Source of the DNA: Planctomycetota bacterium
Lineage (GTDB): Bacteria; Planctomycetota; Phycisphaerae; Phycisphaerales; UBA1924
DNA: 64,000 bases
Direction of reading: 5' to 3'
Assembly (NCBI GenBank): GCA_033763975.1
Contig: JANRJM010000004.1
Location: forward strand, 1 to 64,000
Part shown: piece by piece, positions 1 to 64,000 of the stretch
Layout: every line of letters begins with the position of its first letter
How positions within the stretch are numbered: the first letter of the stretch is position 1
The notes under the pieces: generated by a model
The model's database searches: none
What the model was told of the DNA's origin: nothing
What the model saw: the letters and a program-made list of their open reading frames with translations, nothing else
Translations under genes and position numbers: made by a program

Positions 1-2827
1 GATGCGTGCCCACGGTGAGCTTCGTGGTGCGGTAATCCGCGGCCATGCGCTCGAAGGATGTCATTGCATGCAGGGGGATGACACTTTCGGCCTCCAGAGG
101 CGAGAGCAGGTCATCGATGGGCGCGGCCTCCACCTTCCACAAGGCGCTGCGGCGATGGTGCCCGAGCGCATTGAACGCGCCCGCTTCCGCGAGCACACGA
201 CGTTCATCCCGGCTTAGCAGGCAGCGCCGCAGCAGGTCGTCCAGGTCTGCCCAAGGCTCCTGCGCCCGCTGGGTGGCGAGCACCTCCAGGCTGCCACGGC
301 TGATGCCGCGCAGCTGTTTGAGGCCAAGGCGCAGAGTGTCATCCGACATCACGGTACAGTTGAGATCGGAATGAACCACGCACACGGGCAGGATGCGCAG
401 GCCGTGCTTCTTGGCATCCCTCACCAGGGTGGAGGTGGAGTAGAAACCCATGGGCTGGCAGTTGAGCAGGGCCGTGTAAAACTCCACCGGGCGGTGCACC
501 TTCAGCCACACGCTGAAATAGGCCAGAAAAGCAAAGCTGATGGCGTGGCTTTCGGGAAACCCGTAGAGGGCGAAGGACTTGATGCTGTCAACGATTCTCT
601 GCTGGATGGCAGGCTCCACGCTCCGCGCAGTCATGGCCGCGCGCAGCCTGGCCAGCGCCTTCTCCATCCGTTCTTCACTGCGGTGGAAGCTCATGGCGCG
701 GCGCAGTTCTTCGGCTTCGCTGCCGCTGAAGTCGGCGATGATCATGGCCATTTGCAGGACCTGCTCCTGGAACAAGGGAACACCCAGCGTCCGCTCCAGC
801 ACATCCTTGAAGGCCGGGTGAATGCATTCCGGTTCCTCCAGCTTTTTGCGCCGCTTTAAATAGGGATGCACCAGCTTTCCGACAATGGGGCCAGGACGGA
901 TGATGGCCACTTCCACCACGAGATCGTAAAAGCATTTGGGCTGCATGCGTGGCAGCGTGGCGATCTGCGCTCGGCTCTCGATCTGGAACACGCCCACCGT
1001 GTCCGCCCGGCAGATCATGTCGTACACCGCGTCGTCCGACCGCTCGTGCGACCGCACGTCCGCGATCGTCAGCCGCCCACCGCCCGCCCCCCGCACGCCC
1101 ACCCCCTCCAGCAGCTCGAACGACTTGCGGATGCACGTCAGCATCCCCAGACCCAGGCAGTCGATCTTGAGCATGCCCATCGCGTCGATGTCGTCCTTGT
1201 CCCACTCGATGACCGTGCGGTCCTCCATCGCCGCGTTCTCGATCGGCACCAGGTCGCACAGGCTCCCCTGCGTGATGACGAACCCGCCCACGTGCTGCGA
1301 CAGGTGCCGCGGGAACCCGATCAACTGCCCGGACAGCGCGATCACCCGCGCGATCGTCGCGTCCCGCGGGTTCAGCCCGATCTCCCGCACCCGCTGCTCG
1401 CTCGCCCCCTCGCCCCACCGGTCCAGGTTCTTCGCCAGCGCGTCCACGCAGTCCGGCGGCAGGCCCAGCGCCTTGCCCACCTCCCGCACCGCGCTCCGCC
1501 CGCGATACGTGATCACCTCCGCCGTCAGCGCCGCGCGATCACGCCCGTACGTCTCGTAGATGTACTGCAGCACCTCCTCCCGACGCTCGTGCTCGAAGTC
1601 GATGTCGATGTCCGGCGGCTCGCCCCGCGCGCGGCTCACGAACCGCTCGAACAGCAGGCTGTGCGTCGCCGGGTCCACCTCCGTGATCCCCAGGCAGTAG
1701 CACACCGCCGAGTTCGCCGCCCCGCCCCGCCCCTGGCACAGGATCCCCGCCTTCCGCGCGAACCGCACGATGTCGTAGCACGTCAGGAAGTACGCCTCGT
1801 ACCGCAGCTCCGAGATCAGCCCCAGCTCGTGCTCCAGCGACCGGCGCGTCTTCTCCGGAACGCCCCGCGGATAGCGCGCCCCGGCCCCCGCCCACGCCTC
1901 GCGCGCCAGGTACTCCGCCGGCGTCAGCCCCGGCGGGCAAGCCTCCGCCGGGTACTCGTACCGCACCTGGTCGAGGTTGAACGCGCACGCCCGCGACGCG
2001 ATCTCTCCGCTCCGCTCCGCCGCGCCCGGGCACGCGCGCAGCAGCCGCGCCATCTCGTCGCCCGCCTTGAGGTGCCGCTCCGCGTTCGCCTCCAGGCGCA
2101 GCCCCGCCTCCTCGATCGTGCACCCCAGCCGGATGCACGTCAGCACGTCCTGCAACGCCCGGCGCTCCGGCGCGTGGTACAGCACCCGGTTGGTCCCCAC
2201 CAGCGCCACCCGCGCCCGGGCGCCGATCTCACGCATCTGCCCCAGCCGGCGCGCATCCTCGGCACGCCCGCACACCGACACCGCCAGCGACAGCCGGTCG
2301 TCGTCGAACGCCTCGCGCAGCACGCGCAGCGTGCCCACGAACGACTCGTCGGTTCGCTCCGGCGCCTCCACGATCCCCAGCAAGTCCTCGCGATGATCCA
2401 GCAGATCATCCAGCGACAGGTGGCACTCGCCCTTGGGCGCCCGACGCTTCCCGCGCGTCAGCAGGCGGCACAGCCGCCCGTACCCCGCGCGCGACGCCGG
2501 GTACACGATCACCGCCGGCGCATCCTGCATCACCACGCGGCATCCGATCGCCACCGCGATGCCCGCCTCCTTCCCCGCCGCGTGCGCCCGCACCACCCCC
2601 GCCAGCGTGTTCGTGTCGGCGATGCCCGCCGCGACGTGCCCCAGCGACGCCGCCCGTTCCACCAGTTCTTCCGGATGACTCGCGCCGGTCAGGAACGTGT
2701 AGTTGCTCGTCACCGCCAACTCGCAGTACCCCGGCGCCGACACCGCGCGCACACCGCCCGCGGCGCGATCGGCGCCCGCGGCCTTCGCGGGGTGGGGCTT
2801 CACCTTCTGAAACTCGTTCTCCGGCAC
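1..2827 (-). CDS. dnaE2: Error-prone DNA polymerase DnaE2 (ImuC), C-terminus cut by the window edge
   Basis: Translesion DNA polymerase of the C family, working with ImuA and ImuB in damage-induced mutagenesis. The frame reads without interruption for 942 codons from a GTG at 2827 and runs off the left edge; family members have roughly 1050 or more residues, so about 100 are missing. An N-terminal PHP region starts around residue 25. The palm motif PDIDIDFEHERR near residue 405 carries the catalytic aspartates. ADTVGVFQIESRAQ and VEVAIIRPGPI are conserved DnaE blocks. The start follows the imuB stop by 12 bases and has an AGGGAG ribosome site six bases upstream, so the two genes are co-transcribed. 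From about position 945 down to 1 codon use changes sharply: AAA, TTT, GAA, CAT and CCT become common where upstream codons end almost always in G or C. The change falls inside a highly conserved block. Confidence 0.93.
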   Translation of the reverse strand, partial: MPENEFQKVKPHPAKAAGADRAAGGVRAVSAPGYCELAVTSNYTFLTGASHPEELVERAASLGHVAAGIADTNTLAGVVRAHAAGKEAGIAVAIGCRVVMQDAPAVIVYPASRAGYGRLCRLLTRGKRRAPKGECHLSLDDLLDHREDLLGIVEAPERTDESFVGTLRVLREAFDDDRLSLAVSVCGRAEDARRLGQMREIGARARVALVGTNRVLYHAPERRALQDVLTCIRLGCTIEEAGLRLEANAERHLKAGDEMARLLRACPGAAERSGEIASRACAFNLDQVRYEYPAEACPPGLTPAEYLAREAWAGAGARYPRGVPEKTRRSLEHELGLISELRYEAYFLTCYDIVRFARKAGILCQGRGGAANSAVCYCLGITEVDPATHSLLFERFVSRARGEPPDIDIDFEHERREEVLQYIYETYGRDRAALTAEVITYRGRSAVREVGKALGLPPDCVDALAKNLDRWGEGASEQRVREIGLNPRDATIARVIALSGQLIGFPRHLSQHVGGFVITQGSLCDLVPIENAAMEDRTVIEWDKDDIDAMGMLKIDCLGLGMLTCIRKSFELLEGVGVRGAGGGRLTIADVRSHERSDDAVYDMICRADTVGVFQIESRAQIATLPRMQPKCFYDLVVEVAIIRPGPIVGKLVHPYLKRRKKLEEPECIHPAFKDVLERTLGVPLFQEQVLQMAMIIADFSGSEAEELRRAMSFHRSEERMEKALARLRAAMTARSVEPAIQQRIVDSIKSFALYGFPESHAISFAFLAYFSVWLKVHRPVEFYTALLNCQPMGFYSTSTLVRDAKKHGLRILPVCVVHSDLNCTVMSDDTLRLGLKQLRGISRGSLEVLATQRAQEPWADLDDLLRRCLLSRDERRVLAEAGAFNALGHHRRSALWKVEAAPIDDLLSPLEAESVIPLHAMTSFERMAADYRTTKLTVGTH

Positions 2828-2839
2828 GTGCCGCTCCCT

Positions 2840-4405
2840 TTACGCCCATACCCCGTGCACGAACCACCGCCCGCTCGCCAGGCACCGGAACACCCACAGC
2901 CGCACCCCGTCCGCGTCCTGCACCCGGTAGTACTCGCGCCCCCTCGCCTCGCCCCGCCACCACTCGCCCTCGATCCGCTCGGGCCCGGCGCACGCCCGCA
3001 CCTCGTGCTCGCCGAGCGACCACCGCACACGCGCCACCGGGCCGTCCGGCGAGAGCAGCACCGCCTCCGCCGCACGCGCGGGCTCGAAGAGCACCGTCGG
3101 TCGATCGCCCCGCGTGATCGCACCGACCGGCGCGTCCGCCCCGCACGCCGTCCGGAACGCCCGCTCCGGCACGTGCGACCCCGCGGCGTGCGCGTACAGC
3201 ACGCCCGTCTCGCCCAATCGAGCCCGCAGCACGTCCAGCAGTTCCTCGCGCGCCCCCGTGTGCGGGTCCGCACCCTCGCCCCGCACCCCGCCGCCCGTCA
3301 GCGCCCCGCTCGTCAACTGGTCGTGACGCAGCACCCCGGTCGAGGGCGCCCGCACCACGACGCCCTCGACCCCGAACCCCATGTGCGCCCGCTCGACGTG
3401 GTGCCTGAGCAGCGCCCACACGTGCCGCACGTCGCGGTTCGCACGACCAAGCCGCACCCGCAGTCGCTCCGGCTTCAGGTCCGACCGGTGCAGCACCACC
3501 TCGACACTCCGCGCGCCGCGCTCCCGCTCCAGCAGCACGCGGCACACCCTCTCCAGCAGTTCACGCACGGTCCGCTCGATCACCCCCGTGTCCTTCGTCG
3601 GCCCGTCGAACATCCGCGACGCCTCCGGCGCCGGCGCATCCCGCACCGGCTCGATCGTCTCGATCGCCCGCCCCAGCGCCCGGTCGAGCTGCACCAGCAG
3701 GTCGTCGCCGAACCGCGGTGCGAGCGTCGAACGGGGCAGGTCCAGCACGTCCCCGATGCGCCCGAGCCCCACGTCGTCCAGCCCCGCCGCGATCTCCTCG
3801 CCCACGCGCAGCGCCCGCACGGGCAGCGGCGCCAACGCCGCCCGCTCGCCCCCCGGCACGACCACCCCGTGCGCCTGCTCCCCGCAGCGTGCCACCGCCC
3901 ACGCGCACCCGTAGCTGCCCGCGATCGCCGCACGCGCCCGCAGCCCCAGCGAGGCCAGGTCGCGCACCACCCGCGCCGCCATCTCCCCCTCGCCCCCGAA
4001 CAGGTGCGAGCACCCCGTCACGTCCGCGAGCAAGCCGTCCGGCGGATCAGAGAACGCATCCACCGCGACGCTCGGCGAGAACCGCCCCGCCCACACCGCC
4101 AGCGCACGCACCCCCGCCCGCTCACGCGCCGCGTCACGCCGTTCCACCCGAACGCGTCCGCGCGGCACCAGCGCCCGCGCCTGCGCGAGCACCATCCCCT
4201 CGCGCACGCCCGCCCGCGCCGCGCGCTCGCACGCCCGCACGACCACCTCGCGCCCGCGTGACTGGCCCACCACCAGCAGCGCCTCGCCCTCCCGCGCCCG
4301 CTCACGCGACCCGCGGTCGCGACGGCGTTGCAGGTCGAGCGAGAGGCTCGCCAGCCAGATCGCCATCGCACGCCGTCCATGCACGTGTTCCACCCGTTCC
4401 ATCAT
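2840..4405 (-). CDS. imuB: ImuB-like protein of the Y-family DNA polymerase fold
   Basis: ImuB proteins have the Y-family polymerase fold without polymerase activity and recruit DnaE2 to the beta clamp; that is family knowledge. The 521-residue product has the early LASLSLDLQRRR strand and the block DVTGCSHLFGGEG, which is typical of ImuB. I do not see the catalytic acidic motifs of active Y-family enzymes. The fingers and little-finger region follows, and the tail (REYYRVQDADGVRLWVF and after) matches the usual ImuB C-terminus. The annotated start overlaps the end of imuA by about 100 bases; an internal ATG at 4366 (MAIWLASLSL) is an equally good start and still overlaps. Neither has a clear ribosome site, which suggests translational coupling to imuA. 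Confidence 0.88.
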   Translation of the reverse strand: MMERVEHVHGRRAMAIWLASLSLDLQRRRDRGSRERAREGEALLVVGQSRGREVVVRACERAARAGVREGMVLAQARALVPRGRVRVERRDAARERAGVRALAVWAGRFSPSVAVDAFSDPPDGLLADVTGCSHLFGGEGEMAARVVRDLASLGLRARAAIAGSYGCAWAVARCGEQAHGVVVPGGERAALAPLPVRALRVGEEIAAGLDDVGLGRIGDVLDLPRSTLAPRFGDDLLVQLDRALGRAIETIEPVRDAPAPEASRMFDGPTKDTGVIERTVRELLERVCRVLLERERGARSVEVVLHRSDLKPERLRVRLGRANRDVRHVWALLRHHVERAHMGFGVEGVVVRAPSTGVLRHDQLTSGALTGGGVRGEGADPHTGAREELLDVLRARLGETGVLYAHAAGSHVPERAFRTACGADAPVGAITRGDRPTVLFEPARAAEAVLLSPDGPVARVRWSLGEHEVRACAGPERIEGEWWRGEARGREYYRVQDADGVRLWVFRCLASGRWFVHGVWA

Positions 4406-5126
4406 GCCGACGCACGACCCACCGTCGTACGCCCCCGGTCACAGGCCGCAGTCCTTTGCAGCGCAGCAGTTCAACCGTCCATGCGAGCCGGTCGGGCATC
4501 TCGCCCCCCGCCTGCTCGTCGTGCTCCGCGCGGGGCGTCACGAGCCACCGCGTCTGCCCGGCCGACAGCACCGCCCGCTCATGCCCGGGACGCGCCAGCA
4601 GCGCCGGCACGCCCCCCGCCTGGGCCGCCAGGTGCAGCCGGCGCGACTCGCCCATCGTGAGCCCCGAGCCGTCGCCCACCACCGCGCAGACCCCCGCACA
4701 TCGCAGCGCCTGCTCGGTCGCCCACGTGCGGTCCGCGGCCGATGAGGCGTCCACGAACACCGACCCCGCCAGCAGCCGCCGATCGTCCTGCCCTTCCCCG
4801 GCGTCGCTCCGCCGCACCAGCGCGTGCGGATAAGGCCAGACCCCGCGCCCCACCCACATCACCACCCGCCCGTGCGACGCCCGTGCCGCGCTTTCCGCGG
4901 CGATCGCCGCCCACGCCAGATCGATCAGCACCGCCAGCGGCGGGGCGGCGTTCACCCGCTCCGACGGGCCGAACCACTCGTGCAGCCCGGGGCTCACGCC
5001 CAGCCCACGCGGGTCGTCGTACGCCCCGGATTCCGGCGCAACTCCAGAACCGGCAGCGGCTTCCATCGCGCCACGCAACGCCGCGAGCACTTCGGCACGC
5101 GAAAGTGGTCGACTTGAAGTTCGCAT
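4302..5126 (-). CDS. imuA: ImuA-like (RecA/SulA-like) mutasome protein
   Basis: First gene of the imuA-imuB-dnaE2 cassette, 274 residues. It is recognised by position and by ImuA-type blocks: GLHEWFGPSE near residue 47, the strand GRVVMWVG, FVDASSAADRTWATEQALRC, and ESRRLHLAAQAGGVPALLARP near residue 175. No intact Walker A is visible, which is usual for ImuA. The ATG at 5126 lies two bases from a 20-base palindrome, leaving no room for a ribosome site, so the transcript may be leaderless. A CATAAT hexamer sits just upstream at 5147-5152 on the coding strand side. The C-terminus is arginine-rich and overlaps imuB. Confidence 0.8.
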   Translation of the reverse strand: MRTSSRPLSRAEVLAALRGAMEAAAGSGVAPESGAYDDPRGLGVSPGLHEWFGPSERVNAAPPLAVLIDLAWAAIAAESAARASHGRVVMWVGRGVWPYPHALVRRSDAGEGQDDRRLLAGSVFVDASSAADRTWATEQALRCAGVCAVVGDGSGLTMGESRRLHLAAQAGGVPALLARPGHERAVLSAGQTRWLVTPRAEHDEQAGGEMPDRLAWTVELLRCKGLRPVTGGVRRWVVRRHDGTGGTRAWTACDGDLAGEPLARPATPSRPRVA

Positions 5127-5146
5127 TCCGATAGGGTACTATCGGA
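5127..5146. promoter_or_regulatory. Perfect inverted repeat at the imuA start, candidate SOS (LexA-type) operator
   Basis: The arms TCCGATAG and CTATCGGA are perfect complements separated by GGTA. The element abuts the imuA start codon and overlaps or directly follows a CATAAT (-10 like) hexamer, the place where a repressor would block initiation. imuA-imuB-dnaE2 cassettes are commonly LexA-controlled, so a LexA-family operator is the natural reading. The sequence does not match the E. coli, Gram-positive or alphaproteobacterial SOS boxes that I know. No lexA gene is in the window. Confidence 0.55.
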
Positions 5147-5294
5147 TTATGTTTGGGTCAAGTGAACTCGTGTGAGCAATGTCCTGGGCCGTCACCCCGG
5201 GAATCCCGAGTTCATGTAGGATGCGGTCGACGCCAGAGCGGCCGCGTGCCGCCGCGTCTCTCACAATCCCTGTTGCGCCCGAAAGGAGAGCCCG

Positions 5295-5669
5295 ATGCCC
5301 GCCCCGGTGGTTCACTTTGAAATCGGCTGCCAGCACATCGAGTCGACCAAGAAGTTCTACGCGTCCGTGTTCGGCTGGGAGTACAGCCCCGAGATGCCCA
5401 CGATGGGGATGGTGACCAACCTCGGTCCCTTCGCCTCCAAGCCCACCGATGGCATCGGCGGGCACATCAACTCGCTCGGCCATCCGCCGCACACCTACGT
5501 CACCTTCTATGTGCAGGTCGACGACATCCCCGGCACGCTCGCCCAGATCGAGGCGTCGGGCGGCAAGACGCTCATCCCCAAGACCGAGGTGCCCGGCATG
5601 GGGCACTTCGCGTGGTTCACCGATCCGGAAGGCAACGCCATCGGCCTCTGGACCTCGATGAAGCACTGA
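5295..5669 (+). CDS. VOC family (glyoxalase/bleomycin-resistance fold) protein
   Basis: This 124-residue protein has one vicinal-oxygen-chelate module pair. The opening VVHFEIGCQHIESTKKFYASVFGWEY and the ending FTDPEGNAIGLW are the classic first and last strands of a betaalphabetabetabeta repeat. Members of this fold include glyoxalase I, dioxygenases and resistance proteins; the substrate cannot be told from sequence. A strong AAAGGAG ribosome site lies about seven bases before the ATG. The gene is divergent from imuA and shares its 168-base upstream region. Confidence 0.85.
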   Translation: MPAPVVHFEIGCQHIESTKKFYASVFGWEYSPEMPTMGMVTNLGPFASKPTDGIGGHINSLGHPPHTYVTFYVQVDDIPGTLAQIEASGGKTLIPKTEVPGMGHFAWFTDPEGNAIGLWTSMKH

Positions 5670-5746
5670 CCCGCGTCCCCTCGCCGACACTCGTTCGCAA
5701 GGGCCCCGGTCCTACAGTGGCCCCGCGCCCGTACCCCGAGGATGAC

Positions 5747-6307
5747 ATGCCCCAGACCCCTCCCACGCTCGACCATCCCACGTTCAAGGTCGTGAAGGAC
5801 GCCTTTCCTTCCAAGCGTTTCAAGGCCACGGAGTTCCGGGGCCAGTCGACGCTCATCGTGGAGCCGGCCGACCTGCACGAGGTGATGGCCTTCCTGAAGG
5901 CCGATCCGCGCTGCGACTACAACTTTCTGTCCGACGTCGCCGGCGCCGACTACCTGAACTACCCCGCCGCGATGCTCGGGCGCTTCGCCGTCATCTACAA
6001 CCTCATCTCGTTCGCGCGCGACGACCGCTTCTTCGTCAAGGTCTTCCTCGATCCCTCGCGCCCGACCGCCGGCACCGAGCACGACCCCGCCCTGGAAGTC
6101 GACTCCGTGACCGACCTGTGGCCCGGGGCCGAGTGGACCGAGCGCGAGGTCTTCGACATGTTCGGCGTCCGCTTCCGCAACCATCCGGACCTGCGCCGCA
6201 TCCTGCTCTGGGAGGCCTACCCGGCGTTCCCGCTCCGCAAGGAGTACCCCGTCCGCGGGCTGGGCGAGCGTGAGCAGTACCGCGTGGTCGACCGAAGCTC
6301 CTCCTGA
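5747..6307 (+). CDS. nuoC: NADH-quinone oxidoreductase subunit C
   Basis: Peripheral 30-kDa subunit of respiratory complex I, 186 residues, normal for an unfused NuoC. The family signature is present: WTEREVFDMFGVRFRNHPDL near residue 125 followed by RRILL and FPLRKEYPVRG. The ATG at 5747 was chosen because the earlier in-frame start lies inside the VOC gene; a GAGG sits just before it. No other nuo gene is next to it, so the complex I genes are scattered or lie elsewhere. Confidence 0.92.
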   Translation: MPQTPPTLDHPTFKVVKDAFPSKRFKATEFRGQSTLIVEPADLHEVMAFLKADPRCDYNFLSDVAGADYLNYPAAMLGRFAVIYNLISFARDDRFFVKVFLDPSRPTAGTEHDPALEVDSVTDLWPGAEWTEREVFDMFGVRFRNHPDLRRILLWEAYPAFPLRKEYPVRGLGEREQYRVVDRSSS

Positions 6308-6346
6308 GGCGCGTAACCGGGGCGCGCTTCGCTCGTAGCATGAGGT

Positions 6347-7303
6347 GTGATCTCCGCCCACCTCCCGCCGCTGCGTTGGTCTCCGCGTGCCCTGGGTCGC
6401 GCGTGGGCGCTGGGGGCCGCCGCGCTGCTGGGGCTGGCGTCGTGCGAGTCGGAGGGCCCGCGCGACACGCCCGAGGCGACGATCGCGTCGTTCTCGAAGG
6501 ACGTGCGCGAGGGGCGTGCCGAGCGTCTGGGTGATTACCTGTACGCCGACAACCCGGACATGCGGCGCCTCATGCGCCGCACGGGCGTGCTGCTGGGAAA
6601 CCTGCAGGCGCTGGGCGAGTCGGTGCAGGCGAAGTTCCCGGATGAAGTCGCGGCGTTGAAGGCGGAGGCCGAGAAGGCCGCCGCCGAAGGCCGCTCGGGC
6701 GGGTTCTTCTCGCAGATGGCCTCGCAGATGGGGGGCACGAACCGCCGCCGCCGCGCGAATGTCCGCGCGGGTGACAACGCGCAGTCGTCGTTCAACGACG
6801 CCATCCAGCAGTTGCTCGCCGATCCCTACGCGTGGGCGGAGGAAAGCGAGAAGCGCCTCACGACGGCGTTCCTCACCGACGACAGCGTGGCCCTGCTGTG
6901 GGATTCCAAGCCGATCCTCCCGCCCCTGGGCATGTCGATGCGCCGCGCGGACGACGGCAAGTGGTACGTCGTCCCACCGACCGAATCACCCACCCTCGCC
7001 CCCTTCATGCCCAAGACGCCCGAGCAATACCAGATGTTCGGCAGCCTCATCGCGACGTTCGACAACCTGGTCATCGACCTGCGCAAGGACGTCGACGAGG
7101 GCCGCGTGCGGAGCCTGGACGAACTCTCGAACCGCGCGGGCGAGCGCGCCTTCCTGCCCCTCGCCGCGGCGTTCTACGCCTACTCGAACTACACCACCAA
7201 GATGCGCCAGAACGAGCGCGGCGAGGCGACGCCGCCCGCCAAGCCCGACGCCCCCAAGCCCGACGCCCCCAAGCCCGACGGCACCACTCCCGGCCCCGGC
7301 TAG
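6347..7303 (+). CDS. Predicted lipoprotein of unknown function
   Basis: This 318-residue protein starts at GTG and has a signal peptide (RALGRAWALGAAALLGLASC) ending in a lipobox, LASC, so it is probably a membrane-anchored lipoprotein. The body is mostly helical and charged, with no family I recognise. It ends in a short tandem repeat PPAKPDAPKPDAPKPDG rich in proline and lysine. It lies 39 bases after nuoC. Its stop codon interlocks with that of convergent lptD in the tetranucleotide CTAG, so there is no space for a terminator between them. Confidence 0.75.
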   Translation: MISAHLPPLRWSPRALGRAWALGAAALLGLASCESEGPRDTPEATIASFSKDVREGRAERLGDYLYADNPDMRRLMRRTGVLLGNLQALGESVQAKFPDEVAALKAEAEKAAAEGRSGGFFSQMASQMGGTNRRRRANVRAGDNAQSSFNDAIQQLLADPYAWAEESEKRLTTAFLTDDSVALLWDSKPILPPLGMSMRRADDGKWYVVPPTESPTLAPFMPKTPEQYQMFGSLIATFDNLVIDLRKDVDEGRVRSLDELSNRAGERAFLPLAAAFYAYSNYTTKMRQNERGEATPPAKPDAPKPDAPKPDGTTPGPG

Positions 7304-10300
7304 TTGCCCCCCAGGCGCGAGTCGAACACGCCCGTCTCCGAGAAGCCCAGCCCGCTCGACGCCCCGTACGGGCGGACGACCACGCTGAGCCCGGTCTCGC
7401 CGGTGATCTCGTTCGACGACACGCCGACGCCGACGGTGAGGCTGGCGAAGCGGCGTTGGAAGAGGGCCGCGATCGTCTGCAGTTTCGACTCGTCGGTGTC
7501 GTAGTTGGCCCCGATGGTGACCGAGTACTTGGGCGTGAGTTCGTACGCGAGCCCGAGCGTGACGTACGTCGCGTCCTGCGGGTTGAGGTAACGCACGTCC
7601 AGCGCCGCCGTGAACGCCGACCCCTGCAGGACCAGCACGCCCACGCTCGTCATGGCCTGCTCGGACTCGTCGAGGTCGTACACGCTGCTGCCCGTGAGGC
7701 TGGCCGCCTCGGTCAGCCGCAGCACCGCGTCGACCACGAAGTAGTCGCCCGGGTTCGAGTACTCCGGGCGGAACTCGAAGAACCGCCCGATGGGCGAGCG
7801 TGCGCCCGTCTCGTCCGAGGAGAACACGAAGTCGGTGCTGATCGTCAGCAGATCGACATCGTGCCAGCGCCCCTCGCCGCCCCGCTGCGTCTGGAAGAGC
7901 TGGTTCACCCCCACGCGGATCACCGTGCCCTCCAGGATGTCCTCGACGTCCGCGTCGTACACCGGGATCGCGCCGCGCTCGACCGTCGTGCCCGCGCTCC
8001 ACACCGTCACGTTCGGCTCCACGATGTGGCGCACCCGGTGGATGTCCAGCAGCGGCACGTCCACCCCGTCGTACACGCGCTGCAGCGTCGTGGACAGCCG
8101 CAGCCCCGCGGCCCCCCAGAGGCGCAGCGCGTCGTCCTCCTCGGGGCTGTACGCCTCGAAGTCGGTGTCGTACAGCGTCGTCCGCCCCACGATGAACGGG
8201 TTCACGCGGACCGGGCCCACGTCCGTCTGGAGCGACAGTTCCTGGCGCGAGTCAAGGCGGTACACCGCGTCCTCGAACAGCCCGCGCGCGCGGAGCACGT
8301 CGGACAGGCGCTCGTCGGCGTTGGTGCCCTGCCCGCGCTGCGCGAGCGCGTTGCTCGTGAGCCCGCGCTCGCGCGCCAGCACCTCGTCGAAGGCCATCTC
8401 GAGGCGTCCGGCGCGGTACTCGCTGAACCACGTGAGCAGGCCCGGGTGCCCGGGCCCGAGCAGGTCGTCTGCCAGACGCGCGTACGTGATCTCGGGCGTG
8501 CGCGTCACGCTGTACCCCTGGCTCTGCAGGAGGTATTCGTTGGCGAGGAAGTCGTTGAACGACCCCTCGATCTCGACGGAGAACGCCGTGTGCCTGTCGA
8601 GGCGCCGCGCCGCCGCGCGGTTCGTGAACTCCCGGCGTGTCTCGCCCAGGTCTTCAAAGAACGCGTCGACGAACGCCTCGTCGCTGATGTACGCGAGTTC
8701 GCCCAAGACCGTCCACTGCTCGTCGAGCTTCAGGCGATGCTCGCCCAGCACGATCCCGCGGAACTCCTCGTCGCGGTCGATCTCGGCGCCCGACTTGAGC
8801 ACGTCCGTCCCGCGGTCCATCGGCACGGTGTACGCCAGCAGGTTCCCGCGCGAGTCCGGCGCGTTCCACGCCGCCTTCACGCCCACGCCCGGCCCGCGCT
8901 CAAAGTAGAAGTCCGCGAGCAGGTCCACGCTCACGTTGCGCGGCGTGCTCGCCCCGAACAACGCGTACGCGTTCACCGTCGTGAGCAGCGCCGCGCCCGA
9001 GCCCGACCGGTTCTCGACCCGGAAGTCCTTGATGATCCGGCTCTCGGGGTCGCCCGCGTACGAAGGCCAGTACACGAACGGCACGCCCAGGAACCGCCCC
9101 GTCACGTCGCTCGCCTCGATCCACGTCACCGGGCGGGGCGGCGCCGCGCCGGGGTCGGCGCCCGTGTCCACCGGCGGGGCTTTGCGGGTCACCGTCACCT
9201 TCGACGCGCCGATCGACAGCTCGGGCTTGAAGAACGGGCTCGTCGTGAACACCGCCTGCTCTGCCGTGAATGTGTCCGCCGCCGTCTGCCGCACCGTCTT
9301 CGCCCGCACGTACAGCGGCACCTCGCGCGATTCGTCGTACGTCGAGAAGACCGCGTCCAGCATCACGCCGGTGTTGGCGCGCAGGTCGTAGTACACCTGC
9401 GGCCCGCGCACCGTGTACGTGCCGTCCGACGCCGTCACGTCGCCCTCGAGGTAGACCCCCCGCACGCGCGACGCGTCGAACGCGAGCAGATCGCGCACCG
9501 AGCCAGGGTCGAGAAAGATCACCGCCCGGCGGGCCGTCAACTGCACCACGCGATCGCGCGATGCGTCGGCGTACTGGATGGTGACCCCGCCGGTCGCAAC
9601 GACGGCGCTCTCGTCCGCGCCCGCCTGGATCGTGACGTCCCCTGGCGCCAGCGTCAGCACGCCCGTGCCCGCGAAGATCGGCGCGCCCGTGGGCGGCGGC
9701 GCGGGCGGGGGCGGCGCGGGCGTGGAAGATCCGGGCGATTCGGGGGCGGGTGCCGTGGGGGCAGGCGTAGACGGCCGGCCCTCGGGTGTTGGCCGGGGCG
9801 ATTCGCCCGCGGGCGACCTCGGCTGTGCCGGCGGCCCGGGCTGCCGCGCCAGTGGCTGGCGCGTGGTTGGCTGCTGTGTCCGTGGCTGCTGTGTCGTCGG
9901 CGGCGTCTCCGGCGAGCGCCTTTCCGGGCCCGACGCGACCCGCTCCGGCGCCGGTGCCCGACCAGTTGTTCGCCGGGGCGGCACCGCTCGCTCGCCCGGC
10001 GTTCGCGGCGTGAATCTCGGCAGCGGCGGCGGTGGGGGCGGCGCGGCTCCGGCGACCCGGGAGAGCGACTCCGCCAGGGCAGCAGCGCCCGCACCGGCGA
10101 CCCGCGCGTCGGCCGCGCGGGCGGCGCTCGGAGGCCCGTCGACCACCAGGTCGCCCTCGATCGTCGCGTCGGTGGTCGCGACGATGGCCCGGACGGGCAG
10201 CCGCTCCGCCGTCAGCCCGGCGCCGGCGGGCAACGCCGGATCGCCCACGTCCTCGAGGTAGACAAAGACCTGGGTGGCGCCCTGCCCGGCGCCGTCCACG

Positions 10301-10638
10301 GTGCGAAGGAACGCCGCCCCCCGGGCCGCCCGCAGTTCGCGATCACCGAGCGCGACGCGCACGTCGCCGACGAGCGTGACCCGGCGGACGCCCTGGTCGT
10401 CCCAGGAATGCACGCGGTTTGCCCGCAGCCGGATCACGCCGGGCACGGTGGGCAGGGGCAGGCGAGTCTGCGCGAACGCCGCCCCGGCCTCGGCGGGGGA
10501 CAGCCCGGCCCCGGCCGGCTGCCCGGGCTGAGACCACGCGAGGGGCACAACCCCACGCGGCGCGAGGGCGAACGCCCCCCCGGCGAGGATGGCAGACAGG
10601 GCCCAGGAATCGGGGCCGCAACGGCGCGTCCGTGCCAT
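7300..10638 (-). CDS. lptD: LPS-assembly protein LptD-like (OstA family), with a long proline-rich linker
   Basis: Outer-membrane beta-barrel that inserts lipopolysaccharide; 1112 residues against about 780 in E. coli. A signal sequence follows MARTRRCGPDSWALSAIL. An LptA/OstA-like segment starts near residue 70 (VIRLRANRVHSWDDQGVRRV). A proline/arginine/threonine-rich stretch covers about residues 200-330. A second OstA-like segment follows (LTLAPGDVTIQAG onward, with LEGDVTASDGTYTVRGPQ), then a long C-terminal region of alternating strands ending in ETGVFDSRLGGN, as expected for the barrel. The ATG at 10638 was chosen because upstream sequence lacks coding character and a signal peptide starts there. 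No lptE or lptA is adjacent. Confidence 0.82.
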   Translation of the reverse strand: MARTRRCGPDSWALSAILAGGAFALAPRGVVPLAWSQPGQPAGAGLSPAEAGAAFAQTRLPLPTVPGVIRLRANRVHSWDDQGVRRVTLVGDVRVALGDRELRAARGAAFLRTVDGAGQGATQVFVYLEDVGDPALPAGAGLTAERLPVRAIVATTDATIEGDLVVDGPPSAARAADARVAGAGAAALAESLSRVAGAAPPPPPPLPRFTPRTPGERAVPPRRTTGRAPAPERVASGPERRSPETPPTTQQPRTQQPTTRQPLARQPGPPAQPRSPAGESPRPTPEGRPSTPAPTAPAPESPGSSTPAPPPPAPPPTGAPIFAGTGVLTLAPGDVTIQAGADESAVVATGGVTIQYADASRDRVVQLTARRAVIFLDPGSVRDLLAFDASRVRGVYLEGDVTASDGTYTVRGPQVYYDLRANTGVMLDAVFSTYDESREVPLYVRAKTVRQTAADTFTAEQAVFTTSPFFKPELSIGASKVTVTRKAPPVDTGADPGAAPPRPVTWIEASDVTGRFLGVPFVYWPSYAGDPESRIIKDFRVENRSGSGAALLTTVNAYALFGASTPRNVSVDLLADFYFERGPGVGVKAAWNAPDSRGNLLAYTVPMDRGTDVLKSGAEIDRDEEFRGIVLGEHRLKLDEQWTVLGELAYISDEAFVDAFFEDLGETRREFTNRAAARRLDRHTAFSVEIEGSFNDFLANEYLLQSQGYSVTRTPEITYARLADDLLGPGHPGLLTWFSEYRAGRLEMAFDEVLARERGLTSNALAQRGQGTNADERLSDVLRARGLFEDAVYRLDSRQELSLQTDVGPVRVNPFIVGRTTLYDTDFEAYSPEEDDALRLWGAAGLRLSTTLQRVYDGVDVPLLDIHRVRHIVEPNVTVWSAGTTVERGAIPVYDADVEDILEGTVIRVGVNQLFQTQRGGEGRWHDVDLLTISTDFVFSSDETGARSPIGRFFEFRPEYSNPGDYFVVDAVLRLTEAASLTGSSVYDLDESEQAMTSVGVLVLQGSAFTAALDVRYLNPQDATYVTLGLAYELTPKYSVTIGANYDTDESKLQTIAALFQRRFASLTVGVGVSSNEITGETGLSVVVRPYGASSGLGFSETGVFDSRLGGN

Positions 10639-10732
10639 AGGGGGCCATGCTACGGGGGCGGGGGCACGGGCACAAACGACGGGGTGATCGCGCTGCGGCG
10701 AGGGAGGCTTGCCCCGAGCGGCGCGTGTCAAC

Positions 10733-10957
10733 TTACGCCGCGAATGATCGGACCTCGATCTCGGCTCCGGCCTTGACCGACGCGTCGGCTTGCCGGAGAA
10801 GTTCCCGCGTGGTCGCCTCGTCAACGAACTGCTCGCCGCAGTTTTCGCACACTTCCGCCGGGACGCTCCGAAAGACGATCGTGGCCGAGCCGCGGTCGAG
10901 CGTGACGGTCACCTTGCCCGGGTGCGTCCGGCCGTGTTTGCAGATGGGGCAGTTCAT
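10733..10957 (-). CDS. YgiT-type zinc-finger protein, likely antitoxin of a DUF4258 pair
   Basis: A small protein of about 74 residues starting at MNCPICKHG. It has two CxxC pairs (CPIC near residue 3 and CENC near residue 37) forming the MqsA/YgiT-type zinc knuckle, then a short helical tail. Its ATG overlaps the stop of the upstream DUF4258 gene as ATGA, so translation is coupled. YgiT-type proteins are known antitoxin N-domains, usually next to a small RelE/HigB/DUF4258 partner. Here the order is toxin first, as in mqsRA. No helix-turn-helix domain is present, so it may not self-regulate. Confidence 0.85.
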   Translation of the reverse strand: MNCPICKHGRTHPGKVTVTLDRGSATIVFRSVPAEVCENCGEQFVDEATTRELLRQADASVKAGAEIEVRSFAA

Positions 10958-11256
10958 GGCTTTCTTCTGCGTCGGAATCCATCTTCCCACAAGCGCGGGT
11001 CGGGTTGGTACACCGTCACGACGAAAAGTGTATTCGACGTGGCATCAAAGGAGGTGACGATGTGGAGCGGTGTCGCACCGGGGCCGGCGCCGACCCAGCC
11101 GAGCCGTACCTCAGCAGGGAACGGGAGGTCGTCTGGGTACCGCTCGATGACCGTGCCGTTCGCAACGACGTCCCGCACGTCAACCTCGCTGATTCCGCGG
11201 CGGAACATCTGCTGGACCGCGTGCACACGAAAGACGAGCGCAGGCTCGGCGGTCAT
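10954..11256 (-). CDS. DUF4258 protein, candidate toxin
   Basis: 100 residues. The motif FRVHAVQQMFRRGISEVDV near residue 9 and the C-terminal strand TLFVVTVYQPDPRLWEDGF are the DUF4258 signature. Proteins of this family pair with YgiT-type zinc-finger proteins and resemble RelE/BrnT-like RNases; the activity here is inferred, not shown. The ATG directly follows the TAA of hmgA (TAAATG) and no separate ribosome site precedes it outside hmgA, so it seems to be translated by re-initiation from the dioxygenase gene. Confidence 0.82.
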   Translation of the reverse strand: MTAEPALVFRVHAVQQMFRRGISEVDVRDVVANGTVIERYPDDLPFPAEVRLGWVGAGPGATPLHIVTSFDATSNTLFVVTVYQPDPRLWEDGFRRRRKP

Positions 11257-12690
11257 TTACGGCGCCCACACGTTCGCCGTGCGCATCGGCACCGCCGGCG
11301 TGCCGGCGCCCTTGCCGCCGTCCCCCACCGGCGCGGGGATGACGGTCGTGCCGACCTCGGCCTTGATGACCGCGACGGGCGCGACCTCCCTGGGGAACGC
11401 CGCCGCGTGCACCGCCGGCACCGTCACGCCGTTCAGGTGCATGCTCCTGCTCGACAGCCCGGGGAAGTGCTCGCCCTGCCAGCTCGCGGGGTACTTCGTG
11501 TCGTCCATCTCCAGGGCCGCCTTCGTCGGGAAGAGCGGGCGGAACGTGTCGCACATCACCGCCAGTTCCTGCGTGTGCGTCGCCGCGAGGCTGGCCTCGA
11601 TCGTGCCCGGGTGCGGCCCGTGCGGGATGCCCTGCGGGTGCAGCGTCAGGCTGCCGATCTCGATGCCCTTGCGGCTGCCGAAGTTCCCGTCCACGTAGTA
11701 CAGCACCTCGTCGCTGTCGAGGTTGCTGTGGTTGTACGGCACCTTGATGCTCTGCGGGTGATAGTCCAGCATCCGCGGCGCGAACGTGCAGATCACGAAG
11801 TTGTGCGCCTCGAACGTCTGGTGGATCGGGGGCGGCATGTGCAGCTTCCCCGTGATCGGGCTGAAGTCGTCCGCGTTGAAGATGAACGGGTAGTAGCACC
11901 CGTCCCACCCGACGATGTCCAGCGGGTGGTAGTGGTACGTGTACGAGTGCACCAGGTCGCGCGCCTTGATCCGCACCTCGAACTCGCCCTTCTCGTCCCA
12001 CGTCATCGGCGTCTCGGGCGTGCGGATGTCGCGCTCGCAGAAGGGCGCGTGCTCCAGGAACTGCCCGTGCGCCTTGCTCACGTACCGCGGCGGGGGGCCG
12101 ATGTGGCTCCCGTTCGTCGTCTCGATCAGCAGCACCTTGCCGAACGGCATCGATTCGACCGGCGGGCCGCCGTCCGCCGGCTTCCCGTCCGCGCCCGTCT
12201 TCCGCGCGTCCCACACGATCGTGTAGATCACGCCCTTGGGGATCACCAGGTAATCCCGCGGCCCGAACTTCAGCGTGCCCAGCATCGTGTGGCACACCCC
12301 CGACCCGTAGTGGATGAACAGGCACTCGTCCCCCTGCCCGTTCTTGTAGTGGTAGGCCATCTGCTCGGCGGGGTTGCACACCGCCATCTCGCAGTCGCTG
12401 TTGCCGAAGAGCACCACGCGCCCGGTCACGAAGTCGCCCTTGGGCGCCAGCGGCGCCGACTTCACGTGGCGCATCCGCATGATGTCCTGCTCGACGTACT
12501 CGACCTTCGTGGAGTACAGAGGCTTCCACCCGTACACCTGCGTCGGCGGGTGAATGTGGTACATCGTCGTCGTCGGGCCCACGAAGCCCTCGGTACCGAA
12601 CACTTCCTCGGAGTACAGGCACCCGTCGGGACGCCGGAACTGCACGTGGCGCTTCTGGGGGATCAGGCCGAGCCGGGTGTAAAAGGGCAT
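11257..12690 (-). CDS. hmgA: Homogentisate 1,2-dioxygenase
   Basis: Opens the ring of homogentisate in tyrosine/phenylalanine breakdown, using Fe(II). The 477-residue length is close to the family. Conserved blocks include PQKRHVQFRRPDG at the N-terminus, HQTFEAHNFVICTFAPR, YNHSNLDSDEVLYYVDG and LHPQGIPHGPHPG, which hold the iron-ligand histidines and glutamate. The ATG at 12690 has a strong GGAGG ribosome site. The usual partners (fumarylacetoacetase, 4-hydroxyphenylpyruvate dioxygenase) are not adjacent; the DUF4258/YgiT pair follows instead. Two small inverted repeats sit in its leader. Confidence 0.93.
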   Translation of the reverse strand: MPFYTRLGLIPQKRHVQFRRPDGCLYSEEVFGTEGFVGPTTTMYHIHPPTQVYGWKPLYSTKVEYVEQDIMRMRHVKSAPLAPKGDFVTGRVVLFGNSDCEMAVCNPAEQMAYHYKNGQGDECLFIHYGSGVCHTMLGTLKFGPRDYLVIPKGVIYTIVWDARKTGADGKPADGGPPVESMPFGKVLLIETTNGSHIGPPPRYVSKAHGQFLEHAPFCERDIRTPETPMTWDEKGEFEVRIKARDLVHSYTYHYHPLDIVGWDGCYYPFIFNADDFSPITGKLHMPPPIHQTFEAHNFVICTFAPRMLDYHPQSIKVPYNHSNLDSDEVLYYVDGNFGSRKGIEIGSLTLHPQGIPHGPHPGTIEASLAATHTQELAVMCDTFRPLFPTKAALEMDDTKYPASWQGEHFPGLSSRSMHLNGVTVPAVHAAAFPREVAPVAVIKAEVGTTVIPAPVGDGGKGAGTPAVPMRTANVWAP

Positions 12691-12696
12691 GGCGAA

Positions 12697-12744
12697 CCTC
12701 CTTCCTGCAATGGTAGGAAGACACCCGCCCGGGCCCGGCGGGTG
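12697..12744 (-). promoter_or_regulatory. Two stem-loops in the hmgA leader
   Basis: Read on the coding strand, CACCCGCC pairs with GGCGGGTG (12722-12744, seven-base loop). Next, CTTCCT pairs with AGGAAG (12701-12720, eight-base loop), and the GGAGG ribosome site begins at the foot of this second stem. The first could be a weak terminator or a leader hairpin, and the second could affect ribosome access. This is structure seen in sequence only. Confidence 0.3.
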
Positions 12745-12881
12745 AGGTCCGCCACGAACTGTGCGATCCCGCGCGCGTGAGCCCTGCGCAGGATCGCCCC
12801 GGCCCGAAGGGATCGAGAACGCCGCTCCGCACCCGAGCACAGGCCTGAGTCGCCCGCCCGGGCGGGTCCCGCAACCCCCGA

Positions 12882-13625
12882 TCAGCGCCGTCGCACCCTC
12901 GCGAGCGCGAGGGGTAGCAGCAGCGCCACGCCGCCCGGTGACGGCAGCGCGAGGGTGACGTTCCACGACCCGCTCGCGTCGCCGGAATCGGCTGGCGCAT
13001 CGGCCGTCAGCGCGACCAGGGAGCTGATTCCCAGGCGGTACTCGCCCTCGGGCAGAATCGTGCTGAGCATGAACTGGCGCGAATCGTCGACGTTCATCAG
13101 GCTGAGCTGCAGGGCGTACTCCGCCTGCCCGTTCACGATGCGGTAGAGGTACGCGTCCGCCGTGCCGACCGAGAGCGCGGGATCGAACCCCGCGGCGTCC
13201 AGCGAGATCGATCCGGAGAGCACCGCCGGCGTCGCTTGCGAGAGCGAGAAGCCGTACACAAGCCCGGCCCCGGCGGAGGACTGCACCCGCATGTTCGCCG
13301 ACGTACTCGCGTACGCCGTACCGCCGCCCCGCCCGGTGATCAGGCCGCTGACGAGCGACGACTGGTGGAACGATGAACTCTCGCCCAGCCCGGCGGGCAT
13401 GTCGAACTCGACCATCGAGTCGTACGAGAGGTCCATGACCGAGAACGGGCCGTACTCCGGCAGGTAGATGCTCTCGATGTCCTGAATCACCGGCCCCGAT
13501 GGGGGCTGAAGAGACGACCGGGCTGACAGGCTCCGCCAGAGTCCGAGGTCCAGGATGTCCGAGAGTGCCTGCGGCGTGATGCAGGCAAGACCGACCACCG
13601 ACGCGAGAACTGTCGAACGCCTCAT
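12882..13625 (-). CDS. Exported protein with a PEP-CTERM-like tail
   Basis: 247 residues with a signal peptide (MRRSTVLASVVGLACITPQALS) and a C-terminus SPGGVALLLPLALARVRRR: a proline-glycine turn, a hydrophobic helix and a terminal arginine cluster. That is the PEP-CTERM/exosortase-type sorting plan in its loose planctomycete form. The body is beta-rich (ESIYLPEYGPFSVMDLSYDS and after) and matches no family I can name. The start is supported by GGAGGT upstream. The tail lacks the exact PEP triplet, so exosortase processing is an inference. Confidence 0.72.
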   Translation of the reverse strand: MRRSTVLASVVGLACITPQALSDILDLGLWRSLSARSSLQPPSGPVIQDIESIYLPEYGPFSVMDLSYDSMVEFDMPAGLGESSSFHQSSLVSGLITGRGGGTAYASTSANMRVQSSAGAGLVYGFSLSQATPAVLSGSISLDAAGFDPALSVGTADAYLYRIVNGQAEYALQLSLMNVDDSRQFMLSTILPEGEYRLGISSLVALTADAPADSGDASGSWNVTLALPSPGGVALLLPLALARVRRR

Positions 13626-13932
13626 GAGCCACCTCCAGATTGTCCGCGAATCGCTAGGCAGGAAAAGCGCGAAAGCGCGGCCGAATGGCCCCCATGTTCT
13701 GTACCGTGGATTCCCCTGCGAGGTTGCAGCACGCCGCGGCATTCGTGTGTTCAATTTTGGTTATGGCTGTTGCACGTTGCGGGGCACCGCCCCACTGGAG
13801 CGATCGCCAACTGCTCGGCAGCGGGTTCTGTCCAGCGTTCGGCACGACTGGTCTCGATCCCGAAAAGCGGTTGTCGGATCGAAGCCCCGCAGTATCATGT
13901 TGCACGCGACCCGTTTCAGGAGACTTCTTTCC
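13626..13932. other. Intergenic region between divergent exported-protein genes
   Basis: About 300 bases with no convincing gene. It holds the two start regions. An AT-richer patch around 13740-13775 (ATTCGTGTGTTCAATTTTGG and after) stands out from the surrounding G+C and is the likeliest promoter zone. I could not pick confident -35/-10 pairs or a repeated operator. Confidence 0.5.
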
Positions 13933-15183
13933 ATGCCCACAGCCCACGCCGCCGCCTTCGCGGCCGTCGCGCTGCTCGCGATGCCGGCGGCAGCCCAGCA
14001 CACGTTCCCTGTCCAGCACACCACCCGATTCGGCCCGCTCCAGGACACCTGGAGCGGCGGCGTGAATCTGGGCAACGCGCCCGCCGGTTCCTACACCGCA
14101 TATCTCGTCGCGACCGACTGGACGAGCGCCGGCGCCGGCGGTGACAACAGCGGTCAGGCCGGCTTCGCTCTCCACACCGGCCCGCTCGCCGCCAACCCAG
14201 GCTCGAACGGCACCGGACCCTCCGGTTCCGGCTCGATCATCGCGTACCGCACCATGGACGCTGTCGGCGCAGTCAATACAGCGACCGACCGGACACAAAT
14301 GTTCTGGTTCGGCACCATGGGCGTGCCTCAAACTCAGGCTACGTACACCGCCTCCGGCAACGATCCGCTCTATCTCAGTTGGCGCACGAACGCCGCCGTT
14401 CCCGGCAACGGGGGCGTGCGAAACACCCGCGTCACCCTCAACCCCCGCGTCACCGACACGCGAACGTTCGTCGGACGCCCGGCGCCCACGACCTTCACCG
14501 ACCTGGGCACGCTCAACACCGGCGCCGTCTCGATCGACCTGCCCGTGTCGGTGTCGCAGGGCCTCGGCGGTGAACGCTGGGCCAGGTTCAGCCTCACCGG
14601 CGATGTCAGCAACGCCCTGGCGAACACCTTCGACATCTTCACCACCACCAACGCCGGCAATGGCTCGATCAACACCGGCCTGATCCTTTGGCGCGAGACT
14701 TCGGTTGGCCTCATCCCGGTCGCCAGCACGAACCCTCTCGGCGCTGGTCCGCCCGGGGTCGCGAAGGGGCTCACCTTCGGCAGCGCCGACGCCGCGGCCT
14801 ATGGACGCCCATACGGCGCCACGTTCAACCCAGGCTACTTCGACGGTCGGGGCGGCGAGGCTTGGGTTTCTCGCCCGTGGCAGGTGCCCCCCGGATTTGT
14901 CGGCGGTACGCCCGGTGTCGCTCCCGCCGGCGTCGCGACTCTCAGCGCCGCACAGACCTACTGGCTGACCATCGGCTCGGTTTCCTGGGGCTCCAGCGCC
15001 GGGGCGAGCATCGCCCTCGACCCCGACGCCGCGGGCGTCACGATGTCCGGCCAGGAGATCTATTCCCTCGGTGTGTCCACCCGATCCCTCAACACGACCA
15101 TCTTCTTCCGATCGGTGCCGGCTCCGGGCCCCGTCGCGATCCTCGCGATGTGCTCCGTCCTGATCCTGCGGCGGCGACGCTAG
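13933..15183 (+). CDS. Exported protein with a PEP-CTERM-like tail
   Basis: A secreted protein of 416 residues from the ATG at 13933, which has AGGAGA nine bases upstream. An in-frame ATG at 13897 would add MLHATRFRRLLS and give the signal peptide its missing basic region, so either start is possible. The signal region is followed by QHTFPVQHTTRFGPLQ, a beta-rich body with many threonines and glycines, and a tail VPAPGPVAILAMCSVLILRRRR. Proline-rich turn, hydrophobic helix and arginine end fit PEP-CTERM-type sorting. Function is unknown. Confidence 0.75.
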   Translation: MPTAHAAAFAAVALLAMPAAAQHTFPVQHTTRFGPLQDTWSGGVNLGNAPAGSYTAYLVATDWTSAGAGGDNSGQAGFALHTGPLAANPGSNGTGPSGSGSIIAYRTMDAVGAVNTATDRTQMFWFGTMGVPQTQATYTASGNDPLYLSWRTNAAVPGNGGVRNTRVTLNPRVTDTRTFVGRPAPTTFTDLGTLNTGAVSIDLPVSVSQGLGGERWARFSLTGDVSNALANTFDIFTTTNAGNGSINTGLILWRETSVGLIPVASTNPLGAGPPGVAKGLTFGSADAAAYGRPYGATFNPGYFDGRGGEAWVSRPWQVPPGFVGGTPGVAPAGVATLSAAQTYWLTIGSVSWGSSAGASIALDPDAAGVTMSGQEIYSLGVSTRSLNTTIFFRSVPAPGPVAILAMCSVLILRRRR

Positions 15184-15231
15184 CTCGCCCGACGCCTCCG
15201 CCGCGCACGGCGAGACCAGTCAAGCCCCTTT

Positions 15232-15813
15232 TCACGCGGGCGGGCCGAGCGACGCCTCGATCGCTTCGACCCACGCGTGCAGGATCAGCATGTGCAGTTC
15301 CTGGATGCGGTCGCTCGTCTCGCCGGGGACGATGATCTCGTGCGTGCAGCGGCCGCCCAGCCTGCCGCCGCCCTTGCCCAGCAGCGCGATGGTGGGAAGG
15401 TGCAGCGCCCGGGCCGTCTCGACCGCCCGGATGATGTTCGCCGAGTTCCCGCTGGTCGAGAGCACGACGAGCACATCGCCGGGCTTGGCGAGTGCCTCGA
15501 CCCAGCGCGAGAAGACGTTCTCGAACCCGTAGTCGTTGGCCGTGCACGTGATGTGCCCCGCGTCCGCGCAGGCGATGGCGGGCAGCGGGCGCCGGTCGGC
15601 CCGGAATCGCCCGGTCAGTTCCTCCGCGAAGTGGGCGGCGTCGCACAGCGATCCCCCGTTGCCGCAGAGCAGCACCTTCGACCCGGCGCGGATGCACTGC
15701 GCCAGCGCCGCCCCCGCGTCGTCGATGCGCGCCAGCGTCGGGGCATCGGCGCTCAGCGCGGCGAGCACGCGCTGGGCATCGGCGAACGAGCCTCGTACAG
15801 AAAAGTCGGCCAT
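15232..15813 (-). CDS. gmhA: Phosphoheptose isomerase (SIS domain), GmhA-like
   Basis: Converts sedoheptulose 7-phosphate to D-glycero-manno-heptose 7-phosphate for LPS core or other heptosides. 193 residues, the family size. The SIS core shows CGNGGSLCDAAHFAEEL (with the His and Glu of the zinc/active site), LSTSGNSANI and the late QELHMLILHAW helix carrying Gln and His ligands. It lies 26 bases after deoC on the same strand. Together with lpxA and lptD it supports a lipopolysaccharide-bearing outer membrane. Confidence 0.9.
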   Translation of the reverse strand: MADFSVRGSFADAQRVLAALSADAPTLARIDDAGAALAQCIRAGSKVLLCGNGGSLCDAAHFAEELTGRFRADRRPLPAIACADAGHITCTANDYGFENVFSRWVEALAKPGDVLVVLSTSGNSANIIRAVETARALHLPTIALLGKGGGRLGGRCTHEIIVPGETSDRIQELHMLILHAWVEAIEASLGPPA

Positions 15814-15839
15814 GGCGCCACTGTACCCTGCGGACCGGC

Positions 15840-16847
15840 CTACGCCTCGCTGAAGTCGTACCCCGCGTGGTACGAGCCGGTCGCCCCGCGCGCGATCTGC
15901 CGCAGCAGGTCGTTGCACAAGGCGCTGGCGCCGAAGCGGAAGTACTCGGGCGTCAGCCAGGGGTTCCCGCCCGCGTGCTCAAACCCCGGAACGCCGAGGT
16001 TCATCGTCTCGCGCACCATGACGAGGTAGTGCAGCGCCTGCTTCGCGCTGCGGATGCCCCCCGCGGGCTTCATGCCGACCAGCCGCCCGGTGCGGAAGAA
16101 GTGCGCGCGGATGGCCTCGAGCATCACGAGCGTGACGGGCATGGTCGCCGCGGGCGTGACCTTGCCGGTGCTGGTCTTGATGAAGTCCGGCGCGGCGTGC
16201 GTGCCCGCGTCCGCATCCTCCGCCGACGCCAGCGCGTCGAGCGCCAGATCGCTCGCCCGCCGCACCGCGTCCAGCGTCTCCAACTCGCCCGTCTCCAGGA
16301 TCACCTTGAGCGACGCGCCCGTGCCGTCGGCCCGACGACAGGCCCGCTTCGTCGCCACGATCTCCGACCCGACCGTCTCCAGATCGCCCGCGAGGAACGC
16401 ACCGCGGCTGATGACCATGTCGATCTCGTGCGCCCCGTCGGCCACGGCCCGGCGCACGTCCTCCAGCCGCACCTCGAGCGGGTACTGCCCGCTCGGAAAA
16501 CCCGTCGCGACCGACGCGATCTTCACGCGCTCGCCCCCGGGCGCGGCACGCAGCGCGTCGACGCACGCCGGCACCAGCGACGGGTACACGCACACCGCCG
16601 CGGCGCTCGGCAGACGCTCGCCCAGCACCGCCTCGTCCTGTTCCCACGGGCGCACGGCCTTGCGGCACAGGGCGCGCGCCTTCTCCGGCGTGTCCTTGCC
16701 CTCCAGCGTTGTCAGGTCCATCATGGACAGGGCCAGCCGCAGGCCGGCGCGCTTGGTCGCGCCCTTCAGCGAGCGCGTGGCGAACGACGCGGCCCGCTCC
16801 GCCGCCATCACCGCGTCAACCGTGCTGCGTCTCGACATCGGGGGCAT
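15840..16847 (-). CDS. deoC: Deoxyribose-phosphate aldolase
   Basis: Cleaves 2-deoxyribose 5-phosphate to acetaldehyde and glyceraldehyde 3-phosphate. The Schiff-base lysine block FIKTSTGK is intact near residue 225. VKIASVATGFPSG and GMKPAGGIRS are the other family blocks. At 335 residues it is of the longer DeoC class, with N- and C-terminal extensions (GFEHAGGNPWLTPEYFRFG near the end is typical of that class). MSRRST at 16838 is an alternative start. Its 5' end overlaps the end of the alpha/beta hydrolase gene by 32 bases. Confidence 0.93.
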   Translation of the reverse strand: MPPMSRRSTVDAVMAAERAASFATRSLKGATKRAGLRLALSMMDLTTLEGKDTPEKARALCRKAVRPWEQDEAVLGERLPSAAAVCVYPSLVPACVDALRAAPGGERVKIASVATGFPSGQYPLEVRLEDVRRAVADGAHEIDMVISRGAFLAGDLETVGSEIVATKRACRRADGTGASLKVILETGELETLDAVRRASDLALDALASAEDADAGTHAAPDFIKTSTGKVTPAATMPVTLVMLEAIRAHFFRTGRLVGMKPAGGIRSAKQALHYLVMVRETMNLGVPGFEHAGGNPWLTPEYFRFGASALCNDLLRQIARGATGSYHAGYDFSEA

Positions 16848-17883
16848 GGTACGGAGACGCCGCCCCCGGGCCTTCCGGGCCGGGCGGGCCGGGTAAGGGG
16901 GGTGGACCGGGCCGCTCGCCCGCGCCGTCCGCGTGGACGAACCCGGAGCGGAGCATGTCGAGCCATCGCCCGACCGCGCCCGCGGCGAGCGTCGCTCGAA
17001 ATTCCTCGGTCCAGATGCCGCTGTGCCCCGCGCCGGGAACTTCGCAGAACTCCGCGTGCGGGGCCGCCGCCGCGATCGCGCGCCCGTCGGCGATGGGGCA
17101 GATGGCGTCGTCGCTGCCGTGGATCACCAGGAGGGGCACGCCCAGCCGCGCCGCCGCCGCTGCCCTGTCAAACCCCTTCCACGAGGCGCCCGCGCCGCAC
17201 CAGACGCCCACCGCCCACAGCGCCGGGCCCAGCGTCGCGCGGTGGGGCAGCCCCATGCTCACCAGCATTCCCCGCGCGGGCGTCGACACCAGGCGGTACG
17301 GCGCCTCGGCGATCACCCCCGCGATCCGCGGCGTGCGGCGCGCGCTCCCCGTTGGCCCCCCGCCCGCCGCGACGATCGACACCCCCGCCCCCAGCGACCA
17401 TCCGAAGAGCACGACCGGGGGGCTCGCGTCGGGCCCGCGCGACGCCAGCGCCTCCAGCACCGCGCGCAGCGCGTCGACCTCGCGTTCGCCCAGCGTGCAC
17501 CGCCCCGGCGCCTCGCCGTGCCCGGGCAGGTCCCACATCACCACCGACGACGCCCGCCCCAGCACGTGCGGCGCCCGCGTCAGCGCCCCGATGCGCGAGT
17601 CGCCCCAGCCGTGCGTGAGCACGACCACCGGGCCCTCCCGATCGTCGCCATCGATCTCCCACACCGGCAGATCAAGCCCGCCCCAGCGGACAGTCCACGA
17701 CCGCCACGCGCGCACGCCCCGCGGCCCGGGCGCGAGTTCTCCCGGATCGCCCGGCCTGCCCCGCGCCAGCGCGCTCGCGTACGTCCGACGCGGCGGCCGC
17801 ACCAGCGTCGCGATCGTCCAGCCCGCGACGAGCAGCCACGCCAGCCCCAGCCCGACCGCAAGCAGCACACCCAGGCCAAGCAC
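16816..17883 (-). CDS. Alpha/beta hydrolase with an N-terminal membrane anchor
   Basis: 355 residues starting at GTG. A hydrophobic segment at residues 1-28 is a membrane anchor or uncleaved signal. The hydrolase fold shows the oxyanion motif LTHGWGDS, the nucleophile elbow FGWSLGAG (serine), the acid in IHGSDDAICP and the histidine in GAGHSGIW, so the triad is complete. The substrate is unknown. The tail is rich in glycine and proline (PGPPPLPGPPGPEGPG). It sits between rseP and deoC and overlaps deoC, so it is probably co-transcribed. Confidence 0.83.
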   Translation of the reverse strand: MLGLGVLLAVGLGLAWLLVAGWTIATLVRPPRRTYASALARGRPGDPGELAPGPRGVRAWRSWTVRWGGLDLPVWEIDGDDREGPVVVLTHGWGDSRIGALTRAPHVLGRASSVVMWDLPGHGEAPGRCTLGEREVDALRAVLEALASRGPDASPPVVLFGWSLGAGVSIVAAGGGPTGSARRTPRIAGVIAEAPYRLVSTPARGMLVSMGLPHRATLGPALWAVGVWCGAGASWKGFDRAAAAARLGVPLLVIHGSDDAICPIADGRAIAAAAPHAEFCEVPGAGHSGIWTEEFRATLAAGAVGRWLDMLRSGFVHADGAGERPGPPPLPGPPGPEGPGAASPYHAPDVETQHG

Positions 17884-17922
17884 GCGTCCGACGCCCCCCG
17901 GTTGATGACCGACCGCCCGCGC

Positions 17923-20073
17923 TCACATGCCCAGCAGGTTGCGCACGTCATTGAACGTGACGAACAGGAACACCGACGCGATCAGCGCCAGCCCGGCGAT
18001 CGTCAGCGCGTTCTGCAGCCCGATCGGCGCCGGGCGCCCGCGCACCTGCTCGTACAGCAGGAACAGGAACTGCCCGCCGTCCACGATCGGCAGCGGGAGG
18101 AAGTTGATCACCGCCAGGTTGATGCTGATCAGCGCCAGGAAGAACAGCAGCCACACGAACCCCCGCCCGGCCACCAGCGTGCCCAGGTGGGCGATGCCCA
18201 CGGGGCCCTTCAGGTGCTCGACCTTCACGCTCCCCTGCGCGATCCGCACGAACGTGAGATACGTGGAGAGCATCACGCGGTGCGTCTCGTGCAGGCCGAT
18301 GCCCACCGCGTCCACCGGGCCGTCGCCGCGCACGACGACCATCTCCTGTTCGAACAGGCCCGGCGGCAGGGGCGACGACCACCGCAGCGTGTGCAGCGTG
18401 CGCACCGCGTCGGCCGGCAGCGTCCACTCGACCACCTCCGTGCGCCCGTCCGCGCCCGGCACGCCGTTCACCGGATGGCGGAACGTCACGCGCACCGTGG
18501 CGCTCTCGCCGGTAGACGCCTCGCCCCGTTCGAACGTGCCCCGCGTCGCCTCGCGCAGGGCCTCGCGTACGGCCGTGAAGTTCGGCGTCGGCGTGTCGTT
18601 GATCGCCACCACAGACACGCCCGGCGCCGGCACGATCCCCGCCGCGGGCGGCGTGTACCCGTCCGCGCCGGTCGGCGACCGACGAATCTCCTCAGGCGCC
18701 CGACCCACCAGCGTGCTGACGTCCCCGCGGTCGCCCATGATGAACCCGATCCCGCCGTCGCGGCTCACGGGCACATCCGGCAACGACACCTCGCGCCACG
18801 TCCCGTCGTCGCTCCGCCGCAGCACGATCACGTCCACCGTCCGACCGGCCCGGGCCCGGATCGCCCGGCGTCCTTCCGCCGGCGTCGGATACTCCGCCTC
18901 GCCCACGCGCGCGATCACATCCCCGTCCTGAAAGCCCTTGTCCGCCGCGGCGTGCGTTGTGCCCTCCGGCGCCGCGTCCGCCACCGCCAGCACCGGCGTC
19001 AGGCCCAGCAGGTGCTCAACCCCGACGACCCCGTCCTCCCCGTCGGGGATGTACCCGACCTCCATCTCCGGTCGCGGCGTCAGCGACGCACGCACGGTGC
19101 TGCCGTCGTCGCCGCGGAACTCAACCTCGATCGCCCCGCCGTTCGACGCCTGCACCAGCGCCTCGAACTCGTGCAGCGTGCGCACGTCGCGGCCGTTCGC
19201 CCGCGTGAGGGTCATGCCGGGCTCGACCGCGTTCAGCCCACGTTCACGCAGCACGGTCCGGACGGTCTCGCTCGCGCGCGACGCCTTCGGGTCTACCAGA
19301 CGCGTGCTGAACGTCGGCGCCACGCCCAGTTCGAGCATGCGGCTGCGCGTTCCCATCCGGGGCGTGGCCTCCGCGCGCATCGCAACCCCATCGCGCACGA
19401 ACGAGATGTCCACCGGCGCGCGTGGGCTCGCGAGCGCGCTCGCGAACGCGATGTCCTGGAAGTGGCGCACGGGCCAGCCGTCCATCCGCGTCACGCGGTC
19501 GCCGGCGCGCAGCCCCGGACCGACGTCGTGCCCCGTCGCGTCGATGATACGGGCCGACGCCGCGGGCGAGCCCGGCTCCACATAGCCGATCGTCGGCGCG
19601 GGCGAGTTCAGCCCGACCAGGAACACGATCCCGAACAGGCAGGCCGCCAGAATGACGTTCGCGACGACGCCCGCCGAGATCACGATCATCCGCTTCCAGA
19701 TCGGCGCGTTCTGGTAGCTGTCCGGCGCGTCGCTCACCTGCCCGGGGTCGGCGTCCACCTGCCCCAGCATCTTCACGTACCCGCCCAGCGGGAGCGCGTT
19801 CAGCCGGTACTCCGTGGGGCTGATGCCCGGCAGGATCGTGGGAGGGGAATGCAGCGACCCGCCCGCGCTCCGCAGCGACGCCGCGTAATCCGCCTCGCCG
19901 CTCCCCAGCCGGAATCCGACTCCCTTGCGGTACGACGCCACCGCCGGCCCGAAGCCCACGGCGAACGCCAGCACGCGGATCCCGGCCCACTTGGCGGCGA
20001 GGAAGTGCCCCAGCTCGTGCACGACCACGATGAGGCAGAAGCCCAGCGCCACGAGCAGAAAATCAAGCACCAT
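17923..20073 (-). CDS. rseP: Site-2 (RseP/RIP) family zinc metalloprotease
   Basis: Intramembrane protease that typically clips anti-sigma factors or signal peptides. From MVLDFLLVALG the zinc motif HELGH is at residues 19-23 in the first membrane helix. A second metal-ligand block NFLPLPIVDGGQ lies near the C-terminus, followed by two more membrane helices. PDZ-like segments lie between (for example VGPGLRAGDRVTRMDGWPV and KGFQDGDVIARVGEAEYP). At 716 residues it is much longer than E. coli RseP (about 450), because the periplasmic part is expanded. The start has GGAGGT eight bases upstream. Confidence 0.9.
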   Translation of the reverse strand: MVLDFLLVALGFCLIVVVHELGHFLAAKWAGIRVLAFAVGFGPAVASYRKGVGFRLGSGEADYAASLRSAGGSLHSPPTILPGISPTEYRLNALPLGGYVKMLGQVDADPGQVSDAPDSYQNAPIWKRMIVISAGVVANVILAACLFGIVFLVGLNSPAPTIGYVEPGSPAASARIIDATGHDVGPGLRAGDRVTRMDGWPVRHFQDIAFASALASPRAPVDISFVRDGVAMRAEATPRMGTRSRMLELGVAPTFSTRLVDPKASRASETVRTVLRERGLNAVEPGMTLTRANGRDVRTLHEFEALVQASNGGAIEVEFRGDDGSTVRASLTPRPEMEVGYIPDGEDGVVGVEHLLGLTPVLAVADAAPEGTTHAAADKGFQDGDVIARVGEAEYPTPAEGRRAIRARAGRTVDVIVLRRSDDGTWREVSLPDVPVSRDGGIGFIMGDRGDVSTLVGRAPEEIRRSPTGADGYTPPAAGIVPAPGVSVVAINDTPTPNFTAVREALREATRGTFERGEASTGESATVRVTFRHPVNGVPGADGRTEVVEWTLPADAVRTLHTLRWSSPLPPGLFEQEMVVVRGDGPVDAVGIGLHETHRVMLSTYLTFVRIAQGSVKVEHLKGPVGIAHLGTLVAGRGFVWLLFFLALISINLAVINFLPLPIVDGGQFLFLLYEQVRGRPAPIGLQNALTIAGLALIASVFLFVTFNDVRNLLGM

Positions 20074-20138
20074 CCGCGCTACCTCCACGCACCGCGCACG
20101 CCGGCGATCGTACGGGGGCGGCACGCGGCATCTTCGGG

Positions 20139-20173
20139 AAAAACGCGAGCCCGGGCGTCTCACCCAGGCTCGC
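20139..20173 (-). terminator. Intrinsic terminator after the redoxin gene
   Basis: On the minus strand an 11-base stem, GCGAGCCTGGG with CCCGGGCTCGC (one mismatch), and a seven-base loop are followed by GTTTTT. It begins about 30 bases after the redoxin stop and ends upstream of rseP, so rseP needs its own promoter or read-through. Confidence 0.8.
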
Positions 20174-20203
20174 ACTTGCTCGAGCACGCCTCGCGCGTGC
20201 GGG

Positions 20204-20971
20204 TTACTTCTTCTCGCCGTCCTTGGTCTTCTCCGTCGGCGAGGTCTTCTCCTTCATCGGCTTCTCGGCGTACTTGACCGAGCAGCCGTAGGGCTTCGTG
20301 CTGGGCACGGTGACGTTCGTGCCGGCCAGCATCTCGTCCAGCGCCTTGGCCACGTAGTTCGTCTTGCCCGGCGCGTCGGTCTCCGACGCGTCGTCGATCG
20401 CGCCGTAGTACGCAACCTTGCCGTCCTTGCCGATGATGACCATCAGCGGGGTGTTCGCCGCGTTGTACGAGCGGCCGATGGTCCCCGACTCGTCCAGCAG
20501 GATCGGGTAGGGCATCTTCCAGTCGGTCTTGGCCTTCGCGTTGAAATCCTTGCCCGAGCCCTGCGTGCCCGGCGCGTTGCTCGCCACCGCGTAGAACTGC
20601 ACGCCCTTCGACGCGTACTTCGCGTGCAGGTCGTTGAAGGTGTTCGCCTTCGCGCCGTAGTGCATCTTCACCCACGGGCACCCGGCGTTGAACCACTGGA
20701 GGACGACGATCTTGCCTTCCTTGGTCGCCTCCGCCAGCGAGTGCGTCTTGCCGTCGGTGTCAGGGGCGGCGAAGGCCGGCGCGACCGACCCCGCGTTGAT
20801 CTTGTCGCTCGACTCCTTCTTGTCTTTCTTCTTGTCCTGGTCGTACGACTTCTCTTTCGTCTTCTCCGGCTGCTTCGTCGTCATCGGGCTGCCGTCCTGC
20901 GCGAACGCGGGCACGCCGCCCAGGCACAGCACGCCGATCGTCACGCCGCCGACCACACTCGCGATTCTCAT
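20204..20971 (-). CDS. Exported redoxin (AhpC/TSA thioredoxin-fold) protein
   Basis: 255 residues with a signal peptide ending AFAQ. A lysine/aspartate-rich stretch follows (residues ~30-58, many KK, DKKKDKK), then a redoxin domain with APAFAAPDTDGKTHSLA and the active-site region WFNAGCPWVKMHY. Only one cysteine is present there, so this is not a CxxC thioredoxin; it resembles peroxiredoxin-like redoxins. A second conserved cysteine lies in the C-terminal KPYGCSVKY. Start and ribosome site (GAGGAG) are clear. It ends at a strong terminator. Confidence 0.82.
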   Translation of the reverse strand: MRIASVVGGVTIGVLCLGGVPAFAQDGSPMTTKQPEKTKEKSYDQDKKKDKKESSDKINAGSVAPAFAAPDTDGKTHSLAEATKEGKIVVLQWFNAGCPWVKMHYGAKANTFNDLHAKYASKGVQFYAVASNAPGTQGSGKDFNAKAKTDWKMPYPILLDESGTIGRSYNAANTPLMVIIGKDGKVAYYGAIDDASETDAPGKTNYVAKALDEMLAGTNVTVPSTKPYGCSVKYAEKPMKEKTSPTEKTKDGEKK

Positions 20972-21049
20972 TGCTGGACTCCTCACCTTCGCGGGCCGTT
21001 CCACGCCGCGATCGTGTTGCGAGCCGGCACACCCGGACTTCGCGAAAAA

Positions 21050-21970
21050 CTACCGACCGCCGGATGTCTCCGGCGACGGCCCACGTTCCACCGGCACCTC
21101 GAGCTCCACACGGAACGAGGCCGGCGCCCGCGACGGGTGCGTGACCCGCACGATCCCCTCGATCCGTGTCGCGCCGGCCTGTGCCGCCGCGAACTCCACG
21201 CCCAGTTTTTCCCCCGTCGCCCCGCCCTGGCCCACCAGATCACGCGGCGTGGCGCACGCGTCGTCCGGGATGAACTCCAGCCCCGACGCGCCCGGCGCGT
21301 GGAACTCGGCCCGCACCGTGCCGCCCGAGCGCGTTGCGCGCACACCCACGACGCCCCGCGACTCGCTCCACGGGCGCGCCCGATCCCGACGCGCGTCGTC
21401 GAACAGCGACGCGTCCGCCGAGCGCGCACGCGCCGTCGGGCCCGCGCCCGGCGACGACTCCGCCGAGGCCTCGAGCGGGACCGACAGAGCCACGTCCTGA
21501 CGCTCCAGCACGCACTCGTCCGAGCAGATCATCCAGCGCACCGAAGCCGCCAGCGACGCCGTCGTGCCCGCCGCCCCTTTCGGCACCGTCACGGGAAAGA
21601 CGATCGTCAGCCGGTCCTCGTAGATGTGGTCCAGGATGTCGCCGGGCAGCACCTGCCGCCGCGGCGTGGGCCACTGCCCCTCGCCCACGGCGAACCCGCT
21701 CGGCAGCGTCCAGGTGACCTTCGGGCCCATGCCCGTCGCGTTGTGCGACCGCCAGTACATGTGCCAGCCCGGCTCCATCTCGAACGTCAGCGCCAGGTAC
21801 TCGGTCTCACCCGCCCGCAGCGCCGCGTGCTCGGCGACCAGACGGGCGGTTGCCCGCGGGGCCGCGAGCGTGAACCCCGCATCGCCCGGCTGCGCCGACG
21901 CGCCGCCCCCGCCGGTCAGTGTGACCAACGATCCCAGCACGAACGATGATGCTCGGTGACTCAATCGCAC
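21050..21970 (-). CDS. DsbD N-terminal (DsbD-alpha) domain protein
   Basis: About 306 residues from the GTG at 21970, giving the signal sequence VRLSHRASSFVLGSLVTLTG. An ATG at 22039 is also in frame but overlaps the start of the divergent gene. The family blocks are EMEPGWHMYWRSHNATGMGP, TWTLPSGFAVGEGQWPTP and MICSDECVLE; the two cysteines match the C-x-x-x-C of DsbD-alpha, which takes reducing power from DsbD-gamma/beta. The membrane and thioredoxin parts of DsbD are absent, so it acts alone or with separate partners such as the neighbouring redoxin. Confidence 0.78.
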   Translation of the reverse strand: MRLSHRASSFVLGSLVTLTGGGGASAQPGDAGFTLAAPRATARLVAEHAALRAGETEYLALTFEMEPGWHMYWRSHNATGMGPKVTWTLPSGFAVGEGQWPTPRRQVLPGDILDHIYEDRLTIVFPVTVPKGAAGTTASLAASVRWMICSDECVLERQDVALSVPLEASAESSPGAGPTARARSADASLFDDARRDRARPWSESRGVVGVRATRSGGTVRAEFHAPGASGLEFIPDDACATPRDLVGQGGATGEKLGVEFAAAQAGATRIEGIVRVTHPSRAPASFRVELEVPVERGPSPETSGGR

Positions 21971-22037
21971 GCATCCGGGCGGCCGGCGTTCTCCAATTCG
22001 ATCGGCGTCGCCCGAACGACACCGATAATCTTCCCCC

Positions 22038-22553
22038 ATGATGCTACGAGTGAACCGTTCCGTCCGTTCATCGGCGTTCGCCCTGTCTCGCATGGGAATG
22101 GCGGTGTTCGCCGGGCTTTCTGTTTGGTCGGCGATCGGGTGCGAGGGCGTCAGCGACCGTGATATCCGGCCGCTGACCATCGCCGAGGCACGCCGTATCT
22201 ACGACGACGCATCGCGCCCGGGAAACTCTGGTGCGTTGGCGATCATCGATCCCCGGTCCCCGCGGGAGTTCAACGCCGGCCACATTCCCGGGGCGCGGAA
22301 CCTGCGCCTGAGTGATTTTCCGTCCGACGCCCCCTTCGACGAGCGCCTCGCCTCGCACGACGTCATCCTCGTCTACGGCAACAACCCCGCCAGCGCGCCC
22401 GCCAAGGCGATGACCAAGCGGCTCATCGCCGGCGGGTACGAGGGCGTGCGCCTTATGCCCGGCGGGCTGGAGGAATGGGAGCGCGCGGGCGGCCCGGTCG
22501 AGCGCCCGCAGGCGCCCGCGACGCCCGCGGGCGACGCACCCCCTTCGAACTGA
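22038..22553 (+). CDS. Rhodanese-like lipoprotein lacking the catalytic cysteine
   Basis: 171 residues. The signal region MGMAVFAGLSVWSAIGC resembles a lipobox. The rhodanese fold is visible as AIIDPRSPREFNAGHIPGA, then VILVYGNNPASAPAKAM and LMPGGLEEWERAGGPVE. Where sulfurtransferases have a cysteine in the loop after the VxVYC strand, this protein has YGNNP, so it should have no sulfurtransferase activity; a binding or sensory role is possible. It is divergent from the DsbD-N-like gene. Confidence 0.8.
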   Translation: MMLRVNRSVRSSAFALSRMGMAVFAGLSVWSAIGCEGVSDRDIRPLTIAEARRIYDDASRPGNSGALAIIDPRSPREFNAGHIPGARNLRLSDFPSDAPFDERLASHDVILVYGNNPASAPAKAMTKRLIAGGYEGVRLMPGGLEEWERAGGPVERPQAPATPAGDAPPSN

Positions 22554-22599
22554 CGATCGCGCCGGCGGCCCGTCCTCCAGGGCGGTCCAACTGCCAACG

Positions 22600-22630
22600 A
22601 AAAACGCCCGCGGGGATCGACCCGCGGGCG
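22600..22630 (-). terminator. Intrinsic terminator of the giant surface-protein gene
   Basis: A perfect 10-base stem, CGCCCGCGGG with CCCGCGGGCG, and a six-base loop are followed on the minus strand by TTTTT. It begins 28 bases after the stop of the 2640-residue gene. The plus-strand rhodanese gene also runs into this hairpin, without a comparable T-run. Confidence 0.85.
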
Positions 22631-22657
22631 TGGTTCATTGTGGGAGGGTGTTGAGGG

Positions 22658-25600
22658 CTACGGGATGCGGTTGAGCGAGGTGGTGATGCCGAAGGGCAGC
22701 CCGCTGGTCGCCCACCCGCCGCCCAGGAACAGGTCGTAGTGCTGCATGGTGGCGATGAAGGGCAGCGGGGCGGAGGTGTCGACGGCGAACCACTGACGCC
22801 CGGCGCGCTGCTGGACGATCTCGGGGCGCTCGTGGAGCTTGACCTCGGCGAAGCCGCGCGGGGCGATGGTCTGGGTGAAGGTGGACTCGCTGCCGTCGAC
22901 GAACACCAGGCGGATGCTGACGGTGTTGGTGAGGGCGGTGGGGTTATGGAAGAAGAGGGTCTCGAAGAAGAGCTGGCCGGCGTCCTCGACGTTGATGTAA
23001 GCATCGCCGAAGTAGAACTGACGTGCCGCGACGGTCGCGGGCTGGGTGGCTTCGCCGTCGCCGAACTGCGTCTGCCCGCCGAGGGCGTTGATCGGCACGC
23101 TGGAGACCCAGCGCAGGCCGACGGGCTGGTCGGCGACGAGCCCGAGCGTGGCGGCGGAGAGCACGACCTGCGAGCGCGGGGCGATGTCGATGGTGCGGGT
23201 GAAGCTCGGCAGGTTGAGGCGGATGTACGAGCCCGTGAGCGAGACGGTCGCGGTGGTGCTCCCCGGGTTGAAGAAGACGACCTCGGACGAAACGGTGGAG
23301 CCCTGCGCGATGTTGGTGATGACCCCGCGGAGGGCGGCGCCCTGCGGGTTGTCGGCGGTGACGGGCGTGCCCAGGACCGAGTACGCGGCGTCTCCCGAGA
23401 TCGAGTAGTGCGAGAGCGAGGCGACGATGCCCTCGAACGCGCCCTGGTCGCTGGGGTTCGCGGCGGCGGCGGTCACCGTCAGCCCGAAGGTGCCCAGCGG
23501 GAACTGCGTGAGCTGATCGATGGAGAACCCGCCGCGACGCAGCCCCTCGAAGCGCTGCGTGACGGAGATGCTCTGCCCGTTCTGCGACGCGGTGAGCGTG
23601 ACGTTGATGTCAAAGGGGTTGGGGTTGTAGAAAACGATGAAGTCGCGGGCCGTGCCCGGGTTGCGCTCGACGCGGGCGAAGTTCCACGTCGCCGAGAGCG
23701 TCTCGGTGAAGGAATCGCCCACGGCCGAGCCGAAGTCGTAGTGGGCCAGGGTGGCGCCCAGCGGGAGGTCGGACTCCAGGATGATCGAGTACGGGGTGTC
23801 GAGGATGAGCCCGGGGGTCTGGTAGAAGGGCCCGTCGATGAGGGTGAGCCCGTCGCGCGAGTTCGGCTGCACCACCCCGCTCGAGATGATCGTCTCGAGC
23901 TGGCCCCACTCGTAGCGGATGTAGACGGTGTAGTTGGCGGCGGCGCTGTTCGGGTTGATGATCGACAGGAACTCGCGGATGTTCGTGTTCGCGAAGCCCT
24001 CGGGGAAGAAGACGCGGTTGGTGAGCGGCTGGGTGTTGACCTGCACCTCGTACGAGCCGACCGACTCGCCCAGCCCGTCCACGATCACCCAGTAGCGGGT
24101 GTTCGCGCTGCCCGTGAAGGTGACGGAGGCGGTGACGCCCGGCACGCCGTCGGCGTCGAAGCCGTTGGCCACCGTGACCGCACCCAGTTCGTCGTCGTCG
24201 AAGCGTCCGTTGCCGTTGCTGTCCACCGGCACCGCGTTCACCACGCGCACCGACGCGTCGAGCAGCGAGCCCAGCGGCGTGATCACCTGCACGAACACGC
24301 GCCCCGCGGCGGTGGTCACGAAGGTGAAGAGGTCACGATCGCCGGACGGGCTGATCTGGTCGAAGCGCCCGGCGTCGCCCGTGCGCGGGTCCAGAGAGAC
24401 CGTGAGCGGCGCGTTGAAGTCGATCTCGGCCGGGTCGTCGCCGCCGCCGCCCGGGGGAACCGGGCCGTTCACCTGCACGCTGTACTCGCCCGCGAGCGTT
24501 CCGCCGGGGATGCCCGTGACCGCGCTGACGAGGATGTAGAACCGGGTGCCGGCGGCGGCGGTCACGGTGAAGGAGACCGACTGGAGCGCGGCGGAAGCGG
24601 CGACCTCGCCGACCTGCACGCCGCTGGCGTTGAAGACGGTCAGTCGCGGGGCGATGCTCCCCCCGGCGAGGAAGGGCGTGATGACGATCTGCTGCTCGCC
24701 GGTCTGGATGGCGACAAACGTGAAGAGGTCGGTGTCGTTCGTGGGCGACAGGCGCGGGTTGAGCGGGTCGTTGGGCGTGCTGCCGCCCACCTGCGCGACG
24801 CCGGTCACGGTGTTGAAGATCATGCCGGTCGCGAGCGTGAACTCGCCGGCGTTGGGATGATCGTCGATCGGCGGGGCGATCACGCTGAGCGAGTAGTCGC
24901 CGGTCACCGTCGTGACGGTGTTCGGGGTTCCCGTGTCCTCATAGCCCTGCACGGAGATGAAGTAGGTCGTGTTGCGGACGGCGGTGCCGGTCGCGGACGA
25001 GGTGGTGATGAAGAGGCTGTCCTGGCCAGTGCCGCTCGCGATGACGGTGCCCGCCGAATCGGTCACGAAGACGCGTGTGCGCAGCGTGCTGGAGCCCGGG
25101 CGCCCCACGACGACCTGGAAGGGCCCGCCGGCGGGCGCGGTGAACTGGAAGAGATCGGAGTCGCCGATGCGTTCGATCGACCCGGTGGCGTTGCCCAGGC
25201 CCGTGCCCGTGTCGACGACGACGCGGGTGGCGAACGAGAACTCGCCGGTGTCCACGGTGGTGGGGGTGGGCGCGTCCTCGGGCTGCGCGTCGGGGTGGTC
25301 GTCGGTGCCGGGGAAGTTGAACGTGACGGTGTACGCGCCCCGGTCGGCGGCGGGGTTGGCCCCCTGCACCACGACGTAGTAGTAGGGGTACGGGCGGACC
25401 GGGCCGCCCTGCGGCGCCTTCTCGCGCCCCGGGGTGATCGGGAACGTCACGCGCGCGGTGGTCGAGCCGGTGGCGAAGTTGTCGTTGTTCGCGATCCGCA
25501 GCAGCATCGGGTTCGCGTTGGGGTCTTCGCTCACCTCGTAGACCGACACGACCGGATCGAGCGTGGGATCGAGCGCCGTGACGTCGATCGTGAGCGAGCT

Positions 25601-28600
25601 GTAGAAGTCCTCGAACGAGAAGCGGAAGAGGTCGGTGTCGCCGGCCTCCTCGATGCTGCCGGAGATCTGTCCCAGGCCCAGGAAGTCGCGGAGGATGATG
25701 GTCTGCGCGTCCTCGAGCTTGGCGAAGTCGGCGTAGTCGTCGACCTCGGGCACGCCGGTGATCGCGACGTTGTACCCGCCCTCGGTCCCGCCTTCGCCGG
25801 CGATGAGCAGGTAGAACTCCTCGCCCTTCTGCACGTCGAAGTCGATGCGCGACCCGCCCCCGGAGATCGGCACGCCGGTCGCGACCGGGTTGTTGAGATC
25901 GGCGGTGCGGAAGAGGAGCACGGCCGGGTTAAGCGTGGAGCCCGTGGCGCGGGTGACGTCGATCCGCATCGTGCCCGAGCCGGGCGCGATGAACGTGAAG
26001 AGGTCCTGGTCGTCGGGGTTGTTGAAGGGGGTGTCGTTGATGATCCCGCTGAACGAGGCGGTGCCGTTGGCGCTGCCCGAGGAGAGATCGCCGATGCCGA
26101 TCGGGGTGGCGAGGTTCTGGCCGGCGCCGCTGAAGTTCGCGTGGTCGTCGAAGACGGTCTGCCCGTTCTCGATGTCGTTGATCTGGTTGGGCATCGCGTT
26201 GATGAGGAGCTGGTACCCGCCGGTGGTCTGGCGGATGTCGAGCTCGCGCGCGATGCGCTCGACGCGGGCGTTGGGGTCGGCGGACGAGCCGTCGTCGAAG
26301 CGGGCGCCGCTCTCGACCTGCACGAAGTACGTGTTGCCGGCGATGACCGGGACGACGACGCGCGGATCGCGCGAGGTGAAGCGGAAGACGCCGACCGCGC
26401 CGAACTGCACGTCCTGGAAGTCGCTCGTGATGGCGGCGTTGTCGTCGCTGTAGGCGATCTGCTCGAAGTCGTTGCGGAAGACGCGGAGCGCGCCGTCGAA
26501 CATGTTGAACGTCTGCTTCGCGAGCCCGCGGAACGCCGTGCCGTACGCCTCGCCGTACTCGTCGGTCATGGTCGAGGTGGAGAGGCGGATCTCGGCGAAG
26601 CCGGTGAACTGGGCGCGGAACGAGTACAGGTCGGTGTCGTCGATCTCGGAGATGGTGCCGACGTCGCCGCGCGAGTTGAACGAGTTGCCCGTGGACGGGT
26701 TCACCTGCTGCACGCGGGCGATGTTGCCCTTGAGGGGCTGGGCGGCGGAGTTGCGGTAGTTCGTGTTGTCGCCGATGCCCAGCGGGAGGGTGATGGTGAG
26801 CGCGGAGGTGAAGTTGCCCTCGTCGGTCTCTTCCGAGACGCGGGCGTTGAGGTCGTCGCGCACGCCGTCGCCGTTGAGGTCCTCGGGCATCGCGTCGACG
26901 ATGACGCTGAGGGTGTAACGCCCGGTGCCGCCGCGGTCCGTGGTGGTCGTGTCGTCGCCGCCGCCGAGGCTGCTGACCTCGATGTAGTAGGTCTCCCCGC
27001 CCCAGAGAGTGATGCCGGCGAGCTGGGTGTCCAGGCCCGGCGCCGCGAGGGAGGGGTCGATCATGCCGGCCGGATCGGGGAAGGGCGGGGCGATCGTCTC
27101 GCTGCCCGGGCGCCCGAAGCCGTACACGATGTTGAAGTTCGAGTCGTACACGCGGACGCGCATGTTGGCGAACGAGCCGCTCGCGGGCGAGACGGAGATC
27201 GCCATGCGGGTGGCGGGGCGGTCGTGCCGGTCCCAGTCAAGGGGGTTGCCGTCGTCGAAGCCCGAGAGCGCGTAGACCGCGGTGGGGGGGATGGTCTGAT
27301 CGGTGTTCACCACGCCGCCGGCGAGCGAGGTGAAGTAGAAGAAGTCCTGCCCCGTGAAATCGTCGTGGAACGCGCTGAACTGCGCGACGTTCGCCGCGAG
27401 GACCGGGTCGTTGAGGTCGCCGTTGGTGACTTCGGTGAACTCCCCGCCGACGTAGAGGACCTGCTGCGGGTCGCCGGAGTTGAGGTCCTCGGCTTCGATG
27501 CCCGGCTCCTGCGCGTCGGTGAGCGTGGTGAGCGTGCGCACGATGCCGTTGGTGCCCACGGAGGCGTTGAACCAGCCGAAGCCGATGGGCGCGTCGGTGG
27601 CGGGATCGACGGCGAAGGCGACGAGATTGTCCAGGCCGCCGGCGTTGAAGGCGCCGCCCGCGACCAGCACCGGGTCGATGGTCGTGTTGTTGATGTCCGG
27701 CGGGTCCCACGTCGTGAGGGCGTACACGCCGACCGGATCGCCGTTGGCGTTCGGGGCCGTGATGCCCGCGTCCACCTGCTCCCAGGTGAGGCGCGGGTTG
27801 AAGTTCGCGAGCTGCGTGTCGCGCGAACCGCCGGCCGCCGCGCCGAGGAAGCCCCACGCCGCCAGGTTCGCGGCGGGGGTGTTCCCGCCCTCGCCGTCGG
27901 CGATGGACGTGAACTCCCCGCCGATGATGAGCACGGTGTCGGGGGCCTCGATCTGCCCGACCGCCCCGTCGGGGTCCCAGCCGGCGTAGGTCGTGAGCGC
28001 CCGCACGGGCCCGTTGGGCCCGGCGTTGGTGCGCACGCCCGCCGCCGGGCCGCCCCAGACCATGTCGATGAACGCCCCGTCGTAGTAGGCGAGGTTCTGC
28101 ACCGCCAGCCCGTCGATCGTGCTGAAGTCGCCGCCGATGAACAGCGAGGGCGGGATGTCGCGGCTGTCGTTGACCTGCGGGACCGGGGGCGGGCCGGGCT
28201 GCCCGGCGCGCTCCTCGCCGGCGTCCGCGGGGTCATAAACCGTCAGCGCGTACACGGGACCGTCGGTCCCCGCGCCGAAGGGCAGCCAGCCGTTGACCAC
28301 GTCGAACGTCGCGAGGTTGGCCGCGGCGTTCCCGTCGACCGTCGTGAACTCGCCGCCCACGGCGAGGTAGGGCACCGCGTTGGTGGCGATCTCCGGACGG
28401 TTCGTGTCGACGTCCAGCCCCGGGTCGTTGAGGCCCGGGACGGTCTCTTCAGGGATGAACGACGCGAGCGCGCGGACCGGGCCGTCGACGTCGCCCAGGC
28501 TTGCCCAGCCCCACTGGCCGGTCGTGAAGTCCTGGATCCACACGGCGAGGTTCTTGAACGTCACGGGCCCGAGCAGGCCGGGGACCACGAGGTCGAAGTC

Positions 28601-30580
28601 GCCGCCGACGACGAGCCAGCGACGGCTCATGCCGGTCGGCACGGTGCCGGGCGTGCCGGGGTCGTAGTCGTGCAGGGCGTAGATCTCGGCGCGGGTGGTG
28701 CCGGCGGTGTCGGGGTTGTCGTTGAACCCGTACGTGACGTTGTTCGCCTGGTCGAAGAACTGCGCGCCCGTGTACCACCAGTCGGCCGCGTCCCAGGTCG
28801 TCAGCGTGCGCGAGGTGGTGAGCCAGGGGGTGTTGTTGCTGCCCGCCTGGAAGGCCCCGCCGACGAAGAGCGACGTGCCCTGGTCGTCGTTGTTGCCGGC
28901 GTAGTCGATCAGCATGTCCGTCGGCGCGGTGAACTGGAAAAGATCGGTGTCGTCCGACGCCGACCCGTTCGCGTCGTAGATGCGGCCCGTCGCGCTCGCG
29001 ATCGCCCGCACGCCCCGGTCGCGGATGTGGTTCTGGTTCGCGTCGAGCACCGGCGTGGGGCCGCTGAACGTCAGCCCCGTCGCGAGCATCGCGATGCGCC
29101 GGGCGGCGTCGCGCTGCTCGGGCGTCGGGTTCGCGCCGAGCACCGGCGAGTTGATGTGGTCGTCGTCGCCGGCGGCGTTGGTGACGTTCGCCTCGACATT
29201 GATGATGTACTGCGTGGCGCTGTTGATCTCGAACCCGTCGACCACCACGTAGTACAGCTCGCCCCCCACGAGGCTCACCTGGAGCTGCGCCGCCAGCCCG
29301 GCGAAGTTGTCGTTGTACGCGACCAGGTTGCCCGCGTCGTCGAACAGGCGCACCGCCGGGTCCGTCACCGGCGCCAGGCCCGTCGGCGTGACGGTGATGA
29401 TCGCCAGCCCGTCGCCCGAGGCCTCGAACCCGTACGAGTGCGTCTGGAACGTCGGGCGCGGGATGGGCGGGGGAACGTTCGGCGCGGTCGTCGCCACGAA
29501 GGCCCCGGTGTCGGACCCCCGGCGCGTGACCGAGTTCAGCGTGATCGTCTCGACGACCGTGTCCGCCACCAGCCAGAAGTCGCCCGTCGCGAGCGTGACG
29601 TCGAACGCGGGGTCGCCGGCGTTGCGCGGGCGGATCTCATCGCTGCGCACGCGGATGAAGTACGTCTCGCCCTGCTCCGCGAGGAACGTCGTGAACGCGT
29701 CGTTGATGCGCCCCGCGTCGCTGTCGGCGTTCAGCAGCACGCCCTCCGAGTCGTACACGTCCAGGCGCGTGTCAAGGCGGTCGGGGATCGTGCTGCCCGG
29801 CAGGAACGGGCGGTTGTACCGGTTGTGCTGCGCGTTCAGCGTCACCAGGCTCGTCTGGGCCGCGGTGTACGTCCACACCTGGTCGTCCTGACGCACGCCC
29901 AGCGATCCGCCCACCGGCCAGATCGAGAGCGGAGCGGGCGGGGGCGTCGCGGGGTCGATCGCCACGCCCTCGGCCGTCGCCGACCAGGCGGCCGGGACCG
30001 TCGCGAAGGTGTTCGACAGCGCCGAGATGCGGAGCGTGAAGGTGTTGCCGGTCGTGAGGTTCGGGGCCGGCCCCGCGTAATCGCTGGAGACCACGACGTA
30101 GTACGTCTCGCCCGAGGTCGCATGGAAGCCCGCCCAGCCGTCGGTCGCCAGCCCGGTCGTCAGGATGCCGTTGTTCGTGCCCGATGCCACCTGCGTAAAG
30201 GTGCTGTCGAAGACGGTGACCCGGGTGTTCAGCGTGCTCGCGGGCGACTCGTTCGCCGTGTCCGCGAGGATTCGGACGAAGTCGGACGCGGGCGCCACGA
30301 ACCGGTAGTAGTCGTTGTCGGTCGGGGCCTGCGCCGGGTTGATGACCCCGGCCGAGGTCCCCCGCCCGCCGCCGTCCAGGTTCACGAGGATCGCCGTGGC
30401 GAACGAACCCTCGAGCATCGTGCGGGCTTCGAGCGAGTCGACGCCGGCGGCCTCGGGACGCTGCTCGCTGAGCCCGAGCGCTCGACCCACTCGCGCCGCG
30501 AGCGAGCGGGCGCGCCGGCGCTCACGAACAACGGGATTCGAGCGGCGGGCAAGGAACGAGCGACCATCGCGGCTGTTCAT
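22658..30580 (-). CDS. Giant secreted protein: LEPR-XLL-like N-terminus, PPC repeats, propeller insert, C-terminal NP-type modules
   Basis: 2640 residues. The ATG at 30580 has GGAG six bases upstream (a GTG four codons earlier is possible). The N-terminus is arginine-rich and reaches SLEARTML near residue 50, which fits the planctomycete LEPR-XLL motif that replaces a normal signal peptide. About ten pre-peptidase C-terminal (PPC)-like beta-sandwich units follow, marked by D-T/S-D-L-F-x-F (TDNDYYRFVAP, DDTDLFQFTAP, DDTDLYSFRAQ, GDSDLFQFTAPA, NDTDLFTFVA, GDRDLFTFVT). One is interrupted by a seven-repeat region at about residues 555-1120. The last 450 residues hold four related modules built on F-x-N-P (IINPNS, FYNPNPF, FFNPGST, FFHNPTA). 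It is probably cell-surface or secreted; the ligand is unknown. Confidence 0.85.
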   Translation of the reverse strand: MNSRDGRSFLARRSNPVVRERRRARSLAARVGRALGLSEQRPEAAGVDSLEARTMLEGSFATAILVNLDGGGRGTSAGVINPAQAPTDNDYYRFVAPASDFVRILADTANESPASTLNTRVTVFDSTFTQVASGTNNGILTTGLATDGWAGFHATSGETYYVVVSSDYAGPAPNLTTGNTFTLRISALSNTFATVPAAWSATAEGVAIDPATPPPAPLSIWPVGGSLGVRQDDQVWTYTAAQTSLVTLNAQHNRYNRPFLPGSTIPDRLDTRLDVYDSEGVLLNADSDAGRINDAFTTFLAEQGETYFIRVRSDEIRPRNAGDPAFDVTLATGDFWLVADTVVETITLNSVTRRGSDTGAFVATTAPNVPPPIPRPTFQTHSYGFEASGDGLAIITVTPTGLAPVTDPAVRLFDDAGNLVAYNDNFAGLAAQLQVSLVGGELYYVVVDGFEINSATQYIINVEANVTNAAGDDDHINSPVLGANPTPEQRDAARRIAMLATGLTFSGPTPVLDANQNHIRDRGVRAIASATGRIYDANGSASDDTDLFQFTAPTDMLIDYAGNNDDQGTSLFVGGAFQAGSNNTPWLTTSRTLTTWDAADWWYTGAQFFDQANNVTYGFNDNPDTAGTTRAEIYALHDYDPGTPGTVPTGMSRRWLVVGGDFDLVVPGLLGPVTFKNLAVWIQDFTTGQWGWASLGDVDGPVRALASFIPEETVPGLNDPGLDVDTNRPEIATNAVPYLAVGGEFTTVDGNAAANLATFDVVNGWLPFGAGTDGPVYALTVYDPADAGEERAGQPGPPPVPQVNDSRDIPPSLFIGGDFSTIDGLAVQNLAYYDGAFIDMVWGGPAAGVRTNAGPNGPVRALTTYAGWDPDGAVGQIEAPDTVLIIGGEFTSIADGEGGNTPAANLAAWGFLGAAAGGSRDTQLANFNPRLTWEQVDAGITAPNANGDPVGVYALTTWDPPDINNTTIDPVLVAGGAFNAGGLDNLVAFAVDPATDAPIGFGWFNASVGTNGIVRTLTTLTDAQEPGIEAEDLNSGDPQQVLYVGGEFTEVTNGDLNDPVLAANVAQFSAFHDDFTGQDFFYFTSLAGGVVNTDQTIPPTAVYALSGFDDGNPLDWDRHDRPATRMAISVSPASGSFANMRVRVYDSNFNIVYGFGRPGSETIAPPFPDPAGMIDPSLAAPGLDTQLAGITLWGGETYYIEVSSLGGGDDTTTTDRGGTGRYTLSVIVDAMPEDLNGDGVRDDLNARVSEETDEGNFTSALTITLPLGIGDNTNYRNSAAQPLKGNIARVQQVNPSTGNSFNSRGDVGTISEIDDTDLYSFRAQFTGFAEIRLSTSTMTDEYGEAYGTAFRGLAKQTFNMFDGALRVFRNDFEQIAYSDDNAAITSDFQDVQFGAVGVFRFTSRDPRVVVPVIAGNTYFVQVESGARFDDGSSADPNARVERIARELDIRQTTGGYQLLINAMPNQINDIENGQTVFDDHANFSGAGQNLATPIGIGDLSSGSANGTASFSGIINDTPFNNPDDQDLFTFIAPGSGTMRIDVTRATGSTLNPAVLLFRTADLNNPVATGVPISGGGSRIDFDVQKGEEFYLLIAGEGGTEGGYNVAITGVPEVDDYADFAKLEDAQTIILRDFLGLGQISGSIEEAGDTDLFRFSFEDFYSSLTIDVTALDPTLDPVVSVYEVSEDPNANPMLLRIANNDNFATGSTTARVTFPITPGREKAPQGGPVRPYPYYYVVVQGANPAADRGAYTVTFNFPGTDDHPDAQPEDAPTPTTVDTGEFSFATRVVVDTGTGLGNATGSIERIGDSDLFQFTAPAGGPFQVVVGRPGSSTLRTRVFVTDSAGTVIASGTGQDSLFITTSSATGTAVRNTTYFISVQGYEDTGTPNTVTTVTGDYSLSVIAPPIDDHPNAGEFTLATGMIFNTVTGVAQVGGSTPNDPLNPRLSPTNDTDLFTFVAIQTGEQQIVITPFLAGGSIAPRLTVFNASGVQVGEVAASAALQSVSFTVTAAAGTRFYILVSAVTGIPGGTLAGEYSVQVNGPVPPGGGGDDPAEIDFNAPLTVSLDPRTGDAGRFDQISPSGDRDLFTFVTTAAGRVFVQVITPLGSLLDASVRVVNAVPVDSNGNGRFDDDELGAVTVANGFDADGVPGVTASVTFTGSANTRYWVIVDGLGESVGSYEVQVNTQPLTNRVFFPEGFANTNIREFLSIINPNSAAANYTVYIRYEWGQLETIISSGVVQPNSRDGLTLIDGPFYQTPGLILDTPYSIILESDLPLGATLAHYDFGSAVGDSFTETLSATWNFARVERNPGTARDFIVFYNPNPFDINVTLTASQNGQSISVTQRFEGLRRGGFSIDQLTQFPLGTFGLTVTAAAANPSDQGAFEGIVASLSHYSISGDAAYSVLGTPVTADNPQGAALRGVITNIAQGSTVSSEVVFFNPGSTTATVSLTGSYIRLNLPSFTRTIDIAPRSQVVLSAATLGLVADQPVGLRWVSSVPINALGGQTQFGDGEATQPATVAARQFYFGDAYINVEDAGQLFFETLFFHNPTALTNTVSIRLVFVDGSESTFTQTIAPRGFAEVKLHERPEIVQQRAGRQWFAVDTSAPLPFIATMQHYDLFLGGGWATSGLPFGITTSLNRIP
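27430..28872 (-). repeat. Seven GGxF repeats (putative beta-propeller) inside the giant gene
   Basis: Seven strands with the pattern hydrophobic-x-x-GG-[EDA]-F occur in order: LFVGGAF, LVVGGDF, LAVGGEF, LFIGGDF, LIIGGEF, LVAGGAF, LYVGGEF. They lie at about 28860, 28600, 28355, 28130, 27920, 27655 and 27445, about 70-88 codons apart. Most are followed by an ANLA-like phrase and preceded by a GPVxAL phrase, as in blade repeats. The blades are diverged in sequence, so this is an old repeat and not a recent duplication. Confidence 0.7.
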
Positions 30581-30949
30581 GTCGGGCTCCACAAATCTCC
30601 GGCGATCGCGGTCGGCCGGCTCCTCCGGCGGGACGATCGGCCACGTGTCGTGCGTGCGGCGCCGCGGCAGGGGTCCTCCCTCCGCTCGCGTGCTCCCCGC
30701 GCGTTCGCGCCTTGGGCAGGCGTCGCGCCGGACGTCGGCTCACGCCGATCGTTCGAGCACGCGCACGCTCACTCGACCAGCATACCGACTTCCGACGCGT
30801 GTCGTCCAGTCCGGTTCCCGTCCTAACGCATTGCGAACGGCTTTCGGCGGCCGGGGCTCCCTCCCGGCGAACGCTGGTGCGTCACCATTCGCGTCGCATG
30901 ACCGGGTGTTCCGCCGGCGATGCAGGTTCGTCACGCGCTTCGCGAACCG
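30581..30949. other. Intergenic region upstream of the giant gene
   Basis: About 370 bases with no convincing gene. On the minus strand a weak promoter candidate is TGGACG (30803-30808), 18 bases, then TATGCT (30779-30784), each matching four of six consensus bases, about 200 bases upstream of the giant gene. No clear terminator follows the racemase-like gene. Confidence 0.3.
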
Positions 30950-31678
30950 TTACGACGCCAGCGCGCCCGGGCGGTGATCTTCCGCCCGACGCGTCATGCT
31001 CCGGCGGATCGAGGCCTCGGCCAGGATGTCCGCCGCGTCGTAGACCGGCAGGGGCGAGTTGTCGCGCGTCACCATCAGCGGGGCCTCGCTGCACGCGAGG
31101 ATCACCGCCTCGCACCCGCGGTCGGCGAGCGACGCGATGATCTTCAGCACCGCCAGCCGGCTCTCCGGGCGGATCTGCCCGTAGATCAGCTCGCCGAAGA
31201 TCACCTCGTCGAGCAGGTCGTCGTCGCCGTTCTTGGGGGGAAGCACCTGCACCCCCTTGAGGCCCAGGTGCGTCTGGTAGGTCGACGCCGTCGTGATCAA
31301 CTTCGTGCCGATGAGCCCGACGCACCGGCGTCCGTCCGCGGCCACCGCCGCCGCCACCAGGTCCGGCATCGTCAGCCACGGGATCGGGCTGTTGACCTCC
31401 GCCATCTGGACGGCGTGCTGGACGGCGTTGTCGGGCGCGATGCAGAACTGCGCCCCGCACCGGGCCAGCAGGTCCGCCGAGCGGCGCAGCAGACGGTCCA
31501 CCGCGTGCCAGTCGTTGCGACGGATGGCGTCGAGGTAGAAGTGCAGGGGCTCGTTGTGCACCGAGATGCGGGGCTGCTCGGTCGGGCTCATCAGCCGCCC
31601 CGCGTGCCGCGTGAGCTGCTGGTAAAAGAGCGCGGCCCCCTCTGGGCTGACTCCCACGATGCCGATGTGGCTGGTCAT
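30950..31678 (-). CDS. Aspartate/glutamate racemase family protein with an altered first active-site position
   Basis: 242 residues with the racemase opening IGIVGVSPEGAALFYQQL. In active two-cysteine racemases the first cysteine sits in a C-N-T motif; here the matching loop reads APDNAVQHA, aspartate in place of cysteine. The second cysteine is present in ILACSEAPL. Such proteins may be one-base racemases, hydrolases or isomerases, or may use other substrates. It follows the DUF1080 gene by 34 bases on the same strand, so the two are probably one transcript. Confidence 0.82.
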   Translation of the reverse strand: MTSHIGIVGVSPEGAALFYQQLTRHAGRLMSPTEQPRISVHNEPLHFYLDAIRRNDWHAVDRLLRRSADLLARCGAQFCIAPDNAVQHAVQMAEVNSPIPWLTMPDLVAAAVAADGRRCVGLIGTKLITTASTYQTHLGLKGVQVLPPKNGDDDLLDEVIFGELIYGQIRPESRLAVLKIIASLADRGCEAVILACSEAPLMVTRDNSPLPVYDAADILAEASIRRSMTRRAEDHRPGALAS

Positions 31679-31712
31679 CGCGCCGCCTCCTGTGCGGCGC
31701 CGGGCTTGTCGC

Positions 31713-33041
31713 TCACGGGAGCGGGGCCAGGCGCACGTTGCGGATGTGGATCTCGGCCCCTTCGCTCTGCAGGCAGATGTGCCCGGCGATCTGCTCGACG
31801 TTCGTCGCCCGGTTGAGCTCCTCGCCGTTCACCTTCAGCACGACGTCGCCCCTGTGCACGATGATCTCGTACTCGTTCCACTCGCCCAGCGGACGCTCCG
31901 CGCCGTGCGACTTCTTCGTGTTGCGCGCCTTGGTGCGCGCCGGGTCGGTGGTCATGGTGAAACTGTCGATATTCCAGAAGTCTCCCGCGTTCCCGCTGTG
32001 GAGCTGGGCCTCGACGCTCTTGGGCCAGACCTTGTCGGCGCCCACCATGCGCACGAGCACGCCCGAGTTGCCCGCGCCCTTCGACGGGTCGAAGCGCCAC
32101 TCGAGGCGGAGCACGTAGTTGGTGTACGTGTCCTTCGTGCGCAGATACCCGATCGGCTGGCCCTTGATGACGATGACCCCGTCGCGCACGCTCGCGAGCG
32201 TGCCGGTGTCGACCGGCCCGTCCGTCTTGGTCGCCTCGTCGCGCGCGACGCCGACCCAGCCCGTGAGGTCCGTGCCGTTGAACAGCCGGACCTCGCCCGG
32301 GAGGGCGGCGGCCAGGTCGCGGATGCGGACGTTCCGCAGCGCGAGGTCGGTGTCGCCGTGGTCCTGGATCGCGATGTGCCCGGCGGGCTGCACGCCGAAG
32401 CCCGGGTACACCTTGAACTTGCTCCCGCCCTCGGCCACGGCGGCGCCCTTGGCATCCACCCCGATCTTCGCCAGCCATTCGGGCGTGGGGCGCCCGGCGT
32501 CGTCGAAGATCGTCGCCTCGACGACCTTCACGTCGTTCAGCCAGTGCTGCACCACGCCGTTGCGCAAGCGGATACGACCCGTGTTCCACTCGCCGGCGGG
32601 GCGCGCCACTTTGGCGGCGGCGGGCGGGTACAGGTCGTACAGCGCACCGACGGCATGCGCGTCGGTGGGCTTGGCGCCGAAGCCCGCGTCGTCGAGCAAC
32701 TGGTACTCGGGCCCGGTCTGCCAGGGCGTGTCGTGCTTCTCGGCCACACGCCACATGATGCCCGAGTTGGACTTCTCGCCCATCTTGAAGTCGAACGTCA
32801 TCTCGACATCGCGGAACTGGTCGACGGTGACGATGTCGCCCGCGCCGGTGTTCTTCGACAGCCGCAGCTCGCCCGCGGCGCTCACCCAGCCCTTCGCGGG
32901 GAACGACGCCCCGCGGTACGAACGCCACAGCGCGGTCGCGTCGGCGCCCGTGTAGTCACGCCAGCCCGCGGCACGATCCACGGGCGTGAGGTCGGTCGGC
33001 TGGGCGCACACCAGAACGCTGAGGCACAGGGCGGCGAGCAT
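31713..33041 (-). CDS. Secreted protein with two DUF1080 (3-keto-disaccharide hydrolase) domains
   Basis: 442 residues with a signal peptide (MLAALCLSVLVCAQ). Domain 1 covers about residues 25-220 (LRLSKNTGAGDIVTVDQF, SNSGIMWRVAE, GPEYQLLDD, GHIAIQDHG) and domain 2 about 225-440 (LFNGTDLTGWVGVARDE, GAGNSGVLVRMVG, PKSVEAQLHSG, GHICLQSEG). DUF1080 is a laminin-G-like jelly roll abundant in planctomycetes; some members cleave 3-keto-glycosides. Substrate and activity here are inferred from the family only. It is divergent from hscB across 74 bases. Confidence 0.88.
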   Translation of the reverse strand: MLAALCLSVLVCAQPTDLTPVDRAAGWRDYTGADATALWRSYRGASFPAKGWVSAAGELRLSKNTGAGDIVTVDQFRDVEMTFDFKMGEKSNSGIMWRVAEKHDTPWQTGPEYQLLDDAGFGAKPTDAHAVGALYDLYPPAAAKVARPAGEWNTGRIRLRNGVVQHWLNDVKVVEATIFDDAGRPTPEWLAKIGVDAKGAAVAEGGSKFKVYPGFGVQPAGHIAIQDHGDTDLALRNVRIRDLAAALPGEVRLFNGTDLTGWVGVARDEATKTDGPVDTGTLASVRDGVIVIKGQPIGYLRTKDTYTNYVLRLEWRFDPSKGAGNSGVLVRMVGADKVWPKSVEAQLHSGNAGDFWNIDSFTMTTDPARTKARNTKKSHGAERPLGEWNEYEIIVHRGDVVLKVNGEELNRATNVEQIAGHICLQSEGAEIHIRNVRLAPLP

Positions 33042-33115
33042 GTGGGTTCTCCGGGCACGGGGTTCGCCGACACTGTACTCGATTCCCGGACGCTCGCCCG
33101 GGGGTACCGTGTCCC

Positions 33116-33604
33116 GTGCAGCCCGACCCGTTCAAGGTCTTGGGGCTCCCCGCCCGGTTCGACCTCTCGCGCGACGAGATCGAGCGGGCGTATCTCGCGC
33201 GGGCCGCGGCGGTGCACCCGGATCTCGCGGGCGACGAGTCGCACGACGCGTCGTCGGCCCTGAACGCCGCCCGGACCACGCTCGCCTCGCCCCTGGCGCG
33301 GGCCGAGGTGCTGCTGGCCCTGCGTGCGGGAGGCGTCGCGCCGGGCGACAAGTCGCTGCCCGCCGGGTTCCTCGCCGAGTTCATGCCACTGCGCGAGGAG
33401 GGCGAGGAGGCGCTGGCGCGGGGGGACCGGGCCGAGGTCGAGCGGCTGCGGGCCTGGGGCATGGCCGAGCGTTCCCGATTCTCGGACGTCGTGCGGGGGC
33501 TGTTCGCCGAGCCGGCGCTCGACGCCGCCCGCCTGCGAACAACACTCAACGCGTGGCGGTACATCGAGCGGCTGCTGGAACGTCTGGACGCCGGGCCCCG
33601 GTAG
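33116..33604 (+). CDS. hscB: Fe-S cluster co-chaperone HscB-like J protein
   Basis: 162 residues from a GTG start (the Met-equivalent precedes QPDPFKVLGLP). The N-terminal J domain carries the HPD motif in AAVHPDLAGDE near residue 35. The C-terminal three-helix part (SLPAGFLAEFMPLREEGEEA) is the HscB IscU-binding region. No hscA, iscU or iscS is next to it, so it is isolated from the usual cluster. The thioredoxin gene follows by about 50 bases. Confidence 0.83.
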   Translation: MQPDPFKVLGLPARFDLSRDEIERAYLARAAAVHPDLAGDESHDASSALNAARTTLASPLARAEVLLALRAGGVAPGDKSLPAGFLAEFMPLREEGEEALARGDRAEVERLRAWGMAERSRFSDVVRGLFAEPALDAARLRTTLNAWRYIERLLERLDAGPR

Positions 33605-33655
33605 CAGTGCGGGGAGGGCGTACGCGGGCCGATGATCAGAGCACGGAGTGCGGAC

Positions 33656-34207
33656 ATGGCGAGCCGACGACGCGTGTTGGGGATGCTGGTGATGGCCGGG
33701 GTGGCGTTCGTCGGGTACGCCGCGCTTTCGGGGCGCGCGACCGAGATGCCCGAGGTGTTCGCGCAAGCGCCCTCGCTGGCGCAGGCCGAGGTGCTCGCGG
33801 AAGCGTCCGGCATGCCGGTGCTGGTGTTCGCGACGGCGGAATGGTGCGGCCCGTGCCAGGCGCTCAAGCGCGGTGCGCTCGCCGATGCGGGCGTGCAGCG
33901 GTGGGTGCGAGAGAACACGCACGCGGTGGTGGCGGACTTCACAGACCGGAACAACCCGCCGCCCGAGGCCGAGCGCCTGCGCGTGACGTCGATCCCGACG
34001 CTCGTGCTGCTGCGCGACGGGAAGGAAGTGTCGCGGCTCGGGTCGCCCAGGTCGAAGGAGCAGCTCCTCGCGTGGCTGGGCGAGCACAGCGGGCCGATCG
34101 TGGACTGGAAGCACGCGAACCCCGGCCAGCCCGTGCCGCCGATCGACATGGCGCCCCGGCGGGGCCGCCCGGACGAGGAACCGCGCGCTACTCCAGGGGG
34201 TTCATGA
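33656..34207 (+). CDS. Membrane-anchored thioredoxin-domain protein
   Basis: 183 residues from the ATG at 33656, chosen for its GGAG seven bases upstream; an ATG at 33632 is also in frame. MASRRRVLGMLVMAGVAFVG is a basic-plus-hydrophobic anchor or signal. The thioredoxin active site WCGPC is intact in FATAEWCGPCQALKRG and the cis-proline is in TSIPTLVLL. The tail is proline/arginine rich. It is likely periplasmic and acts in disulfide reduction. It overlaps the convergent DUF1015 gene by 20 bases. Confidence 0.85.
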   Translation: MASRRRVLGMLVMAGVAFVGYAALSGRATEMPEVFAQAPSLAQAEVLAEASGMPVLVFATAEWCGPCQALKRGALADAGVQRWVRENTHAVVADFTDRNNPPPEAERLRVTSIPTLVLLRDGKEVSRLGSPRSKEQLLAWLGEHSGPIVDWKHANPGQPVPPIDMAPRRGRPDEEPRATPGGS

Positions 34208-35531
34208 AGAGCCCTGTCGCGAGCTTCGGATAGAAGAACGTGCTCTTCTGGGGCATGAGTTCGTTCGCGCGGCTCACCTCACGGACCGCTTCGAGCGGCG
34301 TGGGACGCACGAGCACCGCGAGCTGCGCGAACCCCGCCCCGCCCCCCGCGCCGGTCTCCTGGCCTCGCCCAATTTCCTCGACCTCGCGCACCGTGTGCGG
34401 GAACGCCCACTTGACGGGCTTGCCGCCGTTGAGCCGGCCCTGGCAGATGTCCTCGACGAGCACGTACTGCGCGAACGCGACGCTGAGCGTGCGCCACGCG
34501 CGGGGGCGGTGCGGGAACTGCTTCGCCAGCGCGTCGCTCCGCGCGGGCGCCGCGACCAGGCCCTGCGAACGCGCGAAGTCCCACAGGGCGAAACGCTCGT
34601 CGCCCAGGTCCGTGCGTTCGTGCATCGCCCGGTGCACGGCGTGCAGGTCTCCCGCCACCGGCTCGGCCTTCACGTGATCGCCGGCCGCCGCCAGGAACGC
34701 CTCGAGCGAGTAGCCCGCCATCCCGCCCAGCACGCGGTGCGTCGGCCAGATGACCAGCCCAGGGTCGCGCATGCCCACGAGCACCATCATGCACCGGCGG
34801 GCGGGGTGATCGGGCCCGACGGGGCCGGCGGCCTCCAGACCCCGCAGGTAGTTGAGCCCGGTGGTGTAGCGGTGATGCCCGTCGGCGATGAAGACGTCCT
34901 CGCCCGCGAGGGCCGCGCGGTACGCCTCGATGGTGGGCTGATCGGTGATGGTCCAGAGTTCGTGCAGGGTGGCGTCGTCGGTGGTGGCGGTGGTGTCGGG
35001 CGCGCGAGACGAGGTGACGGTCGCGAGCAGCGCGGTCGCGAGCCCGCGCTCGTCGGCGTGGAGGCCGAAGATGGGCGAGAGCTGCGTGCGCGTGGCCTTC
35101 ATCAGGGCCATGCGATCTTCCTTGGGCCCGCTGAAGGTCTCCTCGTGCGGGAGCACCCCGCCGCCCGCCCGCGGGCCGAAGGGCACCGTCTCGACGCAGC
35201 ACGCCATGCCGGTGCGACGGACGGTCGTGGCGCCGTCCTGGCCCGTGAAGGTCTGGCGATAGGCGAAGATCACGGGCTGGTCGGCGGCGCGGAGCGTGCC
35301 GTTTCCGAGCAGGTCGCGCAGCGCCCGGGCGGCGGCGTCGTACGCCGCGGGCGGGCCGAGTTCCTTCGCCGGGGTGTGCGGGAGATCGATGGCGACGATG
35401 TTGCGCGGGTCCTTGTCGAGCAGGCGCTGCTTGCCGCCCTTGTCGAGGACGTCGTACGGCGGCGCGACGAGGTTCGAGACGTCGCGGACTCCGGCGTACG
35501 TGATCGCGCGGAATGGGAAGATGGTGGGCAT
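34188..35531 (-). CDS. DUF1015 family protein
   Basis: 447 residues. The start MPTIFPFRAITYAG is typical; FPF with VAPPYDVL near residue 22 is the family signature. Other blocks are ETVPFGPRAGGGVLPHEETF, FIADGHHRYTTGLNYL (a histidine-rich motif common to the family) and KSTFFYPKLATGL near the end. The family is widespread and often lies near serine/D-isomer biosynthesis genes; its function is not established. It is divergent from purQ with 49 bases between the starts. Confidence 0.88.
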   Translation of the reverse strand: MPTIFPFRAITYAGVRDVSNLVAPPYDVLDKGGKQRLLDKDPRNIVAIDLPHTPAKELGPPAAYDAAARALRDLLGNGTLRAADQPVIFAYRQTFTGQDGATTVRRTGMACCVETVPFGPRAGGGVLPHEETFSGPKEDRMALMKATRTQLSPIFGLHADERGLATALLATVTSSRAPDTTATTDDATLHELWTITDQPTIEAYRAALAGEDVFIADGHHRYTTGLNYLRGLEAAGPVGPDHPARRCMMVLVGMRDPGLVIWPTHRVLGGMAGYSLEAFLAAAGDHVKAEPVAGDLHAVHRAMHERTDLGDERFALWDFARSQGLVAAPARSDALAKQFPHRPRAWRTLSVAFAQYVLVEDICQGRLNGGKPVKWAFPHTVREVEEIGRGQETGAGGGAGFAQLAVLVRPTPLEAVREVSRANELMPQKSTFFYPKLATGLFMNPLE

Positions 35532-35580
35532 GGCGTCAGGATATCGACACGGCGTGCGCGGGGTGCCGCTACCATCGGGC

Positions 35581-36429
35581 ATGCCCCGCGCCCTGGTCGT
35601 TCGAGCCGCCGGAACGAACTGTGATCTGGAGTTGTGCCGCGCGTTCGCGCTGGGCGGCGCCGAGGTGGACCTTGCGCACGTGGACGCGATCGCGCGCGAC
35701 CCGTCGCTGGTGGAGCGTGCGCACCTTATCGGCTTCCCCGGGGGGTTCAGCTACGGGGACGACATCGCGTCCGGGCGAATTCTGGCGATGCGCGTGCGCG
35801 AGAAACTGTACGGCCCGCTGCGCGAGGCGATGGAGCGCGGGGCGATCGTCATCGGGGTGTGCAACGGGTTTCAGGTGATGGTGCAGGCCGGGCTGCTGCC
35901 GGGGCCAGGGGTTGGCGAGCGCTGGCCGCCGGACGCGTCGCCCCGCCCGCGCCTGTCGCTGGTCGACAACACCGACGCGCGCTTCACGGATCGCTGGGTG
36001 GGCGTCGAGGTCGAGCCCGACACGTGCTGCGCGTGGGCGAAGGACGCGTTCACGCTCCCCGACGAGGTGTGGGCGCGCGACGTCGCGATGCTGCCCGTGG
36101 CGCACGGCGAGGGGCGCCTGGTGACCGAGAGCGCTGCGACGCTGGGCGAGCTCGAGCGGCGCGGGCAGGTGGTGCTGCGCTACCGCGACAACTACAACGG
36201 CTCGGCTGGGCGCGTCGCGGGCGTGTGCGACGCCTCGGGGCGCGTGTTCGCGCTGATGCCCCACCCGGAACGCTACCTCGACTGGACCCGCCATCCGTAC
36301 TGGACACGCCTGAGCCCCTCGGCCCGGGCCGGGCAGACGCCGGGCGCAAGGCTCTTCCGCAACGCCGTCGAGGCCGCGATGGGCCGCACCGACTTCGTGC
36401 GCGAAACCGGGACCGTCGCGGTCCGGTAG
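35581..36429 (+). CDS. purQ: Phosphoribosylformylglycinamidine synthase, glutaminase subunit
   Basis: Supplies ammonia from glutamine for the fourth step of purine synthesis. 282 residues, somewhat longer than typical PurQ (about 230). The class I amidotransferase blocks are present: FPGGFSYGDDIASG, the nucleophile cysteine in GVCNGFQVM near residue 97, and the His-Glu pair in LMPHPERY near the end. The frame is open upstream, but ATG 35581 starts the conserved RALVVRAAGTNCD strand. purS and purL are not nearby. The next gene starts 10 bases after its stop. Confidence 0.9.
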   Translation: MPRALVVRAAGTNCDLELCRAFALGGAEVDLAHVDAIARDPSLVERAHLIGFPGGFSYGDDIASGRILAMRVREKLYGPLREAMERGAIVIGVCNGFQVMVQAGLLPGPGVGERWPPDASPRPRLSLVDNTDARFTDRWVGVEVEPDTCCAWAKDAFTLPDEVWARDVAMLPVAHGEGRLVTESAATLGELERRGQVVLRYRDNYNGSAGRVAGVCDASGRVFALMPHPERYLDWTRHPYWTRLSPSARAGQTPGARLFRNAVEAAMGRTDFVRETGTVAVR

Positions 36430-36438
36430 GAGCGTGGC

Positions 36439-37557
36439 GTGCGCACGCCGTTCAGCAATCCTTCGGCGGTCTCGGGCGCGATGGTGATCGGCGAAGATCG
36501 CGCGTGCGCGCGCTGCGGGTACAACCTGCGCGGGCTGAAGCCCGGCGACCGCTGCCCGGAATGCGGGACGCCCATCCGCATCCGGCGCGACGCGGGCGGC
36601 GGGATGACCGAGGCGCCGCTCTCGTACCTCGATCGCCTCGCCCTGTGGAGCACCGTCGCGATCATCGGCGCGGGCGTCTGCGTGGCGAGCCTGCTCGCCA
36701 CGATCGGGGCGTCGCTGGGCAATCCCCTGCTGCTCGCGGCGCTCGGGCTGGCGGCGCTGGGGGCAGGCGCGTGGGGGGCGGGGGTGTACCACGTCACCGG
36801 GCCGCGTGAGTTCGGCGCACCCTCGCCGATCGATCCGGTCCGCGAATGGGCACGGCTCAGGCTGATCGCGCGCGTGTCGCAGTTCATGTGGGGGGGCGGG
36901 TTCACCATCCTGTTCGCGGGGGTGACGGTCCTGCACGGGGTCGCGGTGCGACAAGCCGCGGCGGCCGCGGCGGCGGCGGCGGGCGGGGGCGCTGGGGCGC
37001 CGGTGATCGCTCCCGGGCCGCCCGTGAGTGCGACGGTGCTGGTGGCGCTCGGCCTGCTGGTGCTGGTGCTCGCGCTCGTGGGCATGATCGCGGCGCTGCT
37101 GTACTTCGCGCAGCTCGCGGACTGGGCGAACGACCTGTCGCTCGCGACGCGCCTGCGCGCGGTGCCGTTCGTCGTGGTCGCGAGCGTGCCGGTGGGCGTC
37201 CTGTTCCTGTTCACGCTGGCGCTGGTGCGGGGCACGGCCCGGATGATCATCATCGGACCGGCGGTCGTGATCACGGGCGGGCTGTTCCTGGCGTGCGTGG
37301 GGTTCATCGTCGTGCCGCTGATCCAGTTCATGCTCCTGTGCCAGTGGGCGCGGGCGAACTCGACGCGCGCGATGGACCGCGACCGGCGGTCGAGCGCCGC
37401 GATCGTGCGGCGCATCGAGGGTGGGCAGGCACGCGACGCGCCGCAACCCGCGCCCGTCGCCGGGCACCGCCCCGCCCGACCCCAGGGGAACTACATCGCC
37501 CCGGGCAGCGGCGGGGAGGCGTACGACCTCGCGCCCGAGCCGGACGACCGCGCATAG
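36439..37557 (+). CDS. Zinc-ribbon multi-pass membrane protein of unknown function
   Basis: 372 residues from a GTG with AGGAG six bases upstream. The N-terminus has a zinc ribbon (CARCGYN near residue 24 and CPECGTPI near residue 38), common in planctomycete membrane proteins. Four to six hydrophobic helices follow (about residues 70-125, 150-175, 198-230, 245-305) and a charged cytoplasmic tail. An alanine run (AAAAAAAA) and a glycine run sit between helices. No family name can be given. It is close behind purQ and 43 bases before mnmA. Confidence 0.75.
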   Translation: MRTPFSNPSAVSGAMVIGEDRACARCGYNLRGLKPGDRCPECGTPIRIRRDAGGGMTEAPLSYLDRLALWSTVAIIGAGVCVASLLATIGASLGNPLLLAALGLAALGAGAWGAGVYHVTGPREFGAPSPIDPVREWARLRLIARVSQFMWGGGFTILFAGVTVLHGVAVRQAAAAAAAAAGGGAGAPVIAPGPPVSATVLVALGLLVLVLALVGMIAALLYFAQLADWANDLSLATRLRAVPFVVVASVPVGVLFLFTLALVRGTARMIIIGPAVVITGGLFLACVGFIVVPLIQFMLLCQWARANSTRAMDRDRRSSAAIVRRIEGGQARDAPQPAPVAGHRPARPQGNYIAPGSGGEAYDLAPEPDDRA

Positions 37558-37600
37558 CGCGCTCGGCGGGCGGCGCACGGCGCATTTCCTACGATCGCCC

Positions 37601-38779
37601 GTGAGTACCGCGCGCGGCAAGGTGCTGGTGGCGATGTCCGGGGGGGTCGATTCGTCGGTCGCCGCGGCGGTGCTGCAGCGCGAGGGCTACGACGTCGTCG
37701 GGTGCTTCATGCGCCTGGGGTCGCCCGGCGAATCGCTCGACGCGCCCGCGCCCGACGACGCGTGCGACGACGCCCCGGGCACGCCCCCCGCCGGTGTGCG
37801 GGTGGGGCACCAGGGGTGCTGCTCGATCCTCGACGCGTCGGACGCGCGCCTCGTCGCGGCACGCCTGGGCGTGTCGTTCTACGTGTGCAACTTCAAGAGG
37901 GATTTCGGGCGCATCGTCGACTACTTCGCGGACGAGTACGCCGCGGGACGCACGCCCAACCCGTGCGTGCGGTGCAACGACTGGCTGAAGTTCGGCAAGC
38001 TGCACGAGTACGCCGCCTCGATCGGGGCCGATCTTGTCGCGAGCGGGCACTACGCGCGGATCGAGGGCGGGCGTCTGCGCCGGGGCGTCGACCGCGCGAA
38101 GGACCAGTCGTACGTGCTGTTCGGCATCCCGCCCGGGCACCTGGGGCGCACGCTCTTCCCGATCGGCGGCCTGCCCAAGCCCGAGGTGCGCGAGCTCGCG
38201 CGGGCCTGGGGGCTGCCCGTCTTCGACAAGCCCGATTCGCAGGAGATCTGCTTCGTGCCCGACAACGACTACGCCGGGCTCGTCGAGCGACTGCGCCCGG
38301 ATGTCGCGCGCCCGGGCGCGCTGGTGAACGCCCAGGGCGAGACGCTCGGCGCCCACGCCGGGCACCACCGCTTCACCATCGGCCAGCGGCGCGGCGTGTC
38401 GGTCTCGCTCGGGCACGCGGTGTACGTCGTGTCGAAAGACCCCGCGACCAACACCGTGCGACTGGGAACCCCCGACGACCTGCTCGTCGCGGGCTGCGAG
38501 GCGTCGGAGGCGAACTGGCTCGGGGGCGCGCCCGTGGAGCACGAGTGGTTCGACTGCGTGGCGCAGTACCGCGCGCACGGCGAGACCGTGCCGGCACGCG
38601 CCCGCGCGCTGCCCGACGACGCGGCGCCGACGCCCTCGGGGCGCCGGGGCCGGTTCGAGGTGGTGTTCGAGCGTCCGGTGCGGGCAGTGGCGCCCGGGCA
38701 GGCGATCGTCCTGTACGCGCCCGACGACGACGCGGTCATCGGGGGCGGCTGGATCGGGCGCACCCGGGCGGCTCAGTGA
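37601..38779 (+). CDS. mnmA: tRNA-specific 2-thiouridylase MnmA
   Basis: Thiolates U34 of Lys, Glu and Gln tRNAs. 392 residues from a GTG. The PP-loop ATP site is [16 protein letters not shown] at the N-terminus. The catalytic cysteine pair is in [10 protein letters not shown] and [12 protein letters not shown]. The C-terminal RNA-binding beta region follows ([10 protein letters not shown]). A short acidic/proline insertion (residues ~40-65, [19 protein letters not shown]) comes before GCCSILDA. It overlaps the convergent rpoD end by seven bases. Confidence 0.93.
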
Positions 38780-40833
38780 GCGTGCAGCGCCGGCGCCTCG
38801 AGCGTGGCGGATTCATCGTGCGTCACGCCGTTTGCCCCGTTCATCCCGTTCACGCCGTTCACGCCGTTCCCGTTGTGCGCGACCGGTGACGCGTGCCCGT
38901 TGGCCGGGGCCTGGGGCTGGGGCTGGCCGCCCGTCGCTCGCGCCGATGCCGGGCGGGCGGCAGGGGCGGCGTCGGCGGCGGGGCGTCCGTCGCGGGCCGA
39001 GCGGCTGTCGACAAAGCCCTGGAGCTTGCGCGCCCGCACGGGGTGCTGGAGCTTGCGGATGGCCTTCGCCTCGACCTGGCGGACGCGCTCGCGCGTCACC
39101 TTGAAGATGCGACCGACTTCTTCGAGGGTGTAGGTGTACCCGTCGCCGATGCCGTAGCGGAGCTTGATGATCTCGCGCTCGCGGTAGGTGAGGGTCTTGA
39201 GGACCTGCTCGATGCGGTTCTTGAGCATCTCCGCGGCGGCGACGTCGCCCGGGGCGCTCTGCGACTCGTCCTCGATGAAGTCGCCGAAGTAGCTGTCCTC
39301 GCTCTCGCCGACGGGGCGGTCGAGGCTCACGGGGTGCCGGCTGATCTTCATCACGCGCCGGACCTCGGCCGAGGGCATCCCCGCGCGCTCGGCGAGTTCT
39401 TCGATGGTGGGCTCGACGCCGCTCTCCTGCAGCATCGCCTTCTCGAAGTTCCGCAGCTTGCTCATTGTCTCGATCATGTGCACGGGGATGCGGATCGTGC
39501 GGGCGTGGTCGGCGATTGCGCGGGTGATGGCCTGGCGGATCCACCACGTGGCGTAGGTGCTGAACTTGTACCCGCGCTTGTACTCGTACTTGTCGACCGC
39601 GCGCATCAGCCCGGTGTTGCCCTCCTGGATGACGTCCAGGAACGAGAGCCCCCGGTTGCGGTACTTCTTCGCGATCGAGACCACCAGGCGGAGGTTGCCC
39701 CCCGAGAGGTCGCGCTTGGCCTGCTCGTACTCCCAGAAGACGGTGTTGAGGTCGCGGGTGCGCCGGGCGGCGTCCTCGGGCGATTCGAGCACCAGCCCGC
39801 GCAGCCCCTCGAGCTCCTCGCGCATCACCGCGAGGTCTTCCGGGTCCAGCACCCGCGCCGCCCGGCGCCGGCGCGAGCGCCGGTCGTTCGTGCCGCGGAT
39901 GTCCCCGTCGAGCTCGTTCATCTTCTTCGAGATCGACCGGAGCTTGCGCATCAGCGGGATGATGCGCCCCGTGCGCAGGCTCAGTTCTTCGGTCAGCGTC
40001 GCCATGCGCCGGCGCCGCGCGCGGATGCGCGCCAGGCACTCGCCCGCGCGGGCGGCGTCCCCGTCGCGCTCGGCGGCCCGCATCGCCTCGTGGTCGGCGC
40101 GGTTCAGTTCCAGCAGGCGCTCGACCGTCGGCAGGTTCGCCGGGATCCGGCGCGCGATCTTCGACTTCGCGTCCGGGTCCGCCGTCGAGATCCGCATCGT
40201 CCGGTCGAACGGCAGCTCGCCCCGGTGCACCATCTTCAGGATCTCGACCGCCTGCGCCGCGATGTAGTCGCTCTCGAGGCAGCGCCGGCGGAAGATCATC
40301 CGCGTCACTTCGATCTTCTTCGCCAGGCGGATCTCTTCCTCGCGCGTCAGCAGCGGGATCGTCCCCATCTGCGACAGGTACATCCGCACCGGGTCGTCGA
40401 TCCGCTTGCCGGTGGTCTCCTCCGTCACGACCTCGGCGAGGTCCTTCTGGAGCTGGGCCTCTTCCTCGTCCACCTCGCACGCCGCGCTCGGCGACGGCGC
40501 GGGCGCGTGCAGCGCGTGGCGGAGCGACACCGCCTCGGCGCTGCGCTCGCCCCCCGAGACGCTCATCGCCCGGAACAGCATCGGCAGCGACCCGCGCGGG
40601 GCCCCGGGCGTCTCGCCGCGCTCCAGCGCCTGGCGGTGCAGGCGAGCCTTGTACTCGAGCTCGTCGACCAGCTCGATCCCGGCCCGGTCGATCAGCACCA
40701 GCAGCTCGTCGATCCGCGCGGGATCGACCATCTCGTCGGGGAGCGTGTTGTTGAGCTCCTCGTAGCTCAGCCAGCCACGGCACTTGCCCAGGTCCAGCAA
40801 CTGCGTCATCGCGGGATGCAGATCTGCGAACAC
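38773..40833 (-). CDS. rpoD: Primary RNA polymerase sigma factor (sigma-70), with a long C-terminal tail
   Basis: 686 residues from the GTG at 40833, which has AAGGAG six bases upstream. Region 1.2 is [20 protein letters not shown]. Region 2 holds [19 protein letters not shown] and [12 protein letters not shown]. Region 3 follows, and region 4.2 is [20 protein letters not shown]. The non-conserved insert between 1.2 and 2 includes a very basic stretch ([12 protein letters not shown]). Beyond region 4 there is an extra tail of about 90 residues with alanine/proline and asparagine-glycine runs ([17 protein letters not shown]), absent from ordinary RpoD. It lies 133 bases after dnaG on the same strand, like the classical macromolecular-synthesis operon. 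Confidence 0.95.
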
Positions 40834-40966
40834 ACGCGTCTCCTTGCGAGCCGGGGGCGCTGTCCGCCGCCCCTCGGGCACAACCACCTCGCCCGTCCGG
40901 TCATCCTGCCGGCTGGGGCATTCTCTCCCGAACGTCCGCACGCTCCCGTCGCGCGGACGACGTCCC

Positions 40967-42865
40967 TCACCCGCCCGGGCGCGGGAGCACCCGCCGGTCC
41001 GCGCCCATCGCCGCCCGAGCGCGGCGTGTGGATTCCAAGAGTCGGATCGCCGCGTCCAGCGACGGATCCCTCGCCGCGTCACGCGCCGTGCCGTCGCCCG
41101 GCTTCACCTCGAAGTGTCCCGCCTCGACCGCAGCCCGCGCGCGGCACGAATCAAAGTGCCGGCGCAGCCGCTCGTCGTCGCCGTCGGTTTCGGCGTGCAC
41201 GCGCGACATCAGCCCGACGACGGACGCCCGCACCAACGCATCCTCGGTCTGCCCGAGCACCGCGTTTGTGTCCGGTTCCACGCCGTTCTCGCCCAGACGC
41301 GAGATCGTTGCTGCGAGCACGCCCATCACCGGGGAACCATACGCCGCCGACACGACCAGCGCCCGCCCCGCCTCGTCCAGCGCCCCCCACAGGCTTCCGC
41401 GGCACAGGATGCACCCCAGCAGGTGCTCGGCGGCGGAAAGCGTGCCCCGCTGCAGGCGAGCCAGCTCGGTCTCCCCGCGTGCGGCGCTGTCCACGCCCGG
41501 CCCGGGCGTCGGGCCCCGGCGCGCGCTCCGCCCCGCCGGCATCACCGCCCGGACGACATCGAGCGTCAGCCCCGAGATCTCCGCGAGCCGGCGCTCGATG
41601 AGCGCGCGGCGCATCGGGTCGGCCTGCTCCCAGCCCATCTCCACCAGCTTGCCCATCTCTTCTTTCAGGCCCTTCTCCAGGGCCGACATCCCCGCCCCGC
41701 GCAGCCGGTCCCGCACCCGGTCGAACCGGTACTCCAGCAGGTCGCGCGAGGACGCGAGCACGCGCCGGAAGACCTCGGCCCCGCCGTCGCGCTTCAGCAG
41801 TTCGTCCGGGTCCTTCGCGTCCGTGGCGCTCCGCAGCGTGGCGATGCGCACGTCGATCGGCTCGCCGAAGAAGACCGGCACCGCCCGGTCGGCGGCCCGC
41901 TGCCCGGCGTCGTCACCGTCGAACAGCAGAATCACCGTATCGCACCGCGCACGCAGCTCGCGCGCGTGCGCGGGCGTCAGCGCCGTGCCGAGCGTCGCGA
42001 CGGCGTGCTCGAACCCGTGCTGGTGGCAAGCGATCACGTCCGTGTACCCCTCGCACACGATCGCCGTGCGCGCACGCTGGATCGCCTGTCCGGCCAGGTG
42101 CAGCGCGTACAGCGTCGCGGACTTGTCGAACAGCGGGGTGTCGGGCGAGTTCAGGTACTTCGGCTCGTCCTCGTCCCGCAGCTTGCGGGCGCCGAACGCG
42201 ATGGTCTGCCCGGCCTTGTTGTGGATCGGGAACATGAGCCGCCGGCGGAACAGGTCGTAGCACCCCTCGGCGCTCTCCCGCCTCTTGATGAGCCCCGCGC
42301 CCAGCAGCGACGCCTCGTCGACGCCCTTCTGGCGGGCACGCAGGATGAGCCCGTCCCAGCGGTCGGGCGAGGCGCCCAGCTCGAACCGCTCGACCATCGC
42401 CGGGCTGATGCCCCGGCGCGCGATCATCTCGCGCGCTTCGCGCCCGTGCTCGTGCTCGCGGAGAATCTGGCGGAAGAACCGGCTCGCCTCGGCGGAGGCG
42501 TCCAGCATCGTCCGGCGCGTCGGCTCCCCCGGCGCCGCGGCCTGCGCGGACGCCCTCGTCAGCGTGATGCCCGCGCGATCCGCGAGATACTCGAGCGCCT
42601 CGCGGAACGACATCGAGTCGGCCTTCATGACGAAGGAGATGACGTCGCCCGCCTCGCCGCACACGAAGCAGTGGTACATCTGCTTCGCGGGCACGACGTA
42701 CATCGACGGGTTGTGGTCGTCGTGGAAGGGGCAGAGGCAGACGAACTCGCGCCCCTTCGGGCGCAACTGGACGCGCTCGCCGACGATCCGCACGATGTCG
42801 CTCGCGTCCTTGACGCGGTCGACGTCGCGCGTGTCGCGCAGCCCGGAGCGCCAGAGGTTCGCCAC
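40967..42865 (-). CDS. dnaG: DNA primase DnaG
   Basis: Makes RNA primers at the replication fork. About 632 residues from the GTG at 42865 (a GGGGAG lies upstream; a GTG at 42892 is also in frame). The CHC2 zinc finger is [15 protein letters not shown] with [14 protein letters not shown]. The TOPRIM domain has [16 protein letters not shown] and [12 protein letters not shown]. The C-terminal helicase-binding region is diverged and arginine-rich. It is divergent from the acylphosphatase gene across 180 bases that probably hold both promoters. Confidence 0.93.
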
Positions 42866-43045
42866 GTGTGTCGCTCCCCGGCGAGGCACCACGCGAGGCC
42901 CCGCCCGCGTCGTCCTGCCGCGACGTTCACCGTAGCACGCGCCGCGCCTGCGGCAACCAAAAGGCCGACATGGGCGCCCCAGGCCGCACCGAGCCGCGAG
43001 TTCTCGACCCGTCGGCCCGGGTTATCGCGGACGTACGATTCCCGC

Positions 43046-43345
43046 ATGACCCACCGGGACGGCGGGAGCGGCAACCTGACGCGGGCGCGGGTGACCTATT
43101 CAGGCCGCGTCCAGGGCGTGGGGTTCCGGGCAACCGTTCGGTCGATCGCCTCGGGGCACCCGATCACGGGATGGGTGCGCAACGACCCCGCGGGCACGGT
43201 GACGCTCGAGGCGCAGGGGGCCGCGACGGACGTGGAGGGCTTCCTGGCCGCGGTGCGGGGCGGTGCGCCCGGGTACATCGCGTCCGAGCGCCGGGAGAAC
43301 GCGGAACTCGCACCCGACGAATCGGGGTTCGAGATCCGCCGGTAG
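43046..43345 (+). CDS. acyP: Acylphosphatase
   Basis: 99 residues. The catalytic arginine lies in GRVQGVGFRATVRSIA and the catalytic asparagine in GWVRNDPAGTV, so the active site is complete. It hydrolyses acyl phosphates. The ATG at 43046 fits the family, with a short extension (THRDGGSGNL). A HAD phosphatase gene follows 21 bases later. Confidence 0.92.
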   Translation: MTHRDGGSGNLTRARVTYSGRVQGVGFRATVRSIASGHPITGWVRNDPAGTVTLEAQGAATDVEGFLAAVRGGAPGYIASERRENAELAPDESGFEIRR

Positions 43346-43366
43346 GGCCGCTCGCCCGGCGTAGGC

Positions 43367-44089
43367 TTGGCCCGCGTGCTCGTGCTCTTCGACATCGACC
43401 TCACGCTGCTCACGACCAACGGGGCGGGGATGCGCGCGATGGTCCGCGCGGGGGAGGCGCTCTTCGGCGGGGGTTTCCACGCCGAGGGCATCGCGTTCGC
43501 CGGGCGGCTGGACCCGCTGATCATCGCCGACCTGTTCCGTGCGAACGGCGTCGAGCCCGCGCCCGATGACGCGGCGCGATTCCGGGCGGCGTACGCCGCC
43601 GAGTTGGCGCGGGCGATGGCCCTTCCCGGCGCAGCCCGCGCGCTGCCGGGGGTGCACGACCTGCTGGGCGCGCTGCGGGCGCGCCGCCCCGGCGACGCGC
43701 GCCTGGCCCTGGGCGTGCTGACGGGGAACTTCGAGGAGACGGGCACGATGAAGCTGCACGCCGCGGGCATCGATGTCGGTCAGTTCGACGTGCGGGCGTG
43801 GGGAGACCAGTCGGTGTCGCGCCCGCCGGTGCGGTCGGACCTGGTGGTGTGCGGGATGCGCTCGTACGCGGCGGTGCGGGGCGCGTCGTGCGACGCGTCG
43901 CGCGTGGTGGTGGTGGGGGACACCGAGCACGACGTGGCGGCGGCGCGGGCGCACGGCTGCCGCGCGTTGGGCGTGGCGACCGGGCGGACGCCCGCCCCCG
44001 CGCTTGCCGAAGCGGGCGCGGACGTGGTGTTCGAGGACCTGTCGGACACTTCGCGCGTGCTGCGCGCGTTTGATGCGCTTGTCGGTTGA
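43367..44089 (+). CDS. HAD-family hydrolase, phosphoglycolate-phosphatase-like
   Basis: About 240 residues. HAD motif I is LFDIDLTLL (nucleophile and acid aspartates), motif II GVLTGN, and motif IV VVVVGDTEHDVAAARAHGC; the helical cap lies between. The start is TTG at 43367 or GTG at 43376, both directly before the motif I strand. The substrate is unknown; small phosphate esters are likely. It belongs to a plus-strand run from acyP to clpX. Confidence 0.85.
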   Translation: MARVLVLFDIDLTLLTTNGAGMRAMVRAGEALFGGGFHAEGIAFAGRLDPLIIADLFRANGVEPAPDDAARFRAAYAAELARAMALPGAARALPGVHDLLGALRARRPGDARLALGVLTGNFEETGTMKLHAAGIDVGQFDVRAWGDQSVSRPPVRSDLVVCGMRSYAAVRGASCDASRVVVVGDTEHDVAAARAHGCRALGVATGRTPAPALAEAGADVVFEDLSDTSRVLRAFDALVG

Positions 44090-44163
44090 TCGACGGGTGT
44101 CGCGGACACCGCTATGGTTCCCCTTGTGGTTGCGAGGCGCCCGACGGGCCGGAGCGTGCCGAG

Positions 44164-44913
44164 ATGGCGGAGAGTTTTCGAGCGCTGTGCAACGATTTCT
44201 ATGTGAACCTCAAGCTGAGCGTGCGGATGGAGCTTCCGCGCACGCGGGAGACGGTGCTCGACCTGTTCGAGCGCGTGCGTCGGCAGTTCCCGCACATGAC
44301 CGGGTTCCGCAAGTTCAAGGACGAACTGGCCCTCGAGAGCCCGCAGGACCAGATGCCGCACCGCTGGCTCTCGATGCGCGCCACCTCGGTGCGTGCGGGC
44401 GTGGTGAACCCGCCGACCATGGAGGAGGGGTACTCGCTGCACTCGCAGGTCCTGGAGATCGCGCCCACGTACCTCTCCATCAGCCCGCTGGACGTGGACT
44501 ACGTCGAACTGCTCTACGGATTTGATCTCGCGGCGAACGGCAACCACGACGCCATCGTGCAGGACGCGCTGATCCCCGGCTCGCCCCTGGCGGCCCTCAT
44601 CGACATCCCCAACACCACGCCCATCGACTGCCAGCCGCTGATCGGCCTGGCGCTGGGCAAGCGGGGCGACGTCGAGGCGTACTTCGAGGTCAAGACGCGC
44701 CCCGGGCAGAACTCGGCGCGCGACATCGAGCCGGGCTCGGAGCCGATCAGCATCTACTGCACCCTGCGGAAGTTCGGCGGGCTGACGGAGACCAAGGAAC
44801 TGCCCGAGATCCTCGCGAAGCTGGCGAAGACCGGGGAGGATCTGGTGGAGCACCGCGTCGTGCCGGGGCTGATCGTGCCGATCCGCGAGGCGATCGCCTC
44901 GGGCAACGCATGA
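44164..44913 (+). CDS. Conserved protein of unknown function
   Basis: 249 residues from ATG 44164 with GGAG upstream. It has no signal peptide and no membrane segment. I recognise no family. The sequence is well-behaved and soluble (SFRALCNDFYVNLKLSVRME, QVLEIAPTYLSISPLDVDYV, FDLAANGNHDAIVQDALIPG) and looks like a single alpha/beta domain. It ends in the ATGA overlap that starts the next gene, so the two products are probably made together and may interact. Confidence 0.7.
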   Translation: MAESFRALCNDFYVNLKLSVRMELPRTRETVLDLFERVRRQFPHMTGFRKFKDELALESPQDQMPHRWLSMRATSVRAGVVNPPTMEEGYSLHSQVLEIAPTYLSISPLDVDYVELLYGFDLAANGNHDAIVQDALIPGSPLAALIDIPNTTPIDCQPLIGLALGKRGDVEAYFEVKTRPGQNSARDIEPGSEPISIYCTLRKFGGLTETKELPEILAKLAKTGEDLVEHRVVPGLIVPIREAIASGNA

Positions 44914-45239
44914 CCGGCGTGCTGACCAGCGCCGCGACCCCGCCCGCGCCGCGCGCCGAGGGGGTGGGCCCGCTGCTGCTGTGGCTGGGCGTGCTGATCG
45001 GCGTCGTGGTCGTGCTGGGCCTGGTCGTGGTGATCATCCGGCGGCGGACGCTGGCCTCGGACCGGTCGAACCAGGCGGAACGGACGCTGATGGAAGGGCT
45101 GCGCGAGCTGCGGGACAGCGGGAAGATGACCGAGGAGGAGTACGCCGCGGCCCGGCGGAGCATGGCGGCCCGCATGGCGGGGAAGCCCCGCCCGACGACC
45201 CGCGGGGACGATCGCCCCGAGCGGGACGCGCACGGGTGA
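44910..45239 (+). CDS. Small membrane protein with a SHOCT-like C-terminal domain
   Basis: 109 residues. One membrane helix (LLLWLGVLIGVVVVLGLVVVII, residues ~22-44) is followed by a cytoplasmic part with LMEGLRELRDSGKMTEEEYAAARRSM, the SHOCT-type pattern of a short helical hairpin. Its ATG overlaps the stop of the preceding gene. SHOCT domains are often adaptors; the specific role is unknown. Confidence 0.75.
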   Translation: MTGVLTSAATPPAPRAEGVGPLLLWLGVLIGVVVVLGLVVVIIRRRTLASDRSNQAERTLMEGLRELRDSGKMTEEEYAAARRSMAARMAGKPRPTTRGDDRPERDAHG

Positions 45240-45345
45240 CCGACAGCCGATAACGGGCGTCCGTCGACGCGCGATGCAGACGTGGGCCTGACACGCCGAT
45301 AGACTTGCGAGGTAGGCGCGGGAAGAACCGCGCGGCGAGGGATCC

Positions 45346-46671
45346 ATGGCGAAGAACAAGCAGGACGGCGGCGACGTTCCCCCCACAACCACCGGCGACA
45401 CGGGGGGAGCCGGGTTTCGCGCCCGCAAGGTGACGACGTGCTCGTTCTGCGGGAAGACCAGCCGCGAGGTCGGCCCGATGGTGGAGGGGCCGAACCAGGT
45501 CTACGTGTGCTCCTCGTGCGTGGACCTGTGCCAGAACATCTTCCGCCAGGAACGCCGGCGGGTGAGCTCGGCGACGACCTGGCTGCGCGAGGTGCCCGCG
45601 CCGCGCGAGATCAAGACGTACCTGGACCAGTACGTGATCGGGCAGGACCACGCGAAGCGGGCGCTGGCCGTCGCGGTGCACAACCACTACAAGCGTCTGC
45701 TGCACCTGGAATCCGCCGAGGCGGGGAGCGTCGAGCTCGACAAGAGCAACATCCTGCTGATCGGGGCGACGGGCTCTGGCAAGACGCTTCTGGCCCGCAC
45801 GCTGGCGCGGATGCTGAAGGTGCCCTTCGCCATCGGCGACGCGACGACGCTGACCGAGGCCGGGTACGTGGGCGAAGACGTCGAGAACCTGCTGCTGAAG
45901 CTGCTGCAGAGCGCGGACTTTGACCTCGAGGCCGCCCAGCGGGGCATCATCTACGTCGACGAGATCGACAAGATCGGCAAGACGAGCAACAACGTGTCGA
46001 TCACGCGCGATGTCTCGGGCGAGGGCGTGCAGCAGAGCCTGCTGAAGATGCTCGAAGGCACGGTGAGCAACGTGCCCCCGCAGGGCGGGCGCAAGCACCC
46101 CGAGCAGCAGTACATCCAGGTCGATACGTCGAACATCCTGTTCATCTGCGGCGGGACGTTCACCGGGCTGGAGGAGATCATCCGCCGGCGCCTGGGCAAG
46201 AGCCGCATCGGCTTCCACGACTCGCACTCCACCGCCGACGACGTGCGCGAGACACGCCGCGTGCTGCAGCAGGTCACGCCCGAGGACCTCGTCGACTACG
46301 GGATGATCCCCGAGTTCATCGGGCGACTGCCCGTGCTTGCGCCGCTCGAGCCGCTCACCGTCGACACGCTGGTCCACATCCTCACCGAGCCCAAGAACGC
46401 CATCGTGCGCCAGTACGAGCACCTCTTCGGGCTCGAGAACGCGAAGCTCTCGTTCACGCCCGCGGCCCTGCGGCGCATCGCCGAGAAGGCCCTGAAGCGC
46501 GACACCGGCGCCCGCGCGCTGCGCTCCGTGATGGAAGAGATCATGCTCGACCTCATGTTCGAGCTGCCCGAGCACCGCGCCGAGGGCGTCGAGTTCGTGA
46601 TCGACGAGAGCGCGGTCGACCGGCGCCGCTCGCTCGCCGAGCTGCGCGTGGCTCGCAAGGAATCCGCGTAA
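45346..46671 (+). CDS. clpX: ATP-dependent Clp protease ATP-binding subunit ClpX
   Basis: AAA+ unfoldase, 441 residues. The N-terminal zinc-binding domain is [11 protein letters not shown] with CSSCVDLC. Walker A is [10 protein letters not shown], Walker [11 protein letters not shown], the pore loop GYVGEDVEN and the RKH loop GGRKHPEQQ. No clpP is adjacent. The leader holds a GCGCGG...CCGCGC inverted repeat around 45317-45333. The TAA stop abuts the convergent gene's stop with no spacing. Confidence 0.96.
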
Positions 46672-48027
46672 CTAGTTCAGCGGCGCGAACACCCACGCCC
46701 CGTGCGGCGCGCGCGTCGCGAGGTGCACGCGCACGCCCGTGTCGAGCAGCGGGCGGCATGCGCGTGCGTCGGTGGTGATGAGGTGCAGCGTGGCGCCGCG
46801 CGAGCGGACGTCGCGCAGCGACCCCGCGTGCGCCGCTTCCAGCAGCGGCGCGTGCGCGTCGGCCCACGCGGCCGCCGCCAGCAGCCCCCGCACCCCTGCC
46901 TCGTGCGACGCCTGCCCCTGGGCCACCAGGTGCAGCACGCCGGTCTGGTCGCACGCGAGCCAGACGCCCGGGGCCGCCGGGCACGCGGTGGAGAGCGGCG
47001 CAATCCCGAGGTGCTCGAGCACGGCGGATTCCGGCGCGGTGGCGTCGGCGGCGCGGGCGTGCGAAGCCGTCCCGGTTCGCCCGGGCGAGGCGTGCGCGGT
47101 CTCGGGCGCCGGCGGGGCGGGCGAGGCCAGCGTGGCCGATGGAGCGGATGCGGGTGCCAACGGGGGTGCCCCCGCGGGTGCGTCGGCCGCGCGTGCCGGG
47201 ACGGCAGCGGCAGCGCGGCGCCGCGCGTCAGCACCGGTGATCATTCCCACCAGGGTGGCGACGTCGTGGGTCTCATCGGCCCGGAAGAGCAACTGCGTGG
47301 TGCACGCGCCGACCTTCGCGACGCGACAGCCGGTCTCGATGGGGCGCGACAGGAAGACAGACGTCGCGAGGGCGACCTTCTGCTCGGCGACGGCCGCCCG
47401 CTCGTCGTCAGCGCCCATGAGGCCCAGGCGGAAGGTGGGGGCGTGCTCGCGGCTGTCGGCGAGATCGACGAAGTTCTTGATCGTGCGATAGGTCGAGACG
47501 ACGGCGGGGTCGTCGGCGCCGCAGAGCACGGTGAGCGAGTCGATGCCAGGGGTGAGCGCGAAGTCGGCCTCGCCGGTCTCATCGACGCGGAGCACCCAAC
47601 GGGCGCACTGCGACGCGGCGGCGTCGACGGCCTGCGCGAGCGTGGTGCCCGCGGGCGAGTGGGCCCCGCCGATGCGCGACGACACGCGCGCCTCGCTCCC
47701 GCGCGGCATCACCAGGTCCAGGCGCGTCTGCCCGCCCTGCACGCGCAGCAGGGCGACGGGCGCGTGGGCCGCGTCGGCCTGCGACTTGGCGTACTGCGTG
47801 ACCCACGCCGCCCCGAGCACGGGGAGATGCCCGAGCACGAGCCCCTCGATGTGCAGGGGGGCGGGTTCGGGCGCCGGGCGCTGCCGCGCGGGCGCGGGAG
47901 CCTCGTCGTTCACCAGGCGCAGCGGGACGGCGGGCGCGGGGTGCAGGAACAGGTCCGCGAGCGCGTCGCACTCAGACTCGCCCGCGCGGGCCGGCGCGTC
48001 CGGCAGGTCGGCAAAGGTGGGGTTCAC
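46672..48027 (-). CDS. MinD/ParA-like protein without a P-loop, partner of the ParA fusion
   Basis: 451 residues from a GTG whose GAGGAG ribosome site lies next to the ParA stop, 11 bases away. The middle (FALTPGIDSLTVLCGADDPA, STYRTIKNFVDLADS, VALATSVFLSRPIETGCRVA) resembles the C-terminal half of MinD/FlhG ATPases, but no Walker A is present. An alanine/proline linker (~residues 265-335) leads to a second C-terminal domain (GVWLACDQTGVLHLVAQGQ). The placement in this family is tentative. Position and coupling suggest a complex with the ParA-like protein. Confidence 0.6.
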   Translation of the reverse strand: MNPTFADLPDAPARAGESECDALADLFLHPAPAVPLRLVNDEAPAPARQRPAPEPAPLHIEGLVLGHLPVLGAAWVTQYAKSQADAAHAPVALLRVQGGQTRLDLVMPRGSEARVSSRIGGAHSPAGTTLAQAVDAAASQCARWVLRVDETGEADFALTPGIDSLTVLCGADDPAVVSTYRTIKNFVDLADSREHAPTFRLGLMGADDERAAVAEQKVALATSVFLSRPIETGCRVAKVGACTTQLLFRADETHDVATLVGMITGADARRRAAAAVPARAADAPAGAPPLAPASAPSATLASPAPPAPETAHASPGRTGTASHARAADATAPESAVLEHLGIAPLSTACPAAPGVWLACDQTGVLHLVAQGQASHEAGVRGLLAAAAWADAHAPLLEAAHAGSLRDVRSRGATLHLITTDARACRPLLDTGVRVHLATRAPHGAWVFAPLN

Positions 48028-48038
48028 GCCACGACTCC

Positions 48039-49556
48039 TCACGAGGCCCGGGCGGCGGCGTCGCTCACGACGATCACGCTGTCCGCCTCGCCGAACGGGT
48101 TGGGTTCGCAGTGGTTGTTGTGCGGGTCCGCCGACCACTGCCCGTCGATCACCAGCCGGTACCGGTGTGCGCCCGGCGGCAGGCGCAGGCACAGTTCGAA
48201 CACGCCCAGGTCCGCGTTCAGGCTCATCGGGTGCGCGGTGGGCGACCAGTTGTTGAACGACCCCGCGACCGCCACCCGCTGCCCGCTCGTGCCCGGCTGC
48301 ACGAACAGCACGCCCTGGTTCGTCACCCGCACGCCCAGCAGGCGGGCAGCATCCGGGCTGGGGCGGCGTACGGGCGTGGGAGCGTCGGGAACCAAACGCA
48401 GGACACTGCTCGCGCGCGGGGCATCCGCCACCATCGCGCCCGCCGTGCTTCCCGCGCTCGCGGGCGCCACGTCGGGCAAGGGAACGCCGCCGCGGAGACC
48501 CGACTCGGGCGCGGATTCGGCCAGCGCTTCGCCCGTCGCGGGCGCCGTGCGACCGCCGGTCGCCACCCGGCGCAGGAACTCCTGCGCGCGCCGTGCGACG
48601 TCCTCGGCGCGGCTCACCGGCTTGAGGTCGGGCGTGGATTGCTCGGCGCCCGGCTCCGGGTGGGCATCGGGGCCCGGCCGGGCGCCGGTCGCCAGCACGC
48701 GCGGGCTGACGGGCGGAACGTGGACCTCGGGCACGCCGCCGTCGTGCTCGGCGCCGTCGATCGCGTCGGGCTCGACGCGTCCTTCCAGGTGCTCGATGGC
48801 CCAGCGGGCGAGCGCGTTGTAGTCGTGCGCGCCGGGCGCGTGCGGGGCGTAGTCGACGATCGCCTGTCCGTGCGACGCCGCCTCGCGCAGCGCGACGTCG
48901 CGCCGGATGACGGGCGGGACGACCCGCCCCTTGAACCGGCGGTGCAGTTCGTCGAGCAGGTCGCCGGCGACGGCGTTGTCCGGGTCGTGGATGGTCGCGA
49001 GCACCCACACGGGCAGTTGCACGCCCAGCCGGCGCGACAGCGTCCGCACCGTGTTCACCTGGCGCGTCGCGCCCTGCAGCGAGAAGTAGCTCGTCTCGAC
49101 CGGGATGAGCACCGTGTCCGACGCCGCCAGCGCGTTGTACGTGAGCAGCCCGATCGACGGCGGGCAGTCGATGCACACCACGTCGTAGTCGTGGCGGAAC
49201 TCGTGCAGGACGCTCGCCAGCCGGCGCTCGCGGTCGGGCAGTTCCGCCAGCCCGCCCCGCGAGGCCTCCAGCCCGGCGAGCTTCATCCGGCTCGGGGCCA
49301 GGTCGAGGTTCCGCGCCACGCGCCACAGCAGGCGAGAGATGTCGAGCGGGCGCGACCCGGCACCCAGCATCGCGTCGCCGATGTCAAGCTCCAGCCGGCT
49401 CTCGGGGATGCCCAGCCCCGCGGCACAATGCGACTGCGGATCCATGTCGACCAGCAGCACCCGCCGCCCCCGGCGGGCCAGCATCGCGCCCAGGTTGATC
49501 GCGGTCGTCGTCTTCCCGCAACCGCCCTTCTGGTTGATGATTGCGATCGTCCGCAT
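48039..49556 (-). CDS. ParA/MinD-type ATPase fused to an AMPK-beta/CBM48-like E-set domain
   Basis: 505 residues. The N-terminal ATPase has the deviant Walker A IINQKGGCGKTTTAINLG and the switch VCIDCPPSIGLLTYNAL, then DPDNAVAGDLLDEL. A linker of about 150 residues rich in proline and alanine follows. The last ~85 residues are an early-set glycogen-binding-type domain: VAVAGSFNNWSPTAHPM, then LPPGAHRYRLVIDGQW and DPHNNHCEPNPFGE. This domain occurs in AMPK beta and isoamylases; on a ParA it is unusual. The start has GGAGG. No parB or centromere-like repeat was seen nearby, so a role other than chromosome partitioning is likely. Confidence 0.88.
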   Translation of the reverse strand: MRTIAIINQKGGCGKTTTAINLGAMLARRGRRVLLVDMDPQSHCAAGLGIPESRLELDIGDAMLGAGSRPLDISRLLWRVARNLDLAPSRMKLAGLEASRGGLAELPDRERRLASVLHEFRHDYDVVCIDCPPSIGLLTYNALAASDTVLIPVETSYFSLQGATRQVNTVRTLSRRLGVQLPVWVLATIHDPDNAVAGDLLDELHRRFKGRVVPPVIRRDVALREAASHGQAIVDYAPHAPGAHDYNALARWAIEHLEGRVEPDAIDGAEHDGGVPEVHVPPVSPRVLATGARPGPDAHPEPGAEQSTPDLKPVSRAEDVARRAQEFLRRVATGGRTAPATGEALAESAPESGLRGGVPLPDVAPASAGSTAGAMVADAPRASSVLRLVPDAPTPVRRPSPDAARLLGVRVTNQGVLFVQPGTSGQRVAVAGSFNNWSPTAHPMSLNADLGVFELCLRLPPGAHRYRLVIDGQWSADPHNNHCEPNPFGEADSVIVVSDAAARAS

Positions 49557-49686
49557 CGGGAGCCTCCGTGCCTTCCGGCCAGTCTCTCGAAGCGGCCAAA
49601 ACCCAAGCCGCGCCGCCCGGCCTTCGGGCGGCACTGCGGATATCGGGCCTTGTGACTTTTGCGCTTGAAAGACCGTGAGACACCGT

Positions 49687-50901
49687 TCATGAAGAACGGA
49701 TGGCGTCGAGCCCCGTGTCGACCGCCCCTGCGGGCGGGTCGACCACCACCCGGGCCCGCCCGATGCCGTTCGGAACCACCAGGCGCAGCGAGCCCGCACG
49801 GGCCTTCTTGTCGTGCGCCATGCGCGCTCGAACCGTCCCGTTGTCGGGCATTCCCCCGATGCGGGTGGGCAGGCCGACGAGCCCGAGCACGTCGCGCGAC
49901 CAGCGCTCGACCTCCGCCCCGCACAGGCCGAGAGCGGCCCCCGCCGCCGACGCCGCGATGAGTCCGAGGCCCACCGCCTCGCCGTGCAGCAACTTCACCG
50001 GCCGTCCGTCGGGGTCGGCCAGCCCGTCGAGCGTCTCGATCGCGTGCCCGAAGGTGTGCCCGAGGTTCAGCAGCGCCCGCCCGCCGGCGTCGTCGGGCGC
50101 GAGTTCGCGCGGGTCGTGCAGCACCACCCCGGCCTTGAGCGTGACGTTGCGCGTCACGAGCTCGGCGAAGAGGTCGGTGCGAGAGGCCGCGTTGATCCCG
50201 CCCAGCGTCGGCGCGTGCGTGCGGATCCAGTCTGTCAGCCCCGCGTCCGGGCGCGGGGCGCTCGCGCCGAGCATCGCGTGCTTCACGCACTCGGCGAGGC
50301 CGGCCCGCAGTTCGCGCGCCGGCAATGTCGCGAGCGTGCGCAGGTCGATCACGACGAGCGCGGGATCGTGGAACACCCCGAGCATGTTCTTCGTGAGTAG
50401 GGTGCCCCCGCCGGGCGCGGGCACCCGGAGGTTGACGCCCGTCTTGCCGCCGATGCTGGCGTCGACCATGGCGAGCAAGGTGGTGGGGCACTGCACGAGG
50501 GGCACGCCCCGCCGGTAGATCCCCGCCGCGAACCCGGCGACGTCGCCCGTGATGCCCCCGCCCACGGCGACGACCGGGTCCCAGCGATCAAACCGGTGCT
50601 CGGCGAGCAGGGCGGCCAGTTTGAAGGCGGCGTCCGGCGACTTGTGCTCTTCGCCGGGCTCGAACGAGGCGTGCACGACCTCGAAGCCGGCGGCTCGCAG
50701 CGACGGGCAGGGGTCATGCCCCGCGCGGGCCGCCCCGGCGTCGAGCACGACGAACGCCCGGCGTGCCCCCGGCCCGACCGCGCCCCGCACCAGCGAGCCG
50801 AGCGACGCGACGAGCCCGTCGCCCACGACGACGTCGCCTGTCGCGTGACGTGCGGCGGGGTCGGCGCGCTCGCCCGCGCGGAGGCGTGAGTGGATGTGCA
50901 C
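49687..50901 (-). CDS. aroB: 3-dehydroquinate synthase
   Basis: Second enzyme of the shikimate pathway, 404 residues from a GTG. Conserved blocks: VVAVGGGITGDVAGFAAG, YRRGVPLVQCPTTLLAMVDA and SIGGKTGVN. The metal ligands lie in LAECVKHAML (Glu), NLGHTFGHAIE (His) and LLHGEAVGLGL (His). It stands in the minus-strand run behind panD, 29 bases away. Confidence 0.93.
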   Translation of the reverse strand: MHIHSRLRAGERADPAARHATGDVVVGDGLVASLGSLVRGAVGPGARRAFVVLDAGAARAGHDPCPSLRAAGFEVVHASFEPGEEHKSPDAAFKLAALLAEHRFDRWDPVVAVGGGITGDVAGFAAGIYRRGVPLVQCPTTLLAMVDASIGGKTGVNLRVPAPGGGTLLTKNMLGVFHDPALVVIDLRTLATLPARELRAGLAECVKHAMLGASAPRPDAGLTDWIRTHAPTLGGINAASRTDLFAELVTRNVTLKAGVVLHDPRELAPDDAGGRALLNLGHTFGHAIETLDGLADPDGRPVKLLHGEAVGLGLIAASAAGAALGLCGAEVERWSRDVLGLVGLPTRIGGMPDNGTVRARMAHDKKARAGSLRLVVPNGIGRARVVVDPPAGAVDTGLDAIRSS

Positions 50902-50930
50902 GAGGACCCCCCGCGCCCGCCCTGCGGCGC

Positions 50931-51299
50931 TCAGTGATCGTACCGGACGACCTCGCGCACGGCGTTCTTCTCGCCCATGATGAGCACGCGCGGGCGGTGC
51001 GACGCGTACTCGTCGTCGGTCATGAGCGCGAAGTGCATGATGATGACGAGGTCGCCGGGCTCGACGAGGCGCGCCGCCGCCCCGTTCACCTCGATGGCGC
51101 CCGACCCGCGTGCGCCCTTGAAGATGTACGTCTCGAAGCGTTCGCCGGAGCGGCAGTTGGTGACGAGCACCTTGTCGTTGACGCGCATGCCGCAGCGGTC
51201 GAGCAGATCGGCGTCGATGGTGATGGAGCCGATGTAGTCGGGCAGGGCCGCGGTGACGGTGGCGCGGTGGACTTTGCTGTGGAGGACTTCACGGAGCAT
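50931..51299 (-). CDS. panD: Aspartate 1-decarboxylase
   Basis: Makes beta-alanine for pantothenate. It is a pyruvoyl enzyme of 122 residues. The self-cleavage site is YIGSITID (Gly24-Ser25). The KVHRATVT start and NGAAARLVEPGDLVIIM block match the family. The ATG follows the rsfS stop by three bases, so the two are coupled. Other pan genes are not in the window. Confidence 0.94.
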   Translation of the reverse strand: MLREVLHSKVHRATVTAALPDYIGSITIDADLLDRCGMRVNDKVLVTNCRSGERFETYIFKGARGSGAIEVNGAAARLVEPGDLVIIMHFALMTDDEYASHRPRVLIMGEKNAVREVVRYDH

Positions 51300-51302
51300 C
51301 GG

Positions 51303-52259
51303 CTAGGCGGTCTCCCGTGCCCGGACGCGCAGCCCCGCGCGGTCGCGGGGCATCTGGTCGGGGCGTTCCCACTCGACGCGGGGCGCATCGCCCCAGAGCA
51401 TCTCGAGGTCGTAGTGCGAGCGCGTGTTGGGCTCGAAGAGGTGCACCACGACGTCCACGCAGTCCATGAGCAGCCAGCGCCCGCCCTGGTCGGCGTCGCT
51501 GCGCCACGCCCGGTATCCCCGCGCGGCGCCCAGGTCCTCGGCGTGCTTCAGCACCGATCGCATCTGCCGGTCCGACGTGCCCGAGCCGATCACGATGTAA
51601 TCCGTCACCGGGCTGGCCGACCGAACGTCGAGCACCACGATCTCCGTGCACTTGTCGTCGTGCAGCAGGCGGGCCGTCTCGATCGCGAACTCGCGCGCCG
51701 AGTCGCCCGCGCCGGCCGCGGCCGGGTCTGCGCCCGACGCCACGCGCGCGGGCAGGGGGCGATCGGGCGCGTCAAGGTTCAGCGCCTGAAGGTCGGGCGC
51801 GTCGGAGTCCGCGCCGGTGAGAGTCGGCCCGTCAAGTTCCGGCCCGGTGAGTTCCGGCCCGTCAAGTTCCGGCGCGTCGTGTTCGAGCCGCTCGGCGGCG
51901 CGTGCGGCATCGCGCGCGGAGGCCTTGCGCGCCCGCGGCTTCGCGGGCGTCGTTGCGCCCGACTTCGCCGGGCGCTTCGCCGGCGCCTTCTTGTTCGGCG
52001 CTTTCTTGTTCGGCGCCGTCGTGTCGGAGGCCTTGCCACTCGCCGCCGAGCCGCGTGCCGCGGGGGCGGCCTTCGGCTTCGGCGCGGGGCGAGCCGCGCC
52101 GCCGACCTTCTTCTTCGTCGGGCGCGAGGTCGGGCCCGGGGCGGCGGGCTTCTTGCCCGTCTTCTTGCGGGCCCCCGTCGTCGCACCGGATTTCTGGGAG
52201 GTGGCACGGGCGCGAGCAGCACCCGTCTTCTTCGTTCGTCCGTCAGCCATGCGGGGCAA
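51303..52259 (-). CDS. rsfS: Ribosomal silencing factor RsfS with a long basic and pentapeptide-like N-terminal extension
   Basis: RsfS binds ribosomal protein L14 and blocks subunit joining. The RsfS domain is the last ~130 of 318 residues (AREFAIETARLLHDDKCTEI, YIVIGSGTSDRQMRSVLKH, GGRWLLMDCVDVVVHLF). Ordinary RsfS is only about 110-130 residues long. The extra N-terminus has two parts. Residues ~1-120 are lysine/alanine/proline rich, histone-H1-like (KKTGKK, NKKAPNKKAPAKRP). A run of five-residue units then follows (LDGPE LTGPE LDGPT LTGAD). MADGRT at 52250 is an alternative start. It overlaps the upstream MBL gene. Confidence 0.87.
   Translation of the reverse strand: MPRMADGRTKKTGAARARATSQKSGATTGARKKTGKKPAAPGPTSRPTKKKVGGAARPAPKPKAAPAARGSAASGKASDTTAPNKKAPNKKAPAKRPAKSGATTPAKPRARKASARDAARAAERLEHDAPELDGPELTGPELDGPTLTGADSDAPDLQALNLDAPDRPLPARVASGADPAAAGAGDSAREFAIETARLLHDDKCTEIVVLDVRSASPVTDYIVIGSGTSDRQMRSVLKHAEDLGAARGYRAWRSDADQGGRWLLMDCVDVVVHLFEPNTRSHYDLEMLWGDAPRVEWERPDQMPRDRAGLRVRARETA
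51811..51885 (-). repeat. 15-base tandem repeat coding pentapeptides in rsfS
   Basis: About five units of 15 bases. The clearest are 51826-51840 and 51856-51870, which are identical, with a close variant between them. Each encodes a five-residue unit of the type L-D/T-G-P/A-E/T/D. Continuing diverged units extend the pattern to about seven pentapeptides in the protein. Confidence 0.75.
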
Positions 52260-53115
52260 GCGTAGGCGGCGCGCGGTGCGGCACCGGGTCGCCCACGCGC
52301 ACCCACGCCGACGGCGCGTGCTGCGATGTCACCGTCACCGGCGTCGGGCTCGACAGATGGGCCGCCCGCGCCAGGTGGGGCGTGTTGCACTGGCGAGACA
52401 GGTGCAGCAGCACGCGCGCGCCGCGCGGGTCGATCCGCGACGCGGCGTCCGCCGACTCCTCGTTGCTCAGGTGCCCGCGACCGCCCGTGATGCGCCGCTT
52501 CAGGAACTGCGGGCGGTCCGACGACGCCTGCATGCGCGGGCAGTAGTTCGATTCGATGCCCAGCACGTCGACGCCCGCGAAGAGCGAGACGAGTTCGTCC
52601 GGCACGCGTCCCAGGTCCGTCGCCCAGCCGAGCGACCCCAGCCCGGGCGCGTCGAGCCGATACGCCGCGACGCCCAGTTCGTCGTGCTCGCCCAGCACCG
52701 CGCGCACGCGCAGCCCGCAGACGTCGAGATCGGCGTCGATGACGCGCGCGCGTCCGTAGAGCGCGCCCTCGCGTCCGGCCCGCCCGCGATGGGACGCGTG
52801 CACGATCATCTCGCACCCGCCCGGGAGGGCGTTCGCCCAGCCGGCGTTCCAGTGGTCGTGATCCAGGTGCGTCAGCAGGATCGCCGCGATCGGCACGCCC
52901 GACAGCCCCGACTCGGCCAGCAGCGCACGCGTCCGGCGCGGGCTGAGCCCCGCGTCGAGCAGCACGAGGCGCGCCCCGCCCGGGCACGGCACGCGCAGCA
53001 CCGCGCAGTTGCCTCCTGAGCCGCTCGCCAGCACGCGGAGCATCAGGGCGTCGGACGGCTCGTCGAGCACGGGGGTCACACTCCGCTGGGGCGCACGAGG
53101 CGCACCGCCGGACAC
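52243..53115 (-). CDS. MBL-fold metallo-hydrolase, YycJ/WalJ-like
   Basis: About 290 residues from a GTG at 53115; ATG 53043 (MLRVLASGSGGNC) is the more family-like start. The metallo-beta-lactamase motif is ILLTHLDHDHWNAG (HxDHDH type). Further ligand histidines are in RGRGHLSNEESAD and LLHLSRQCNTP, typical of the YycJ exonuclease-like group. It starts three bases after the lpxA stop and overlaps rsfS by 17 bases. Confidence 0.85.
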   Translation of the reverse strand: MSGGAPRAPQRSVTPVLDEPSDALMLRVLASGSGGNCAVLRVPCPGGARLVLLDAGLSPRRTRALLAESGLSGVPIAAILLTHLDHDHWNAGWANALPGGCEMIVHASHRGRAGREGALYGRARVIDADLDVCGLRVRAVLGEHDELGVAAYRLDAPGLGSLGWATDLGRVPDELVSLFAGVDVLGIESNYCPRMQASSDRPQFLKRRITGGRGHLSNEESADAASRIDPRGARVLLHLSRQCNTPHLARAAHLSSPTPVTVTSQHAPSAWVRVGDPVPHRAPPTLAPHG

Positions 53116-53118
53116 GGT

Positions 53119-53946
53119 CTAGCCCGCGTCGTCCTCGTCCTCGCCAACCTTCGATGACGCCACGATGCCGCGCTTGCTCGCCGCGACGAACTCGGCCATT
53201 TCCATCGCCGGCGGACAGTCGGCGCCGATCGTGCGGAGGACCTCGATCTGCTCGGCGCGCGGGCGCGGCACGCGGAACGCCTCGCGGTACGCCTCGCGCA
53301 GCAGCGTGATGTGCGGACGCGGGAAGCCAGCCCGGCGCAGGCCCACCGCGTTGATCCCCCACATCAGGTTGCGCTCCGCCGCGATGACGAACGGCGGGAC
53401 ATCGCGCGATATCGCCGTCAACCCTGACACGAACGCGAACCGTCCGATGCGACAGAACTGATGGATCGCGCTCGCCCCGCCCACCGTCACCCGATCCGCC
53501 AGGTGCACATGCCCCGCCAGCAGCACGTTGTTCACCAGCACCACGTCGTTGCCGACCTGCACGTCGTGCCCCGCGTGGCTGCCCGCCATGAAGAAGCACC
53601 GGTCGCCCACCGAGGTCGGCGGGCCCGCCTCGGGCGGCTTGCTCGCCGCGTGGATCGTCACGTGCTCGCGCAGGATCGTGTCCGCCCCGATCGAGACGCC
53701 CGCCGTCGCCATGCCCAGCGTGAACTTGACGTCCTGCGGCGGGAACCCGAGGCACACCCCGGGGTAGATCGTCGTCCGCGGGCCCACCCGCACCGGGCCC
53801 TGCATGTACACCATGCCCATCAGGCGCACGCCCTCGGCGAGACGAACCTCGCCCCGCAGCACGCACCCCGGCCCGATCTCGACCCCCGGACCGATCTCGC
53901 ACGCTGGGTCGATGATCGCGCTGGGGTGAATGCTCGTCACAGACAT
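53119..53946 (-). CDS. lpxA: Acyl-ACP:UDP-N-acetylglucosamine O-acyltransferase
   Basis: First step of lipid A synthesis, 275 residues. The left-handed beta-helix hexapeptides start at IHPSAIIDPACEIGPGVEIG. The catalytic histidine lies in FFMAGSHAGHDVQVGND. HVTIHAA and the C-terminal helical region (GLRRAGFPRPHITLLREAYR) fit LpxA rather than LpxD. It heads the seven-gene minus-strand run. lpxB, lpxC and lpxD are not in the window. Confidence 0.93.
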   Translation of the reverse strand: MSVTSIHPSAIIDPACEIGPGVEIGPGCVLRGEVRLAEGVRLMGMVYMQGPVRVGPRTTIYPGVCLGFPPQDVKFTLGMATAGVSIGADTILREHVTIHAASKPPEAGPPTSVGDRCFFMAGSHAGHDVQVGNDVVLVNNVLLAGHVHLADRVTVGGASAIHQFCRIGRFAFVSGLTAISRDVPPFVIAAERNLMWGINAVGLRRAGFPRPHITLLREAYREAFRVPRPRAEQIEVLRTIGADCPPAMEMAEFVAASKRGIVASSKVGEDEDDAG

Positions 53947-53982
53947 GAGCGCGGAGTGTACCCCGCGCCGCTAGCATCCGGC

Positions 53983-54744
53983 GTGTCGGATCGCTCCCCC
54001 GCCCTGCATGTCGAGCACCTGGGACGCCTGGCCTACGCACCGGCGTACGAGGCGCAGCGGGAGAGGCTCGAGCGTGTGCTCGCCGCCCGCGAGGCAGCCG
54101 ACGCGCCCCTGGCCGGCTTCATCCTCACCGTCGAGCACGACCCCGTCGTCACCATCTCGCGCCGACCGGGCGCCCGCGACCATCTCCTCGCCTCTCCCGA
54201 TCTGCTCGCCCGGCACGGCGTCTCGATCGAGGAAACCGACCGGGGCGGGGACATCACCTACCACGGCCCGGGCCAACTCGTCGTCTACCCCGTCCTCGAC
54301 CTCACCCTGCTCAACCTGGGCCTGCACAACTACATGCGCCTGCTCGAAACCAGCGTCATCGACACCTGCGCCGCCTTCGGCGTCGCCACCGCCCAAGACC
54401 CCGGCGCCACCGGCGTCTGGACCCTGCGCGACGGCGCCCCGCACGCCAAGATCGCCGCCATGGGCGTGCGCGTCCGGCGATGGATCAGCATGCACGGCCT
54501 GGCGCTGAACGTGCGGACCAACCTCGACCACTTCGCGCTGATCGTTCCGTGCGGGCTGGCAGGACGCCCGGTCACGACCCTGCACCGCGAACTCGGCGAG
54601 CGGTGCCCGCCGGACGACGCGGTGCGCGACGTGCTCGTCGAGAATCTGCGCACGCGGGTTCGGGACGCCTTCGCCCGCGCGCACGAGGCGCGTCAGGCCG
54701 CGGCCGACGCGTCTATCGACCTTGGCCCGGAGCGCCCGGCGTAG
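53983..54744 (+). CDS. lipB: Octanoyl-ACP:protein octanoyltransferase LipB
   Basis: Transfers octanoyl groups to lipoyl domains. 253 residues from a GTG at 53983. Key blocks: TVEHDPVVTISRRPG, DRGGDITYHGPGQLVVYPVL, the lysine in HAKIAAMGVRVRRW and the catalytic cysteine in FALIVPCGLAGRPVT. It is divergent from lpxA across 36 bases and overlaps the convergent ompH-like gene by 32 bases. Confidence 0.93.
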   Translation: MSDRSPALHVEHLGRLAYAPAYEAQRERLERVLAAREAADAPLAGFILTVEHDPVVTISRRPGARDHLLASPDLLARHGVSIEETDRGGDITYHGPGQLVVYPVLDLTLLNLGLHNYMRLLETSVIDTCAAFGVATAQDPGATGVWTLRDGAPHAKIAAMGVRVRRWISMHGLALNVRTNLDHFALIVPCGLAGRPVTTLHRELGERCPPDDAVRDVLVENLRTRVRDAFARAHEARQAAADASIDLGPERPA

Positions 54745-55411
54745 CGCCGGCGTCGCCCGGCGCGGGGGTGGCCTTCGTCACGGGGGGCAGCAGCAGCGCG
54801 GTGGCCACGCGGTCCGTCAGATCATCGCCCTGGTCGCCCCGAACGAGCGGGCGGGCGAGCAGTTCCTGCAGCGTTCCGCCGAGCGTCTCGGCACGCACGG
54901 GCGTGCCGGGCGCGCGCGTCGCGATGACGTGCGAATAGCCCAGCTCCCGGGCAGTCCGGTCCGTCGCGGCGATCACCGCCTGGTAGGCCTCCGCGGCCTG
55001 GGTGGAGCGGAAGATCTGGTCCTGACGGACCGCGTCCTGGTTCTTCTCCTGCAGTTGCTGCTGCTTGGCGCCGAAGGCCTTCTCGATCTCAGCCCGCTCG
55101 GGGTTGTCGGGCGCGAGCGACTGGTACCGCGCGGACAGGGCCTGCAACTCCTGCTGGAGCGGCTCGAGCGTCTTGTTCAGCGTCTGCACCTGCGTCTGGT
55201 GCGCGCTCGTGTAGCGGTCCGTCGCCATCATGCGATCGACCAGCCCGAGCACGTCGGCGGTGGCGATGCGCACCTGCCCCGACGGCGCGGCGCCCGAGTT
55301 CTGGGCCGTGGCCGTGGATGGCACGTGCGCGGAGAGCCCCAGCCCGATGGCCGCGACGATCCCCGCGTAGATGGCCAGACGCTCCGCACGCTGCACGATC
55401 GACGAGCTCAT
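54713..55411 (-). CDS. OmpH/Skp-like periplasmic chaperone
   Basis: 232 residues with an N-terminal signal or anchor (AIYAGIVAAIGLGLSAHV). It has the OmpH pattern: RIATADVLGLVDRMM strand, a long charged helical hairpin (TLEPLQQELQALSARYQSL to AFGAKQQQLQEKNQDA), then an AATDRTARELGYSHVIATR strand. It is expected to escort outer-membrane proteins. A proline/alanine tail ends it. The ribosome site GGGAGG is clear. Confidence 0.78.
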   Translation of the reverse strand: MSSSIVQRAERLAIYAGIVAAIGLGLSAHVPSTATAQNSGAAPSGQVRIATADVLGLVDRMMATDRYTSAHQTQVQTLNKTLEPLQQELQALSARYQSLAPDNPERAEIEKAFGAKQQQLQEKNQDAVRQDQIFRSTQAAEAYQAVIAATDRTARELGYSHVIATRAPGTPVRAETLGGTLQELLARPLVRGDQGDDLTDRVATALLLPPVTKATPAPGDAGATPGAPGQGR

Positions 55412-55475
55412 GGGTCGGTCCTCCCGCCTTGTGGTTCATTCCAGTACAGGGCGGGAGTGTACGCGACGGGCGCCC

Positions 55476-56000
55476 CTACCCGCGGCGTGCCTCGGCCAGG
55501 CGCCCGGGTGCGCCCACGCGCCGTACGACGGGTTCCTCGCGCGCGGGCGGATTCCACGCCGCCACGATCAGCATCGCGCCCGCGGCGAGCGCGATGAGCG
55601 CGTTGCCCTGCCCCATCATGTTCAGGAGGAGCGGCGACGAGAGCAGCACCATGCCCACGATGCGGACGCGCCACCGCCAGGGCGACGGCGCGGACGGCGC
55701 GTCGGCGACGCGTGCCGCCGTCTCGTCCTCGGGCAGCCCGACGTCCACCGTGCTCCAGTCGATGGCCCGCGACGCCCGGCGGGCGCGGTGCAGGGCCTCG
55801 TCGGCCACCGCCGCGTCATCGCGCCGCACCATCACCTTCACCGCGTTCGCGATGCCGCCCTCCCAGGCGATGCCCTGCGCCGCCGCGGCGAAGACGTGCG
55901 TGGCGATTCCCTCGGCCTCGAGTGCACCGGCGATGGCCCGGGCCTCGAACTCGGTACGGGTCGTGGTGAGGAGGACGAGCTGGTTCGGGTCGGATGCCAT
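55476..56000 (-). CDS. DUF2007-like small membrane protein
   Basis: 174 residues from ATG 56000. The N-terminal ~85 residues (LVLLTTTRTEFEARAIAGAL, EAEGIATHV, KVMVRRDDAAVADEAL) match the DUF2007 putative signal-transducing fold. Two membrane helices follow (IVGMVLLSSPLLLNMM and IALAAGAMLIVAAW). No ribosome site is obvious. The role is unknown. Confidence 0.7.
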   Translation of the reverse strand: MASDPNQLVLLTTTRTEFEARAIAGALEAEGIATHVFAAAAQGIAWEGGIANAVKVMVRRDDAAVADEALHRARRASRAIDWSTVDVGLPEDETAARVADAPSAPSPWRWRVRIVGMVLLSSPLLLNMMGQGNALIALAAGAMLIVAAWNPPAREEPVVRRVGAPGRLAEARRG

Positions 56001-56075
56001 GAGAGTCCCGGAAAGCAACCTACGTGCCCGCCCGGACCGGGGTGCGGTGCCGCACGCACCATTTCGGATGCGCCC

Positions 56076-57251
56076 TCAGGTTCCCCACGTGACAGCGCCT
56101 GCCGCTTCGGCAGCGGCGGACTCGGAAAAGACGTAGCGCATGCCCCTGGTTTCCAGGTGCGCGAGCAGTTCCCGAACAAGGTCCGGGAACGCCGCCAGCC
56201 GCTCCGGCGGGTTCACGCCGGGGCTCGCGAACCGCCCCGACGCGATGAGCGACGCGACGATCGTGCACGGGAACGCCGTCGAGCGCGCCATGCTCGTTGC
56301 GCGGGTGGGGCGGTGGTAGAAGTCGAGCAGGTCCCACCGCAGCGTGACGCGCTCGCGCCCGCGCATACCCCGTGCCGTCACCCGCATCACCGTCAGGTCT
56401 TCCTCCCCGGGCCCGTACGTCCACTTGGGGAACAGCAGCGCACTCGTGAGTTCTCGCGGCACGACCCGCACGCCCCGCACCTCGACCGGCGTCTCGTCGA
56501 ACAGCCCCGTTTCGCGCATCACCCGCATCAGCTCGATGTGCCCGGGGTAGCGCAGCGTCTTCTCCTTCATGAAGGGCACGCTCAGCGAGCGGCACAGGCT
56601 CCGCAGCCCGTCGGTGTTGAACGCCTCCAGCGTGCCCACGCCCTCAAAGTCCATGAGTTCCGGCTCGCTCAGCGCCGGGCGAACGACGACCGCCCCGTGC
56701 TCGACCAGGCGCGCGGGCCTCGTGTATTCCTCGATGACATCCGCGGGCGAGAACGCCGCCTTGTACTCGTAGGGCCACGTGCGCACGCGGGGCAGCCCGC
56801 CCACGTAGATCTCGATCGCCTCGCAGGGCGAGAGCATGGAGGCGCCGTACGCCGCCAGGATGTGGCTCATGCCCGGCGCGACGCCGCAGTCCGTCACGAC
56901 GGTGACGCCCCGGTCCTTCGCGAGCGCGTCCAGTTCGGTGAAGTCCTCGCCCATGAACGAGATGTCGGCGTAGGGCTTGCCAGCGTCGATCACGGCGCGC
57001 AGCGCCCGGAAGCCGATGCGGCTGGAGAGCGCGCCCAGCACGACATCGAACGGCTCCACCACCCGGCGGACATTCGACGCGTCCGACAGGTCGGCGAGGA
57101 TCGCGCGTACCCGTCCGCCCGCGCGGGCAGATGCGGCGTCGAGGTTCTCACGCCGGACGTCGGCGATCGCCGTGTCGAACCCCTGGGCCGCCATGTCCGC
57201 CGCCATGACGGACCCGACCATGCCCGCCCCGAGAACGATCGCGCTCGCCAT
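56076..57251 (-). CDS. Saccharopine dehydrogenase-like NAD(P)-dependent oxidoreductase
   Basis: 391 residues from ATG 57251 with a strong GGAGG. The N-terminal Rossmann motif is VLGAGMVGSVMAADMA. The block DISFMGEDF, then VVTDCGVAPGMSHILAAYGA and the C-terminal SLSVPFMKEKTLRYPGHIEL, match saccharopine dehydrogenases and related lysine-pathway enzymes. The true substrate is uncertain; saccharopine reductase/dehydrogenase or a related imine enzyme are the options. Confidence 0.83.
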   Translation of the reverse strand: MASAIVLGAGMVGSVMAADMAAQGFDTAIADVRRENLDAASARAGGRVRAILADLSDASNVRRVVEPFDVVLGALSSRIGFRALRAVIDAGKPYADISFMGEDFTELDALAKDRGVTVVTDCGVAPGMSHILAAYGASMLSPCEAIEIYVGGLPRVRTWPYEYKAAFSPADVIEEYTRPARLVEHGAVVVRPALSEPELMDFEGVGTLEAFNTDGLRSLCRSLSVPFMKEKTLRYPGHIELMRVMRETGLFDETPVEVRGVRVVPRELTSALLFPKWTYGPGEEDLTVMRVTARGMRGRERVTLRWDLLDFYHRPTRATSMARSTAFPCTIVASLIASGRFASPGVNPPERLAAFPDLVRELLAHLETRGMRYVFSESAAAEAAGAVTWGT

Positions 57252-57323
57252 GCCAGCCTCCTCCCCGGCGCTCCGGGCAGGCATGGTATCGGCGGGCGTT
57301 CGGCGGGCCCTGCTGCTGGCGCG

Positions 57324-57815
57324 CTACCGGAAGGCCACGCGGGGCAGCTCGCCTTCCCACGTCGCACGCCCGTCGATCCGCACGACGCCAACAGGCTCGT
57401 GCGCCCTCCCCATGACGAGCGCGAACTGATCGTCGTCGATGAACTGCACGGGCGGGGCGAACCGCGCCGGCGCCAGGCGCGACACGATCATCGGGTCCGT
57501 GCCGACCTCGATCACGCGCGTGCGGTGCGCCGTCGCGGCCACGGCGGCCTCGTGCTCCCGCGCGGCGGCGGACGCCTCGGCGCCCGCGTTGTGCTCGATC
57601 CCGAACACGACCTCGGCCCGCGACGCCCCGGCCGAGCCCGCCGACCGAGCCAGCAGCACCCACCCGGCGCACAGGGCGAGCGCCATCGCGCAGGCGCCAG
57701 CCCCGCGGGCGAGGCGTCGGCGCCGGCCGCGTGCTTCGACAACCGACCGCAGCGCCGCGAGGTCGCCCTCGCGCCGCGCCCGGGCCGTTGGCGTCAGGTC
57801 GTCGTGCAAGTTCAC
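57324..57815 (-). CDS. Single-pass membrane protein, probable anti-sigma factor
   Basis: 163 residues from a GTG overlapping the ECF sigma stop (GTGA). A short cytoplasmic part (NLHDDLTPTARARREGDLAAL) is followed by a basic stretch, one membrane helix (GACAMALALCAGWVLLA) and an extracytoplasmic domain. There is no zinc-binding ZAS motif. The anti-sigma role is inferred from coupling and topology only. Confidence 0.6.
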   Translation of the reverse strand: MNLHDDLTPTARARREGDLAALRSVVEARGRRRRLARGAGACAMALALCAGWVLLARSAGSAGASRAEVVFGIEHNAGAEASAAAREHEAAVAATAHRTRVIEVGTDPMIVSRLAPARFAPPVQFIDDDQFALVMGRAHEPVGVVRIDGRATWEGELPRVAFR

Positions 57816-58387
57816 AGCATTCTCCTTCGTGCGGCGTCGCGCAGTCGCGCCATCGCGCGCCGGACGCGTCCCGTGGCGGCTCCCTCCGACACGCCCGAGG
57901 CGAGCCCCGCCTCGCGCAGCGTCGCCCCGCGCACGACCGCCGCGTGCAGCAGGTCGAAGTCGGTCATGTCCAGCCCGCCGCACCATCGGCGCAGCCATTC
58001 GCCATCGTCGTGGTCGCCCGCGGGAGCGGCGGCGTGCGTCCCCCCGGGCATGGCCGCGGCTCGTTCGCGCCGCGCGCGCCGCGCGTCGCGCCGGAGCGCG
58101 TCGACGCACGCGCTGAGCGTGCACCGCCCGAACCAGGCGCCCAGGGCGCGCTCGTCGGGGAGCACGGGGATCGACCGGGCCGCCCGCAGCATGACGTCCT
58201 GCGCGATGTCGAGACAGAACGACTCGTCCCGCCGGGTGCAGGCCCGCGCCAGGCCCACGACGCGCGCGTACCACGCGCGATAGACGCGCTCGAACGCGTC
58301 GGCGTCGCCCGCGCGGATGCGCTCGGTGAGCATCCGCACGACCGCGGGATCGTGCGGGGTCGCCGCCATCGCCGGCACGCGGGGCAT
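57812..58387 (-). CDS. ECF-family RNA polymerase sigma factor
   Basis: About 191 residues from ATG 58387 (58369 is an alternative; the frame extends further into the upstream gene). Region 2: RAGDADAFERVYRAWYARVV with DIAQDVMLRAAR. Region 4: TLREAGLASGVSEGAATGRV with RRAMARLRDAA. It sits 10 bases after the STN-domain gene and overlaps the anti-sigma-like gene, so the three form one operon. Confidence 0.85.
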   Translation of the reverse strand: MPRVPAMAATPHDPAVVRMLTERIRAGDADAFERVYRAWYARVVGLARACTRRDESFCLDIAQDVMLRAARSIPVLPDERALGAWFGRCTLSACVDALRRDARRARRERAAAMPGGTHAAAPAGDHDDGEWLRRWCGGLDMTDFDLLHAAVVRGATLREAGLASGVSEGAATGRVRRAMARLRDAARRRML

Positions 58388-58397
58388 CCGTGGCGCG

Positions 58398-59618
58398 CTA
58401 GCGCCCGCCGGTGGGCGCGGGGCGGACATCGGGCTTGGCCAGGCCGCGGGCACGGGCAACCTCCTCGGCGATCGAGACCAGCATCTGAACGGTACTCCCC
58501 GCGCCCTCGATGCGCAGGCCCCCGCCCCCGGCCGGCGCGACGGTGGCGCCCATGGCCCGCCCCGCCGACGTGAGCACGGAGGCGAGTTCCTCCGCCGGCT
58601 TTGCCTCCCACCCGGGCATCGCGATCGTGACGACGCCCGGGCCCTCGGTGCGCTCGCGCTGCATGAGCGCGAACAGTTCCGCGGCCTGCATCTGTTCGAT
58701 CTCCGCCGCCTGCGCGCCGAGCTCCGCCTCGAGGAGTTTCGACCGGACCTCCTGCACGGCGGGTTCGTCCACCGCGCCCGCCGCCCACTTCTGCTCCAGC
58801 CGATCGTGCATCGCCCGCAAGAGCCTGACGCGCTCCGTCGCTTTGTGTGTCTCGAGTTCGGCCTTCTGCAGCATCGCCCGGCGCTCGATGAGCTGCGCCT
58901 CCGGATGCTCCTGGGCCCGTGCCTCCGCCCGGCGGCGTTCCATGTCCTCGCGCATCCGGCCGACGCACTCCTGGGCGGCGTGCAACTGCTCGGGCGTGCC
59001 GCGGATGATCAGCAGCCCGGTCTCCGCGTGGAACTTCATCTCCGCGGGCTCGCCGGGCGCGAGGTCGAGCGCGGTCTGCACGCCCGTCAGTGCCGCCTCG
59101 ACCCGCAGCGCCCCGGCGCCGTCGGTGACGGGGCGCAGCGACAGCACCTCCATCCGCAGGTCCGGCGCGTTCCGGGAGTTCGCCGGCGGCTGGCCGAGGC
59201 CGCCCGTGCGGATGGGAACGGAGTAGTCGACCCCGTACAACTCGTCCCCGCCGTCGTCGAGCAGTCGGATGCGCAGCTCGCCATCCGCGGTGCCCGCCGC
59301 GGAGTGCATGGCGTACACCGCGCTGCCGAGCGAGACGTCTCGCAGCGAGATGGGCGCAAGCCGCACCCGGGCGGCCTCCATCGACACCACGATGTTGGTG
59401 CCCCGGCCGGGCTTGGACTGACGCAGCAACTCGACGTAGTCGGCGACCGCGCCGCCGGGGAAGTTCACCGTGTACAGGCGCTCGGGATCAGCGGCGGGAA
59501 GAGCGCCCGCCCCCGGCGTTGCCGGAGTGCCTGGAGCGCGCTGCGCGAGCGCGGGGAGCGAGAGGGCCGGGACCAGGCCGCACACGGCGGCGAGCGTCAA
59601 GGCGCGAGAGGTTCGCAT
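58398..59618 (-). CDS. Exported protein with secretin/TonB short N-terminal (STN)-like domain and coiled coil
   Basis: 406 residues with a signal peptide (MRTSRALTLAAVCGLVPALS). The start YTVNFPGGAVADYVELLRQS resembles an STN or secretin N0 fold. A second, similar segment follows (MKFHAETGLLIIRGTPEQL). A long charged helix from residue ~220 to ~330 (ERRRAEARAQEHPEAQLIE to ELFALMQRERTE) is probably a coiled coil. The C-terminus (VVTIAMPGWEAKPAEELASV) looks like a third small domain. The ribosome site is GGAGAA. It is transcribed ahead of an ECF sigma gene. Confidence 0.68.
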   Translation of the reverse strand: MRTSRALTLAAVCGLVPALSLPALAQRAPGTPATPGAGALPAADPERLYTVNFPGGAVADYVELLRQSKPGRGTNIVVSMEAARVRLAPISLRDVSLGSAVYAMHSAAGTADGELRIRLLDDGGDELYGVDYSVPIRTGGLGQPPANSRNAPDLRMEVLSLRPVTDGAGALRVEAALTGVQTALDLAPGEPAEMKFHAETGLLIIRGTPEQLHAAQECVGRMREDMERRRAEARAQEHPEAQLIERRAMLQKAELETHKATERVRLLRAMHDRLEQKWAAGAVDEPAVQEVRSKLLEAELGAQAAEIEQMQAAELFALMQRERTEGPGVVTIAMPGWEAKPAEELASVLTSAGRAMGATVAPAGGGGLRIEGAGSTVQMLVSIAEEVARARGLAKPDVRPAPTGGR

Positions 59619-59685
59619 GGTGGTCTTCTCCGTGTCGCCGTCGAAGGGCGTGCGAGAAGGACGTCACCGAGGTCGCGATCCGGCG

Positions 59686-59721
59686 CACAAAAACAAGAAC
59701 ACCCCGGCGCGGGCCGGGGTG
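59686..59721 (-). terminator. Intrinsic terminator after the dockerin-type gene
   Basis: On the minus strand the nine-base stem CACCCCGGC with GCCGGGGTG (four-base loop) is followed by TTCTTGTTTTTG. It lies about 85 bases past the dockerin-type stop and ahead of the STN gene. Confidence 0.75.
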
Positions 59722-59804
59722 CGAGGATGATCGATGCAGAAATCGAGCTCGTTTCGGCGGGGGCGGGGGGCCCGCACCCGCGAGGTCTACTCGGAGGCCG
59801 CGGG

Positions 59805-60215
59805 TTAGGGGCAGGGCGAGCCGGCGACGACCTGCGTCAGCGCCTCGATGTCGTCCTGGTCGACGTTGCCGTCCTGGTTGAAATCGGGGTCCGTACAGAT
59901 GCAGGAGCCTTCTCCCGCGACCGCCTGCACGAGGCAGGCGACGTCGTCCTGGTCGACGTTGCCGTCGCAGTTGACGTCGGGGTCGCACGGCGCCGGCCCG
60001 CCGTTGGAGCCGCCGACCCAGAACCCGCCGGTGAGCGTGAACGACCCGCCGGACATCACGCCCGCGTCGGGCTGGCCGATGGTGCCGGAGAGGACGAACG
60101 ACGCGCCGGAGGAGGTTCCCCCGCCGCCGTCGATCGTGTACCAGTCGATGGTGGGCTGGGCCGAGGCGATCGAGCCGGTCACCAGGGCGAGCGCAGCAAT
60201 AGCGGTACGGGCCAT
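59805..60215 (-). CDS. Secreted protein with a C-terminal dockerin-type EF-hand repeat
   Basis: 136 residues with a signal peptide ending IASAQ. A beta region (TIDWYTIDGGGGTSSGAS, IGQPDAGVMSGGSFTLTGGF) is followed by two calcium loops: DPDVNCDGNVDQDDVACLVQ and DPDFNQDGNVDQDDIEALTQ, each a dockerin-I-like D-x-N-x-D-G. Dockerin repeats bind calcium and can dock to cohesins; no cohesin was recognised in the window. GAAGGAG lies before the ATG. Confidence 0.85.
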   Translation of the reverse strand: MARTAIAALALVTGSIASAQPTIDWYTIDGGGGTSSGASFVLSGTIGQPDAGVMSGGSFTLTGGFWVGGSNGGPAPCDPDVNCDGNVDQDDVACLVQAVAGEGSCICTDPDFNQDGNVDQDDIEALTQVVAGSPCP

Positions 60216-60241
60216 AGAGACTCCTTCACACGACGGGGTGC

Positions 60242-60270
60242 ATGGTCGCACGAGCGAGCAGTTCCGTCAA
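60242..60270 (-). promoter_or_regulatory. Candidate promoter of the dockerin-type gene
   Basis: On the minus strand TTGACG (60265-60270) matches five of six -35 bases. A 17-base spacer leads to GACCAT (60242-60247), which matches three of six -10 bases. Initiation would fall about 15-20 bases upstream of the start codon, leaving just enough room for the ribosome site. Confidence 0.4.
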
Positions 60271-60317
60271 GAACACAAGCGTGTTTCCGGGGTGGCGCAA
60301 CCAAAATCGCGGGTCAA

Positions 60318-60349
60318 AATAACGAAAATCTTGCGTACCCCCCGTACGC
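60318..60349 (-). terminator. Weak intrinsic terminator after the collagen-like gene
   Basis: On the minus strand GCGTAC pairs with GTACGC around a five-base loop and is followed by AAGATTTTCGTTATTTT. The stem is only six bases, so efficiency is uncertain. It starts about 54 bases beyond the collagen-like stop. Confidence 0.45.
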
Positions 60350-60402
60350 CGCCCGTGGCGTCTTCGGAACGTCGGGGCCCGGCGACGCGGCGGCCCGCGA
60401 CG

Positions 60403-62406
60403 TCAGGGGTTGAACGGCATGATGAGGATCGTGCCGGTGCCGTTCAGCAGGGCGTTGGCCGACGTGGTCGACGTCCAGGTGGGCGAGGGCCAGCCCGTGG
60501 AGCTCGCCCGCCCGCCGCGAACGTAGCTCGCGCCGATCGTGTAGCTGCCGGTGGTGGTGGCGGTAAAGACAGCCTGGCGCGAGACCGAGTTCATGCGCCC
60601 CTGCGTCCACAGCATGGTCTTCTCGATGCCGCCGATCTGCACCGGCGACACATCGCCCGGGCCTTGAATGGCGACGGCGAAGCCCTCGACGCCGCCGCTG
60701 TTCGCGTTCGTGGCCCCCAGGCCGCAGGTCACGATGACGAGCACCGTCTGCCCGGCGTTGAGATTCACCGACGTCGAAAGCGTGCCGGTGGACGTCGCCG
60801 CGTCGTGGGCCGTCGCGGTGGGAAGGAACTTCACGGTGCTCGTCGAGCCGTCAAGCGTGCCCCACAGTTGATCCGCGACAAACGCGGGCGTGCCCAACGC
60901 CGAGGGGCCCTGCGGACCTTGCGGCCCAGCGGGGCCGGCCGGTCCGACATCGCCTTGCGGCCCAGCGGGGCCGGCCGGTCCGATCGCGCCCTGCGGCCCC
61001 TGCGGTCCCGGCGCGCCGTCCAAGCCCGCCGGTCCCGCCGGCCCAGCAGGCCCAGTCTCACCTTGCGGCCCTTGCGGCCCAGGCGCGCCGTCCAAGCCCG
61101 CGGGCCCGGTAGGCCCAGCCGGCCCGATCTCGCCTTGCGGCCCTTGCGGGCCGGCCGCGCCGTCCACGCCAGCGGGGCCAGCACGCCCAGCGGGCCCCGC
61201 GCGCCCGATCTCGCCGTGCGGTCCAGCCGGCCCAGCGGGCCCAATCTCACCTTGCGGCCCTTGCGGGCCGGGCGCCCCGTCCAAGCCCGCGGGTCCGGCA
61301 GGCCCAGCGGGCCCGATCTCACCCTGCGGCCCTCGCGGCCCCGTCGCGCCGTCCATGCCCGCAGGTCCGGCGGGGCCTTGCGGCCCGGCAACCTGTGCCG
61401 TGTACTGCGTCGTGCCGTCGGGATACCGAAGCCCGACGACGCCCGGCGTGCCCTGAATCTGCAGCGTGCCGATCGACCGGACGCCGAAGCCGTTCGGGCT
61501 GTTCGTCTGCCCGACGATGCCGACCGATGTGCCCGACAGCGACGACGCCAGCCCGTACATCCCCACGCCGGTCGGGCTGACGACCTCCCCGAGCACGCCG
61601 GTGGCAAACCCCGTCGCCGCGACCGAGCGCCCCTGAATGCCCGTGCCGTCCACCGCGGTCGTCGTCGAGTTCAGCGCGACGAACTGCGGCGTCAGGATGG
61701 TGATCAGTTCCAGCGCGCCCGGCGTCGAAGTGCCGATGCCGATCTTGCCCGCCGTGTAGTACGCGGTCGTCCCGTTCAGCGACCAGGGCGACGCGCCGGC
61801 CGGGCCCTGCGGGCCGGCTGGTCCCTGCGGGCCGGTCGGTCCTTGCGGGCCGGCTGGTCCCACCGCGCCGTCCATTCCGGCCGGACCCTGCGGCCCGGCG
61901 GGCCCTTGCGGGCCGGGCGCCCCCGGCGCGCCGTCCGTGCCCGCGGGCCCCTGCGGTCCGGCCGGCCCCTGCGGGCCCGCAACGCCGTTCAGCGCGTACA
62001 GCGCGTACGGCGTGGCCGTCATCGGCGTGCGGGGCGCGAGCGTCGTGAACGCGCCGGCGCCGGGCGGCACGCGCACGCTGATCTCCAGGAACCGCTGCTG
62101 TCCGGCGAACGCCCCCGCGCCAAAGTCCAGCACGACGCTGAACTGTCCGCCCGTGATCGGCGTGTTCGAGAGCGCCAGCGTCGGCCCGATCTGCCCGCCG
62201 CCTCCCGATGCGTCGAACAGCCGGAACTCCAGGTCCGCGTTCCCGGTGAACGCCACGCCGTCGCTGCGGAGCTCGCCCTGGTACGTGAACTCGCTCGTCA
62301 GCGCGCCCTGCGCCGACGCGCGAGGCATGAGCGACGCCGGGCCGGCCAAGACCACCGCGAGGCCGGCGGCAACGAGCAAACTACGAACCCTGGTGCGGAT
62401 CGCCAT
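60403..62406 (-). CDS. Collagen-like secreted protein
   Basis: 667 residues. A signal peptide ([20 protein letters not shown]) is followed by a globular N-domain ([28 protein letters not shown]), a type found in secreted planctomycete proteins. Collagen block 1 is at about residues 140-205 and block 2 at about 340-500, both strict Gly-X-Y ([13 protein letters not shown]). A repeat-rich globular domain separates them ([20 protein letters not shown]). A C-terminal beta domain of about 160 residues ([17 protein letters not shown]) ends the protein. The ribosome site GGGGAGAG is clear. Confidence 0.9.
60905..61388 (-). repeat. Collagen block 2 with a 72-base tandem period
   Basis: The marker phrase for [13 protein letters not shown] recurs at about 61011, 61083, 61155, 61272 and 61344: steps of 72, 72, 117 and 72 bases. 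The unit is therefore 24 residues (eight Gly-X-Y triplets), with one 45-base insertion. Copies are very similar at DNA level, so the block is prone to length change. Confidence 0.9.
61795..61983 (-). repeat. Collagen block 1
   Basis: An uninterrupted Gly-X-Y stretch dominated by GPQGPAG, about 60 residues. It has the same codon pattern as block 2, so the two blocks probably arose from each other. Confidence 0.85.
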
Positions 62407-62494
62407 CCCGTTTCTCTCCCCTGTGGTCGCCGTTTCCGGCGAGGCCCGAACGCTCCCACCTGCCGCGGGCGATGCCCCAAGTTACCACGAACTT

Positions 62495-62519
62495 CACGGG
62501 GCGGAACAGCCGCCTCGTG
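62495..62519. other. Stem-loop between the M28 peptidase and collagen-like genes
   Basis: CACG-G-GGCGG and CCGCC-T-CGTG pair around AACAG, a ten-base stem with one mismatch. No T-run follows on the minus strand, so it is not a standard terminator. It lies in the 163 bases upstream of the collagen-like gene, probably near its promoter. Confidence 0.4.
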
Positions 62520-62569
62520 AAAAACCAGAATTTGCCGCGGCGTGCGGGGGAATGTTTGGGCCCTGCGGG

Positions 62570-64000
62570 TCAGGGGTTCGGCGACTGTGAGGGCGCTTCG
62601 CCTTGGGGCTGGCCTCGGCGGCGTCGGGGCTGTTCGCCCGACGGCGCGGGCGGTTCGGCCCGCGGGAGCAGCGTCGGTGCGCACGCCAGTCGGTACGCCA
62701 CGATCGCGCTGTTCGTCGCCGATTGCTGCAGGTACTCGGGGATCGCCAAGTCGATGCGGTCGTGCTGCGTGTGCCAGCCGTGCCCGTAGTCGGCGCGTCC
62801 GACCTCGTCCCAGAAGAAGCCCGGCACGCCCACGGCGTTGAACGCGGCGTGGTCGCTCGACCCGTGCGACTCGATGCGCGGGCCGGTGTTGCGCACGTTG
62901 ACGTTCAGGTGTTTCTTGTCGGTCTCGCTGTAGAACTGGTTGTTGATGGGGGCGGTCGCCGCCGCGAGCATCTCGACCATGTTCTCGGCCGCCGGGAGCC
63001 CGCCCTGCGAGTTCGTCCCGCCGTCGTCGACGAAGACGGCGGAGATCTTGTCGAGTTCGTCCTTGTGCTTCTCGACGTAGGCGCGGGCGCCGAGCAGCCC
63101 CTGCTCCTCGCCCGTCCACAGGATGAAGCAGATGGTCCGCGTGGGCTTGGCGCCGACGGCCATGAGAATGCGGGCGGCCTCGATCGTCACGGCGCTGCCC
63201 GTGCCGTTGTCCGTAGTGCCCTGCGAGCCCGGCCCGTTCCAACTGTCGAGGTGGGCGGAGATGATCACCACCTCTTCGGGCTTCTGCGTCCCGGGGATCT
63301 CGGCGATCGTGTTGTACACCGGGATCGGCCCGCGCGTGAACGTCGCCTGGAGGTCGAACTCGGCCTCGATGGGCTCGCCGTCGGCGACGCGCGAGTTGAG
63401 GAAGTCGTAGTCGGAGCCGCGGATGACCACGTGCGCGTCGCGGGGGATGGTGTCAAAGTCGAGCGTGCGCCAGCCGGGGACCGCGCCGGTCCACACGCGT
63501 TCATCGCGCGTGGTGGAGATGTACCCGGCGACCGGCTCGAGCGCCATGCGCTCCACGACGCTGAGCGACGACGGGGCCGCGCCCTCGGCGACCTTGCGTC
63601 GCGCGTCGCGGCGCACCTCGTAGCGCGTGCCCAGCGCGGTGCGCACGCCGCGCTGCCCGATCGGGGGCGGGGCCTTTAGCAGCACCCACGCGCCCTTGAG
63701 GCGGGGCTGCACCGCGAGGAACTCCTCGGCGTTCTGGGGCTCTTTCACGACGGGCCCGCGCACGGGGCCGTTGGTGCCGGCCTGCCACGCCAGCCAGCTG
63801 AGTTCGAGGTCGCGCACGGGCTCGTACTCGACGGTCGGGCCCGCGGCGCCGCGGGCGGTGCGTTCGCGGCGGAGCAGCAGGCGCCCGGAGGAGGGCCCGC
63901 GATCAAAGCGCACGGCGATCTCGCCCCATTGTTCGAGTCGCGCGTTCGAGAGCCCGAAGGACGTGAACTGGTCGCGTGCCCATTCGTTGGCCTGCTGGAG
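62570..64000 (-). CDS. M28-family zinc metallopeptidase, N-terminus cut by the window edge
   Basis: 477 codons are visible; the frame stays open to position 64000 and begins [20 protein letters not shown], so the start is outside. Zinc ligands of the M28 fold are all there: [21 protein letters not shown] (His, Asp), [11 protein letters not shown] (Glu pair), [12 protein letters not shown] (Asp) and [13 protein letters not shown] (His). A PA-like insert precedes the catalytic domain. It is probably an exported aminopeptidase or carboxypeptidase. A low-complexity tail ([21 protein letters not shown]) ends it. Confidence 0.9.

Follow-up and report, generated by a model that had tools for sequence, protein, structure and literature searches.

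In prolyl oligopeptidase (S9), the propeller interrupts the sequence of the catalytic domain. This seven-bladed propeller is joined to the second, catalytic domain and covers it (PMC11878206). New protein architectures arise to a large extent by domain insertion, most cases of which are old and fixed. In integrin alpha, the propeller hosts an inserted I domain. Two sources describe the I domain as inserted into a loop of the surface receptor in some lineages, where it alters binding (PMC12422189, PMC10659397). Domain insertion is widespread, accounting for about 20% of multidomain proteins in one survey (PMC13114784).

Domain insertion and the pairing of a propeller with an enzyme are known, and a propeller nested in a PPC domain may be unpublished: none was found in a literature search on propeller insertion and planctomycete giant proteins, in which subscription journals were mostly uncovered. 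No report of a comparable series of propeller gains and losses was found in the literature, with the same coverage of journals. The locus described here lies in a window (the whole stretch of DNA analysed, 64,000 nucleotides) from a planctomycete bacterium. According to our main reading, to which we give a probability of roughly 0.75, residues 575-1112 of its giant protein form a closed seven-bladed propeller in the loop of a PPC-like domain, an old head on conserved linkers that was lost several times.

The giant protein and its seven-repeat block

The gene of the giant protein was located on the minus strand at positions 22658-30592 and encodes 2644 aa from a GTG start. An alternative ATG start at 30580 (codon 5), with GGAG ahead of it, is as good as the GTG. 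GC3 was 97% on the minus strand of the gene and equal inside and outside the propeller block. A plus-strand ORF of 2695 residues (22739-30826) runs antisense to the gene and has the mirrored third-position GC pattern. Because of the 97% GC3 of the minus strand, this ORF was rejected as a gene and considered a GC-rich shadow.

PPC-like units strung together make up most of the giant protein. Comparison of the whole protein with Pfam and NCBIfam gave a weak PPC match and nothing else, and sequence searches of the PDB gave no useful match. The N-terminal region contains a LEARTML motif that has a similar counterpart in a cyclophilin-like protein encoded by the same genome. The C-terminal region (residues 2190-2640; 22673-24025, minus strand) is common to four other proteins of the same genome, with 27-33% identity and E values from 1e-17 to 1e-66. 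No Pfam or NCBIfam family matched these approximately 450 residues, which were also seen in many proteins across the family and resemble a repeated 'NPN/NPT' beta-rich unit. This region is possibly a sorting or anchoring region. Judged from the sequence, the PPC-like modules, the LEARTML-containing N-terminal region and the shared C-terminal region fit a protein that would be exported and attached to the surface.

All parts of the interrupted domain are on the minus strand. The first half of the PPC-like domain (residues 521-557; 28922-29032) ends in DDTDLFQFTAP and is followed by the N-side linker (residues 558-574, TDMLIDYAGNNDDQGTS; 28871-28921). The insert itself (residues 575-1112; 27257-28870) is supported by the GGxF and VxAL strands, a blade profile and an AlphaFold2 (AF2) model. 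It is followed by the C-side linker (residues 1113-1128, DDGNPLDWDRHDRPAT; 27209-27256) and by the second half of the domain (residues 1129-1240; 26873-27208). The initial annotation had described exactly seven GGxF repeats of 70-88 residues between two PPC halves, and this description was confirmed. The seven hhhGGxF strands start at residues 575, 660, 743, 817, 888, 976 and 1046 (28870, 28615, 28366, 28144, 27931, 27667 and 27457 in the window, minus strand), with spacings of 85, 83, 74, 71, 88 and 70 residues. The PPC start motif and the motifs RMAISVSP and MRVRVYDSNF were all found where they had been placed; the landmarks are DTDLFQFTAP at residue 548 (28951), RMAISVSP at residue 1129 (27208) and MRVRVYDSNF at residue 1144 (27163).

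Seven VxAL strands (residues 637, 706, 780, 863, 956, 1018 and 1106) alternate strictly with the seven GGxF strands; GGxF opens the block and VxAL ends it. When the block was shuffled 20,000 times, the mean number of GGxF strands was 0.04 and the maximum 2, versus seven observed. The last strand, VYALSGF (residues 1106-1112; 27257-27277, minus strand), is predicted to complete blade 1 and to close the ring.

AF2 models were built from five sequences, those of the window and of four related loci. The model of the PPC halves with the block had a pLDDT of 62 and a pTM of 0.62. The model of the block alone had a pLDDT of 66 and a pTM of 0.76, with the last strand at model residues 543-551. Confidence was modest because only five sequences were usable. 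Structures were compared using Foldseek, with VIA-align as a second look. For both models, the entire block matched closed seven-bladed rings, with Z of about 19-21. The matches of the block-alone model were a BBSome chain (Z 21.1) and 7bid (Z 20.4), and also PRL1, RACK1 and beta'-COP. The designed seven-blade ring 7bid was aligned over model residues 11-552, first strand included. Foldseek TM-scores were low (mostly 0.16-0.29 by query length), and the models have long low-confidence loops. The closed seven-blade ring that had been predicted for the repeats is thus supported by models of modest pLDDT (62-66). We consider it very probable that the block is a nested seven-bladed propeller.

Orthologues with and without the block

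Orthologue matches were obtained in 77 of the 163 genomes of one Phycisphaerales family, and none outside this family when 301 genomes of the order were searched at E 1e-20. After alignment of whole orthologous genes, the insert state could be scored on the tree for 70 of them, the window copy among these; an additional fragment stops within the block. Orthologues with 330 residues or more between two anchors were considered as bearers and those with 26-45 residues as insert-less. The block was present in 48 orthologues and absent from the same loop in the other 22. The empty sites are in open reading frames and form one continuous domain of about the content of one PPC. Two motifs persist in their loops, VDMLgdf.G on the N side and W...RPsTR on the C side. 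The insert state was uniform in every one of the 31 genera, and single-contig assemblies show either state (G120 with the block, G111 without). The Asp/Glu racemase gene (30950-31678, minus strand), directly upstream of the giant gene and on the same strand, is taken as a genomic marker and not as a component of the propeller system. It adjoins the giant gene in almost all of the orthologous loci examined, whether or not these encode the propeller. This neighbourhood is conserved, yet it gave no functional hint.

An uninterrupted PPC of the giant protein (residues 1786-1905; 24878-25237, minus strand; PF04151 E 1.6e-4) was used as a yardstick. It scored 22.9 bits versus a PF04151 gathering score of 25.9, and 8 of 15 orthologous copies match. 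PF04151 gave no hit among the six isolated empty-site domains tested. The interrupted domain is termed 'PPC-like' here because the yardstick PPC and the empty-site domains are below the Pfam gathering score. The profile of the empty-site domain was aligned end to end with the yardstick PPC (97.5% probability, E 5.9e-12), and the gap opens exactly at the insertion loop. The host-domain motifs are PPC-like: a DxDLF.F strand, a (V/I)RVxDS strand, and GxxYYIxV and GRY ends. By profile comparison, the interrupted domain can be assigned as PPC-like. The initial annotation had claimed that the block interrupts one PPC domain and had proposed a comparison with homologues lacking the insert. Such homologues exist, and in these 22 of 70 orthologues the flanks form a single uninterrupted PPC-like domain, which agrees with the claim.

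Conservation in the bearers was 0.64 for the N-side linker, 0.63 for the C-side linker, 0.33 for the blades and 0.44-0.56 for the other regions. Among the compared regions, conservation is thus highest in the linkers and lowest in the blades, where it is mainly confined to the structural GGxF and VxAL positions. In these alignments, such a distribution is that of a variable head on a fixed mounting.

The blade profile, built from near relatives, recognised seven blades in 32 of the 48 bearers and five or six in the remaining ones; no bearer had eight. In G091 (L073), five blades were recognisable (330 residues) versus seven (452 residues) in its close relative G013 (L039); either two blades were lost recently or the repeats collapsed during assembly. 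In G145 (L069:3536-6382 (+), 3022 aa), an FG-GAP block of about 380 residues sits between propeller blades 3 and 4 (PF13517, E 1.7e-19, six stretches). Here one repeat block may be nested inside another; the arrangement was seen in one genome only and is possibly an artefact.

History of the insert and rival explanations

A tree was made from the region after the insert; it is unrooted (no orthologue outside the family). The insert state requires four changes on this flank tree and five with stricter columns. Grouping all empty orthologues as one clade was rejected (p about 1e-7), so at least two changes of state took place. Two empty groups, one per main clade, were not rejected by the tree test. 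The state thus changed at least twice and probably three or more times. In its main groups, the insert tree agrees with the flank tree; the few rows placed differently are G009/G020 and a six-row group around G083 and G099. The blades are collinear between the two main clades, with 45-47% identity (G009 47%, G020 45%). GC and GC3 are equal in the block and its flanks. A recent foreign origin of the block is unsupported, its composition being equal to that of the flanks, and no match to the block was found in plasmid records. Vertical inheritance of the block is supported by the trees, which mostly agree. Because of this agreement, the collinear blades and the equal composition of block and flanks, an old insertion that was vertically inherited and lost several times is preferred.

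Repeated gain is the main competitor of this history. The empty state would then be ancestral, and the propeller would have been gained more than once at one permissive loop, from relatives or from stand-alone propellers. The direction of change is unrooted, several changes of state follow from the rejection of the single empty clade, DUF5122-type propellers are present elsewhere in 18 of the 163 genomes of the family, and a few rows of the insert tree conflict with the flank tree. However, bearers of both main clades align blade for blade and share their conserved linkers, most groups of the flank tree recur in the insert tree, and the empty sites carry parts of both linkers, so that we consider repeated gain rather improbable. 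The pattern of presence and absence could also be an assembly artefact, the genomes being mostly drafts of metagenomic origin in which repeats may collapse, as in the pair G091 and G013. This is the explanation to which we give the least credit: the frames are open through the site, 0 of 31 genera are mixed, and either state is found in a single-contig assembly.

Two other explanations concern the fold and the nesting. The repeats could form a beta structure that is open or irregular, for example an incomplete ring or an extended array, in agreement with the modest pLDDT, the long low-confidence loops, the low TM-scores and the five or six recognisable blades of some bearers. Against this stand a blade count never above seven, a closing order of strands, the matches of the entire block to closed seven-bladed rings (Z 19-21) and the kinship with DUF5122 and Rax2 propellers (see below); an open structure is accordingly judged improbable, more so than repeated gain. 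In a protein that is largely a PPC-like string, a propeller placed between two complete PPC-like domains would be ordinary, a string and not a nest. This arrangement is contradicted by the 22 orthologues whose flanks are one domain, aligned end to end with a single PPC. Since the insert-less flanks form one PPC-like domain, the objection that the two halves belong to two complete PPC domains is removed, and we hold the string arrangement to be very improbable.

The preferred reading, an old propeller nested in one PPC-like domain, can be described as follows. The propeller would occupy the hairpin loop that connects two early strands of a single PPC-like beta-sandwich. Completion of blade 1 by the last (VxAL) strand would make both ends of the propeller meet. 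With its ends brought together, the block could sit on the loop without breaking the host domain. The protein, built of PPC-like modules, would be exported and stand on the cell surface, where the two fixed linkers would hold the propeller as a head. The variable propeller loops may bind a partner or a glycan needed by some lineages only, and this restricted need would account for the clean loss of the block several times. We give even chances to the propeller acting as a binding head. A wider view, in which one fixed PPC loop is a lineage-specific docking site for propellers, is more doubtful. The same head would then have been taken out or swapped several times at near-exact boundaries, with its linkers conserved, and G145 would have added a nested FG-GAP-type block; we propose this tentatively.

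Relation to known propellers and nested domains

Searches with the block matched stand-alone repeat proteins in G043 and G046 (E 3e-6 and 5e-6), which themselves score 80 and 67 bits on DUF5122. No Pfam family passed its cut-off on the block of the window, DUF5122 (PF17164) reaching 8.9 bits versus a cut-off of 27. The bearer G145 reached 24.7 bits on DUF5122 (cut-off 27; E 2.8e-5). Because of its 8.9 bits versus 27, the window block is called 'DUF5122-like' and not a member. From sequence similarity, it appears to be a distant relative of the DUF5122 and Rax2-like propellers, below the cut-off for members. A stand-alone protein of 469 residues (L053:3821-5230 (+)), with seven regular FTxAGG repeats and 80 bits on DUF5122, is likely a simple single-propeller relative.

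In this one family, dozens of orthologues either carry or lack the same insert of 540 residues at a single loop, with the genera cleanly separated. This natural series permits tests of whether touching ends, conserved linkers and an extended loop allow a domain to be plugged in or removed. The block also suggests where a giant planctomycete protein may carry a putative recognition head.

The DUF5122 (PF17164) and Rax2 C-terminal (PF12768) propellers have a blade plan like that of the block (VxAL, L.hGGxF, NhAxW, W..LG) and seven repeats. The blades of the window block are longer and vary more than theirs, and the block is set into another domain with dedicated linkers. An ordinary PPC (PF04151) has a turn of a few residues (APAGGP) where a loop of 26-45 residues or a propeller of several hundred residues is found here. 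As in prolyl oligopeptidase (S9), a seven-bladed propeller is combined with a second domain. In that enzyme, however, the propeller gates the active site of an alpha/beta hydrolase host, whereas the host here is a non-enzymatic beta-sandwich; the propeller of the giant protein was, moreover, gained or lost repeatedly. Compared with integrin alpha, the giant protein reverses the arrangement, the propeller being the insert.

Follow-up and report, generated by a model that had tools for sequence, protein, structure and literature searches.

A ParA-type ATPase fused to an AMPK-beta-type glycogen-binding domain and its P-loop-less MinD-like neighbor in Phycisphaerae

ATPases of the ParA/MinD family place DNA, carboxysomes, flagella, chemotaxis clusters, and division sites, and their partner proteins carry a positively charged, disordered N-terminus, according to the available part of PMC10241942; neither "glycogen" nor "polysaccharide" appears anywhere in the text of that article. 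The described systems closest to the locus analyzed here are the Soj/ParA partition ATPases (8ray, 1wcv), the carboxysome-positioning ATPase McdA (6noo) and other cargo ParAs, the glycogen-binding domain of AMPK beta (1z0n, 1z0m), and FlhG/FleN (4rz3, 5j1j). In McdAB, the gene for the partner protein lies next door, and FlhG/FleN is a family of flagellar number regulators. To our knowledge, positioning or sensing a sugar store is not a known role of ParA-type motors. No description of a ParA with a glycogen-binding domain, or of a P-loop-less MinD partner, was found among the listed matches from the openly licensed literature, and in the accessible portion of PMC11266412 glycogen appears as a predicted substrate only.

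The window, the 64,000-nucleotide stretch of DNA that was analyzed, encodes a protein (P0001, here called ParA-CBM) that joins two of these elements in a single chain:
48039 to 49556, minus strand: ParA-CBM fusion gene P0001, 505 amino acids, an intact ParA ATPase and an AMPK-beta-type glycogen-binding domain with a linker between them.
48792 to 49556, minus strand: ParA ATPase domain, residues ~1 to 255, with KGGCGKTT, D39, and D130 intact.
48342 to 48791, minus strand: linker, residues ~256 to 405, with a short recurring segment of the SRAxELAxRA type (alignment consensus).
48060 to 48341, minus strand: AMPK-beta/CBM48-type E-set domain, residues ~406 to 499, by profile and solved-structure match.

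Residues 1 to 180 match AAA_31 of Pfam (E = 3.4e-47), and the solved relatives of residues 2 to 254 are ParA 8ray (E = 1.7e-44) and Soj 1wcv. The protein resembles Soj/ParA, McdA, and the other cargo ParAs in this ATPase domain and retains all of the catalytic motifs, namely KGGCGKTT as its deviant Walker A, D39 as Walker A', and D130 as Walker B. The signature-lysine motif set K10, K15, D39, and D130 is invariant in 96 of 96 aligned homologues. A Phycisphaerae member outside this alignment, G127, has KGGCAKTT as its Walker A. The DNA-binding positions R189 and R218 of Soj correspond to D193 and A222 in P0001, which are not basic, and across the homologues these positions hold arginine in 44/96 and arginine or lysine in 62/96. 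DNA-binding residues are poorly conserved in the ParA/MinD family, according to the part of PMC7229837 that was available.

The earlier note on this DNA had described the ParA domain as carrying an AMPK-beta/CBM48-type E-set domain, and the searches bear this out. Residues 424 to 499 match AMPK1_CBM (PF16561) with E = 3.7e-13 and 49.9 bits against a cut-off of 26.8, P0001 also matches CBM_48 (E = 3.1e-6), and among solved structures the one nearest to its C-terminal domain is 1z0n, the glycogen-binding domain of AMPK beta-1 (E = 1.2e-9). The likeness to AMPK beta lies in the domain family and in the positions of W100 and W133, whereas the domain is attached to a ParA ATPase in P0001 and to a kinase subunit in AMPK.

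The sugar contacts of AMPK were traced in the E-set domain, and N150 was taken to be one of them. W100, K126, and W133 are reported to contact the sugar, with mutation markedly lowering glycogen binding, and L146 and T148 are further contacts (PMC2642990, available portion). The positions of W100, K126, W133, and N150 are W437, R467, W474, and D492 in P0001, so that both tryptophans are kept, K126 is replaced by arginine and N150 by aspartate; L146 and T148 are replaced by phenylalanine and glutamate. The domain is thus not an E-set fold stripped of every carbohydrate-contact residue, which the earlier note had named as a finding that would count against a polysaccharide role. Among the 96 homologues, the W100 equivalent is tryptophan in all, the W133 equivalent is tryptophan in 87 and absent in nine, the K126 equivalent is arginine in 82 and lysine in eight (90/96 together), and the N150 equivalent is asparagine in 80.

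The gene that follows the fusion is laid out as follows:
46672 to 48027, minus strand: gene 2 (P0002), 451 amino acids, with an N-terminal motif, a pseudo-FlhG domain, a linker, and a C-terminal domain.
48028 to 48041, minus strand: stop codon of P0001 and an 11-base gap containing GGAG, followed by the GTG start of gene 2 at 48027.
47944 to 47967, minus strand: N-terminal motif DALADLFL, residues 21 to 28, conserved, with low model confidence there.
47212 to 47862, minus strand: FlhG/FleN-like domain, residues 56 to 272, nucleotide-binding loop lost, from an AlphaFold2 model and fold match.
47803 to 47832, minus strand: segment at the lost P-loop, residues 66 to 75, GHLPVLGAAW, placed by eye.
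46675 to 47037, minus strand: C-terminal alpha/beta domain, residues 331 to 451, possibly PD-(D/E)XK-like without the catalytic residues.

The spacing of 11 bases and the coordinates agree with what the earlier note had reported, as does its description of the product as a MinD-like protein without a Walker A motif. P0002 has no family assigned in Pfam or NCBIfam, and its best sequence match among solved structures is FleN with E = 0.1, which is no proof alone. The AlphaFold2 model, built from a 47-row alignment (A1), has a pLDDT of 84.5 and a pTM of 0.71. Residues 56 to 272 of this predicted model match FlhG/FleN (Foldseek E = 4.2e-5), with 4rz3 as the best fold match (Z = 11.8, rmsd 3.9, 168 residues aligned). 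In a search of 81 genomes, the gene-2 profile reached the MinD-like gene of its own genome (E = 3.6e-4), which has an intact P-loop and whose best NCBIfam match, minD_arch, is below the cut-off. The profile link, the confident model, and the FlhG/FleN fold match together identify gene 2 as MinD-like, with a predicted FlhG/FleN fold that lacks the P-loop. The same search also reached further frames, mostly of ~300 to 380 residues. Pfam matches among 47 gene-2 members fell in five families with one member each (best E = 0.006) and were taken as chance.

A P-loop, searched with two patterns, was found in 0/96 gene-2 sequences (93 distinct, some truncated), and L68, P69, and W75, at the site where the loop is lost, are invariant in alignment A1. 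Gene 2 further differs from FlhG/FleN in its extra N-terminal motif and C-terminal domain. Variants of the motif recur (DALADLFL, SEISHLFLS, and similar). A strict pattern matched 75/96 gene-2 sequences, with some matches clearly elsewhere than the N-terminal motif, and a looser pattern, searched only as far as residue 230 of each frame, matched 73/85. The segment around the motif has a net negative charge in 59/73 sequences and a positive charge in 4/73, counted on frames whose start codons are unmapped. Gene 2 is without the basic N-terminus of partners of the ParB, McdB, and MinE type, and it is therefore not a plain member of the known partner kind.

The C-terminal domain of gene 2, modeled separately, has a pLDDT of 96.3. 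It most resembles nucleases, those of the EndoMS type among them, with a Foldseek E of 0.044 and a top fold score of Z = 7.9 to 2vld, the latter below the trusted level; the top fold matches are mostly nucleases of the PD-(D/E)XK kind. The consensus has LHL at the expected strand and no E-x-K, provided that the strands were matched rightly. A match of the C-terminal profile to SecDF (E = 0.042) was rejected because no SecDF chain is among the best 50 matches of either fold search. The two gene-2 frames of family f67, at 236 and 231 residues, leave no room for this domain.

Scanning species genomes brought up 203 relatives of P0001, and 80 loci were kept. By record title these are planctomycetes, mostly Phycisphaerae and its subgroups, some being given only as Planctomycetota or Planctomycetaceae; one locus is titled Leptolyngbya (L013) and one uncultured bacterium (L065). 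These titles are the basis for assigning the window to Phycisphaerae. A gene-2 homologue lies 3' of ParA-CBM on the same strand in 59/80 loci. Among the 21 loci where none was found, two (L069, L087) end too soon to judge, and the profile used may miss a distant gene 2; once distant members had been added to it, the profile picked up further homologues in the Phycisphaerae sample. A sample of 119 genomes of the phylum returned ten loci. Seven are Phycisphaerae fusions (L088 to L094, L088 being the window's own) and three are non-Phycisphaerae plain ParAs (L095 to L097); outside Phycisphaerae these three are the matches of the sample that were read, and a fusion may also occur elsewhere in the phylum.

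Some kind of AMPK1_CBM match is present in 75 of 81 Phycisphaerae genomes, and ParA and CBM share one open frame in at least 55 (54 plus the genome of the window); the candidates were taken by fitting frame length, and weak cases may be present among the other 26. Three doubtful frames (L151, L179, L180) were found not to be fusions. A gene-2 homologue adjoins the fusion in 37 of the 55 fusion-bearing genomes and was not found in 18. A quick tree was calculated from 54 fusions, with the window's included and G127 dropped for its odd P-loop, and four plain ParAs. The 54 fusions fall on one side of a branch against the plain ParAs with an SH-aLRT support of 99, and the presence of gene 2 changes state four times on the tree. 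This spread fits an early presence followed by later losses, the count of changes being one without direction between gain and loss. The two proteins bear out the claims of the earlier note, and with their conservation as a pair there is good support for a dedicated system of two proteins; the pairing, the spread, and the preserved motifs make it likely that ParA-CBM and gene 2 form a functioning system.

The genome of the window encodes a glycogen synthase of the GT3 type (E = 6.5e-183) and an alpha-glucan phosphorylase above its cut-off (E = 2.8e-136), both on contigs other than the window's among the matches listed, which include one of two phosphorylase matches. A GT4 enzyme has glgA_Coryne as its best NCBIfam match, under the cut-off. 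A GT5-type glycogen synthase (PF08323) was represented by weak matches only (best 3.5e-8), and the synthase of this genome is of the GT3 type. ParA-CBM is the sole AMPK1_CBM match and the sole CBM_48 match of its genome, and hence no GH13-type branching enzyme with a CBM_48 was found there. The kept contact residues and the presence of alpha-glucan genes make it plausible, at the level of sequence, that the C-terminal domain of ParA-CBM binds glucan.

In the Phycisphaerae genomes with gene 2, the window's own excluded, W100 is kept in 36/36 and W133 in 35/36, and in the 18 fusion genomes where gene 2 was not found each is kept in 17/18. The exception among the latter is G097, which has lost both tryptophans and whose ParA branch is very long; this joint loss fits a joint function of the two genes, as a single case.

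We tentatively prefer to explain the pair as a ParA-type system that positions an alpha-glucan store or reads out its amount, with a dedicated pseudo-ATPase partner and a cargo that we infer. On the nucleoid or some other matrix, the ParA domain would go through an ATP-dependent dimer cycle, and the C-terminal domain would hold a particle of alpha-glucan or an assembly of enzymes associated with glucan. Gene 2 may act as a regulator or adaptor of the ATPase, with its DALADLFL-type motif as a candidate docking peptide. The result would be a carbohydrate store that is distributed and apportioned when the cell divides, or whose amount is read out. Several observations count against this reading: the fusion is not associated with the GT3 synthase or the phosphorylase across genomes, P0001 has aspartate at the N150 position, nine homologues lack the W133 equivalent, the listed synthase and phosphorylase matches are on other contigs, the N-terminal segment of gene 2 is mostly net negative, and the two Soj DNA-binding positions are not basic in P0001. 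As in McdAB, the putative partner gene is a neighbor; unlike McdA, P0001 would have its cargo module fused to the ATPase, and the partner is a pseudo-ATPase. The boldest version is somewhat unlikely: a first cell-positioning ATPase that would itself grip a storage polysaccharide, directly and through the glycogen-binding domain it carries, under the control of a dedicated dead FlhG-like partner and serving glycogen inheritance or sensing widely within Phycisphaerae. If true, the proposal would give the ParA/MinD ATPases a new kind of cargo or input in carbohydrate, would raise the question of whether bacteria divide up glycogen at cell division, and would provide a testable role for an orphan ParA and a pseudo-ATPase family conserved in many Phycisphaerae genomes.

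Co-occurrence with glycogen enzymes bears on a competing explanation, in which the E-set docks proteins instead of binding glycans, the cargo placed by ParA-CBM is a protein, perhaps that of gene 2, and glucan is uninvolved. In the 81 genomes the fusion is not associated with the GT3 synthase (28/55 with the fusion and 14/26 without, p = 0.82) or with the phosphorylase (49/55 and 25/26, p = 0.42), as protein docking would allow; the phosphorylase is so common (74/81 genomes) that its test has little power. The synthase count used 42 of the 43 genomes with a match, after a weak, partial PF05693 match in G164 (2.2e-6) was dropped. The fusion is kept in six of the seven genomes without a phosphorylase match, and eight of the nine homologues that lost the W133 equivalent have gene 2 (the ninth, L069, is one of the loci that end too soon), which also speaks for docking. 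Against it, W100 and K126 (as arginine or lysine) are nearly invariant across Phycisphaerae, which a scaffold would not obviously require, and we regard protein docking as unlikely. The GT3 synthase is present in 24/37 genomes with gene 2 versus 18/44 of the others, with a p of 0.045 that is uncorrected, ignores kinship, and is not relied on. The 11 genomes of family f66 each carry the synthase, with the fusion in just one of them, which counts against the glucan reading.

An improbable alternative is a glycogen or energy sensor in which glucan switches the ParA ATPase and gene 2, much like FlhG/FleN, relays the signal to transcription, cell division, or flagella. Glycogen inhibits AMPK through a domain of the same kind, according to the available portion of PMC2642990, and the fold of gene 2 is closest to FlhG and FleN. 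However, no evident target gene stands among the clustered neighbors, and the separate MinD-like gene with the intact P-loop could be the FlhG of this genome.

ParA-CBM could instead be the chromosomal partner of the genome's own ParB. The earlier note had seen no parB, which is true of the window, where neither a parS-like site nor a parB adjoining P0001 is present, unlike Soj/ParA systems. A contig other than the window's carries the single ParB_N match of the genome, next to three parS-like sites (200 shuffles gave none), and no parA is among the parB neighbors listed by a crude gene picking. No parB/parS cluster that clearly uses ParA-CBM was found, and distance alone cannot decide on ParA-CBM as the ParB partner, since no listed neighbor of the parB is a parA. 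A parB that stands apart from any parA would suit this role. Against it, the genome keeps a second, plain, Soj-like ParA, plain ParA-like genes are present in five further fusion genomes (G002, G032, G051, G067, G082), and only one of 80 loci (L055) has a homologue of this ParB within the flanking DNA retrieved around ParA-CBM. No fusion is present in 26/81 Phycisphaerae genomes, among the matches listed, and the ParB role is very improbable. Slightly less probable still is a relic, in which gene 2 would be an FlhG duplicate in decay and the two genes would stay together only through inherited gene order: the absence of a P-loop from all 96 sequences and the 18 fusion genomes lacking a detected gene 2 would suit decay, but the invariant residues at the lost P-loop, the recurring N-terminal motif, the confident two-domain model, and the adjacency kept in 37 genomes argue against it.

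The pair is flanked by two genes:
45346 to 46671, plus strand: clpX, convergent neighbor, TIGR00382 above the cut-off, homologue in 15/80 loci.
49687 to 50901, minus strand: aroB-like upstream neighbor, best match TIGR01357 (E = 2.2e-77), below the cut-off, homologue in 44/80 loci.
These counts come from a direct search of the 80 loci. Many of the all-against-all neighbor clusters are antisense or out-of-frame shadows, and only those of ParA and gene 2 (59 loci) were used.

The genome carrying the window has a parB and three parS-like sites on contig C13 (locus L137, 4825-5907 and 6201-6509), and each of the three sites contains one mismatch. No parA was found among the listed neighbours of this parB, and the plain ParA of the genome is on contig C9, versus contig C13 for parB. 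A ParB homologue occurs within the fetched flanks of ParA-CBM, the ParA ATPase fused to an AMPK-beta-type glycogen-binding domain, in only 1 of 80 loci (L055, 1-993).

A recurring, putatively secreted protein (PYLPYWNHGGWG) is encoded downstream of ParA-CBM in loci L064, L068, L071, and L077, and gene 2, the FlhG/FleN-like protein without a P-loop, was not found in these four loci. Relatives of the secreted-looking protein group in one cluster from 7 loci. Gene 2 was also not found in genome G097 (loci L181 and L094), where ParA-CBM lacks both glucan tryptophans (AMPK W100 and W133 positions) and the ParA branch is very long in the tree. The ParA-CBM of genome G127 (L157) has an altered P-loop, KGGCAKTT.

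The genome carrying the window encodes a glycogen synthase of the GT3 type, which is typical of eukaryotes. A match to this type was found in 43 of the 81 genomes sampled from the class.

G000:C3:108789-110570, glycogen synthase, GT3 type

The window also contains a long open frame, and the opposite strand holds an overlapping open frame of 2695 residues.

22658-30592 (-), open frame of 2644 residues
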